Shown here: in pieces, positions 1 to 64,000 of the stretch
Position numbering within the stretch: the first letter of the stretch is position 1
How the letters are laid out: every line of letters starts with the position of its first letter
DNA from: Xestospongia bergquistia
Taxonomy: Eukaryota > Porifera > Demospongiae > Haplosclerida > Petrosiidae
Reading direction: 5' to 3'
DNA: 64,000 nucleotides
NCBI GenBank assembly: GCA_963965975.1
Contig: OZ014413.1
Location: 9,760,101 to 9,824,100 of the forward strand
Position numbers and translations under genes: made by a program
Notes under the pieces: model-generated
Told to the model about the DNA's origin: nothing
The model's database searches: none
What the model saw: the letters and a program-made list of their open reading frames with translations, nothing else

Positions 1-65
1 TGGCAGCCACACCTTTTATTTTGTTATTAATAATTCATTAGTTAATTTGATAAGGGCTCATAGAG

Positions 66-3000
66 ATGGTGGATACGCTCGATACAGACATTGCTATCAT
101 AGGAGGTGGACCTGTAGGTCTCTTCCTTGCATCGGAGTTAGCCTACAGGTGAGTTAGCCAAACTGCTTTCAAACAAATAACTAGTTAGGCAGAAATATAT
201 AAAAGCCATTGTGTTTCATATTACCTCCTTTAATTCAGAGGTGTCAAGTCTATTGTCATCGAGAAACGTACTGGTCCTTCAAACAATGCACGGGCAATTC
301 TCATCAATCCTCGTACGATGGAGCACATGCGTCGTCTTGGTCTAGAACAGACCTTTCAGGAGAATTCTCTGTCACGTAATCAAGAAATCTCAGTTCTCAT
401 AGCATCCTCAATCTTAGCAAAGACACCATTGTTGTTAAAACGGTTTAGCTCATGGGGTGATGCAGTAGATGGGATCAATAGAAATGATATGTTAAATGGT
501 TTTAATCGCAAAGATACCATATGTCCACCTCTTCTTTGTCCACAGTTTGCTCAAGAACCCATACTTAAAAATTTTGTTGATTCACGTCCTGAGGCAGATA
601 TCCTATGGGGATATATGGCTACTTCTGTAACACAAGATGATGAAGGTGTTACAATAACTGTAGTAAATGCTGAAGATTTCAGTACTGAGAAGACAATACG
701 TGCAAAGTATGCTGTTGGATGTGATGGAGGTAAAAGCTTGGTTCGTAAACAAATGAGTGTTAACAATTATGGAAAATTTGTTGTTCAGCGAGCTTGTAGT
801 ATCACGTTTAAATCACCTGAGCTCACTCAATTAATGTTAAAAGCGGACCAATTAGCAGTTGGTTACATAATTAACAAAACTTGTGTTTGTTTTTTTGCTA
901 CACTCAATGACAAAGGGGATTTTGCTTTTCATCTCTTGCTACCACCAAATTCAACAGATGAGCATATGAAAGAAATGTGTCGCAATGCCAAGCACTATGT
1001 TTTGGCGTCTATTGGTCGCAATGTTGAAGTTGAAATAGTAGAAGCTAATGAATACAAGATGCATGCTCTTGTTACCACTAAATATCGTGAAGGTCGCATT
1101 CTTTTAGCAGGAGATGCTGCTCACCAATGGCTTCCAGCTGGGGGTCTTGGTTTAAATACTGGATATCAAGATGCATCCAATTTAGGGTGGAAATTAACTG
1201 CAATGGTTAAAGGATGGGGTGGACCTAACTTACTTGATTCATACCAAATAGAGCAAAGACCACTTGCTGACAGAACACGCCGCTTTGCTTTGCAATATGC
1301 CACATTTATTATCAATCCAACATCACGAAATTTCCTTATAACCTTGCTATCTGTTCCTATAATTGTCAAATTCCTTAGTCTCTTTGCAGATGCCGGTATA
1401 ACACTAGGATCAATTGATAGCAAATATGTCATTCTAGGCCATCAGTACTCTGATTCCAATATTATCATGCATGAGTATGAGAATGAGGACATGAAAGTCA
1501 AGACACCAAAACAAAGTACATCTGAGTTTCATGCATCTTCTCTTCCTGGATGCCGTGCACCTCACGTCATCTTACCAGAGCATGCTACTACTATTCATGA
1601 TATTTTGGGTAAAGGGTTTGTCCTATTAGCTATTGGAGGTTTAGAAACAGATTGTGAAAACCTTCAAAAGGAAATGAAACGTCGTGGAGTACCTTTTGAG
1701 GTTCGAGCTTATCCTAAACTTCCAGAGTTGCTAGTACACTATGAGTGCAAGTATTATCTGTTTCGTCCTGATGGTATTATTTGTTGGCGATCATATTCCC
1801 AACCAAGTTCCTCTGAAGCACAACATATTGTCTCTACAGTATGTGGTGATATACCATATCAACCATTACCTAAATTACCTCCAAGTACTCCAATTTATAC
1901 ATCATTTGGCTTTTTAAAAGAGCTTGCATTTGGAGCCTTTGTCTCCAGTGTCCTTTACAAGAACACTCATCTGTCTAATACTGTGTTGTTTGGTATTGGT
2001 CTGGGAGCAGCTAGCTTGGCTACTATTGTCAGAAATGGTCGTCACTACTCTCCTTTTATCCAGGGTGTTTCTCGTCATCAAGCATGGATAACTACTCAGT
2101 TTGGGTCTCCACAAAATGCTCTACAACTGGAGCCAAGTTATGCAGGATCATTTGGACCTAACGATGTCCTCATTCGTGTCCATGCTGCATCCATTAATCC
2201 AATAGATCTTGGTATGAGAGGTGGATATGGTGCAGCAATGTTTGCCAAATTTGCTAAACAAGAAGGTCGTTCTCTTTTCCCTTTAATTCTTGGACGAGAT
2301 TGTTCTGGTGAGGTTGTAGCAGTTGGTGATGAAGTAACTAATTTTTCTCCTGGTGATGAAGTTTATGCTGCTGTCTCATTTAAACAACAAGGAACACATG
2401 CCCAATATGTTGCTGTAAATGAAAAAGAAGTATGTTTGAAACCAAAGGACATCAACCATTGTGAAGCTGCTGCACTTCCTTGGGTTGCTGTGACAACATG
2501 GACAGCTCTTGTCAAGAGAGCAGGTCTAGACAAACATAACACAAGAGGGAAAAGAGTTCTTGTTCATGGAGGAGCTGGTGGTGTGGGGTCATTTGCCATC
2601 CAACTCTTGAAGTCATGGGGAGCTGAAGTAACCACAACATGTTCTGGGTCTAATATATCATTTGTTCATAGTCTTGGTGCTGATATTGCTATTGACTACA
2701 AGAGTGGAGATTTTACTGAAGCCCTTACTAAACACACTTATGATGTTGTGTTAGATACTGTAGGACAGAATTATGAACAGTCCTCTATTAGTCTCCTCAA
2801 AGTTTTCAGTGGAGCCAAATATGTGTCTATCAGAAGTCCGTACTTCAAAAATGTCACTAAATATGGTCCCTTTCTTGGAACTGTTATCTTCCAATTACAT
2901 TATCGATACAAGATATTTGTAAATCGTATATTTGGTGGTCGAGAGTTCTATTATTCTATTGCAGAAGCTGATGGTATGGTGTTAGAGAAAGTAAAGGATA

Positions 3001-3125
3001 TGGTTGATAAAGGAGATATTAGACCAGTTATTGGTGCAGTATACTCAATGGATGAAATGATAGCTGCTCATGAACATGTTGGAGGAGGACACACTCGTGG
3101 GAAAGTAGTTGTAAAAATAATATGA
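66..3125 (+). CDS. FAD monooxygenase / RTN4IP1-like reductase fusion, copy A
   Basis: Two exons, 66-148 and 239-3125, encode 989 residues. The GT-AG intron of 90 bp splits an Arg codon. The N-terminus carries the FAD dinucleotide motif GGGPVG (residues 13-18), then CDGG (about 189-192) and GDAAHQWLP (from about 319), the three signatures of PheA/TfdB-type aromatic hydroxylases. Residues about 460-570 resemble the thioredoxin-like C-terminal domain of phenol hydroxylases (RPDG...CWR). A hydrophobic stretch at about 585-625 could be a membrane segment. From about 640 to the end it matches the medium-chain reductase RTN4IP1 (AASINPIDLGMRGGYG; NADPH loop GGAGGVGSFAIQ; C-terminal HTRGKVVV). Monooxygenases use FAD and NAD(P)H to hydroxylate aromatic rings, and RTN4IP1 is a mitochondrial NADPH oxidoreductase tied to coenzyme Q. 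Acting on one quinone or aromatic substrate is inference. No clear mitochondrial presequence is seen. The start is set by the FAD motif in exon 1 and by agreement with the other copies. Confidence 0.88.
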
Positions 3126-3556
3126 AAAATGATAAGATTTTTGTTAGCAAAAAGATGCGTATTTTGCTAGCAATTTATATGTACCAGTAGTTGTTTTTGA
3201 TGGAAAATTGAATATTGATTTATACATATATTTTTCTTTCTTGTAAAACAACTTGAGTATTAGACACTAATAATTATCTATTTGTCAATGTTTTAATTAC
3301 AATGGTGCATACAGTTACCATATTGCTGTGCAAAATGTGTAGACTTGTACTGTTGTTGTGTTAAGTCTCCCTTCTAGACTGCCCCATTCTTAAGTAGGGA
3401 AGAATCTGGGAATGAAACTATATGAATGATAGATATCATGCAGCTTTATCACAATAATGCGCCCAGTACCTAAAATGACTAGCACTGTCAGCCACACCTC
3501 TTAATTATTTATTAATTATTATAGTTAATATTGCGTTTTGATAAGGGCTCATAGAG
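3126..3556. other. Intergenic, copies A to B
   Basis: This holds the 3' flank of copy A and the upstream region of copy B. The last ~75 bp before the copy B start, including the phrase GATAAGGGCTCATAGAG, repeats the sequence before copy A, so the promoter or 5' UTR was duplicated with the gene. No other gene is seen. Confidence 0.6.
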
Positions 3557-6500
3557 ATGGTGGACACGCTCGATACAGACGTTGCTATCATAGGAGGTGG
3601 ACCTGTAGGTCTCTTCCTTGCATCAGAGTTAGCCTACAGGTGAGTTAGTTAAACTGCTTTCAAATAAATAACTAGTTAGGCAGAAATGTATAGAAGCCAT
3701 TGTGTTTAATATTACCTCCTTTAATTCAGAGGTGTCAAATCTATTGTCATTGAGAAACGTACTGGTCCTTCAAACAATGCACGGGCAATTCTCATCAATC
3801 CTCGTACGATGGAACACATGCGTCGTCTTGGTCTAGAACGGACCTTTCAGGAGAATTCTCTGCCACGTAATCAAGAAATCTCAATTCTCATAGCATCCTC
3901 AATCTTAGCAAAGACACCATTGTTGTTAAAACGGTTTAGCTCATGGGGTGATGCAGTAGATGGGATCAATAGAGATGATATGTTAAATGGTTTTAAACGC
4001 AAAGAGACCATATGTCCACCTCTTCTTTGTCCACAGTTTGCTCAAGAACCTATACTTAAAAATTTTGTTGATTCACGTCCTGAGGCTGATATCCTATGGG
4101 GATATATGGCTACTTCTGTAACACAAGATGATGAAGGTGTTACAATAACTGCAGTAAATGCTGAAGACTTCAGTACTGAGAAGACAATACGTGCAAAGTA
4201 TGCTGTTGGATGTGATGGAGGTAGGAGTTGGGTTCGTAAACAAATGAATGTTAACAATTATGGAAAATTTGTTGTTCAGCGGGCTTGTAGTATCACGTTT
4301 AAATCACCTGAGCTCACTCAATTAATGTTGAAAGCAGACCGATTAGCAGTTGGTTTCATAATTAACAAAACTAGTATTTGTGTTCTTGCTACACTCAATG
4401 ACAAAGGGGATTTTGCTTTTCATCTCTTGCTACCACCAAATTTAACAGATGAGCATATGAAAGAAATGTGTCGCAATGCCAAGCACTATGTTTTGGCGTC
4501 TATTGGTCGCAATGTTGAAGTTGAAATAATAGAAGCTAATGAATACAAGATGCATGCTCTTGTTACCACTAAATATCGTGAAGGTCGCATTCTTCTAGCA
4601 GGAGATGCTGCTCACCAATGGCTTCCAGCTGGGGGTCTTGGTTTAAATACTGGATATCAAGATGCATCCAATTTAGGGTGGAAATTAACTGCAATGGTTA
4701 AAGGATGGGGTGGACCTAACTTACTTGATTCATACCAAATAGAGCAAAGACCACTTGCTGACAGAACACGCCGCTTTGCTTTGCAATTTGCCAGATTTAT
4801 TATCAATCCAACATCACAAAATTTCCTTATAACCTTGCTATCTGTTCCTATAATTGTCAAATTCCTTAGTCTCTTTGCAGATGCCGGTATAACACAAGGA
4901 TTAATTGATAGCAAATATGTCATTCTAGGCCATCAGTACTCTGATTCTAATATTATCATGCATGAGTATGAGAATGAGGACATGAAAGTCAAGACACCAA
5001 AACAAAGTACATCTGAGTTTCATGCATCTTCTCTTCCTGGATGCCGTGCACCTCATGTCATATTACCAGAGCATGCTACTACTATTCATGATATTTTGGG
5101 TAAAGGGTTTGTCCTATTAGCTATTGGAGGTTTAGAAACAGATTGTGAAAACCTTCAAGATGAAATGAAATGTCGTGGAGTACCTTTTGAGGTTCGAGCT
5201 TATCCTAAACTTCCAGAGTTGCTAGTACACTATGAGTGCAAGTATTATCTGTTTCGTCCTGATGGTATTATTTGTTGGCGATCTTACTCCCAACCAAGTT
5301 CCTCTGAAGCACAACATATTGTCTCTACAGTATGTGGTGATATACCATATCAACCATTACCTAAATTACCTCCAAGTACTCCAATTTATACTTCATTTGG
5401 CTTTTTAAAAGAGCTTGCATTTGGAGCCCTTGTCTCCAGTGTTCTTTACAAGAACACTCATCTGTCTAATACTGTGTTGTTTGGTATTGGACTAGGAGTA
5501 GCTAGCTTGGCTACTATTGTCAGAAACGGTCGTCACCACTCTCCTTTTATCCAGAGTGTTTCTCGTCATCAAGCATGGATAACTACTCAGTTTGGGTCTC
5601 CACAAAATGCTCTACAACTGGAGCCAAATTATGTAGGATCGTTTGGACCTAATGACGTCCTCATTCATGTCCATGCTGCATCCATTAATCGAATAGATCT
5701 TGGTATGAGAGGTGGATATGGTGCAGCAATGTTTGCCAAGTTTGCTAAACAAGAAGGTCGTTCTCTTTTCCCTTTAATTCTTGGACGAGATTGTTCTGGT
5801 GAGGTTGTAGCAGTTGGTGATGAAGTAACTAATTTTTCTCCTGGTGATGAAGTCTATGCTGCTGTCTCATTTAAACAACAAGGAACACATGCCCAATATG
5901 TTGCTGTAAATGAAAAAGAAGTATGTTTGAAACCAAAGGACATCACCCATCGTGAAGCTGCTGCACTTCCTTGGGTTGCTGTGACAACATGGACAGCTCT
6001 TGTCAAGAGAGCAGGTCTAGACAAACATAACACAAGAGGGAAGAGAGTTCTTGTTCATGGAGGAGCTGGTGGTGTGGGATCATTTGCAATCCAACTCTTA
6101 AAGTCATGGGGAGCTGAAGTAACCACAACATGTTCTGGGTCTAATATATCATTTGTTCATAGTCTTGGTGCTGATATTGCTATTGACTACAAGAGTGGAG
6201 ATTTTACTGAAGCTCTTACTAAACACTCTTATGATGTTGTGTTAGATACTGTAGGACAGAATTACGAACAGTCCTCTATTAGTCTCCTCAAAGTTTTCAG
6301 TGGAGCCAAATATGTCTCTATCAGAAGTCCTTACTTCAAAAATGTCACTAAATATGGTCCCTTTCTTGGAACTGTTATCTTCCAATTACATTATCGATAC
6401 AAGATATTTGTAAATCGTATATTTGGTGGTCGAGAGTTCTATTATTCTATTGCAGAAGCTGATGGTATAGTGTTAGAGAAAGTAAAGGATATGGTTGATA

Positions 6501-6616
6501 AAGGAGATATTAGACCAGTTATTGGTGCAGTATACTCAATGGATGAAATGATAGCTGCTCATGAACATGTTGGAGGAGGACACACTCGTGGGAAAGTAGT
6601 TGTGAACATGGTTTGA
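3557..6616 (+). CDS. FAD monooxygenase / RTN4IP1-like reductase fusion, copy B
   Basis: Two exons, 3557-3639 and 3730-6616, encode 989 residues with the same architecture and the same intron position (90 bp) as copy A. It is close to copy A along its whole length, including the intron and the sequence before the start codon, so this pair is the youngest duplication of the array. The FAD motif, CDGG, GDAAHQWLP and the NADPH loop GGAGGVGSFAIQ are all intact. Differences are scattered substitutions, for example Asn-Pro to Asn-Arg in the INPID segment of the reductase half, which is Pro in the other three copies and in human RTN4IP1. The protein ends in VVVNMV. Function as for copy A: a predicted flavin hydroxylase joined to an NADPH quinone reductase, probably membrane-associated. 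Confidence 0.88.
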
Positions 6617-7337
6617 ACATAACAAAATTATGAACTAAGAATTATAGGACTTTGTTTACTGTTGTTACTGATTTCGTATTTTTCTAGTAGTGTGTTCAAT
6701 TGATTGTCATGATCATTTGTTTTTGTTAAAAATATTTTGATACAAATATATTTCGAGAAAGAGTCAGAGTTATTATGGATGATAAGGGATTGCCTTTTAT
6801 GGAAACTTATGCCCAGACTGGAGTTGGTGTACAGGCAGTATTTGAGATGCAGTGAAGAGAAATGATTGCAGCTGAAGTGAACACAGTTAAGTATGAACTA
6901 ATGCTGGTAATAATCCATGTTACGAGAAATACTTGTTTTCAATGAAGGAATTGCATTGAAATTATAGTCAATGCTGTTCTATAGCTTTTGTGTTTTGTTC
7001 TGTGTATATTGAATGTTTAAGACTTAGTGGTGTAGCAATGATGTGTAAAATTTTGACTTTTATTTTAGACCAAACAAGTAGGCACTACCTATAGCCATGC
7101 CACCTGTGCATTTATAATTAATTATTTAATTATTATGGTAAGATAATGTCACAGATTCAGGATGTACAGTATGATAGGACATGACAATGCACTATTATAG
7201 TTTATGCTCTGTTTCCACAGATTAAGATCTAATTCTTGTAAGTATTTTAATTCATTAAATTTAGCTATAAAGATCATTTTATTATGAAGTGTTCACATGC
7301 ATACAAAAAATGCACAAAGATCCTAATGTTAATAAAA
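6617..7337. other. Intergenic after copy B
   Basis: The first ~90 bp are similar to the sequence after copy C, so the 3' flank was duplicated with the gene. A short small-GTPase-like fragment is listed separately at 6763-6855. The rest is AT-rich with no gene or repeat that I recognise. Confidence 0.5.
6763..6855 (+). pseudogene. Possible small GTPase (Ras/Rab) G5-region fragment
   Basis: One frame reads DDKGLPFMETYAQTGVGVQ, then AVFEMQ and a stop. It resembles the Ras/Rab stretch around the G5 motif (G-x-PF-x-ETSAKT-x-x-x-V-x-x-xF). SAK is replaced by YAQ, and helix-like sequence continues in frame past the stop. No upstream G1-G4 motifs are visible. It is most simply a decayed retrocopy or exon fragment, but a chance match cannot be excluded. 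Confidence 0.28.
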
Positions 7338-7505
7338 GCAGTAACAGTATCAGCTACTCACATTGATTCACTGCAAAGAGCTATGTTGCTACTCCTATTA
7401 GACACTTAAGCCCTCCTTCAATGTGAACACCATGTATATTAAAAATTGTAGAAAATCCCCTATTTCCTTTATGATGAGTGAATTACCAGTTGGTCAATCA
7501 TGATT
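7338..7505 (-). pseudogene. Decayed NHL-protein fragment, relic 1
   Basis: This DNA aligns by eye with the 3' end of the NHL-repeat gene at 8703-9680. Shared stretches include the segments for ..VADTGNN.., a block ending in a CCCTCCT run, and a later block around GTGAATTACCAG. Indels and substitutions break every frame, so it is a dead partial copy. Confidence 0.55.
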
Positions 7506-7538
7506 CTTTTCATGATACTTATCAATTACTTTAAGGTT

Positions 7539-7604
7539 ACTAATAGGATATTTATAGGATACTAATAGGATATTTATAGGATACTAATAGGATATTTATA
7601 GGAT
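7539..7604. repeat. 22-bp tandem repeat, three perfect copies
   Basis: The unit is actaataggatatttatagg plus at, repeated at 7539-7560, 7561-7582 and 7583-7604 with no mismatch. It lies between the two NHL relics and codes for nothing evident. Confidence 0.9.
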
Positions 7605-7870
7605 ACTCCTTGTTTATGCAGTCCTGTATTCACTTGTTTACTTATTTTTGTGCCTTTTTGTATTTATATATACTACTGATGATGAAGGCAACCAACAGGC
7701 AGGCAAAATGTTTGGTCAAAAATAACATTTTCTTGGTTGGTAAAATACATGAAAGAGATCTAATCATGGATATACCCACCCACTCAAGTGACTTTAGAGC
7801 CTATATCATCAAATATAATAATTATAATAAAAATTTATATGTGTATATAGTAATTAGTAGTATTTTACGT

Positions 7871-8130
7871 ACTAGTCAATTGTTACCAGTATCATCTACC
7901 CATATTGATCCAGTGGGAGTCATTGCTACTACTATAGGACACCCTCTTGCTGAGTTGATGTGAATGCCATGATAAGGGAATTACCTCTTTCATTTGGAAA
8001 AGTGAAGTACCAACTGAATCAATTGTATGATGTGAGACAAAGTGCTATCTGCTTAAAACACCTTAATGTGATTACTTCCATTTTTGATATAGCAATATGT
8101 CTTATCATCTTTAGGACCACAATATAACCC
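7871..8130 (-). pseudogene. Decayed NHL-protein fragment, relic 2
   Basis: It starts with DNA like the last codons of the NHL gene (ACTAGTCAATTGTTACCAGT against ACTAGTCGATTGTTACCAGT at about 8715). Near 8027-8125 it contains a second block like 9070-9175 (GATGTGAGACAAAG, TAAAACACCTTAATGTGATT, TCTTATCAT, AGGACCA). The sequence between these blocks is deleted relative to the intact gene. A short piece near 8530 (TATTGATCCAGCTGGTAATTC) may be a third scrap. Confidence 0.55.
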
Positions 8131-8702
8131 TGGAGAAATGAAAGTTGTCCCACACTGCTTTCATTTATATGTTTCTCAACAAAACCATAAAAATCAGATC
8201 AGCATCCTCAAAATCACTGTATACTGTAGGCAAATTTTGTCGTGTGCACTGTCTGCAATATATATAACTTCTTGTCTTATGGAGATTATTACTAATACAT
8301 ACTCTACCAGCATCATACCTACAAACAATAAATTTGGGTGCCAAGGTACACCATTGTGGTCATAAAGATATTAACAATTAGCATAGCCAAAAAGAACTGT
8401 TTCTGGGCTCACTACCAATAACCATCTGTGTCTGTCTTTCAAAAGACTATAAAATGAATTGTGGACTATTTGATACAAGTAACATCAATACTTCGTTGTG
8501 GGATAACAATTATGATATTTCATCATTTTTAGGACAACGATATTGATCCAGCTGGTAATTCACATTGACTCTGATAATAATTATGATATTTCATTAGTTA
8601 TTTTACCTGTAAAGATCATGAAATTAAACATGTGATCATGTGTATACAGTGAAGATATAAAAGATGCAAACAAGCTAATTATAATGTCTATAAAACAAGT
8701 AG

Positions 8703-9680
8703 TTAGTAGTAGTTCACTAGTCGATTGTTACCAGTATCGGCTACCCACACTGATCCATTGTGAGGATCTATTGCTACTCCCATTGGACATTTAAACCCTC
8801 CTACTGAATGGATATAAGTGCCACATTGATTAAAAATTGTGAGAGAATTCCCTACTTCATTTACAACAAGTGAATTACCAGCTGGATCAATAGCTATACC
8901 ACATGGTCCTTTGAGATGGGACTGGCCATAATGACGTATATATTGACCTTCTGGACTGAAGACAGCAACTTTGTTGAAACTGAAACAAGTCACGTGAAGG
9001 TAACCAGAGGGATCAAAGGCAAGTCCTTTTGGACATTGGAGTTTACCATTATCGAGCACATTCAAATCAATGATGTGAGACAAAGCACCATCATCTGTAT
9101 AAAACACCTTGATATGATTACTTCCACTTTCAACAACATATATCTTATCATTAGGACCAATACATAAAGCCCAGGGATGTGAAAATCGTCTATTTTGTAG
9201 TGGCCAAATATCTTGATAATGCAGATTGATATAATCTTTTGACTCTGCAAATTCACTAAAGCATAACTTGACAGATTCATATGATGAGGACCACATAACA
9301 TTAGTTTTGTAAACAAACCCTTCAATATTATTTGCAAGATATAATACTGACTGCCTTTTTACATCATCTCTACCTGTACATATTCCACTAACACCACTAT
9401 CATAATTTAAATATCTATATCCTGAACTGTCTGGGTAAATTTGAATTTTATTTCCAAAGTCTTTATAAACAGCTAAAAATCCGGTGTACTTGTTATTGTA
9501 TGTATAGGAAATACCAGTAGTCACAAAGATAAGGTCATCCTCAGAAAAGGCAATAAATCGTGGTTTTACAATATCCAGAGTTTGTTGTGGGTCTTTGAAG
9601 GAAGTATAGTTAGGTATACCACCATGCCCACTCGCATGTTGAAGAGGTGCACTAGCAGCCTTACAAGTAGAGGAAGACAT
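8703..9680 (-). CDS. NHL-repeat beta-propeller protein
   Basis: A single-exon gene of 325 residues from the ATG at 9678-9680. The C-terminal half has repeated NHL units: HPWALCIGPNDKIYVVESG, then CPKGLAFDPSGYLHV, GPCGIAIDPAGNSLVV and CPMGVAIDPHNGSVWVADTG, with spacing of about 42-45 residues, ending LVNYY. NHL propellers are protein- or RNA-binding platforms seen in TRIM and Brat-type proteins and in stand-alone sponge and cnidarian proteins. No RING, B-box or signal peptide is seen, so the partner and role are unknown. The frame is open upstream to 9803, but that part overlaps the start of the opposing amidohydrolase gene, so I prefer the start MSSSTCKAA. Its start codon is only 55 bp from that of the divergent gene. 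Confidence 0.78.
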   Translation of the reverse strand: MSSSTCKAASAPLQHASGHGGIPNYTSFKDPQQTLDIVKPRFIAFSEDDLIFVTTGISYTYNNKYTGFLAVYKDFGNKIQIYPDSSGYRYLNYDSGVSGICTGRDDVKRQSVLYLANNIEGFVYKTNVMWSSSYESVKLCFSEFAESKDYINLHYQDIWPLQNRRFSHPWALCIGPNDKIYVVESGSNHIKVFYTDDGALSHIIDLNVLDNGKLQCPKGLAFDPSGYLHVTCFSFNKVAVFSPEGQYIRHYGQSHLKGPCGIAIDPAGNSLVVNEVGNSLTIFNQCGTYIHSVGGFKCPMGVAIDPHNGSVWVADTGNNRLVNYY

Positions 9681-9735
9681 CTTAGCTTCACCAAATTTAA
9701 CCCCAAATATTAACCCAACCTCTTTCCTATCCCAT
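9681..9735. promoter_or_regulatory. Divergent start region, NHL gene and PM20D2-like gene
   Basis: Only 55 bp separate the chosen start codons of the two head-to-head genes, so their promoters or 5' UTRs must overlap each other or the opposite coding sequence. No TATA box or other recognised motif is visible. Confidence 0.4.
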
Positions 9736-10875
9736 ATGAATTTCAAGTCTGTGGCTGCTGATGCCATTGATAAGGAGAAAGATGAGTTAAGATTGGTCAG
9801 CAATGAAATATGGCAACATCCTGAAATATGTTTCCAAGAACATCATGCTGTTGCTATTCTTACTGACTTCTTAAGAAAAAGAGGTTTCACTGTTACTCCT
9901 CAATATTGTGGATTAGAAACTGCATTCAAAGCTGAAGTTAGTAATAAGAAAGAAGGAGAAGATATCCACGTGTGTGTGATATGTGAGTATGATGCTTTAC
10001 CTGAGATTGGTCATGCTTGTGGTCATAACTTAATTGCTGAAGCAGGCATAGCGGCTGGACTGGGACTACAAGCTGCTCTTCAACAAGGGCTCATAGGTCA
10101 TGTGATAGTCATGGGAACACCAGCAGAAGAGGATGGTAGTGGTAAAGCAATATTAATAGATCATGGTGCATTCAAGGACATAGATATTGCCATGATGGTT
10201 CATCCGGGACCTAAGAATATACTTGTACCAACTTATGATGCAATGATGGAATTATACATTACCTATACAGGGAAAGCAGCTCATGCTGCTGCCTTTCCAT
10301 GGGAAGGTGTTAACGCTCTTGATGCTGCTGTGATAGCATATACATCTCTCTCTACTCTACGTCAGCAATTAAAACCAACTTGGCAGCTTCATGGTGTCAT
10401 AGTTGATGGTGGTGTGAAACCTAATATCATTCCAGAACGATCAAAATTATTTTATTTTCTTCGAGCACCGACTACAACTGAATTAAAAATTCTCAAAGAA
10501 AAAGCATATATGTGTTTTAAAGCTGCATCTACTGCTACTGGCTGTTCAGTAGTCATTGAAGATAAATGTGCATCTGATAACTTGATGACTAATTGTGTTC
10601 TTTTGGAACACTATAAAACTAATATTGAAAATTTTGTAGCAAGGAGTTCCATGAACCTCTTTGTCAAGATGGGTTCCACTGATATGGGCAACGTGTCTCA
10701 TGTAGTACCATCTATTCATCCGGAATATGTCATTGGTTCTGGAGAAAATTATCACACTCGTGAATTTACCTCTGTTACTAATCTCCTCGCATCTCACGAA
10801 AAAACGCTAGAGGCAGCAAAGGCGCTTGCATTTACATGTATTGATGTGATGAGTAGTCAAGAGCTACTAAAGTAG
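9736..10875 (+). CDS. PM20D2: M20 family amidohydrolase, PM20D2-like
   Basis: A single exon encodes 379 residues. It fits the M20D branch of zinc-dependent amidohydrolases and peptidases (PM20D2/ACY1L2, amhX/abgB-like). Visible features are IWQHPEICFQEHHA near the N-terminus, CEYDALPEIGHACGHNL (about 83-99) with the metal-binding CGHN, PAEEDGSGKA with the catalytic Glu pair (131-132), and MVHPGPKN (about 154-161). A dimerisation insert follows, then the closing metal region YHTREF. Human PM20D2 (436 residues) hydrolyses beta-alanyl-lysine-type dipeptides, a repair activity for carnosine synthase by-products. The same substrate here is inferred from family only. The protein is shorter than human at the N-terminus, but the domain appears complete. 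It starts 55 bp from the divergent NHL gene and has no visible intron. Confidence 0.85.
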   Translation: MNFKSVAADAIDKEKDELRLVSNEIWQHPEICFQEHHAVAILTDFLRKRGFTVTPQYCGLETAFKAEVSNKKEGEDIHVCVICEYDALPEIGHACGHNLIAEAGIAAGLGLQAALQQGLIGHVIVMGTPAEEDGSGKAILIDHGAFKDIDIAMMVHPGPKNILVPTYDAMMELYITYTGKAAHAAAFPWEGVNALDAAVIAYTSLSTLRQQLKPTWQLHGVIVDGGVKPNIIPERSKLFYFLRAPTTTELKILKEKAYMCFKAASTATGCSVVIEDKCASDNLMTNCVLLEHYKTNIENFVARSSMNLFVKMGSTDMGNVSHVVPSIHPEYVIGSGENYHTREFTSVTNLLASHEKTLEAAKALAFTCIDVMSSQELLK

Positions 10876-11299
10876 ATAAAAGAACAGTTTGAACAAGACA
10901 AACTAGTAGTGAAGAAATAAATGATAATAATATATGGTTTTGTTTTCAAATATTTTTGTCTTTCTTTTTTCATGAGAGGGTTAGTAGTTGATATAGTCTT
11001 AGATAGCTAGATATAGCCTCTGCTATATAATTGCATAGATTATTATACACGTGCTTTCTGTTTAGTATAGATGCTAGATATTTATGGTTGTAGGCTCTTC
11101 AGTATTGACAACTGGTATATAATTAATTTATTGACATCCAAGGGCTTAGTCATAAGCGTTGAACTTTGAACTATAACTGAAGTAATGAAGATGTTAACAG
11201 GAAAGAACCCATAAAACAAGTGAGCTAGACTAGCTAGCTAGCTAGTTATACCTTGCCCGCAGTTACTGGTAATTTAATCTGCTCTAAGGGCCCATCGAG
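10876..11299. other. Intergenic upstream of copy C
   Basis: AT-rich, with a short GCTAGCTAGCTAG run near 11230-11245. The sequence before the copy C start differs from that before copies A and B. No gene is seen. Confidence 0.5.
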
Positions 11300-14200
11300 A
11301 TGGCTGACTCGTTGGAGACAGACATTGCTATCATTGGAGGTGGACCTGTAGGTCTCTTCCTTGCATCAGATCTAGCCTACAGGTATGTATTCAGTTAGAA
11401 AAATCCAAATGAAAAGCAGCTATAAAGAGAAAAAACATTGTAAACTATTGAAGTCCTATACTATGTAGTAGTGGTAATACCATTTTCTAAATTATATAGG
11501 GGTATAAAATCAATTGTGATCGAGAAACGTTCTGGACCTTCAAAATCTGCCCGTGCAAGTCTTATGAACTCTCGTACAATGGAACACATGCGTCGTCTTG
11601 GTCTAGAACAAACTTTTCAAGATAATTCTTTTCCGCGTGATAAGCAAAATTGTGCAATAATGGGAACCTCCCTCTTAACAGAAAAGCCGTTGCTTCTATT
11701 GCGATTTAGCTCATGGGGTGATGTTGTAGATGGGGTCACCAATAAAAATATGATGTTAGGGTTTAATCGCAATGATACTATATGTACATCACTTCTTTGT
11801 CCACAGTTTGGTCAAGAACCTATATTTAAAAATTTCATTGAGTCACGTCCTGAGGCAGATATCCTGTGGGGATATATGGCTACTTCTGTAACACAAGATG
11901 ATGAAGGTGTTACAATAACTGTAGTCAATGCTGAAGATTTCAGTACTGAGAAGACAATACGTGCAAAGTATGCTGTTGGATGTGATGGAGGTAGAAGTTG
12001 GGTTCGTAAACAAATGAATGTTCATAACATTGGGAAATTTGTGGTCCAACGAGCTTGTAGTATTACATTTAAATCACCTGAGCTGACTGAGCTGTTAATA
12101 AAAATGAATCGACTAGCAATTGGAATGATTATTAACAAAACCTGCACCTGTTTTATTTCTACGCTTAATGCCAAAGGTGACTTTGCTTTTCATCTCATTT
12201 TACCACCTTCTTCCACAGATGACGATTTGAAAGAAACGTGTCATGACGCCAAGCGCTATGTTTTAGCAGCCATTGGTCTGAATGTTGCAGTTGAAATAGT
12301 AGAAGCTAGTGAATACAAGATGCATGCTCTTGTTGCTACTAAATATCGTGAAGGTCGTATTCTTCTAGCAGGAGATTCTGCTCACCAATGGCTTCCTGTT
12401 GGGGGTTTTGGATTGAATATTGGATATCAGGATGCTTCAAATTTAGGCTGGAAATTAGAAGCAATGGTGAAAGGATGGGGTGGACCTTACTTGCTTGATT
12501 CATACCAAATAGAACAGAGACCACTTGCAAACAAAACTCGCCGCTATGCTTTTCAAGCATCTCAGCTTATCATGACTCCCTTTGTACAAAAGCTTCTCAT
12601 TTCTTTACAATTTATTCCTATTGTTCGCAATATTTTTGCTTTTTTTATGGGTACAATTGCAACTAAACAGTTCAGTGCTACAAATAATGCTATCATTTTA
12701 GGCCATCAACATTCTGACTCCAACATCATCATGTATCAGTCTGAGGATGATCGTGTCAGAGTCGATATCACAGTGAATAACCAGTCTACACTTTTCCCCT
12801 CATCTCTTCCTGGATACCGTGCACCTCATGTGATCTTGCCAGAGCATGCCACTATTCATGATATTATTGGGAAAGGCTTTGTCCTCTTAGTCATTGGCGC
12901 CACTGACAAAGATTGTGAAAACCTTCAGGAGGAACTGAACCATCGCAGACTACATTTTGAGGTTCGAGCTTATCCTAAGCTTCCAGCTTTAATACAATAT
13001 TATGATCAAAAGTACTACCTCATTCGTCCTGATGGTATTATTTGTTGGCGATCATATTCCCAACCAAGTTCCTCTGAAGCACAACATATTGTCTCTACAG
13101 TATGTGGTGATATACCATATCAACCATTACCTAAATTACCTCTAAGTACTCCAATTTATACTTCATTTGGTTTTTTAAAAGAGCTTGCATTTGGAGCCCT
13201 TGTCTCCAGTGTCCTTTACAAGTACACTCATCTGTCTAATACTGTATTGTTTGGTATTGGACTTGGAGTAGCTAGCTTGGCTACTATTGTCAGAAATAGT
13301 CGTCACTACTCTCCTTTTATTGAAGGAGTTTCTCGTCATCAAGCATGGGTAACTACTCAGTTTGGGTCTCCACAAAATGCTCTACAACTGGAGCCAAGTT
13401 ATGCAGGATCATTTGGACCTAACGATGTCCTCATTCATGTCCATGCTGCATCCATTAATCCAATAGATCTTGGTATGAGAGGTGGATACGGTGCAGCAAT
13501 GTTTTCCAAGTTTGCTAAACAAGAAGGTCGCTCTCTTTTCCCTTTAATTCTTGGACGAGATTGTTCTGGTGAGGTTGTAGCAGTTGGTGATGAAGTAACT
13601 AATTTTTTTCCTGGTGATGAAGTCTATGCTGCTGTCTCATTTAAACAACAAGGAACACATGCCCAATATGTTGCTGTAAATGAAAAAGAAGTATGTTTGA
13701 AACCAAAGGACATCACCCATCGTGAAGCTGCTGCACTTCCCTGGGTTGCTGTGACAACATGGACAGCTCTTGTCAAGAGAGCAGGTCTAGACAAACATAA
13801 CACAAGAGGGAAAAGAGTTCTTGTTCATGGAGGAGCTGGTGGTGTGGGATCATTCGCCATCCAACTCTTGAAGTCATGGGGAGCTGAAGTAACCACAACA
13901 TGTTCTGGGTCTAATATATCCTTTGTTCACAGTCTTGGTGCTGATATTGCTATTGACTACAAGAGTGGAGATTTTACTGAAGCCCTCACTAAACACTCTT
14001 ATGATGTTGTGTTGGATACTGTAGGACAGAATTATGAACAGTCCTCAATTAGTCTCCTCAAAGTTTTCAGTGGAGCCAAATATGTGTCTATCAGAAGTCC
14101 GTACTTCAAAAATGTCACCAAATATGGTCCTTTTCTTGGTACTGTTATCTTCCAATTGCATTATCGATACAAGATATTTATAAATCGTATATTTGGTGGT

Positions 14201-14386
14201 CGAGAGTTCTATTATTCTATTGCTGAAGCTGATGGTATGGTGTTAGAGAAAGTAAAGGATATGGTTGATAAAGGAGATATTAGACCAGTTATTGGTGCAG
14301 TATACTCAATGGATGAAATGATAGCTGCTCATGAACATGTTGGAGGAGGTCACACTCGTGGGAAAGTAGTTGTGAACATGATGTGA
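11300..14386 (+). CDS. FAD monooxygenase / RTN4IP1-like reductase fusion, copy C
   Basis: Two exons, 11300-11382 and 11500-14386, encode 989 residues, with a 117-bp intron at the same codon as in the other copies. The start reads MADSLETDIAIIGGGPVG. The flavin motifs are intact, with GDSAHQWLPVGG in place of GDAAHQWLPAGG. A block around the CDGG motif stays almost identical to copies A and B, and the flanking parts of the monooxygenase half are clearly diverged. From the codons for CWRSYSQ (about 13040) to the stop it returns to near identity with all the other copies. This mosaic pattern points to gene conversion. The predicted role is as for copy A. Divergence in the substrate-side part of the hydroxylase could mean a different substrate. 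Confidence 0.88.
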
Positions 14387-14691
14387 ACATAACAAAATTA
14401 TGAACTAACAATTATAGGACTTTGTTTACTGTAGTAGATTGATTTAGTATTTTTCTAGTAGTGTGTTCAATTGATTCATGATCATTAGTTTTTGCAAATA
14501 TAGTTTTGATAAGAATATACGTTTAAATGGTTTTTGTGTTTTATTGTGCATACATTTAATATTTAATTTAGGGTTTATAGAGGTGTAGTGATGATACACA
14601 AACTAAGAAATATTGACCTTCATGCTGGACTTGTACCAATATATGGACAATACAGCTCTAATTGTATAATGACACAGCTTCACAATCTACA

Positions 14692-14772
<81 letters not shown>

Positions 14773-15160
14773 TATATACATACATATATATATATATGTA
14801 TATATATGTTATGCTATATTATATCAATGACCATGCTCTCTACAGTATTATAACTTATAAGACATGATGATATGCTATATTATGCTCAACTTTATGTGAT
14901 TAAACTTGATTGGATATTTTTAGTTTGTGCTTTTCAATTAATTTATTTGTATAGAATTTAACTACCAGTAATTTAACAATTGATTTTTTGTTGTTGCACG
15001 TTGATTGTTGATTGTTGCACGTTTAAACAGGAAATAAATAAGATTGAATTAAGTATTAAACTAATGAAGTGAAACTTCCTTTTCCGATGTTTATAATAAA
15101 AAGAAGTTGCATTTTTGTGCGGTTGTTCATAATCTAAAGACAAACCATTAACAGTGTTTA
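14387..15160. other. Intergenic, copies C to D
   Basis: The 3' flank begins like that of copy B (GAACATAACAAAATTATGAACTAA). It then holds a long TA microsatellite (listed separately) and the direct repeat TTGATTGTTGCACGTT near 15000-15025. Open frames across the microsatellite translate to Ile-Tyr repeats and are not genes. Confidence 0.6.
14694..14810. repeat. TA dinucleotide microsatellite
   Basis: An almost pure (TA)n run of about 70 bp, followed by interrupted TA/CATA/GTATA sequence. Simple repeat in the intergenic region. Confidence 0.95.
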
Positions 15161-18100
15161 ATGATGAGTGATCCAGTAGACACGGATATTGCTATCATTG
15201 GAGGTGGACCTGTTGGTCTCTTTCTAGCATCAGAGTTAGCCTACAGGTGAGTTACACACACACACACACACACACACATATACTGTGTTGTTATATCATC
15301 ATAATACATGTACAAAGTGTAGAATACTATCATCAGTATAGAATTAATTTGTATCTATTTTATTAAAGATTTGATGCAAGATAATTTCATTACTATTAAG
15401 CAAATGGTCTAATAACAGTTAACAATTCACACTATTTAGTGCATTGTGTCTGTATATTCTAAAAATAAATTAATGATCACAAAAATTGTGTAATTTATTT
15501 ATGTGACAAATGGTACCAATAATAATCCAATTTTTGTTATTTACGAGAGTCTTCAAAAAATTAGTTTAGTAGTATTTTAAATTAGCATTCCTTATTGTTT
15601 GAAGTACCTAGCTTCATAGCAGAAAGATCTATGACACATCCATATTATAGTAATTATAGACTAGGTATAAATGCAGACTTGTCACAACAGAAGTTGTAGC
15701 AAGTATGTTTATAGTCAGTACAATCCAGCTATATATAGCCATACTTGTTAACTGCGTGACTAATCAAAGCTCAAATTCACTCAAGCCAATAACACGAATT
15801 CTATAAGTGTAAATATCATATATTTAATGCAATAGAAAGTCATTTACAAATATCTTGTGTCAATCACTTATGGCTTGTTATCTTTTTATAGGGGTATCAA
15901 ATCTATTGTCATTGAGAAACGAGCATGTCCTTCAAAGACAGTACGAACTATTCTGCTACACTCCAGGGCCTTAGAACACATGCGACGACTTGGATTAGAG
16001 AAGACCTTTCAAAACAATTCTTATCCACGTAACCAACCTATTACGTTTGCCTTTGGTACTAGTCTGTTGGCATCTAAACCCCTGTTCATGAAACACTTCA
16101 CTTCCTGGGGTGATGCCATGGATGGAACTAGTGATAAAGAGATGCTGGGATTTGATCGTAAAAACACAATAAGTCCTCCTCTTTTTTGTCCGCAGAGTGT
16201 TCAAGAGCCTCTTCTAATACAACATGTTGAATCCTGTCCAGAAGCCGATATATTGTGGCAATTTACGGCTGTTGATTTAGCTCAAGATGAAAATGGAGTC
16301 ACTGTTAAGGCAGTCAATGGTGATACTGAGAAGATAATACATGCAAAGTATGTGGTTGGATGTGATGGAGGCAAGAGTTGGGTTCGTAAACAGCTAGGCA
16401 TTCATAACATTGGGAAATTTGTCATCCAACGAGGTTATAGTATCACATTTAAGTCACCTGAGCTTACACAATTGTCTTTAGAGACAAATAGACTTGGTGG
16501 CATATATGTGACCAATGGGAAGTGTCGAGGGTTTATGCCAGCCCTCAATGCTAAAGGGGACTATGCCTTCCATATGTTTTTCCCGCCTACCCACACAGAT
16601 GAGCAAATGAAAGAAGTAGGTGATAACATTAAGGACTATGTTTTAGCTGGTATTGGTAGAAATGATGTTGAAGTTGAAGTAATAGCTGCAATTCAGTATA
16701 AAATGCATTTTCTTGTTGCTACTAAATATAAAGAGGGTCGTATTTTACTAGCTGGAGATGCAGCTCACCAGTGGCTTCCAGCTGGAGGCTATGGGTTAAA
16801 TATTGGTTACCAAGATGCAGCAAACTTGGGTTGGAAATTGGCAGCCATGATCCAAGGTTGGGGAGGAATACACTTGTTGGAATCATACCAACACGAGCAG
16901 AGAGCAATAGCGCAAACAACAGGACGTGTTGCTTTGCAGTATGCATCAACTATATTAAATCCAAAGGCTCAGATAATGCTTCCAATTTTAGAATCCATTC
17001 CTATCGTACGTGACTTAATTGGTTTAGTTTTAAGGATGAGGGTCAGGAAGCAGTTTACAAAAGGAACAGATCTCATGTTAGGTTATCAACACTCTGATTC
17101 CAACATCATTGTGCATGAATTTCAAGATGACACACACATTGTAAAAAAGCCAACTAAACATAACTACAAGTTTTGTGCCTCTACTCTTCCTGGATGTCGT
17201 GCACCTCATGTGGTTCTACCAGACCACGATACCATTCATGATATTTTTGGGAAAAGCTTTGTCCTCTTAGTTATTGGAGGAACACAAGAAGATTGTAAAA
17301 ATCTTCAGGAAGAAATGAAGCATCATGGAGTACCTCTAAAGGTCCAAACTTACCCTAAGCTTCCAGAACTCATAGAATATTATGATCACAACTATTACCT
17401 TATTCGACCTGATGGCAACATTTGTTGGCGATCATATTCCCAACCAAGTTCCTCTGAAGCACAACATATTGTCTCTACAGTATGTGGTGATATACCATAT
17501 CAACCATTACCTAAATTACCTCCAAGTACTCCAATTTATACTTCATTTGGTTTTTTAAAAGAGCTTGCATTTGGAGCCTTTGTCTCCAGTGTTCTTTACA
17601 AGTACACTCATCTGTCTAATACTGTATTGTTTGGTATTGGACTTGGAGTAGCTAGCTTGGCTACTATTGTCAGAAATAGTCGTCACCACTCTCCTTTTAT
17701 CCAGGGTGTTTCTCATCATCAAGCATGGGTAACTACTCAGTTTGGGTCTCCACAAAATGCTCTACAACTGGAGCCAAGTTATGCAGGATCATTTGGACCT
17801 AATGATGTCCTCATTCATGTCCATGCTGCATCCATTAATCCAATAGATCTTGGTATGAGAGGTGGATACGGTGCAGCAATGTTTGCCAAGTTTGCTAAAC
17901 AAGAAGGTCGTTCTCTTTTCCCTTTAATTCTTGGACGAGATTGTTCTGGTGAGGTTGTAGCAGTTGGTGACGAGGTAATTGATTTTTCTCCTGGTGATGA
18001 AGTCTATTCTGCTGTCTCATTTAAACAACAAGGAACACATGCCCAATATGTTGCTGTAAATGAAAAGGAAGTATGTTTGAAACCAAAGGACATCAACCAT

Positions 18101-18766
18101 CGTGAAGCTGCTGCACTTCCTTGGGTTGCTGTGACAACATGGACAGCTCTTGTCAAGAGAGCAGGTCTAAACAAACATAACACAAGAGGGAAGAGAGTTC
18201 TTGTTCATGGAGGAGCTGGTGGTGTGGGATCATTTGCAATTCAACTCTTGAAATCATGGGGAGCTGAAGTAACCACAACATGTTCTGGGTCTAATATATC
18301 CTTCGTTCACAGTCTTGGTGCTGATATTGCTATTGACTACAAGAGTGGAGATTTTACTGAAGCCCTCACTAAACACTCTTATGATGTTGTGTTAGATACT
18401 GTAGGACAGAATTATGAACAGTCCTCTATTAGTCTCCTCAAAGTTTTCAGTGGAGCCAAATATGTCTCTATCAGAAGTCCTTACTTCAAAAACGTCACTA
18501 AATACGGTCCTTTTCTTGGTACTGTTATCTTCCAATTGCATTATCGATACAAGATATTTATAAATCGTATATTTGGTGGTCGAGAGTTCTATTATTCTAT
18601 TGCAGAAGCTGATGGTATGGTGTTAGAGAAAGTAAAGGATATGGTTGATAAAGGAGATATTAGACCAGTTATTGGTGCAGTATACTCAATGGATGAAATG
18701 ATAGCTGCTCATGAACATGTTGGAGGAGGTCACACTCGTGGGAAAGTAGTTGTAAACATGATATGA
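15161..18766 (+). CDS. FAD monooxygenase / RTN4IP1-like reductase fusion, copy D
   Basis: Two exons, 15161-15246 and 15892-18766, encode 986 residues. The start has two Met codons (MMSDPVDTDIAIIGGGPVG). The intron is longer than in the other copies (645 bp) and begins with a CA microsatellite. The hydroxylase half is the most diverged of the four, but it keeps GGGPVG, CDGGKSWVRK and GDAAHQWLPAGG. After the codons NICWRSYSQ (about 17418) the protein is again nearly identical to copies A-C through the reductase half, with GGAGGVGSFAIQ intact. It is the last intact member of the array and is followed by decayed sequence with relics of exon 1. The predicted reaction is FAD-dependent hydroxylation coupled with an NADPH quinone reductase domain. 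Catalytic coupling between the halves is inference. Confidence 0.88.
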
Positions 18767-19117
18767 AACTTATGGATTTTTCATTAGCAAAAAGTAGATT
18801 TGTATTTACTAGGAGATGTACTAATTTTTTGCCTTTATTTTTCTTTTTTATAACTTATAAGAACTTATTTTTTAGGATTGACTAGTAATTAACTGTAGTG
18901 ATTTTTTACTGTAATTTTGAGAAAATAAGCAATCTTCTTTGAATTTTAAACTAAAGAGGAGAAATGTTTTGGTTCAGCTTAACTGACTAATTTAAATTAA
19001 TGAAATGAGATTGATGAGATTAGTTTTACTTGCCAGGTAGTGTGTGCCCAGACTCCCTAACATACAAACTGTATGGGACGAGACTAAAAGTATCCAGTCT
19101 AGACCACTAGTTTAGTC

Positions 19118-19163
19118 AAAGAATTACTGATAGTGGACGCAGATGTTGCAATCATTAGGTAGC
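19118..19163 (+). pseudogene. Relic of monooxygenase exon 1, unit 1
   Basis: The DNA from GTGGACGCAGATGTTGCAAT onward aligns with exon 1 of copies A-D. It would read VDADVAIIR and then a stop where the intact genes read VDTLDTDVAIIGGG. The glycine-rich FAD loop is destroyed. No matching exon 2 follows. Confidence 0.45.
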
Positions 19164-19615
19164 AGACCGAACACATTACTAATAGATTATGTTGAGTCCA
19201 TTACAAAAAATAATGGAACTATGAATGCACCTAGGTAAAAATAGCCTGGTATTACTGCATTTTTGCTTAAAGAGGAAGTGAAGGGATGGCAATCCAGACT
19301 AGTTAAAAACAGCGTATTGTTTTACATTATACAACATATAAATTATATACATATAATGTCAAATGTATATATATTGTACATACATTATGTATATACTTTA
19401 TATTTCAGATATAGTCATTATAATAATTGTACGAAACCTATGTAAATGTAAAAATATAGTGAATGTATTATAATATGTACAATGTATGTATTATAATATA
19501 TATACCCCCGGTATTATGTATTTATATGTACATTATGTATTTATACATATTATCAATTTTTATTATATATACATTATGCATGTATTATAACAATATTATA
19601 ATACGCAAAAATAAT

Positions 19616-19690
<75 letters not shown>
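19616..19690. repeat. TA microsatellite
   Basis: Two (TA)n tracts joined by AATTA, lying between the two decayed units. Confidence 0.95.
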
Positions 19691-19692
<2 letters not shown>

Positions 19693-20111
19693 CTATGAGT
19701 AATACTAAAGCAACAAATTTGAAAAGATCCAGGTGGACTTATCATGAGCAGACAATTTGACTAACATAAAAAGTAGTTGTAAAGTTTGTGTGATTGAAGT
19801 GGGTTTTGTTTTTTGCCTTTTTAATTTTTTTTACTCATAAAATTTTATTTTTTTAGGATTTACTAGTAATTAACTTTAGTAATTTTTTTTACTGCAATTT
19901 TGAGAAATAAGCAATCTTTGAATCTTAAACTAAAGAGGAAAAAGTTTGGTTCAATTTAATTGACTAATTAAATGTGATTGATAAGAATGATTTTGTTTTT
20001 GTCATGTAGTGTTGTTTGCAGACTCTCTGATATATGAGCTATAATTATGTGTGGGTGTCTGGGGACGAAATTAAAAACAGCAAGACTAGACCATTAGTTT
20101 AGTCAAAGGAT

Positions 20112-20160
20112 TAGTGATCAAAACCAATAGTGGAAACATATATTGCGATCATCAGATAGC
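20112..20160 (+). pseudogene. Relic of monooxygenase exon 1, unit 2
   Basis: The stretch starts with AGTGATC, which matches copy D just after its ATGs. It continues GTGGAAACATATATTGCGAT and then CATC (VETYIAII, then a stop). The extra match to copy D upstream of the FAD motif supports descent from a copy-D-like gene. Confidence 0.45.
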
Positions 20161-20584
20161 AAAATGAAGACATTATTAATATGCTGAGCTAATTACAAAA
20201 AAGTAATGGAACTGTGAATGGACCCAGCAGATAAAAGTAGCTTGGCATTGTTGCACTTTCGCTTAGAAAGAAAGTGAAGGAACGGCAATCCAGACTATGT
20301 AAAACAATGTAATTTGATATATAATATAAATTTATATATCAAATGTGTATATATATATTATATGTATGACATATGTCATGTATAAATAATTATTATATTT
20401 TAGATATAATCATTATTATAACTGTATAAAACCTATGTGAAATGTATAAATAATAATGAATATATTTTTATGTGTACATTATAATTGTACTCATGACACG
20501 CGAAATTATAAATTATTATGTTTCTAGTTATTAAAAAAGGTGGAGCTTGTACCCTGTCTGCAACAGGTCCAATCACTAACAGCC

Positions 20585-23500
20585 ATGGCGTTCCAAAAAC
20601 TCAGTGTAGATATGGTAGACGTTAAAGACAAGCGTGTACTTGTGAGGTAAGCAAGGAGAGATCATTAACAAAAGCTCGAGTGATCTGCAATAAGTATTAA
20701 TTAAACATCAATGATATTTTTTGACGCAGGGTAGATTTTAATGTTCCTTTAGAAGGAAGAACTGTTACGAGCAACCAAAGGTACCTAGTACATTTTAAAA
20801 GAACTCAAGATGCATTTGCTCTGCTCTTTCAGGATTGTTGCTGCTCTTCCAACCATCAACTACCTCCTTGATCATGGCGCTCATAGTGTGGTGGCCATGA
20901 GCCATCTTGGACGACCCGATGGGCAAAGAGTTGAAAAATACTCTCTTGCCCCTGTTGCTGAAGAATACCAACGTCTATTGGGAAGGTGGTAGTAACACAG
21001 TCATTAATTTTTTTTAATGGTATGAGGTTTGTCTTCACTTATAGGAAGGTGACCTTTCTTACTGACTGTGTCGGTCCAGATGTAGAGGCTGCCTGTGCTA
21101 ATCCAGAACCAGGTTGGACATACAAAAGATACAACTGATTACCCTGTCTTGTCCATTGTACAGGTAGTGTGATTTTGTTAGAGAACTTGCGATTTCATAT
21201 TGAAGAAGAAGGAAAAGGTGTGGACAGTGAGGGAAAGAAGGTAAGTAGTTATTGTGTGTGTTACTAATAGTTTGTTTGTAACCTGTATTTTTATATCAAG
21301 GTGAAAGCTAGTAAAGAAGATGTACAAACTTTTAGGTCATCTCTAATGAAACTTGGTGATGTGTATATCAATGATGCTTTTGGTACTGCTCATCGTGCAC
21401 ACAGGTACTGTAAATAAAGCGAAAGGTTTTTTTATCTGACTCTATTTATATTGTATGTAACCTGCTAATGCATAAAAATGTTTACAAAAGACTCATGAAA
21501 TGTAGAGATGGTGGTACAAACATTTGAAACAATACTACAATAGGAATAGCATTATAAAAAACTGCTACCTAACAATCTTTGTTGCTTGAATGTGTTGATT
21601 TATAGTAGGACTGGTTTAATCTGATGATAGCTAAAAGATAGTTATATTTTTTTGAAGAACAGCAACTAATTAATCTCCTTTTTTTCTTGCTAGCTCTATG
21701 GTAGGTATTCAACATCCAATTAGAGCAGCTGGGTTCTTGATGAAGAAAGAATTACAATACTTTGGTCAAGCACTGGGAAACCCTAAGAAACCTTTCTTAG
21801 CAATCTTGGGAGGGTAAGACATTTTATCAACCAATATGTACACTTGTTGATATCTATTTCACACATTTATCTGTCCATTTCACACATTTATCTGTCCATT
21901 TAGTGCTAAGGTTCATGATAAGATACAACTAATACACAATCTACTTGATAAAGTGAATGAAATGATTATTGGAGGAGGAATGGCCTATACTTTCTTGAAG
22001 AAATTGCAGGGAATGGAAGTGGGTGTGACCTACCAGCTGCTTTATTATCATTTATCTCTCATTCTATACCAATCTGTCCATTTATCCATCCATTCATCCA
22101 TTTCTTCATCATTCCATTGACCATCTATCCATTTTATTAGATTGCCGACTCTCTTTATGATGAAGACGGTTCTCAAATTGTTGGAGAACTCATGACAAAA
22201 GCCAAAGCCAAAGGAGTAAAAATAATATTTCCAGTTGATTTCATTACAGCAGATAAATTTGATAAAGATGCCAATGTGAGTAAACACACACTGAGTTTAA
22301 TGAGTTCATTGAATGATACATGTACATGTACATATCATTACATGTATATGTACATGTACATGTAATGAAAGGTGCAGAGGTTATTAAGGGTACATATGTG
22401 TAGGAGAATAGTCCAAATATGCTGTACTTATAATAACTGACCTTTGACCTTTTAGGTTGGATCTGCTACTGTAGAGAGTGGTATTCCAGCTGGTTGGCAA
22501 GGACTGGACGCTGGACCAAAGTCCAATGAAGTCTTTGTGGAAACTATTTCAAGAGCTGCTACAATAATTTGGAATGGGTAAGTAATAAAATAATATTGCT
22601 TTTTAAAAATATTGGTTACTTCAACTTACTTGTTTGTCTCTTCATTTATCCTTTTATCCATCTATCTATTGATCTGTTTGTCTTCATTCATCCATACATT
22701 AGACCTGTTGGTGTATTTGAAATGGAGAAATTTGCCACTGGCTCAAAGACAGTTTTGGAAGCAATTGTTGCAGCCACAGAGAAAGGAGCCACTTCAATCA
22801 TTGGTATATGATACTAATTATAGTACATGTTACTTTAAATAGTAACACAATATTAATTCTGTTATTATACTAGGTGGAGGAGATACAGCTACATGTGCTG
22901 AGAAATTTGGTATGGCAGATAAAGTGAGTCATGTGAGTACAGGGGGTGGAGCCAGTCTGGAATTACTTGAAGGTAAGTTTTTCTAATTAACTGTATTATG
23001 AAATAATTTCTTTACATCATATTTAATGCAGACATGGGGCAAGCATTTACTGAAGTGCTTGAAGCACAACTTAAAGCATTCATAAAAGAGCTTAAGCACA
23101 AGCACAAGCATTTATGCTTCTAAAAAATAAGTGCTTGAAGCACAAATTCAAGCACTTAAAAAATGCTTGAAGCACAAGCACAAGCATTTTTGACAAAAAA
23201 TGTCCTTCAAATAAACAATTCTTTTATCTAAGTCAACTTTTAAAATACTTCTTGTTAGATCGTATAAACATTAGTTATAGAATATAGTATCTACCAGTCG
23301 GCATCTCTCTGGCCTAAAGATCTAAAAGCAAAAGAGTATTAATAGATGTGCTAAGTGCATAAAGAACTTGCAGCCTTTGTGCTTAAAAGTGCTTATAAAG
23401 TGCTTTAAAGTACTAATGCTATAAAGTGCTTAAGCACAAGCACAAGCATAAATGCTTATATATAATAAAAGCTTGAAAGCACCTCCAAGCATTCCAAAAA

Positions 23501-23650
23501 ATGTGCTTAAAGTGCTTTCAAGCACAAGCACTCAAGTGCTTGCCCCATGTCTGATTTAATGTAATTAATTCATTGTTTTGTTTATGAAATTATTTTCTGA
23601 ACATAGGTAAAGACTTGCCTGGAGTTGTAGCACTTTCAGACATCATATGA
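20585..23650 (+). CDS. PGK: Phosphoglycerate kinase
   Basis: Thirteen exons: 20585-20646, 20730-20780, 20833-20985, 21045-21112, 21164-21240, 21301-21404, 21694-21813, 21904-22018, 22141-22275, 22456-22577, 22703-22803, 22874-22972, 23607-23650. They give 416 residues, close to the usual 415-417. The enzyme transfers phosphate between 1,3-bisphosphoglycerate and ADP in cytosolic glycolysis. Family landmarks are [10 protein letters not shown] at the triose-binding site, [72 protein letters not shown] in the nucleotide site and [15 protein letters not shown] before the C-terminal LPGV. Every junction uses GT-AG and the frame is continuous. Most introns are under 180 bp; intron 12 is 634 bp because it holds a MITE. 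The paralogous arrays elsewhere in the window are unrelated. Confidence 0.97.
23029..23553. mobile_element. hAT-like MITE in PGK intron 12
   Basis: A 525-bp element bounded by inverted termini CAGACATGGGGCAAGCA and TGCTTGCCCCATGTCTG, which match perfectly. It is flanked on both sides by the 8-bp direct repeat ATTTAATG (23021-23028 and 23554-23561). An 8-bp target duplication and ends beginning CAG are typical of hAT transposons. It encodes no transposase. The interior is dense with short permuted words such as AAGCACAAGCA and AAGTGCTT in both orientations, so the single strand could fold extensively. Confidence 0.9.
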
Positions 23651-24199
23651 CATCAGATGAGGTCACATGACCACATTAAAACTACAACAGCTGCAAAACT
23701 TTAATCGGCTATTAGACTTATCATCACACAATTATAGCTCTAATTATAGTACATATTTATATAAATAGAAGTGATTTTTAAATAGCTTAACTTCATAATG
23801 ATTTAATAGTGTTGTGTTATTATTAATAGAAATGAAATAATCTCCAAACTTTATTGTTGAATGATGAAACAGTTTGAGATTTACAAATAACTTAACTGTA
23901 GATCATAATGATTTAATACCAATACAATATTATTAATAGAAAATCAAATAATCCCCAAAGTTTATTGTTGAATGACAAAACAGTTTGGGATTTAAGATAC
24001 AGTAACAACAATATATTATACAATTATTCTTTTGTAATGCCATTCAAAAGAGTGACAATGAAAGCAGAAATAATTTTTTAACAGCATTGAAAATATGTAA
24101 TACTTAAAATAAAACAGGTTATGTTTAACTACCTATTGTTAAAGTGTGCATACAAAAGAGTAAATTGTTGAGTGGGTGAGTGACTGGATGTAATTTGAA
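23651..24199. other. Convergent 3' region, PGK and arfaptin
   Basis: This holds the 3' flanks of two convergent genes. A short internal duplication is visible: similar phrases TTTATTGTTGAATGA, ACAGTTTG and ATAATGATTTAATA recur at about 23800-23925 and 23920-23990. No gene is seen. Confidence 0.55.
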
Positions 24200-24414
24200 C
24201 TAAGTACTTGTCATTCTAATGGGCTCCCTATTGGGCTCAGCTGGTAGTTCCTCTAGCCAGGATGGGGGTTCATTACTGGGTCCATTCTCCTCAATTTTGG
24301 CTTTGAACTTTCCAATCAAGTCTTCCATAGCAGCATGGTTACCAGAGAAGTAGGCAGCGAATGCTTCATTGAGTAGAATCAACTGTCTCTGCATCACTTT
24401 GACCTATGAGGAGG

Positions 24415-24460
<46 letters not shown>

Positions 24461-25957
24461 GAGTAACTGAAACAAGGTAGGTATTTATATCATACCCTAT
24501 TTTCATCAAGTAATTTCATTTTGATGTCCAAGTCAAAACGTAATTGTTCATAACGTTTCTTGTGTTTTTCAAATTCAGCTCTTACAGCTGGAACACGAGC
24601 TGCTGCAGCCTGGAGATAAGAGGAACAAGACAACATTGTCACTAGTTACATACATCCTCATATTACATATAAATTCATTCAAACTATATAGTATTATGAT
24701 TGACCAGCCAGGACTTAAATCTAAGGACACAGACTAATACAATTGTACTCATTCCCAGATCTAAATCTAAGGACACAAACCTATACCATTGTACTCATTC
24801 CCAGATCTAAATCTAAGGACACAAACCTATACTATTGTACTTATTCCTGGACCCAAATCCAATAATCTGTCCATTAAATAGATATATTCAATCAATAACC
24901 ACATACTAATGCAATTAGAAACTATAAAGTCCCCTACTAAAAACCAATATTAACAATAACAACTATACTATGGTATCATTCATCCCTTTCCTTTATTACC
25001 TTTGAACTTACTATTACTTTCATATGCTAACGTAACAACTACAATAATAAATGTTATAGTCAAGTTGCATGAGTGACTGTGAAATATGTTTAAATCAATG
25101 TTGGCATTTGGCAGACAATTGAAAATACATCTTAATTAAATTGTTATGTCTAAGTAATGTAAATTATATCAGACATCATTCATTGTATCATACTGTCTTA
25201 TTCTTTGTACACAAACCTGTGAGGTATTGGCTGCTTTCTGGACAGCTTCTAAGTCACTCCTATATGCATCGTATAGTACACGAGTAGTCTCATATGCTTT
25301 AGCAGTTATAAGTGTGTCTTCCATAGCTTTTGCTGAAAGAGTGTGTACATTGGACACAAAGAACTTCATCGATGAGAGAAGGGTCTCTCCATTTTTGGCA
25401 ATTTTTTTCTGAGATTCTGAATTGCAATCAAATTCTGTGTGGAGTTCTGGGCAACGTATGCTTAAAAATGCAAAATGTTCTGCCAAGGAGCGCTGAGACT
25501 CCACAACATTTTTAAAATGCATTTGCAAATGGCCCATTAATGATACTAGGTGGTTAAATTTGTTTTGTGTTTCTCGAACAGTGTTGAGCCGAGCTTCAAG
25601 TTCAGGATCAACAGTTTTTAAACTCCGTCCAAAACGCTCTGATATGACCTGGCGTGTCACCTTGAGGTGTTGGACGCTCCAATCTTTAAATGAATGTGTG
25701 GTCTCAGAAAAAGAACGTGTTTGTCTTTTATGAAGCTCTGTTCCTTCTGGCTGGTTTGGGGGATGCTCCTCAATTGATGAAGCTTCAGCAGCAGATGTTG
25801 CAGATGTGGTTGGCTTTGTTTCTTCATCATCTTCTCCAGGGCTGTGGAAACTTAGTACTGGTTGCTGGCCTAGAGAAGTGAGGTCTACGTTATGAAGAGT
25901 GTCGTCCTCATCGATTTGCAGTTGAGGTGGGTGTTTAGCTTCCACTTCAGTGTCCAT
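24200..25957 (-). CDS. ARFIP: Arfaptin (BAR-domain Arf/Arl1 effector)
   Basis: Three exons on the minus strand: 25957-25217, 24609-24496 and 24403-24200, giving 352 residues (human arfaptins are 341-373). Residues about 85-110 (KDWSVQHLKVTRQ, ISERFGRS, KTVD) match the amphipathic helix that precedes the arfaptin BAR domain and binds PI4P. The BAR domain follows, with the signatures CPELHTEF, KNGETLLSSMKFFVSNV, KAMEDTLITAKAYE and YDAYRSDLE. The last two exons give the final BAR helices, ending PSWLEELP as in human. Arfaptins sense curved trans-Golgi membrane and bind Arl1, Arf and Rac1 GTPases during secretory granule formation. The N-terminal ~80 residues are acidic and Ser/Thr-rich and look disordered. 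The gene is divergent from the Tec kinase, with starts 319 bp apart. Confidence 0.93.
24418..24455. repeat. GA microsatellite in arfaptin intron 2
   Basis: A (GA)n tract within the 92-bp intron between the last two arfaptin exons, very close to the acceptor on the minus strand, where it forms part of a pyrimidine-rich tract. Confidence 0.95.
24710..24850. repeat. Imperfect tandem repeat in arfaptin intron 1
   Basis: About three copies of a 55-60 bp unit containing AAATCTAAGGACACA, ACCTATAC and ATTGTACTCATTCC. Intronic, with no coding potential. Confidence 0.75.
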
Positions 25958-26276
25958 TGTTAGTGGGTGTGCTAATTCATCACGTGAACGTCACACGAAA
26001 ATTTAGGAAAACAATTATTTCTAATTATTAGGTTATTTACGGTATTAATGTTTTGAGGAAGACATCCGTATATCCAAGTATGGTGGTCAATGACTAGCAA
26101 AAAGCTTTTCTCCAGCGACTGAAGCCCTTTCTTTCAAGTTCCAAGAGAAAGAGAACAAAGACTCAACTATCAAGTAGATCTGTATAAGGTCTTGTGTTCT
26201 GTGTAACTACGTGACCTTAAACTACTTGAATTTGATAGTTTTTTGGATCAGAACTCGACACAACTGACGCTAAGCT
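25958..26276. promoter_or_regulatory. Bidirectional promoter region, arfaptin and Tec kinase
   Basis: These 319 bp separate the start codons of two divergent conserved genes, so both promoters and 5' UTRs must lie here. No TATA box near either start and no clear CpG cluster is seen. The repeated ACGTGA and ACGTCA words at about 25982-25995 could be bZIP/CRE-like sites, which is only a guess. Confidence 0.5.
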
Positions 26277-34215
<7,939 letters not shown>

Positions 34216-35334
34216 TTGAAGACATGTACAACATATATAAAGAACATTAGTAATATTATTATTACTATTATTACTATGTACACAATACAGCAAACAGATT
34301 TCTAATAACTTTATGTATGTATGTTCTTGTCTCTGATCTCTGAACTAGACATGCTCTATGCTGTGTAGTGTGTGTTTTATAAATATGTGTTTCTGTTTGT
34401 TATGTTGTGTGGGTTTCTTTCAATTGTTTGCGTGTGTAAACATAAGGTTTTTATCATTTTTTTTGGTTTATTCTATAGTATTTATGTATAATAGTCATTT
34501 GTGAAATTGAAAGTTGTGTTTTTAATGTGTAAACAAATTTTTTTGTTATTTTTTTAGACACTTGTTTGTACATCAGTATTGTTGTTTATCAATTTGTGCT
34601 TTTTTTATGAGGAACTTGTTACAGTTTAGACGTTACATGAAACACACACAATAATATAACAAATGAAGCTTGTCTAAATGCTGTGGGTCCAAAACTCTTC
34701 TTCTCAATTCAAACTTATACATACAATACATTACATAATCCCTTCTTCTCTGCCAACCTATTTTACTCCTCCACATCTAGTGGGGAAGATGGTCAATAGT
34801 GTTTATATGTTGGTGATCCTTTTTCACATTCTCTTTGCTCACTGTATTCATCCTTTTATTCTATCATTTAGTTCAATTATAACTATCTTTTCCTTCTTTC
34901 CATATAAGAGCAGCACTTTAAAAAGGTGGTTTATTTCTCTATCCATACACTCCACTAAATACAGTTAGAGGTGTAAGACTTCATTTATTTTTACTATCTC
35001 AATTACATTCTCTTTAACAAAATTACTGGCTTACAAACATATAATATTAATAACTACATTATTACATTAGTATCTATTACAAGTGACATGAATTACACAG
35101 ATGTCTGAAATATTTCTGTCAACATGTACACTGTATATGTTAGAACTGTTAATATACTAAATAACAAAATAAATACCTGGTATGTTCTATCAATTATATA
35201 TAATGTGAGCTTTAAAATATTACGTCTCCTTTATTTTACATTACATATGAAATGTATGTTTATTGATTAACCAGGTAACCAACTTATGACTTAGTAATAT
35301 GCTATTTAGATAAAAAGATCTTATGCAGTTATTT
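34216..35334. other. Convergent 3' region, Tec kinase and glycosyltransferase
   Basis: Contains the 3' ends of two convergent genes. From about 35017 it belongs to a block that recurs at 39720 onward (segmental duplication). A 96-codon open frame at 34678-34968 is low-complexity and hydrophobic and matches no domain I know. No other gene is seen. Confidence 0.55.
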
Positions 35335-36768
35335 TTAAATTTTAGATTTTATAGCTAGCAATGTTCTTATTAAGTTATTACCCGATAAATTTGACTGTTG
35401 AAACACAGCTTTCCAATCCTCTCTAAGAAACCACACCCCTCCTTCTTTAGCTTTACTCTCCTTGCTTGGTTCTTTACGAGAGGCCCTGCCATGCCATATA
35501 TAGTAATGTGGTTTGTTGTTCAAGTCACATGATCTGCAGACTAGATCATGTGGTAATAGTGTGACATTTAGACCTGTTGGACTTAGACCAGTAATAGCAC
35601 AATGATCAATGTATTTGCAGTTTTGTGACGTGTACCACTCTATATTTAAGCCATCTAATACGTGGTTTATTTTGACTTGATCATCTTGGACTGTATGTTT
35701 GAACTTGTTTGATCTTGTCCAGAACAACTCTACATAATGAGATGGACTGATCAGTGGATGGATGGATGAAGAGATGGATGAATGGATGGATGGATAAAGA
35801 GATGGATGGACAGATGGATGAAGAGATGGATGGATGAATTAATGTGGTTGAGTAGATGGATGATATGAGAATTTAGAATGTAATAATATTTGTAATATAT
35901 TACTTATTGTTTTCTCTATAATAGCAACAATAATAGATTACATTGAAATATATTTGATACCAGGTTTGGTGAATGCATAAATAGATTAGCACACATTGTA
36001 TTGATATAGATGTCTTGTCTTACCAGTTGAAGATGTGCTTCGAAATAAAACCACACCCATACATAAAGTCACACCCCATTTACGATGTAACTCAAATGGG
36101 TACTTTCCTTGAGACCCAACAATATCTGATCCTATATACTTTTGAAATAATGGACGAGGATCTTTCAGTATGACAGCATCCACATCAAACATGGCAACAT
36201 GAAAACCCCAATAATTCAGAAGGCGTGTCACTGTACAACGAATAATCCAATAATGAGAAAATTGAGTGGGTAATTTTGCTGATGGACGAATAACATCGTT
36301 TCTGTTGACTAAAATTGAAGTAATACCTTGATGAGAGAGTATTTCGTGAAGAGAGGAATCCATACTTAATATTAAAACAGTTTCTATATTTATTTGTGCA
36401 TTGTGTTGAGCAGCTGCTAGCCAATTTAATAAGATATCAAGAAATAAATAGTTTGCTGTTACCATGACAACAAGTTTGTTTGAGTGTTGTTGGAGGAATG
36501 ATTGCAACTGTTTGATCCATTTTGTTTTCACAAGATAGTCCACAGAATGTAAGAGACTGCCATGAGGAAAGATGATTTGAGCATGTAGAGAGTAATCTTG
36601 TTCAGATCTGTGACTCCATTGATCATGTCCGACAAGGGCACTGGGTTTTGACCTGTTGTTTACAACTGAAGAGATTGTGTTATATTTAACTACAATGACA
36701 ACAATAAGTACAAACAAGCAGAAAACCAGAAGACACCAGAGAAGAGGTTTACCAACACTTTTAACCAT
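35335..36768 (-). CDS. Type II membrane glycosyltransferase (Nucleotid_trans-like)
   Basis: Two exons on the minus strand, 36768-36024 and 35729-35335, give 379 residues. A short cytoplasmic N-terminus (MVKSVGK) precedes one hydrophobic segment at about 8-28, the usual layout of Golgi glycosyltransferases. The catalytic region has WIIRCTVTRLLNYWGFHVAM and then FDVDAVILKDPRPLF. The DVD motif followed by LKDP is the metal and sugar-nucleotide site of the Nucleotid_trans (PF03407) family. It continues SDIVGSQGKYP and MGVVLFRST. The second exon holds FWTRSNKF, CDLNNKPHYYIWHG and VWFLREDW, as expected for the C-terminal part of such enzymes. Donor sugar and acceptor cannot be told from sequence. 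A truncated copy lies at 40029-40991 and a scrap of the 5' end at 44501-44560. Confidence 0.82.
35752..35840. repeat. GGAT-type repeat in glycosyltransferase intron
   Basis: Tandem GATG/GATGGATGAAGA words within the single intron. The same tract is duplicated at 40443-40535 in the pseudogene copy. Confidence 0.85.
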
Positions 36769-38951
36769 TATTAACTATTCATACTGACACACCCCAAGAT
36801 TGTATTACATGTACCTATAGAGATAACAAATATATCCTGTTTCCTTTTCTCAATTTGAAGCCTAATATTTAGAATACTCTCTTGACCAATAATCAGTATA
36901 GAACAGATGGATAAATTGCTATATTATTTATTATTTATTCATTTTACCTCACTTTTACATATCAATTACATTCAATGTTATTTTCTTGCTACCAGTATTG
37001 ATTCAATGTAACTTAGTTGTATTTCATCCATTCATCCAATCATTCCTTGTTCCTCCATCATCATCCATGTACATGAAATTAATAATGTGCAGTTATTTAA
37101 CAGAAATGTCATTTAATTTAACAGTTTTCTAACTTGTGTCAATGTGATGTCAGTTAATACTACATTTCCACTTTTAATTATTACTATTAGCTATACATAA
37201 TAAGTAGTTTATTAAGAAAAGGGAACGAACACAAATCTGCTATAACAACTGGAGGGAGTCTATTAAATGGAGGAGAATCTACAAATAAATATTATGATGA
37301 CTATGTTTACACTTAGTACTAAGATAACAAAATATTCCATTGTGAAGATAGTTCATCTGATGAAATTAGATGTCATAGATGGTGGTAATAGAGGCAAAGA
37401 TAATAATATCTGTGAGGGTGTTGCATTGGTGACGGTGATGACGTCAGTGATGGTGATAATATCAATGATGAAAAGGTTGTTAGTATAGATGGTGATGGTG
37501 ATAGAGATGCCATACATTGAAAGCAGGAGTACAGGCTAAAAATGTTGTTTTAAAAAAGTAATGTACAAAAATTAATACTCATGCAAAAAATGCAGAAATG
37601 CGAACAAAACAACAAATACTACTCAACCTGATTTTGTAGTTGCTACTGTACAATACAATGTAAACTGTTTGTTGTATACAAGTTAGTACCTATATAGTAC
37701 TAATATATTTACTTATTGAATATATAGTTTATACAAATTGTCTATAGCAAATTACTTGATGCCAAAAATAAATATCATATAATGTTTTAATATTTATTCC
37801 ACAGGATTGACTGTTTATATAATGTTAAAACTAATATTCTCTTTCTTAAATATAATAAAATGCTGAGTGAGGGGCTGTCACTATGAATTGATATATATAA
37901 ACATTAAAGTATTTTTGGGAATTTATGTAATCAAAATGTCTACGAATCAATTAAAACGGTTAACCAATTTTATTTTAACAGTGATATGTGATGAGGTACT
38001 TATCGTGGATAAACTAACATGAACATATAATCCCAGTTGAATATTATAACATAATATTATTGAATTAACTCTAGTCCTCAATAACTATATTATAATATGC
38101 AATTAATAGACAGTAGATCTCATTTATACCTCAATCTATTCATTTTTGGTGCTCTCTCTCTCTCTCTATCTAAATAGTTGATTCTTTAAAGTTTTTAGTT
38201 TTAAATAACATATGTAATAATAGGAGTTCTCAAACCTATCAATTTGTCTATAGGATGATTTTTTATAACAATACAACCTTGCTAACTAATATTAATTGTA
38301 GTAATTTTTTGCCATTGTTAAAAAATAGATTGGTTGTTTTGACCACATATGGTAACTTAGATTTCATAAATACTTTGAATAGTATTAATTAACATTGATA
38401 TAATTTGATTATGAACAGTTTAATTATATCAACAATTTCACAAAGGACAACTATGTGATGTGTAGGGCTGTCCTGTTATAAATTCTATAGTGACAGTCCA
38501 TACACATAGGCCCAGCATCCATGAAAATTCTTGTGTCTAACTAATGGGGCATTAAATTAAACATAATCTTCATAACTCTTATAAGTATCTACACAAGTAC
38601 CAGGTATCAGTTAGTATATTAGTTATGAATACATTGTAATGACTACTACCTGTCAGTGATTTACATGTAATGTAAGTTATCATATTTTGGTTAAATCAAC
38701 TTATCGATTTTTTAAAATTATCTCCTGGAAACTAAAAAAATACAAATAATAATTAGAAATTTATAAATGCTGATCTAATCACATCATAAATGAATTTCCT
38801 TTGTATATTCTAAAATTAAACATGGCAACGATTAGGACACATTATTATTAATGATTGTAACAATGTCAAATGAAATCAAAAAAATATAGCAAAATGACAG
38901 CAATAGCAATCAAGTCTATAGTATATCTCCCTCAATGTAACTGGACAGGAT
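36769..38951. other. Intergenic, glycosyltransferase to LITAF 1
   Basis: AT-rich and repeat-rich. The part at about 36830-37100 is similar to 44600-44900, and about 37780-37900 is similar to 43590-43700 (shared GGGGCTGTCACTATGAATTG), so these are duplicated blocks. A GATGGTGATG-rich stretch at about 37375-37510 and a short CT run near 38155 are simple sequence. No gene is seen. Confidence 0.55.
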
Positions 38952-39437
38952 TCATATTCGTTTGTATTTTCCAAAAACATAACAACAATTAGGACAAGTG
39001 TGATTGATATCTTTAAAATCATCAACGAGAAATGGAATCCAAAAAAAAAATAATGGAATTATCACAAAAAGACTCAAGAGAAAAATAATTCCAACAGCAA
39101 TCCAAACCATTGTACCTGATTCATAGACAAGCTCAGTTACCACGTCTTTCTGGCAAATGGGACAACGCAATGGAACAGGTGTCTGTCCAAACTGTCTATT
39201 CAACACAACTGGTGATATAGCATTGGTTGGACAAGGTTGATAACGATACAAGTCAATCGGTGGCGGTGGGGGTCGAGCAGCAGGGGGATAAGGTTGATAA
39301 TGCTGTTCGGTCTGCATCTGTGAAGCTGTAGGATAATGTCGAGAATGCCATTCAGTTTGTATCTGAGCAGTGGGAGGAGATTGAGATGGAGGATAACTCA
39401 GAGAGCTAGAGTGAGATGGAGGATAATGCAAAGACAT
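38952..39437 (-). CDS. LITAF: LITAF-domain protein 1
   Basis: An intronless gene of 161 residues, using the start MSLHYPPSHS that lines up with the starts of the paralogs. The frame stays open to 39500, so a longer N-terminus is possible. The N-terminal ~85 residues are rich in Pro, Ser, Tyr and Gln and look disordered. The LITAF domain follows: C92-x2-C95 (CPICQKD), a hydrophobic membrane-inserting stretch (about 111-138), then H-x-CPNC (C148, C151) and VFGKYKR. The two Cys pairs bind one zinc ion on the cytosolic face of late endosomes and lysosomes. LITAF/SIMPLE proteins link to ESCRT and Nedd4 ligases in endosomal sorting, and mammalian LITAF was named for LPS-induced TNF expression. First of five paralogs on the minus strand. 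Confidence 0.86.
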   Translation of the reverse strand: MSLHYPPSHSSSLSYPPSQSPPTAQIQTEWHSRHYPTASQMQTEQHYQPYPPAARPPPPPIDLYRYQPCPTNAISPVVLNRQFGQTPVPLRCPICQKDVVTELVYESGTMVWIAVGIIFLLSLFVIIPLFFFWIPFLVDDFKDINHTCPNCCYVFGKYKRI

Positions 39438-39557
39438 TCTTTCTTGCTCCAAGGACGAGAAGGTTGGTAACGTACGTGACCGCTCTCCCCAAACGCCCAC
39501 TTCCTTTTAAAATTACCACTGACAAATTTTTAAACTAATACGAGTTATGAATTGTTG

Positions 39558-39722
39558 TCCACGGGCGGATCTAAGGGAGTGCCTGGGATGCACAGACACC
39601 ACTTTTATTCTGGGGTGCCAGGAGTGCACAGACACCGCATTTATTCTATAATGATGGTGTGCCAGGGGTGCACAGACACCGCTTTTATTCTATAATATTA
39701 ATGATAGGGTGCCAGGGGTGCA
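39558..39722. repeat. Tandem repeat upstream of LITAF 1
   Basis: About four partial copies of a ~38-bp unit containing GGTGCCAGG, GTGCACAGACACCGC and TTTTATTCTATAAT. Single copies of the same phrase lie upstream of LITAF 2 (about 41820) and LITAF 4 (about 46050), so it predates the duplications and has been amplified only here. Confidence 0.8.
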
Positions 39723-40991
39723 AAATTACTGGCTTACAAACATATAATATTAATAACTACATTAATACATTAATATCTATTACAAGTGACATCAGATGTC
39801 TGAAATATTTCTGTCAACATGTACACTGTATATGTTAGAACTGTTAATATACTAAATAACAAAATAAGTACCTGCTATGTTCTATCAATTATATATAATG
39901 TGACCTTTAAAATATTATGTCTCCTTTTTTTACATTACATATGAAATGTATGTTTATTGATTGACCAGGTGACCAACTTATGACTTAGTAATATGCTATT
40001 TAGATAAAAAGATCTTATGCAGTTATTTTTAAATTTTAGATTTTATAGCTAGCAATGTTCTTATTAAGTTATTACCCGATAAATTTGACTGTTGAAACAC
40101 AGCTTTCCAATCCTCTCTAAGAAACCACACCCCTCCTTCTTTAGCTTTACTCTCCTTGCTTGGTTCTTTACGAGAAGCCCTGCCATGCCATATATAGTAA
40201 TGTGGTTTGTTGTTCAAGTCACATGATCTGCAGACTAGATCATGTGGTAATAGTGTGACATTTAGACCTGTTGGACTTAGACCAGTAATAGCACAATGAT
40301 CAATGTATTTGCAGTTTTGTGACGTGTACCACTCTACATTTAAGCCATCTAATACGTGGTTTATTTTGACTTGATCATCTTGGACTGTATGTTTGAACTT
40401 GTTTGATCTTGTCCAGAACAACTTTACATAATGAGATGGACTGATCAATGGATGGATGGATGAAGAGATGGATGAATGGATGGATGGATAAAGAGATGGA
40501 TGGACGGATGGATGAAGAGATGGATGGATGAATTAATGGATGTGGTTGAGTAGATGGATGATATGAGAATTTAGAATTTAGAATGTAATATTATTTGTAA
40601 TATATTACTTATTGTTTTCTCTGTAATAGCAATAATAATAGATTACATTGAAATATATTTGATACCAGGTCTGGTGAATGCATAAATAGATTAGCACACA
40701 TTGTATTGATATAGATGTCTTGTCTTACCAGTTGAAGATGTGCTTCGAAATAAAACCACACCCATACATAAAGTTATGCCCCATTTACGATATAACTCAA
40801 ATGGGTACTTTCCTTGAGACCCAACAATATCAGATCGTATATACTTTTGAAATAACGGACGAGGATCTTTCAGTATGACAGCATCCACATCAAACATGGC
40901 AACATGAAAACCCCAATAATTCAGAAGGCGTGTCACTGTACAACGAATAATCCAATAATGAGAAAATTGAGTGGGTAATTTTGCTGATGGA
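39720..40991. repeat. Segmental duplication of 35017-36286
   Basis: This ~1.27-kb block is nearly identical to 35017-36286 and in the same orientation, covering the 3' flank, exon 2, intron and 3' part of exon 1 of the glycosyltransferase. At the right end the sequence switches within TGGA to DNA that is otherwise found just downstream of LITAF 1 (from about 38726), so the junction has a few bases of microhomology. Confidence 0.9.
40029..40991 (-). pseudogene. Truncated glycosyltransferase copy
   Basis: The copy contains the 3' portion of exon 1 (about 40991-40728), the intron and exon 2 (about 40423-40029). The membrane anchor and first ~160 codons are absent. A C-to-T change on the plus strand at about 40424 destroys the acceptor AG of exon 2 (TAGAG becomes TAAAG). 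The next AG is two bases on and would shift the frame. The coding remnants otherwise have few changes, so the loss is recent. A chimeric transcript starting in unique DNA cannot be excluded. Confidence 0.85.
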
Positions 40992-41223
40992 AACAAAAAA
41001 ATACAAATAATAATTAGAAATTTATAAATGCTGATCTAATCAAATCATAAATGAATTTAATTCCTTTTGTATATTCTAAAATTAAACATGGCAACAATTA
41101 GTGCACATTATTATTAATGATTATAAGAAGGTTAAATGAAATCAAAAACAAAAAAATATAGCAAAATGACTGCAATAACAATCAAGTCTATAGAATATCT
41201 CCCTCAATGTAACTGGAAAGGAT

Positions 41224-41697
41224 TCATATTCGTTCATATTTTCCAAAAATATAACAACAATTAGGACAAGTGTGATTGATATCTTTAAAGTCATCAACGA
41301 GAAATGGAATCCAAAAAAAATCAATGGGATTATAAAAAAAAGACTCAAGAGAAAAATAATTCCAACAGCAATCCAAACCATTGTACCTGATTCATAGACA
41401 AGCTCAGTTACCACGTCTTTCTGGCAATTGGGACAACGCAATGGAACAGGTGTCTGTCCAAACTGCCTATTGAACACAACTAGCATTGGTTGGACAAGAT
41501 TGATAATGATACAAATCAATCGGTGGCGGTGGTGATAGCGATCGAGCAGGAGGAGGATAAGGTCGTTCGGTCTGCATCTGTGAAGCTACAGGATAATGTT
41601 GGGAATTCCATTCAGTCTGAATCTGAGCACTGGGAGGAGAGTGAGATGGAGGATAACGCAGAGAGCTAGAGTGAGATGGAGGATAATGCGAAGACAT
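41224..41697 (-). pseudogene. LITAF-domain copy 2, frameshifted
   Basis: Collinear with LITAF 1 and 4 but broken twice. About 8 bp are missing in the region corresponding to NAISPVV (near 41480), and one A is missing from a poly-A run inside the membrane segment (near 41315). The N-terminal and zinc-site parts therefore lie in different frames and the second Cys pair is out of frame. The single-base loss is in a homopolymer and could be a sequencing error. The 8-bp loss could not be explained that way. Confidence 0.8.
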
Positions 41698-41850
41698 TCT
41701 TTCTTGCTCCAAGGATGGTAACGTATGTGACCGCTATAGTTTCGCCTCCAAACGCCCAGTCCCTTACCACTGATAAATTTTTTATACTACGAATTATGAA
41801 TTGTTGCCCACGTGCGAATCTAGGGGAGTGCCTGGGGTGTACATAGTCTC

Positions 41851-41886
41851 GCGTAGCCAGCCCCTCCCTCTCGGGGCTGGCTACGC
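41851..41886. repeat. Perfect 14-bp inverted repeat (hairpin)
   Basis: GCGTAGCCAGCCCC at 41851-41864 and its exact reverse complement at 41873-41886, with an 8-base loop. It is GC-rich in an AT-rich setting, upstream of LITAF copy 2, and absent at the matching position upstream of LITAF 1 and 4, so it looks like a later insertion. Confidence 0.9.
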
Positions 41887-42837
41887 CATTCTATAATAAT
41901 ATTTATGGTCGATTACAAGTCACATCCTGTGCATGGTATATAATTATTACTTTAAGTATATTCATAGCAAATTCTTGCAACCACACCTTACAATTAAAAA
42001 GGTGGGCTATGAATAATAAAATATGAATATTCATTTAAGCTTTAAAATTTAGGTCTGTGCACCCCCTATTTCTCCAACCCTTTCTATATAAAGGTTGAGT
42101 TTTAGGGTTTATTTTGGTATATATGTTCATTTCTATTGGAAAATCATTCTAGTAGCACCACACTGCTAATTTACTACAACTTCCCACAAATTACAGGTGC
42201 ATACAATAAAACAGACTTTATGAAGGAGCAACAGATGCCCTACCCTGGTAGATTAATTAACGAAGTACAAACAGTAAATCGCTACTGTATAATGACACCA
42301 CACTGCTAATATAACTAAAATTGCCCACAAACTACAGCTGCAAATAATAATGTAAATTTTCCAAAGAGGAAGGAACAGACGTCCGGATGTGGTTATTACC
42401 TAATTAATGAGACATCACACAGAATGTCATATATAACTCTAGCAATCATGTCACTACAGGACTTGATCATTAGACTAAGTTTATTACTAACAAGAACAGT
42501 GTTGTGTTTACTACTTATCACTATTACTTCATGTTTGTTATGTAACCAAAATGACCACGGATCAAATAATCAGTTTGTTATTACAGTGATGAATAAATGT
42601 TAATAAACATGATAACAATTAGGAGACATTATTATTTATGATTGTAACAATGTTAAATGAAATTAAATGAAAACCATAGCAAAATGACTGCAATAACAAT
42701 CAAGATAACAATTAGGAGACATTATTTTTTAATGATTGTAACAATGTTAATGAAATCAAAAACAAAAAAACATAGCAGCATGACAGCAATAGCAATTAAG
42801 TCTATAGTATATCTCCCTCAATGTAACTGGACAGGAT
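41887..42837. other. Intergenic, LITAF 2 to LITAF 3
   Basis: AT-rich. About 42060-42220 and 42380-42560 resemble 46795-46930 and 47010-47170 (for example TTGAGTTTTAGG, ATTCTAGTA, CACCACACTG), again duplicated flank. No gene is seen. Confidence 0.55.
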
Positions 42838-43293
42838 TCACAATCGTTTGTATTTTCCAAAAATATAACAACAATTAGGACAAGTGTGATTGATATCTTT
42901 AAAATCATCAACGAGAAATGGAATCCAAAAAAAAATCAATGGAATTATAAAAAAAAGACTCAAGAGAAAAATAATTCCGACAGCAATCCAAACCATTGTA
43001 CCTGATTCATAGACGAGCTCAGTTACCACGTCTTTCTGGCAATTGGGACAACGCAATGGAACAGGTGTTTTTCCAAACTGCCTATTGAACACCACTGGTG
43101 ATATAGCATTGGCTGGACTAGGTTGATAATGGCACAAGTCGATAGGTGATGATGGCGGTCGAGCAGCAGGGGGATAAGGTTGACAATGCTGTTCGGTCTG
43201 AATCTGTGAAGCTGCAGGATAATATTGAGAATACAGTTCAGCCTGTGTCTGAGGAGCAAGAGGAGATTGAGATTGAGGACAATATGTGGCCAT
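42838..43293 (-). CDS. LITAF: LITAF-domain protein 3
   Basis: An intronless gene of 151 residues starting MATYCPQSQS. The tail of about 78 residues is Pro, Tyr and Gln-rich and is followed by the complete LITAF domain: CPNCQKD, a hydrophobic stretch, HTCPNC and IFGKYKR. Its tail differs from those of copies 1 and 4, but the domain is nearly identical to theirs, so either the domain is under strong constraint or it has been homogenised. Predicted zinc-dependent monotopic endosomal membrane protein. The divergence in the tails, which in this family carry the interaction motifs, suggests different partners. Confidence 0.86.
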   Translation of the reverse strand: MATYCPQSQSPLAPQTQAELYSQYYPAASQIQTEQHCQPYPPAARPPSSPIDLCHYQPSPANAISPVVFNRQFGKTPVPLRCPNCQKDVVTELVYESGTMVWIAVGIIFLLSLFFIIPLIFFWIPFLVDDFKDINHTCPNCCYIFGKYKRL

Positions 43294-45415
43294 TATCTCT
43301 TATTCCAAGGGTAAGGCTCAATCTATAATATATCACGTGCACGTTCTGTCTAAATCATTGAAATTTATCTACCATTGATCGGTAAAAATTGATACAAAAG
43401 TTATGAATTATTAATTAATATTATATAAATAGTAAAATTAATTAAATCTGAAATTTCTTACACTCCAAGAAACTTAACTTCTTTTCATTCAAACTGTTCC
43501 AACTATCAATGACTAGTACTTACTATATATCAATCGATCAGAAGAGGTTAATTTAACCAGCTTGTATGTAGCAAAAATTAAACATCATATAGTGTTTTGA
43601 ATTGACTGTTATGTAATATTAGAACTAATATTTTCTTTCTTAATTAGTCATAATAAGATGCTGGTCCAGGGGCTGTCACTATGAATTGATATATAGTACT
43701 CTTTTTATATTGTATATTTGTAGGGCCAGGCTATTTTTTCGGATGGACTTTGATTCAATAGTGAGATGAGAAAAGCAGGGTTAAAATTTTAAGCTCAACC
43801 CACATAATTATTTTTAATTCAATTAATTAACTTCACTTAGTAATTCAACTATGAATAATTAACCTGTATAATTTAAGACAAAATTATAATAAACAGAAAT
43901 CAATGTATTTAGTCAATGATGCCAAAGTACTGATGAGCCAGTTGTTACCAGATCACCACTTTCCAGCATTCTGAGTGTTCTTTAAAACACTTAACCTAAA
44001 CTGTGTAAGTGTTTTCCCTTTGGCTCAGATTGTATTGGCAGATGATATCGAAAATCACTGGGTCTCTTATTTTCTTTGTTTTTCCCTGCTACAGAATAAT
44101 ACCTTACTACAGAGTCTATTCAAACAATCTTAGGTAATTTAGGAAAACACACTTGGTCTTGGCATTGCATGAAATTAATGTGTAAAATAGGAGGATATAA
44201 TAATAGCATGAACCCAATACCTTCAGAACTACATAATATAATACACACTATAGCCAATGAGGACTGGCAGTCTCAACAAAATAAACCTTTAGATCCCTCA
44301 TCTGAGTCAGGAGGTTGGTAATATATAGACAACTACAACAGGGGCCATTGCCACCTAGTTACGTCCACCTTGTCAGAAAAAGAAAGCTATAGAGAAAGAT
44401 TAACACATTAAGGAACTCAAAGAAAGATTTAGCAGTAATGCAATCTCTTTATCAGACTATGTTCCAAGCATGTCTCAACACATTAACTTATAATTGTTTA
44501 AGTACAAACAAGAAGAAAACCAGAAGACACCAGAGGACATGTTTACCACCAGTTTTAAACATTATTAACAATTCATAATGACACACCCAAAGATTGTATT
44601 ACATGAGAGATAACACTACTGTTGAATATAATTTATCCTGTAGCTCTTCTTTCCTTTTCTCAATTTGAAACCTAATATTTAAAATATTCTCTTGACCAGT
44701 AATCAATATAGAATAGATGGATAAATTGCTATATTATTTATTTTACTTCACTTTTAGTCAAATCATATTATAAAAACAATCAATCATATTCAATGTTACT
44801 TCTTGCTACCAGTAGTGAGTCAAAGTAACTTAGTTATATTTCATTCATTTATCCAACCATTCCCTGTTCATCATCATCATCATTGATGTAAATGAAATCA
44901 ATAATGTGCAGTTATTATTAGTTTAATGTGCAGCTGTTTAATGTTGTTAACTTAATAGTTCTAGCTGATGTCATTGTAATGTTAGTTAATACTACATTTC
45001 CACATTTGGTGCAAACAATGATATAGACTTCCTTGAATGTATGTACAGGTGTCCCACATAAGGTGTAAACAGGAAAACATAATGTGGTTATTGCAACTAA
45101 TAAGACATTGCATAGAATCTTATATATAACTCTACAACTACACGTCATTACAGGATTTGATCATTACTAATAAGAATGGTCTCGTGTTTACTTCTTAATA
45201 TCACATCATGTGTTTTGTTCAACCAAAATGACCACAAATCAACCAATATCAATTGTTACAGTGAAGAATAAATGTTAATAAAAATGACAACAATTAGGGC
45301 AAATTATTATTAATGATTTTAAGATGTTAGATAAAGTCAAAAAAAAAACATAGCAGCATGGCAGCAATAGCAATCAAGTCTATAGTATATCTCCCTCAAT
45401 GTAACTGGAAAGGAT
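43294..45415. other. Intergenic, LITAF 3 to LITAF 4
   Basis: Mostly AT-rich. Includes the duplicated block like 37780-37900, a fragment of the 5' end of the glycosyltransferase (44501-44560) with similar upstream DNA to about 44900, and a stretch at 45000-45300 resembling other LITAF flanks. No intact gene is seen. Confidence 0.55.
44501..44560 (-). pseudogene. 5'-end fragment of the glycosyltransferase
   Basis: Aligns with 36711-36770: the start codon, the first ~20 codons and part of the membrane anchor (WCLLVF). Similar upstream flank continues to about 44900. The rest of the gene is absent, so this is a scrap left by the same duplications that made the truncated copy. Confidence 0.7.
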
Positions 45416-45943
45416 TCACATTCGTTTGTATTTTCCAAAAACATAACAACAATTAGGACAAGTGTGAGTGATATCTTTAAAATCATCAACGAGAAATGGA
45501 ATCCAAAAAAAAAATAATGGAATTATCACAAAAAGACTCAAGAGAAAAATAATTCCGACAGCAATCCAAACCATTGTACCTGATTCATAGACGAGCTCAG
45601 TTACCACGTCTTTCTGGCAATTGGGACAACGCAATGGAACAGGTGTCTGTCCAAACTGTCTATTCAACACAACTGGTGATATAGCATTGGTTGGACAAGG
45701 TTGATAACGATACAAGTCAATCGGTGGCGGTGGCGGTGGTGATAGCGATCGAGCAGGAGGAGGATAAGGTTGATAATGCCGTTCGGTCTGCATCTGTGAA
45801 GCTGCAGGATAATGTTGGGAATGCCATTCAGTCTGAATCTGAGCAGTGGGAGGAGAGTGAGATGGAGGATAACTCAGAGAGCTAGAGTGAGATGGAGGAT
45901 AACGCAGAGAGCTAGAGTGAGATGGAGGATAATGCAAAGACAT
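45416..45943 (-). CDS. LITAF: LITAF-domain protein 4
   Basis: An intronless gene of 175 residues from the start MSLHYPPSHS. The frame stays open up to an ATG at 46078, giving 220 residues, and that longer start cannot be excluded. It is closest to LITAF 1. The N-terminal tail contains a tandem repeat, with the unit HSSSLRYPPS/HSSSLSYPPS present twice where copy 1 has one. A longer Pro run follows (PPARSLSPPPPPPID). The LITAF domain is intact, with CPNCQKD, a membrane-inserting stretch and HTCPNC. Predicted role as in LITAF 1: zinc-stabilised attachment to endosomal membranes. Confidence 0.86.
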   Translation of the reverse strand: MSLHYPPSHSSSLRYPPSHSSSLSYPPSHSPPTAQIQTEWHSQHYPAASQMQTERHYQPYPPPARSLSPPPPPPIDLYRYQPCPTNAISPVVLNRQFGQTPVPLRCPNCQKDVVTELVYESGTMVWIAVGIIFLLSLFVIIPLFFFWIPFLVDDFKDITHTCPNCCYVFGKYKRM

Positions 45944-46078
45944 TCTTTCTTGGTCCAATGGCAAGAACGTGCGTGACCGCTGTAGTCTCGCCTCCAAACG
46001 CCCACTTCCTTTTATACTAGGAGTTATGAATTGTTGTCCACGGGCGGATCTAGGGGAGTGCCTGGGGTACACAGACAC

Positions 46079-46439
46079 CGCTTTTATTTTATAATAACAT
46101 TGTCAATCATCAAGTCACATCCTGTGCATGGTATATAATTATTACTTTAAGTACATCACATAATCCCTTCTCCCTTGTCATCATCATTATTGAATCAAAG
46201 TCTCGTCCCAAAAAAATAGCTAAGGCCGGGATGCACGCAATCAAATTGTACATGAATCAATTCAAAAAAAACAATTAATTTTAATAGCAATATGTGCTAA
46301 AGTATTTACTGTGGATAGACTAACATGACCATGTTATCTCGATGGAATAATATGTGGAGTCCACAATAACTACATTAATTTATATAAATATCAATATACA
46401 ATTAATAGACTGTCATTCATCCATCTATTCATTCTTTGT

Positions 46440-46518
<79 letters not shown>

Positions 46519-47351
46519 CTCTCGCTCTCTCTATATCCAAAAATAAGTACAGTAAATCTTGATGATTCTTTCTTTGATGATGAATTAGACAATTATAGTG
46601 AAATCTGGATAATACCTTACTACAGAGTCTATTCCTAATAACTTATAGATGTATTAAATTATAGATGTACTAATCCACACTCCACAGGTCATTTTTTGTG
46701 TGAGCTTTCATTTCAGTAAGAGTTACAGTTTTAGTATCAAGTTTATTAAATTAAATGAGTAGCTTTTGACCATGGTATTAGTATTGGTTTTTATATAAGG
46801 GTTGAGTTTTAGGTTTGTTTTGGTATATATGTCCATTTCTATTAAAAATCATTCTAGTAATAACACCACACTGTTAATTTACTACAGTTGCCCACAAGTT
46901 AAAGGTGCATACAAATCATACTATAGTTTCCCTATTAGGAGACAGTAACACCCCACCTTGTATATTAATTAATAAAGTGGAAATAGTAAATCACTACGTT
47001 GTACATATATAATGTGGTTATTACCTTGAGACAATACACAGTATCTCATGTATAACTTGAGCAATCAACAACTACATGTTACTATAAGACTTGATCATCA
47101 GTTTATTACTAATAGGAATAGTGTGGTATTTACTTCTCAGTGTCACACCATCTATTTTGTGTAACCAAAACGAGCAAGGATAAACCAATAAATTGTTAGT
47201 GAAGAATAAACATGACAACAATTAGGACACGTTATTAATAGTAATTTTAAAAATATTAAATAAAACTAAAAAACAAAAACCATACTGACATGACTGCAAT
47301 AGTAATGAAGTCTATAGGGTATCTCCCCCAATAGATGTAACTGTACAAGAT
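46079..47351. other. Intergenic, LITAF 4 to LITAF 5
   Basis: Contains a CT microsatellite (46439-46530) and a block at about 46795-47230 similar to 42060-42610. The phrase ACCTTACTACAGAGTCTATTC at about 46612 recurs near 44100. No gene is seen. Confidence 0.55.
46439..46530. repeat. CT microsatellite
   Basis: A (CT)n tract with a few TG and CG interruptions near its right end. A 10-bp version of the same site is seen near 38155 in the duplicated flank. Confidence 0.95.
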
Positions 47352-47846
47352 TCATATTCGTTTCTTTTTTCCAAAAATATAACAACAATTAGGACAAATA
47401 TGAATGATATCTTTAAAATCATCAACGAAAAATGGAATCCAAAATAAAAACAATGGAAATATCAAAAAAATACCCAAGAGAAAAATAATTCCAGCAGCAA
47501 TCCAAACCATCGCACCTAATTCGTAGACAATCTCAGTTTCCACATTTTTCTGGCAAATGGGACAACGCAATGGAATTGGTCTTTTTCCAAAATGCCTATT
47601 CAACACAACTGGTGCTGGACAAGGTTGATAATGATACAATCCAGTCTGTGGTGGCGGTGGCGGCGGTTGCAGCAGTACTGGGGGTGCAATAACATTAGCA
47701 ACAGGGGGATAAGATTGATCATGCCGTTCAGTCTGTATTTGTGAAGAGCTTAAAGTATCAACATAACTTGGAGGTTCATTAGAACAAACTTCACTCTGAG
47801 TTTGAGGAGTAGAAGGAGAATGAGATAGAGGTTGATACGAGGTCAT
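47352..47846 (-). CDS. LITAF: LITAF-domain protein 5, with PPSY motif
   Basis: An intronless gene of 164 residues starting MTSYQPLSHS, the most diverged intact member. The N-terminal tail holds EPPSYVDTL, a PPxY motif of the kind that mammalian LITAF uses to bind WW domains of Nedd4/Itch ubiquitin ligases. Copies 1-4 lack a clear PPxY. A Pro run follows, then the LITAF domain with CPICQKN, a hydrophobic stretch, HICPNC and IFGKKKR. The conserved motif and the older sequence suggest that this copy is nearest to the ancestral, ligase-recruiting form. That is inference. Confidence 0.86.
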   Translation of the reverse strand: MTSYQPLSHSPSTPQTQSEVCSNEPPSYVDTLSSSQIQTERHDQSYPPVANVIAPPVLLQPPPPPPQTGLYHYQPCPAPVVLNRHFGKRPIPLRCPICQKNVETEIVYELGAMVWIAAGIIFLLGIFLIFPLFLFWIPFFVDDFKDIIHICPNCCYIFGKKKRI

Positions 47847-48352
47847 TCTCTCTTAAAGGGCTAAAGTCAATCTCCTGTACGACTACAATAACATGTCACG
47901 TGCCTTCTAAAATCCTTGAAATTTTACATCATTGACCGGTAAAACTTTTATACGATGAGTTATGAATTATCCTTAATAATTAATTAACATTGATAATAAA
48001 ATAATTAAACCTGGTACGCCCAAATCCGGCAGTATAACGCAAAAAAGAACCTTAGCTCTTTTACATTCAACAACTATATATATATATATATATGTATGAA
48101 TCAGAAGAGCCTCCTCCCACTATATAGTTACTACACATCCAAAAGATTAGGCTAAGTGATTCAAATTTGAGATACTTTATTTATAAATTTGATAAAATTA
48201 ATTATATAGCGATTGGAAACTTCAGCCTCATTTTTTAATTATTTTACCTCAAACTTCAATTCTAACAACATATCTATCAACTGGTTCTCTGAAAGGGTAT
48301 GTGTGTAGCATATAGGGATGGTGACAGGTTTTACACACATGCCCACTAAAGA
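47847..48352. other. Intergenic, secreted EGF gene to LITAF 5
   Basis: AT-rich with a short TA run near 48078. The first part resembles sequence upstream of LITAF 3 (43320-43500: CACGTGC, TTGAAATTT, GACCGGTAAAA, GAGTTATGAATTAT), so the promoter side of LITAF 3 and 5 is shared. No gene is seen. Confidence 0.5.
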
Positions 48353-49356
48353 TTACACAATGACAGCATGCTCATGTCCTAAGTACAAAGATATTGAATA
48401 CAAAAGAAGTAGTTTGGTAAAATAATGAACTGTATGAGTGTTGCTCTAGTTTCTTGTCATATTTATATATCGACTAATATAACACTAACTGCTCATATCA
48501 ATGACAACTTACCAGTACAGTTAGTACCCATATATTCAGTACCACTGCAGTCACATGTGTAATTATCAGGGGAAGATAACAGCATACATGATCCTCCATT
48601 TTGGCAAGGCTTATCTCGTAAACAGATATCAGTCAGATTACATCCATTACATGCAACATTAGCTACTTCACCAGGACCACATGTATAGTTACAGACTGTA
48701 TGGTATGGAATCAATGTAGAAATATTATATATATAACATATACTAATTTACTTACCACATATAAAGTTGGTATGAGCACTGGCATCATAGTTAGTATGAC
48801 ATGATGTTGTACACATATCATCCTGACCAAAGTATGGACAACAGTTTGATATAGATGATACACAACTCCCTTGTCCCACACTTCGACAAGTTTCACTGCA
48901 TTCTGATTATAACAATCATAAAAATATAGTCATGAATGCAATAATAAATTTACTCAAGCAATGGTTAGAATCCCCACCAAGATTTTCAGGTACACAAGTA
49001 AAACAATCTCTTCTTTCCATTGGATTTGAGGGAGGAGCTTGAAAACCATCATTAGTTACTGCATCCCATGTACCCCTTGAACACTTTAACTGAAAGTGTT
49101 GTGTTTGTTGAGGTTGTCCACTGTTAGCAGTAAATGTAGCTATAATAGATACTCTTCGGTAAGTATCTCTAATTGACCCTCGAGCAAGACAAGTATAATT
49201 ATATAATGATACACTAGGAGCATATGGTCCTCCTCCTGAGTCTGCATTGTTAAGTAGGTCTTTTAATTCTTCCTCTATATCATCTGCTGTTGGTAGAGTA
49301 CACTGATCAGTACTAGTTAATGGCAGTAATATAAGTAACAAGACAACACTCAACAT
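48353..49356 (-). CDS. Small secreted Cys-rich protein with EGF-like domain
   Basis: Exons on the minus strand: 49356-48978, 48902-48756, 48695-48513 and a tentative last exon 48378-48353. Together they give about 244 residues in one frame, all junctions being phase 1. The N-terminus MLSVVLLLILLPLTST is a clear signal peptide. Residues about 19-126 form a Cys-containing region I do not recognise, with an acidic helix (DDIEEELKDLL). The second exon is Cys-rich (CSETCRSVGQGSC, CCPYFG). The third has CGPGEVANVACNGCN and an EGF-like domain (CQNGGSC, YTCDCSG, MGTNC). The last exon adds only 7 codons and a stop and is uncertain. An extracellular, disulfide-rich protein without a membrane anchor is inferred. 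The start ATG is chosen because it immediately precedes the signal peptide. Confidence 0.68.
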
Positions 49357-50509
49357 GATCAATCTTGTGGTTACTGTGTAAACTGTCAGTTGTAATGATT
49401 GAAGGAAGTATTACCTGTCATTAGTGGTGATGCTATGTGACTGAGATCATGATCATCTTGGATATCTGGTTATTAACTGCGCTGGTAAACATTTCTCATG
49501 TTATAATAGTGTATTATATAAAGTTACTAATTTTTTGCAACATTTGCTCCAAGTTTTTAATCAATGGACCTAACTTCCTCCTAGAGTACCCTATGGCACA
49601 TTTGTCTTTCCTTACACTAACAAACAACTAGTATATTATTATATACATAATATATTTTGTGCAGTACTTGTCATAGTTATGTACTAGCTAGTGTATTGTA
49701 ATATCATACAGTGATAGTTAAGTAGCAGTGTAAAAGACAAGACAAACCAGTTGTAATTATAAGTTTAGGAATAAGTTAGGTAGGATTAGAAATTATAATG
49801 TAATATTGTTTTGTAAGAACAGCACAACATAGTATAGACAAGCACAAAATGACACTTATAAGACCAACTGACAAGTGAAACTGCGAAACAGTATGTATCT
49901 ACTAAAATACGAAATTATAAAGAAAATTCTAGAATCAACTTAAAATAGTTCTTATACTCCCTTCTATATATCATCTACTGTACTATATACTGATAGAGGA
50001 CATTAGTTAACCAGTACTAGTTAGGACAATAACAAGATAACACTTAATAAAACTGATCTTGTAGTAGCCATCAAATTAAATACATCTGTAGTATGATAAT
50101 ATATACATTATAGTACTGATAGATAAAAGGTGTAGATATCATGATAAGATACTGTAATATTAAACTACATTAACTGGGTAATAGTCTATAAAACAGTAGT
50201 CTCAAATTGACCCTCAACAGACAGGTCCAAGGTCAGAGGTCCAAGGCCAATGATACTTATCCTCAGACTGATACTTCTTCAATCTTAGATTAACACTTAG
50301 AGAATAAATTTGACAATATATTGAAGGATATTGATGTTAGCACTTTTTATAAATCTCATATTATTATCAGTTAATTTCTATAAAGTAATAAATTTAATTT
50401 AACCTCGTAGCCTTCGCAGTGAGCAGCAAGTGTTAATAATGAGTCCCACCCTAATATGACTGTCGTCATTTGTGGGAGTGTTCTAACAGCGGAACACCGA
50501 AACATAATT
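49357..50509. other. Intergenic, secreted EGF gene to death-domain gene 1
   Basis: AT-rich. It includes a relic of the signal-peptide exon (50005-50075, listed separately) and the shared promoter space of two divergent genes. No other gene is seen. Confidence 0.5.
50005..50075 (-). pseudogene. Relic of the secreted gene's signal-peptide exon
   Basis: The stretch TTAACCAGTACTAGTTAGGA, then CAATAACAAGATAACACTTA and ATAAAACTGATCTTGTAG, aligns with 49307-49375 over the signal peptide and start codon. It has indels, and the ATG is lost. It appears to be a decayed partial duplicate. Confidence 0.5.
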
Positions 50510-53500
50510 ATGGCAAAGAAACAAGTTGATGCTAAACTCTTGATATCCTTTCTGAGTCAGGCTCAACTAGGTAAGATTGTTAGACAATTGTCTTCTGTAT
50601 TATAATCTTATGAGTAATGAACATATCAGTCATCATCATTAATATGTGACCTTCTCATCAGATATCACTCATTTAAGTGATATATTAGAAGTCTTGAACA
50701 TGTTTCCATATCGAAGATGGTTCAAGTTAGGTCTGTTGTTGGGTATACTACAGCCTACACTAGCAAAGATTGAAGCAGATCATCATAATGATGTAGCTCG
50801 ATGTCTTCAGGAGTGTATCACTTGTTGGTTGAGAAGAGTTGACAAGGTGAATGAGAGGGGGAGACCATCATGGGATGTACTTGCTAGTGCTTTGAAGAAG
50901 ATGGAAGAAAACTTTGTTGCTGAAAACATTATACAGACAGGTATTATATGACACACTATATATAGCTGGACTTATATATTGAAAATAATGATAATTTAAT
51001 AGTAAAAGGAGAAATGCAGTCTGCTGCACAAATTCTGATTTATCCTGTCCAAATGTCACAGCTGTTATATAGTGAAAGATGTATTAGTGAAGTGATCCTT
51101 GATGAAGTGGAGACACTAGAGGTCTCTGTTGATAATAAGAGAACAACTCTCTTGTCTGCTGTATGTACTGCAGTATCTTCAGATCACAAGAATATCAAAG
51201 TACTAGCTAAAGTGTTGTCTAAATTTGAAGAGACAAGAGAATTATCAGATAAACTACTCAACCAGTATAGTTAGTACTCTTATACCCATAATATGATAGT
51301 TATATTTGTAATTTCTTTTTTTAATGATCAGCTCAAACATTTCCAGAAGATCTGGAGACATCAATTTCATTAGCTAGTGCTCCTTATAATGTAGTAACAG
51401 GTCCCAGTGATCAGATCAGTCCTGAACAGTGTGCTAGTTATATACTTTGTTATCACTATGCCACTCTATCCCAGTCTCTTCATGATCCTGTTGGTGTGGG
51501 GCAACTCCTTCATTTTGAGGACTCAATAATAATATCAGAGCAAACACTAACTAATTTAGTCTCTACAGGACAATCTGAGTCAGAGAGAAGAATAGTCTTG
51601 TTGAGAGCAGTACGTTATGCTGTCCGTACTAAATATAACAACCTGGAGGTGTTTGCCAGTGTACTGCTAAAGTTTTCTATTAATGTGCCATTAGCTAATG
51701 CTATTTTGAAAGACTACAGTAAGTTAATAGAAAGGTAATTATAGTTTTATGAGTATATTAAATATAGAGAAAGAATTTAAAATGATCACAAAAGAGGAAT
51801 CATTACCAGGAAGTACTATGTATAATAAAGTGATTACAGATCAAAGTAAGTTGTTAAAATCAAATAATCTTAACAGTATTTGTATCTACTGTTTAGCAAC
51901 TATTGAATTATTGATTCCTTTGGATATGGAGCCTACCTTTAGATCAATTAGAAAAGAGTTTGCAAAAGCAGTTTTTAGCATTCGTTCCTCTATCACTAAA
52001 AGCCAACTATCAATACAAGAAGTTAAAAACTTGCTTTATAGTTTTCCTGACCTGAAGCCAGAGTTAGCTGGTGCTAAAACAATTGACGATATCCTGAATC
52101 TGGTGCATGACAAATGCACTGTCATTGATGTAAGTTACATGGAAGCAATTGTTGAACAGTTCAATATCGAAGAAGCTAAGATACACATTAAAACATACAA
52201 GGATATCGTTGAAAAGTTCTCACAGGATGTAGCACTTGAACTGTGTCTTGAGGAAAGTTTTCCAGTCTCAAAAGTTCCCTTTCCTTTGAAATATGAGACA
52301 GCCAAGTTTGTCCTTGATTGGGATCCTACTGACAGCTATACTATTAATGATATCAGAAATATTCTAGCAGTTTCATTAAAAAAATTATCCAAGAGGATAA
52401 AAATAGTTGTCATCAAAAAAGACAACTCCATCACTGTGACGTGTACCTTTCCTTTGCATCTACTTGGTCCACTCATTTCCACTGCTCAAGAGACTATTGA
52501 ACTTATAAAGAAGAGAGGATTAATTCGACTCTCTATTGGTCCTTGTATCATTTGGGATATCAACAGTAGAGATGAGGTATATATAAATTTATACTACAAA
52601 CAGTATCCATGTGTTTATAATGTAGGAGATGAAGTCTTTGGTAATGCAGATAAAGGAAAACCAGAAAAAATTTGATAAACAATTGGAGACACAATATGCA
52701 ATTAGCAGGAGAAAGACACTGGAAATTGAAGATTTGCGAGCTAAACTCACACAGCAAGAAGGTAACAGGACTGTAATTGTAAAAATCACCCTTTAAATAA
52801 AGAAGGCACAGTAAGACATTGACTTTGAAACTTGCATAAGATATCAAGAGGCTAGCAGCAAAGAGGCAAGCTAGTTAGAAGCTTCCAAGTCTGAAAAGTC
52901 ACATGATCATTAATATAATACTTGTATAAATCATTGAGTGTACATTCGTAATTTGAGTATATGTTGTTAAATATTATTAATTTGTTTTAAATTGTCACAT
53001 GCAACAATACAAACTAATAGTATAGAAATGCATATATTACTACATAGCTCTAAATAACTGTAGGATTGTTTGCATGCCAGGCAGTAAATGTATTTACACT
53101 ATTTCTATATGTTATATTGTATTTGTTACACTATTATGTTTTGTAATATTAGGTAATAAAGTGGGGTTCATGTCAGAGACACAAATGTCAGAATTAAAGG
53201 AGAAAGAAGAGGAGATTGATGTATTAAAATTAGCCCTTAAAGAAAAAGAAAGTAAGGAAACATGAATTGTCACAATATAGCATGTAATATTATATAGTGG
53301 ATTATTTAGACTACTGTAAATCAAGAAAAGTTAATGTCCAAAATATTTAATGTTTTAGAAAAATGAACACATTGGCGAACGCTTAATTTAGCGAAAAATC
53401 AAGTTATTATAACTGTTAGTGAGGATCATCATCTTTGGGGGTTATGGAGTCTAGAGTTCAATCTTTCTCAAATCCAGTACCTACAGTGTCACTATTTGCC

Positions 53501-56500
53501 CTGAGTTTAGATATAGCCAAAATAAGCCTGTTAGCATGCAGTGGTTTTACAATACTAGTTTTTAAGTCAATTTTCACTTCTTCCAGATGGGTGTCCTCAT
53601 CTAGTGTTCGTTTTACTTCATTTGAATACCATCTTGTAAAAGATTTTCATATATGCCTTGAATTCTTGATTCATGGCTGATATTGAGAGGCTGCAACTCT
53701 TCAGTACATCCTGCTGCTGGAATGAAAACTTGGTGAATATGGTTCTCACAAAGTTTTCTCAAAACAGATTTGCATGTTCTGTACTGAACTCTCTGATATG
53801 GGATGACCAAGTCCTTGAGAGAATTTATTAATAGCAGCTTTGTTTCCATTGGCTCTGGCATACTTGGCTATTTTTGCACGTGTCTGGTCATCATAAGTGA
53901 AGTAGTGTCCCCTCTTTCTTCTTTTAATATCTTGCTCAGTTATTTCCTTCTCCACTTGTCTGTTAATAGCCTTGATGGATTGATCTTCAGTGGGCAATAG
54001 TGGAGAAGCCCTTTGTTACTCACAGAGTTCAACCATTTGAGAAGAGACATACTAGTGCTATAGCCAGCTTTGAACATCGATAGAGTGATCAATTTTCCTT
54101 GTGGTAACTGAGAGCGTGCACATGATCTGTGTCCTGAATGTTAATTAAGTTAGTGACTTTTAAATACCTATACCTAAACACTATCTTAGCTAAACCAACA
54201 CTAATATTTCTCAATTTACAGTATGCAGGGTTAAATAGCAGTGGTTTTACAAATTAATTTACATTTTTTTACAAGTTTTTTTTACCACCACATCCACAAA
54301 TTATATTGCATTCACACCTTAATATGAAGTTCATAAACTGTCATAATGTATCATTTCAAACATTACAAAGAGTTCATTAAAAATATTTTAAGTATATAGT
54401 GTATTGGGTAATATTAAGGTATAATATATTTTATAGAAACTGTTCAAGAAATATTAGAAGACAAACAAAATGATGATTTGAAGTTGAGTAGTAAACTTGA
54501 AGTACTTGAAATTACAATTAATCAGAAGACAATGGAGATAGATGATTTAAAATCTATTCTTGGAGACAAAGAAGGTATATAACATTACAAGTACTATAGT
54601 ATAAAGTATATCCTATTTTAGTTGAGTTACATTTATTGAAGAAGAAATCAGAACAGCAACAAGTAGAGATCAAAGAATTAAAATCTATTCTTCAAGGAAA
54701 GGAAGGTATGTAATATTATAATATTCCTCATACTAGTTCTCTCATGTCACTATGTATAAAACTATTATAGTATATAGTACATGTAGTATTACCATATATG
54801 GTAGTATTTTATATTGAATATAACTCTCCTAGCTTCAGAGAAGACATTAAGGTCAAAAGTAATAGAGAGAGAAGAAGAAATAAAGTCTTTACAGGAAATG
54901 ATCGTGTCACTTACCTCAAAATTAAAAGAGAGGGAAATAGATACAAATATTTCAGAGAAGAGCATAAAAGGTACCTGAGATATTAATATGATTATGTAAC
55001 TACTTATAGTAGGCAAAACTGTTTTAACATCTGATATTGGTGACAATACTCCCCTACCAGCTGAACCACTTCATGTATCCCTTAAAACAAAAACTAGCCA
55101 AGAAGAGTCCATTACTAAAAGTAAATACACTACATATATGTGATGATATTTTATACTATTTGCTTTATAGTGTCAAAGATAAATGTTACTGATGATGTAA
55201 TAACAGAATCAGATGTTAAAGAGAAGTTCCCATATCATGTACAACCTGTACCTTCTACTAGTAAAGGTAAATTTCATACAAATGTAGCTGTATTACATTT
55301 TAAACCCCTTAATGAAATTTTTGGCAAATTAATTTAAAAGTAATGCAATCAACTCTTTCAATGATGTTTATGTAAGTGGTTACTATACCTTTGTTGTCAC
55401 ACCTATTTAATACAAATTGGACATACTCACTGAACTTCATTTCATATTATCAATAGATCTAAAGTAGTTTTACAATGAAACATTTAATGTTTTATTTAGT
55501 AGAGTCAGAGATGAAAGTTTTGTCAAAAGAAACAAAAGATGACGTACCAATAGAACCAGAACTAGAGGTTAAAGAGAAGCCATTAGGTTTTTTACAGTCT
55601 CTATTTACAAAAAAAAGTAAGTAAATGTTATTATTTTGACTGATATATTTAGTTTAATATACTCTGCAAAACACAACACTCTATTTATAGATAATGACCA
55701 ATAAATTTATTAAATGAAACCTAAATATAAGAATACTATATATTATTGTTAGTATATATAGAATAGTAGTGAGATCTATACTGAGGAGACCATCTTTATT
55801 TGTTAGAGTCACAGCCAATGAAAGATGACATTCCAATAGAACAAGAGGATAAGGAGAAGTCATCCAGTCTTCTACAACCTCTAGAAGGTAGTATACAAGT
55901 TATTATTTTAGTTAACTCCACCATTGTGTTAAAATATACAGCATCAAAAATGCTCACAGCCTTTCATCTTATCCTCAGCCTACCATATCCCATTGTGAAA
56001 AGTAGTCTTAGTATCTTTGCTTGATTTTCTTGGGATAAGAAATGATATGTTCACTGGTATTGTTGTGTCTAATGAAATTGCTGTTCAAATGTTGGAAAAT
56101 GAATATGTTATATTATTATGTGATATCTAAAACTAGAGTTATTTTTTTAAGGAACAGCACCTGGATAAATGTTGTAATTGCAATGTCCCATGAAAATCAA
56201 GCTAAAAAAAACATCAGACTATTTTACTATGGGGTGCGGTATCCTTGGAACAAGATTAAATATTCCTTGATCTTGGAAGCTACACCCCTTTAATGTAGGA
56301 ATTTGAGGTGTGGCTGAACATACTATACATTTATGGTCTTGTCCCCACCTACCACTGGAGTATGAGTATCTGGTACATTTATTCAATTTTTTTGCATTGA
56401 GATTATGACTCAATGTAGTTAGACAGCCAATCATTATTATTTTCTTTATTCCATCTCTTTCCTAGTCATGTTATAACATATACATCATATATAGTAAATT

Positions 56501-58026
56501 ACTGAATTAAATAGTTGATCATATATTGTCATAGCAGTGAAGTAATTTGATTGGCTATATAGCAAATTCTTCTACCCTTTCTCATAGAGTGGGTGGCTGA
56601 TGATGAGACTAACATATTTGTAGCTAACAAACTAGTTTGTAATTTTAGTACATTTCATATCTTTCATGATTCCAGGTACTTGTTAAAATACAATTATGAT
56701 AACAATACGAAGATGTTGAATTGAAACAGAAATCTAATAGAGATTAACCAGTTTACCAACACTGCATACATTACAAGTTATAATAACAACACTGCATACA
56801 TTACAAGTTATAATAACAACACTGCATACATTACAAGTTATAATACTAACACTGCATACATTACAAGTTATAATAACAACACTGCATACATTACAAGTTA
56901 TAATACTAACACTGCATACATTACAAGTTATAATACTAACACTGCATACATTACAAGTTATAATACTAACACTGCATACATTACAAGTTATAATAACAAC
57001 ACTGCATGTATTACAAGTTATAATACCAACATTACAAGCTATGCACAAGACCTTGTGGAATAGGTATGGTTTCAAATGCTATAAATATTTTTTGTTATTA
57101 TTATAATAAGCAAACAATTTTTTTGACTACTTGACATCAAATACACACAATTTGCAGACTTGTTTCAAGCCTCAGTTAGATATTAGTTAAATATTACCAT
57201 GTCATTGTTACTGTAATTTATCATTAGCCTAGTATAGATATGTATAGTTGTAAGAAAAAGAGCAGCAAAGTTAAGTAGCTCCATGCAGCCACTTCATCTA
57301 CAGCCACTGTTATTTTCTATATATTGTTGTCATAGCAACCTAACACATTAATGGCATTGTCCTCTTCATTAGGCCTTAATAATCATGGTTAAGCATGTTA
57401 GGGTGTGTGTATAGCTATTGTTATGTATGTCAAATATTATATAGTAACTATGTTTTATTATAGGAGACACTGTAAGCGTTAAGTGGACTAGTTATAGTGT
57501 TACACTCACTTCATCTACTGTGGCAGAATGTAAAGAGGTGGTACGTCGATTAAAGAGACAACAACACACAACATGGAGTATTGAACTCTACTCGTTAACT
57601 CCTCAAAGTTTATTAACAATATTAACTGATATTAACGAATGTCAAGTGAGGAGTCTTGATATAGATAACACTCATTTTGATAGTAACTGTATCAGTCAAC
57701 TATCACAAGTAGTAACTTATAACAAAACAATGGAGATCCTATATCTTACCTCCTCACCTCTCTTACCAGATACTTACCACTTACTAACAACAGCACTAAT
57801 TAATAATAAAGTAATGAAGAGATTATACTTGTATGATGACAATAACATTAGTGATAAAGATATACCTCATCTCTGTCATCTTATTGATAATAACAAAACA
57901 TTGCAAGTGCTATACCTTACTAGCTGTCCTAATATTACTAAATTTGGTGAACAACAATTACAAAATGTTTGTGTTAATAATAATAGTTTGAATGGTTTGT
58001 TTGTTAATGGCAATAGACTCCGTTAA
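50510..58026 (+). CDS. Death domain - CARD-like - coiled coil - LRR protein, gene 1
   Basis: Sixteen exons: 50510-50570, 50662-50940, 51003-51269, 51332-51718, 51768-51845, 51897-52576, 52626-52761, 53153-53251, 54437-54574, 54622-54705, 54833-54970, 55010-55120, 55171-55266, 55500-55616, 55807-55887, 57464-58026, giving 1104 residues in one continuous frame. Residues 21-113 are a death domain (FPYRRWFKLGLLLGILQPTL; ending near SWDVLASALKKM). About 114-202 and 203-331 are two helical modules that resemble each other and CARDs. About 358-584 is an unassigned alpha/beta domain (FVLDWDPTD, GLIRLSIGPCIIWD). About 585-782 is Glu/Lys-rich coiled coil, 783-917 an acidic linker, and 918-1104 holds NLR-type leucine-rich repeats (MEILYLTSSPLL, LQVLYLTSCPNI). 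No NACHT or kinase domain is present. A cytosolic signalling scaffold or sensor in immunity or cell death is inferred from the domains. The weakest junctions are exon 5/6, where the intron is open in frame, and the final splice into the LRR exon. Confidence 0.72.
53440..54120 (-). mobile_element. Decayed pogo/Tigger-like DNA transposase fragment
   Basis: Inside intron 8 of death-domain gene 1, on the minus strand. One frame has a lysine/arginine-rich start (IKRRKRGHYFTYDDQTRAKI) leading into KYARANGNKAAINKFSQ, the helix-turn-helix region seen in pogo-like DDE transposases. A second frame has FIPAAGCTEELQPLNIS, the conserved stretch near the last acidic residue of the DDE domain. The catalytic core between them is missing and the frames do not agree, so it is an internally deleted relic. 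No terminal repeats were identified. Confidence 0.65.
56761..57030. repeat. 30-bp minisatellite, nine copies
   Basis: The unit ACTGCATACATTACAAGTTA plus TAATAACAAC (or TAATACTAAC) is repeated nine times without gaps in intron 15 of death-domain gene 1. The copies alternate between two variants at position 25-26. The minus strand is open through it (period 10 residues), but there is no start context or flanking gene. Confidence 0.95.
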
Positions 58027-59106
58027 ATTATTTTTTAACTTTTTATTTCAAATAAGTCAATTTTTTGTTAAATACTTTAGTTTCCAGTTCTTTGTCTTCT
58101 AACAAAGTTAACAATTTTTATAATTAACTTCTCACTTGACAATCGATCATGCCTACGTTAATTAACAATAAACGCTTGATATTGTTATTTCTAACATTTA
58201 CAAATAGAATTATAACAAGCATGCTAGACTAAATTGTAATAACTATAGATTAGATATTTCAGTATAGTTTCAATCAGTGATTTTTGTAGCTATTTCTTTG
58301 TCAGCAAGATTGGCTGTCAACTAACAGTTCAACCATTTATATATTCAAGTAAAGTTGTTACAGTGTGGTATATAATTACATATATATGACAGATCTGCTT
58401 GTGTAATACCCTTGATTAAAGTATGAAAGTTGAATAATTCGATATGAATGGTCATAGGTTTGCTTAATCTTTTTTTCTTATACTCTTTGTGCTCATTTCT
58501 CTATACAAAGTAGAACTGACCACACCTACATAAACTAGCAATAAAAGTTTTGCAGTGCCATTGTTGGCAAACTTCAAATGCAATATGTACTTACACATAG
58601 TACAATATACATAGTATAATATATATAGTACAATATACATACTATCATATATACTACAGTATGCATAGTACAATATATATAGTACAATATACATAGTACA
58701 TTATACATAGTACAATATACATACTACAATATACATAATATACTACAATATACATAGTACAATATATATAGTACAATATACATAGTAACGGTGTATATTG
58801 TTTGAAATTCTGTTATTATAATATATAATGGCAATAATAATATTATATATTATAGTAACAACTTTTACAACAATATATTATGTCTTTAAACAAAATAAAA
58901 ACAATATTGTATCAATATTTGTTACTACTATCTGCATATCTATGTATTATATAAACTTATTAAAGTTTTGTACACTGAAATAAAACTGAACGAAACAAGG
59001 ATGTTTTGTTCACAGATAGATCTTAGAGTAAATAAACATATTTGATCATGAAAATTATCTATGATCCTATTTCAATTTAGTCACATATATAAATATATTG
59101 ACTTAC
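58027..59106. other. Intergenic after death-domain gene 1
   Basis: AT-rich, with a TAGTACAATATACA repeat tract (58595-58790). No gene is seen. Confidence 0.5.
58595..58790. repeat. Degenerate short tandem repeat (AGTACAATATACAT)
   Basis: Some dozen irregular copies of a 14-16 bp word such as CATAGTACAATATA. Simple intergenic repeat. Confidence 0.85.
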
Positions 59107-59622
59107 AACAATACAATAGAAGACCTACTACTTTACTCCTCACCTCTCTTATCTAATACTCTAAAGATAATTACTAGTAGTCTCTCTAAAAACACTACTA
59201 CTTCCTGGTATGTGACCTTTCTGCTATGATGATGTATATGACACTTCTCCTGATCTCATAATGCATATTGTCTCACAATATTGATTTTGTGGATGTTCAT
59301 CAGTAGATATTCCTATGATAAACTGGTCAAAATGATTGCCAGATGTCTACATTTAGCTGAATATGTAGTAGAAAGACTGAACCAATTGGAAAAGGAGATA
59401 TCTACTGAACTATGGATTCATCGTTCTACATTGTCACTAGCTGTGGTGTTCAGGAAACCTAATGACAAATTGGTTTACAAATACAGTCTATTTTGTAAGC
59501 CTGTCCATATAAACAATGAAGAACGTCACTACTGTCATATTTATGTAATGCCTAGTGTGACAAAGTACATGATTGATCAATTTATTGATGAGTTAAAAAA
59601 ACAGATGGTTCTATGTAATTAA
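59107..59622 (+). pseudogene. LRR-exon relic and adjoining open frame of a third paralog
   Basis: 59110-59205 reads TIEDLLLYSSPLLSNTLKII, TSSLSKNTTTSW, clearly related to TMEILYLTSSPLLPDTYHLL in the LRR exon of gene 1. It lacks the surrounding repeats. An open frame at 59281-59622 (up to 113 residues, for example LHLAEYVVERLNQLEKEIS, LSLAVVFRKPNDKL, QFIDELKKQM, stop) has plausible coding character but no domain I recognise. It may be the last exon of the same dead gene or an independent small gene. Confidence 0.5.
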
Positions 59623-60568
59623 CTTTATTGCTTTTGCCAAATATTTTTTTTTTAAATAAAATTTTTTAATGTAACCATGATTCAAACTCTGTATTAATTG
59701 TAGTTATTACATTAAGTTGATGTACAGTATTGATAACACTATATATTAATAGTATGTAATTATGTAAAATATTTTTTACTCATAATGGATGAAATGAAGT
59801 GACATATAAATTTTATAAGTAAACTAAGCTTCACAAGAGAATATTCAGTATGTATATATTATTTATTAACATGATAGTACAGTCATTGATATGTAAACAC
59901 ATCATAAGATTACAACTAGTGTAAAGAATATATTATATAAACTAATATAATAGTAGATCAATGCATTAACAAATGGACACATTGTAGTACATGGTAGAGT
60001 CATTCTTTAATGACCAGTTAATGCATCATTTCCACTTCATGTCAGTTCTGTCTATGCCATCAAATACCATAAATATATATATATTACCTTGACATAATGA
60101 TCTTTTAGCTAGCTCATCTCTTCAAATTTATGAATGGTCTCTCTAAATCCCCACATGACATTCTATTATGATCACTTCAATCTCTCCCTGCAAGATCTAG
60201 ACACTTTAATCTTAACAATGTTTCAGTTCCCTTCTCTTAATCTTCTGCTACCCTTCATGCCCTCCATCTGTTCTTGTAAGAACTCTCTTCCTAGTGACCT
60301 TAATAAATCCTGCCATTAAATATAACCACTTAATACAATGTTCAAGCATCGATCACTTGCACTATTCATATAGTAATTTTATTTCTATGTACTATATAGA
60401 AATATCTGCCCTCATTTTTATCCTATCATATTGCATGTAGTCTGTCTATCAGCCTATGCTATTGAGAGCTTTATTATAGTATATTAAATGAAATAAAGTT
60501 CAATGCGTGGGCACTCGTATACGTATACTCCGACCCTTCACCTCAAAGGTTAGCGAACGTATAGAGCT
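59623..60568. other. Intergenic upstream of death-domain gene 2
   Basis: AT-rich. A more CT-rich stretch at about 60110-60320 holds a 61-codon open frame without recognisable similarity. No gene is supported. Confidence 0.45.
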
Positions 60569-63379
60569 ATGGCGAAGAAACAAATTGATGTGAAGCGGCT
60601 GATATCTATTCTGAGTCAGGCTCAACTAGGTAAATAGCTAGATAATTGTCTTTTGTATTATATTCCTACGAGTATTGACTGCTACAGTCATACACGTATC
60701 GTTGAGGTATTTTTTTTAAATTTTGTGACCTCATTGTCAGATATAACTCACTTGAGTGATGTCTTGGAAATCTTGAACAAGCATATGTTTCCATATCGAA
60801 GATGGTTTGAGTTAGGTCTGTTGTTGGGTATACTACAGCCTACACTAGCAAAGATTGAAGTGGATAACCGCTATGATATAGTTCGATGTCTTCAGGAATG
60901 TTTAACTTTTTGGCTGAGAAGAGTTGACAAGGTAAATGAGAATGGAAGACCATCATGGGATGTACTAGCTAGTGTTTTGAAGAAAATGGAAGAAAACTTT
61001 GTTGCTGAAAACATTACACAGACAGGTATGATATAAAAACTATGCATAATTTCTATTAATTTGACTTACATTTTGAAAATAACAATCAATAATTTAATAG
61101 TAAACGGAGAAATGCAGTCTGCTGCACAAGTTCTGATCTACCCTGTCCAAATGTCACAGCTGTTATATAGTGAGAGATGTATCACTGAAGCGATCCTTGA
61201 TGAAGTGGAGACACTAGAGGTCTCTGTTGATAATAAGAGAACAAATCTCTTGTCTGCTGTACGTACTGCAGCGTCTTCAGATCACAAGAATATCAAAGTG
61301 CTAGCTAAAGTGTTGTCTAAATTTGAAGAGACAAGAGAATTAGCAGATAAACTACTCAACCAGTATAGTGAGTACTACACATAATATGATAACTATTTAA
61401 TACATAAACTATTAATCCTTTTTATATATCAGCTCAAACATTTCTAGAAGACCAGGAAACATCATTATTAGTTGGTGCTCCTTGCAATATAATAAAAGGT
61501 CCCAGTGATCAGATTAGTCCTGAACAATGTGCTAGTGATATTCTCTGTTGTCACTATGCCACTCTATCACAGTCTCTTCATGATCCCGTTGGTGTCGGAC
61601 GACTCCTCCATTTTGAGGATTCAATAATAATATCAGAACAAACACTAACTAATTTAGAATCTACAGGACAAACTGAGTCAGAGAGAAGAATAGTCTTGTT
61701 GAGAGCAGTACGTTATGCTGTCCGTACCAAATATAACAACTTGGAGGTGTTTACCAGTGTACTATTAAAGTTTTCTATCAATGTTCCATTAGCTAATGCT
61801 ATTTTGAAAGACTTTAGTAAGTTACTTGTAGGTAGTATGGTGTACCTTAAGCGTATTATTAACTGTGCGAACTTATTTTAGTGATTTTAGCAACTACTGC
61901 AATATTCGCTAAATTTGTATACTCTAAAATTATACTCATGTAATTAGGTCAAATTGGGTATAACTCAGGAGAATTTAATTGAAGTGTGCAGATATTTTAA
62001 AATAGACACATTATAGTACAGTGGAACCTCCCTTAAAGGACTCTCTGAATAGTCTAAACTTCTATAATATGGACCAATTTTCTGGTCCAACTGGAACTGC
62101 CTTACATACAGTACTGAATACTGATGTGCCCTCTGTAATGTGGAACCTTTCTATTCCATACAAAGTTGTTTTAATATGTCTAGATCCATTGTAATGATAC
62201 CTCTTACAACAGATATGGCATCTCAATATTCAGGACACTATCTTAATCCAAATGGGTTTAGAATAGAGAGGTTCCACTGTGTACACAATTAATAGTTGAT
62301 TTAACATATAAGTATTTTTTTGTATTAAAGAGAAAGTTTTTGAGCTGAAACCAAATGCAGAAACATTAGTTAGCACTGCAAGTTCTAATAATTCCACTAC
62401 AGATCAACGTAAGTACATAGTAGTAAGAATGGAGTGATATAAACTGCTATAATGTACAATATATAATATAATAAAAATATTATATTATATTATAGTATAA
62501 TTTATAATTATATAGTTACAACTGAAGTACTAATTCCTAAAAGTATGAAACCAACTTTTAAGTCAATTAGGAAAGAGTTTGCAAAGGCCATTTTCAAAAT
62601 TCGTTCTTCTATTGCTAAAAGCCAACCATCTCTACAAGAAGTTAAAAGCTTGCTTTACAGTTTTCCTGACCTGAAGCCAGAGTTAGCTGGTGCTAAAACA
62701 ATTGATGATATCCTGAATCTGGTGCATGACAAATGTACATTGATAGATATCACTTATCTAGAAGCTATTGTAGAGCAGTTTGACATTGAAGAAGCAAAGC
62801 CACACATTGAAGCATACAAGGAAATTGTTGAACATTTCTCACAAGAAGTAGCAGTTGAACTATGTCTCAATGAAAGCTTTTTAGTATCAAAAATCCCTTG
62901 TCTTCTCAAATGTGAGACAGCAAAATTTGTCCTTGACTGGGATCCTACTGATGACTACACACTGAAAGATATTGAAGATATTTTAGCTGTCTCTTTAAAA
63001 AAACTAGCCAAAAGAGTCAAAATAGTTGTTATTAAAGAAGGTAACTCAATCACTGTTATCTGTACCTTTCCACACACTCTACTTGGTCCACTCATTGCCA
63101 TTGCTCAGGAGACAATTGAACTAGTGAAGAAGAGAGGATTAATTCGACTTTCTATTGGTCCTTGTATCATTTGGGATATCAACAGTAAAGATCAGGTATA
63201 TATAAACTTTTACTACAACAGTATCAATGTGCTATTGATATAGGAAATGAAATCTTTGACAAGAGAGATAAAAGAGAACCAGAAAACATTTGAGAAGCAA
63301 TTGGAGACACAGAAGACAATTAGTAGGAGAAAGACACTGGAAATTGAAGATTTGAGAACTAAACTCACACAGCAAGAAG
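60569..63379 (+). CDS. Death domain - CARD-like protein, gene 2 (runs off window)
   Basis: Exons 60569-60629, 60741-61025, 61101-61367, 61433-61816, 62331-62408, 62516-63195 and 63244-63379 correspond one to one with exons 1-7 of gene 1. Lengths are identical except exon 2 (two codons longer) and exon 4 (one codon shorter), and the intron phases are the same. The death domain, both CARD-like modules, the unassigned ~225-residue domain (FVLDWDPTD, GLIRLSIGPCIIWD) and the first coiled-coil exon are intact. The last exon ends in a phase-1 donor, so the gene must continue beyond the window, presumably into further coiled-coil and LRR exons. Intron 4 carries a MITE. The match of exon structure is the main support for both gene models. 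Confidence 0.75.
62019..62279. mobile_element. Tc1/pogo-like MITE in death-domain gene 2
   Basis: A 261-bp element with 12-bp inverted ends CAGTGGAACCTC and GAGGTTCCACTG. A TA dinucleotide precedes the left end directly and a TA follows within 2 bp of the right end. The ends resemble Tigger/pogo-type termini. It contains no coding sequence. Gene 1 lacks it at the equivalent intron, which is only 49 bp there, so the insertion postdates the gene duplication. Confidence 0.78.
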
Positions 63380-64000
63380 GTAACAAGACTATAATTGTAA
63401 AAATCATCCTTTAAAGATAATACAATAAGATATTTACTTTGAAAAGCTTGCATAAGATATCCAGAGGATAGCAGCAGAGAAGCAAGCTAGTTAGAAGCTC
63501 CCACTCTAACATGTCACATGACCATTAATGTAATACTTGTATACATAAGGGTAGGAAAGGATTGCAGGGGGGCTGAAGCCCTCCCAACTTCAAATTAGGG
63601 GGCTAAGCCCCCCTGTTTTGCACTCAAGACTATGTACACAATAACCTCTTGACTAAAGTGGTTATTGTGTTAATTTGTGTACATTAACAATCAATCACTA
63701 CATTATTGTGCGGTCATGTTACCTTCTGTAAAATTTATTGCTATAACAAAAGTATTAATTGAACGGAACACACTTTTTCAACCTTACACCAACTAAAAAA
63801 TTACCTGCGAAGTACTATGATCCAAGAGTGACTAAACCATGTCATGCTGTTACATACATATAAGGACTGTACTGATAACATAAACTTATTAGAAATAGCT
63901 AAAGAGTTTGTTTCCTTTAATGACAGACACTTGTGGTTTGAGTACATGTAGTTAAATGTAATTAATTGTTGTTTTAAATTGTTATATTCAACACTGTGAG
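63380..64000. other. Start of intron 7 of death-domain gene 2
   Basis: The sequence to about 63540 aligns with intron 7 of gene 1 (52762-52930). A GC-rich fold-back (63565-63615) then interrupts the similarity. The next exon is not reached, or I cannot identify it. Confidence 0.5.
63565..63615. repeat. GC-rich fold-back in intron 7 of gene 2
   Basis: CAGGGGGGCT at 63565-63574 and its reverse complement AGCCCCCCTG at 63606-63615, with further G/C pairing inside. It is absent from the matching intron of gene 1. Confidence 0.8.

Follow-up and report, generated by a model that had tools for sequence, protein, structure and literature searches.

A NACHT-free death-fold and LRR gene in a sponge: a probable intracellular recognition receptor within the TRADD-N expansion

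Introduction

Intracellular receptors with leucine-rich repeats (LRRs) are usually thought to need a NACHT or NB-ARC switch. In lamprey variable lymphocyte receptors (VLRs), which are assembled somatically, and in plant NLRs, diversity is concentrated on the concave face of the LRR. NLRs of the sponge Amphimedon were reportedly described by Yuen and colleagues in 2014. Amphimedon also has 357 NCOA6-clade TRADD-N proteins (Kaur et al., 2021, PMC8195603). According to the main text of that paper, they mostly consist of one to three Death-like domains, TRADD-N and a C-terminus that varies and often has ankyrin repeats, or SH3 and then LRRs, and TRADD-N is proposed to transmit release in this family; the TRADD-N structure named there is PDB 1F3V. 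TRADD, as presented there, holds a Death-superfamily domain and TRADD-N in one protein and is itself an adaptor (PMC8195603). DAmFRET, a readout of polymerisation, has been applied to sponge death folds (PMC13012725). Among open-licence papers, no follow-up on the Amphimedon TRADD-N proteins was found.

Here, a gene in a 64,000-nucleotide stretch (the window; C3:9760101-9824100) of a 146-Mb sponge assembly in 21 contigs was analyzed, and the whole assembly was searched for its relatives. The first-pass annotation, which had been made from the letters of the window, regarded this gene as the best candidate for an undescribed system. That part of the claim did not survive, since the family of its 226-residue exon, with at least 150 matches, fits the NCOA6-clade TRADD-N expansion of Amphimedon as the main text of PMC8195603 describes it. 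Because such Amphimedon proteins are described there, the family is known, and the architecture of the gene, called gene A below, is a variant inside the described expansion, a coiled-coil/LRR subfamily.

Results

Gene model of gene A

Gene A (50510-58026) was rebuilt from splice signals as 16 exons with GT-AG introns, from the ATG at 50510 to the TAA at 58026, in a single reading frame of 1094 codons (Table 1). The codon count ranges from 1091 to 1096 across the 12 listed of 256 alternative exon chains. The one-frame exon chain proposed earlier was thus recovered, with its length corrected from 1104 codons to 1094, and the model is well supported at the sequence level. Exon 5 is the least certain exon; by DNA similarity it has no counterpart among 21 other loci compared, and the model of the neighboring gene B has another exon at its place. 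The modules are ordered as Death domain, two homologous CARD-like modules, 226-residue exon, putative coiled coil, linker and LRR. Only the intron that separates exon 6 from exon 7 is not in phase 1. Exons 2-5 and 8-15 are thus symmetrical units, and their exchange could leave the reading frame intact. At 1576 bases, the last intron exceeds all others of the model, and a tandem repeat with a unit of about 30 bases, readable as repeated NTAYITSYN, lies in it at about 56770-57030.

Table 1. Features of gene A and its tandem paralog (positions in the window)
Feature	Position	Strand	Evidence or remark
Exon 1, start codon	50510..50570	+	blastn match in 8/9 other close copies; none in L018
Exon 2, Death domain	50662..50940	+	Pfam PF00531 E 6e-5; mean dN/mean dS 0.19
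Exon 3, Death-fold-like (CARD-like) module 1	51003..51269	+	homologous to exon 4; 267 bases identical in L017
Exon 4, Death-fold-like (CARD-like) module 2	51332..51718	+	homologous to exon 3
Exon 5, short linker exon	51795..51845	+	open, GT-AG, phase 1 at both ends
Exon 6, helical part and TRADD-N-like part	51897..52576	+	AF2 model; at least 150 genome matches
Exons 7-11, putative coiled coil	52626-52761, 53153-53251, 54437-54574, 54622-54705, 54833-54970	+	heptad score
Exons 12-15, proline-/charge-rich linker	55010-55120, 55171-55266, 55503-55616, 55807-55887	+	12 Pro in 131 residues
Exon 16, LRR with variable concave face, stop codon	57464..58026	+	conserved linkage, acceptor, selection
Gene B, tandem paralog, first seven exons	60569..63379	+	511/~620 residues identical to gene A

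Death domain and CARD-like modules

Exon 2 scored 23.5 bits against PF00531 when scanned alone (cut-off 22.6) and 18.7 bits when the whole gene A protein was scanned. Exons 3 and 4 are homologous to each other, and hmmscan of 31 members of their family gave scattered weak matches (best E 0.01), which assign them to no family. A profile search of the PDB sequences with exon 6 and with exons 3-4 found nothing better than E 0.77. NACHT had no match in the 1094-residue protein at E up to 1. The combination noted in the first-pass annotation, a death-fold signalling end with LRRs and no ATPase, is confirmed, with the Death domain found and NACHT absent at that threshold. A fourth death fold was looked for in the helical half of exon 6; its profile could not be related to those of the CARD-like modules or of the Death exon, and for this reason such a fold is not claimed.

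Exon 6 as a TRADD-N-like exon

Exon 6 (226 residues) is divided into a helical part at about residues 14-118 and a TRADD-N-like part at about 131-223. Structure prediction had been suggested for this then unassigned domain. The AF2 model, obtained from two sequences (pLDDT 71.7), has seven helices followed by an RRM-like beta-alpha-beta-beta-alpha-beta fold. All 25 sequences compared have Ser 177, at the start of strand 3 or the turn between strands 2 and 3. It is preceded by Asn in nearly all of them, and not by a tiny residue, whereas the residue ahead of the conserved Ser in TRADD-N is usually tiny according to the text of PMC8195603.

The Pfam model of this clade, PF13820 (NCOA6_TRADD-N), matched neither gene A nor the 25 aligned exon-6 members at E up to 1. 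When the genome was searched with PF13820, four matches were obtained at E up to 1, each of them an exon-6 relative (exon-6 profile E 4e-61 or better), and in Pfam nothing matches these four better than PF13820 does (E 0.004-0.01; 16.1-17.4 bits, below the cut-off of 22.5). Scattered weak matches came from hmmscan of the 25 members (best E 0.0065). Foldseek with the exon 6 model had no hit that reached E 0.001; its top entries were eIF2-alpha, prephenate dehydrogenase and ferredoxin-like folds, and a TRADD chain was absent among the 50 VIA-align rows listed. In gene A and its close copies, exon 6 is placed between a Death-like N-terminus and a variable C-terminus. Exon-6 copies differ in this C-terminus; for example, SH3 and then an LRR exon follow at C3:1379706 and C4:411323-413012. 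The beta-alpha-beta-beta-alpha-beta part is best read as a predicted TRADD-N of the NCOA6 clade, an identity that we infer and for which Pfam support is weak.

Putative coiled coil

Residues 576-776 probably form a coiled coil. By a home-made heptad score, not a published predictor, none of 500 shuffles scored as high, and the linker, taken as a control, showed no such periodicity, its score being reached by 154 of 500 shuffles. The long coiled coil proposed at first is borne out in this periodicity. Exons 7-10 each end in a similar E-I-x-x-L-(K/R) motif. Oligomerisation via the putative coiled coil is plausible.

Linkage of the LRR exon to gene A

The LRR assignment comes from the family of exon 16: when 21 members were scanned, LRR_1 matched 7 of them, LRR_4 matched 6 and LRR_6 matched 5 (best E 7.5e-9); the match of gene A itself reached E 0.065 only. 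In nine of the ten closest listed exon-6 copies, A and B included, an LRR exon stands downstream on the same strand within 10 kb, at a distance of 1.7 to 5.4 kb; L013, the tenth, has none among the matches listed. Among the best 150 exon-6 copies, a listed LRR exon within 10 kb is downstream on the same strand in 66 and on the opposite strand in none, and a listed one is upstream in 35, as expected from tandem arrays. A splice acceptor precedes the LRR exon in all 17 copies inspected, and gene B uses the same acceptor site, ahead of a 19-residue tandem duplication (L009 4717-4776). The first Met in the LRR exon of gene A is residue 89. Because of the kept linkage and orientation, the acceptors and this late Met, the LRR exon is very probably the last exon of gene A, as the first-pass annotation had drawn it.

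Conversely, for 50 of the 70 closest listed LRR copies, none of the listed exon-6 matches lies upstream. Of three such copies looked at in detail, L031 shows the full module order with a divergent exon 6, L032 a weak Death match only, and L033 no signalling exon in 9.3 kb upstream of the LRR. From L032, L033 and the count of 50, part of the LRR-exon copies may stand elsewhere or alone.

Copy number and segment exchange

Exon 6 and the LRR exon each have at least 150 matches in the genome; these family sizes are lower bounds, as the best 150 candidates were scored. The paralog search proposed in the initial reading was thereby carried out, and the Death exon and the first coiled-coil exon were found in all ten closest listed exon-6 copies, A and B included. 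Of the best 150 exon-6 matches, 81 are on C4, and many LRR copies closest to gene A are on C3 at 10.5-11.1 Mb. The tandem paralog already noticed, gene B, does repeat the first seven exons of gene A (Table 1), and it extends past the window, with a coiled coil and an LRR exon (LRR exon at C3:9827777-9828331). Downstream of gene B is a third, partial copy (L010 6687-7729; C3:9839687-9840729), which matched exons 9, 10, 14 and 15 only, within the 10 kb fetched.

The copies trade segments. Gene A and L017, which lie about 285 kb apart, agree in exon 3 at 267 of 267 bases, and their exons 6 are 75-76% identical. Their tract of similarity begins at about 50700, spans two introns and part of exon 4, and falls off abruptly at about 51500. 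Which copy is closest to gene A depends on the exon: L017 for exons 2 and 3, B for exons 4 and 6, L012 for exon 7 and L014 for exon 16. Gene conversion or unequal crossing-over among the copies is the simplest reading of this pattern. The Death exon of L017 has an in-frame stop near its start, and L017 may be damaged there. Internal stops are also held by 7 of the best 150 LRR copies.

Two other observations were made in the window. On the minus strand at 41142-47852, several tandem open frames have CPNCQK (or CPICQK), a hydrophobic stretch and CPNCCYxFGK, and resemble LITAF-type proteins. An SH3_1 match (E 3.5e-10) at 29825-29944 (C3:9789925-9790044) indicates that another gene of the window seems to have an SH3 domain.

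Selection on the LRR face

Constraint is seen in the signalling exons. When the ten close genes were compared, mean dN/mean dS was lowest for the Death exon (Table 1); exon 7 had 0.25, exon 6 had 0.26, and exons 3 and 4 had 0.38, which places the signalling exons at 0.19-0.38. For exon 9 the value was 0.49 (8 genes). The LRR exon reached 0.83 (9 genes), and dN exceeded dS in 15 of its 36 pairs. Selection on exon 6 had been suspected because, with exon 4, it is one of the exons least similar in DNA, and is rejected by its ratio.

In known LRR proteins, the x residues of the x-L-x-L-x strands face the ligand. At these positions pN/pS was 1.94 in 16 copies (core 0.40; outside the x set 0.67), 2.28 in 20 copies fetched later (core 0.17; outside 0.88) and 2.11 in all 36 (core 0.29; outside 0.76). 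The x positions follow the LRR motif of gene A and were picked once the first protein alignment had been viewed, and the later 20 copies serve as the check. These 36 copies are a subset taken from the closer part of the list of at least 150 LRR matches, 69-80% identical to gene A, and their strings of 18 x residues are all different. A tree-based count gave 465.2 non-synonymous and 25.8 synonymous changes at the x positions, a ratio of 3.59 (bootstrap 2.62-5.51) versus 0.79 elsewhere, where it should be kept in mind that pairs of copies are not independent and that segment exchange disturbs the tree behind the ratio of 3.59. Random column sets judged by the ratio reached the observed value in 143 of 5000 draws for the first 16 copies, 426 of 5000 for the later 20 and 135 of 5000 for the 36, probably because random sets contain few synonymous changes; judged by pN, none of 10000 did (16 copies). 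Shifting the x set by two columns gave ratios of 1.36 and 1.30, and shifting it by 3 and 5 gave 1.42 and 1.47, all below 1.94. The predicted ligand-facing positions of the LRR are under diversifying selection. This pattern is a signature of a recognition surface and fits a germline-diversified recognition receptor.

Discussion

Gene A is probably a member of the large, lineage-specific Death-like/TRADD-N family, in its coiled-coil/LRR subfamily, that works as an intracellular recognition receptor with coil-assembled signalling. The immune sensor that the first-pass annotation had envisaged, a NACHT-free protein of death fold and LRR, is thus probable, and the diversifying selection on the LRR face speaks for sensing. 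As to switch, oligomerisation, ligand class and output, we infer the following course, in which all steps after ligand binding are putative. The concave face of the LRR would bind a ligand that varies and is either microbial or self. Placed between the signalling and sensing ends, the TRADD-N part would be the switch and transmit the release. The coiled coil would bring copies together and give the proximity which the NACHT ring gives in NLRs, and the Death and CARD-like modules may then nucleate a signalling assembly that leads to immune signalling or cell death.

A separate LRR gene, with the Death/TRADD-N/coiled-coil gene stopping earlier and the 1.6-kb last intron being intergenic, is highly improbable. 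Such a boundary would suit the longest intron of the model and its tandem repeat, the 50 of 70 LRR copies without a listed exon 6 upstream, and L033; against it stand the first Met at residue 89, the acceptor in 17 of 17 copies, and the linkage and orientation kept in nine of ten close copies with no opposite-strand case in the best 150. That many copies are degenerating, so that LRR variation reflects relaxed constraint and not selection, is scarcely credible. The overall LRR ratio of 0.83, the values of 0.76-0.88 outside the x positions and the stops in seven LRR copies and in the L017 Death exon are what relaxation would produce, but it cannot yield an x ratio well above 1 alongside a core at 0.17-0.40.

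Other roles can be given to the same protein. It might be an adaptor or a negative regulator (decoy) in NLR- or TNF-receptor-type signalling, with the LRR binding variable host partners. The lack of an ATPase agrees with this role, TRADD itself is an adaptor according to PMC8195603, and the 95 NACHT matches in the same genome are possible partners; however, a constant partner would constrain the LRR face, and the diversifying selection found there in 36 paralogs is typical of a recognition surface, which makes this role improbable. Allorecognition or symbiont discrimination would use the same machinery with self, another sponge or a resident bacterium as ligand instead of a pathogen, and the high copy number, the 18 x residues that differ in 36 of 36 copies and the segment exchange would suit it. 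This reading is unlikely: direct evidence for it is lacking, and the protein has no clear transmembrane segment (highest 19-residue hydropathy 1.57), so that contact with cells of another individual would be indirect.

If the recognition-receptor reading is true, an early-branching animal has solved the same problem by a TRADD-N and coiled-coil linker, without a NACHT or NB-ARC switch. More tentatively, and at somewhat under even chances, there may be a second, NACHT-independent repertoire besides the NLRs, with dozens of germline-diversified intracellular LRR receptor genes, which keep their Death/CARD-like/TRADD-N exons constant, vary the ligand face of the LRR under diversifying selection and trade signalling segments, and in which a coiled coil replaces the ATP-driven ring. 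The published TRADD-N expansion would gain a testable role, with ligand-contact residues named and natural paralogs for specificity tests. New here are the selection pattern of the LRR and the mosaic make-up of the signalling exons.

Comparison with known systems

The closest described system is the NCOA6-clade expansion of Amphimedon. As in the proteins described in the main text of PMC8195603, Death-like domains of gene A are followed by a TRADD-N-like exon and a variable C-terminus. Unlike the form given in that text, with SH3 ahead of the LRRs, gene A has a long putative coiled coil and a linker at this place. The main text uses 'coiled' once, on RNA polymerase, and does not contain 'exon'. 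The selection pattern of the LRR face and the exchange of segments come from the present analysis and did not appear in the passages of PMC8195603 on these proteins. Like TRADD, gene A joins a Death-superfamily domain and a TRADD-N-like part, but the order is reversed from that of TRADD, which has a C-terminal Death domain, and extra modules, the coiled coil and the LRR are added.

With animal NLRs, including those of the sponge Dysidea as far as presented in PMC12909245, gene A shares a Death or CARD end, a C-terminal LRR, a large family and a probable role as intracellular sensor. Unlike NLRs, it is without the NACHT ATPase. The genome does hold NACHT elsewhere, at 95 matches of which many lie in long open frames. 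Sharing of the LRR exon with NACHT genes was looked for and not seen, as 0 of the 95 matches have a listed copy of it within 10 kb downstream. Finally, unlike in lamprey VLRs, the diversity of the gene A family is spread over germline copies.
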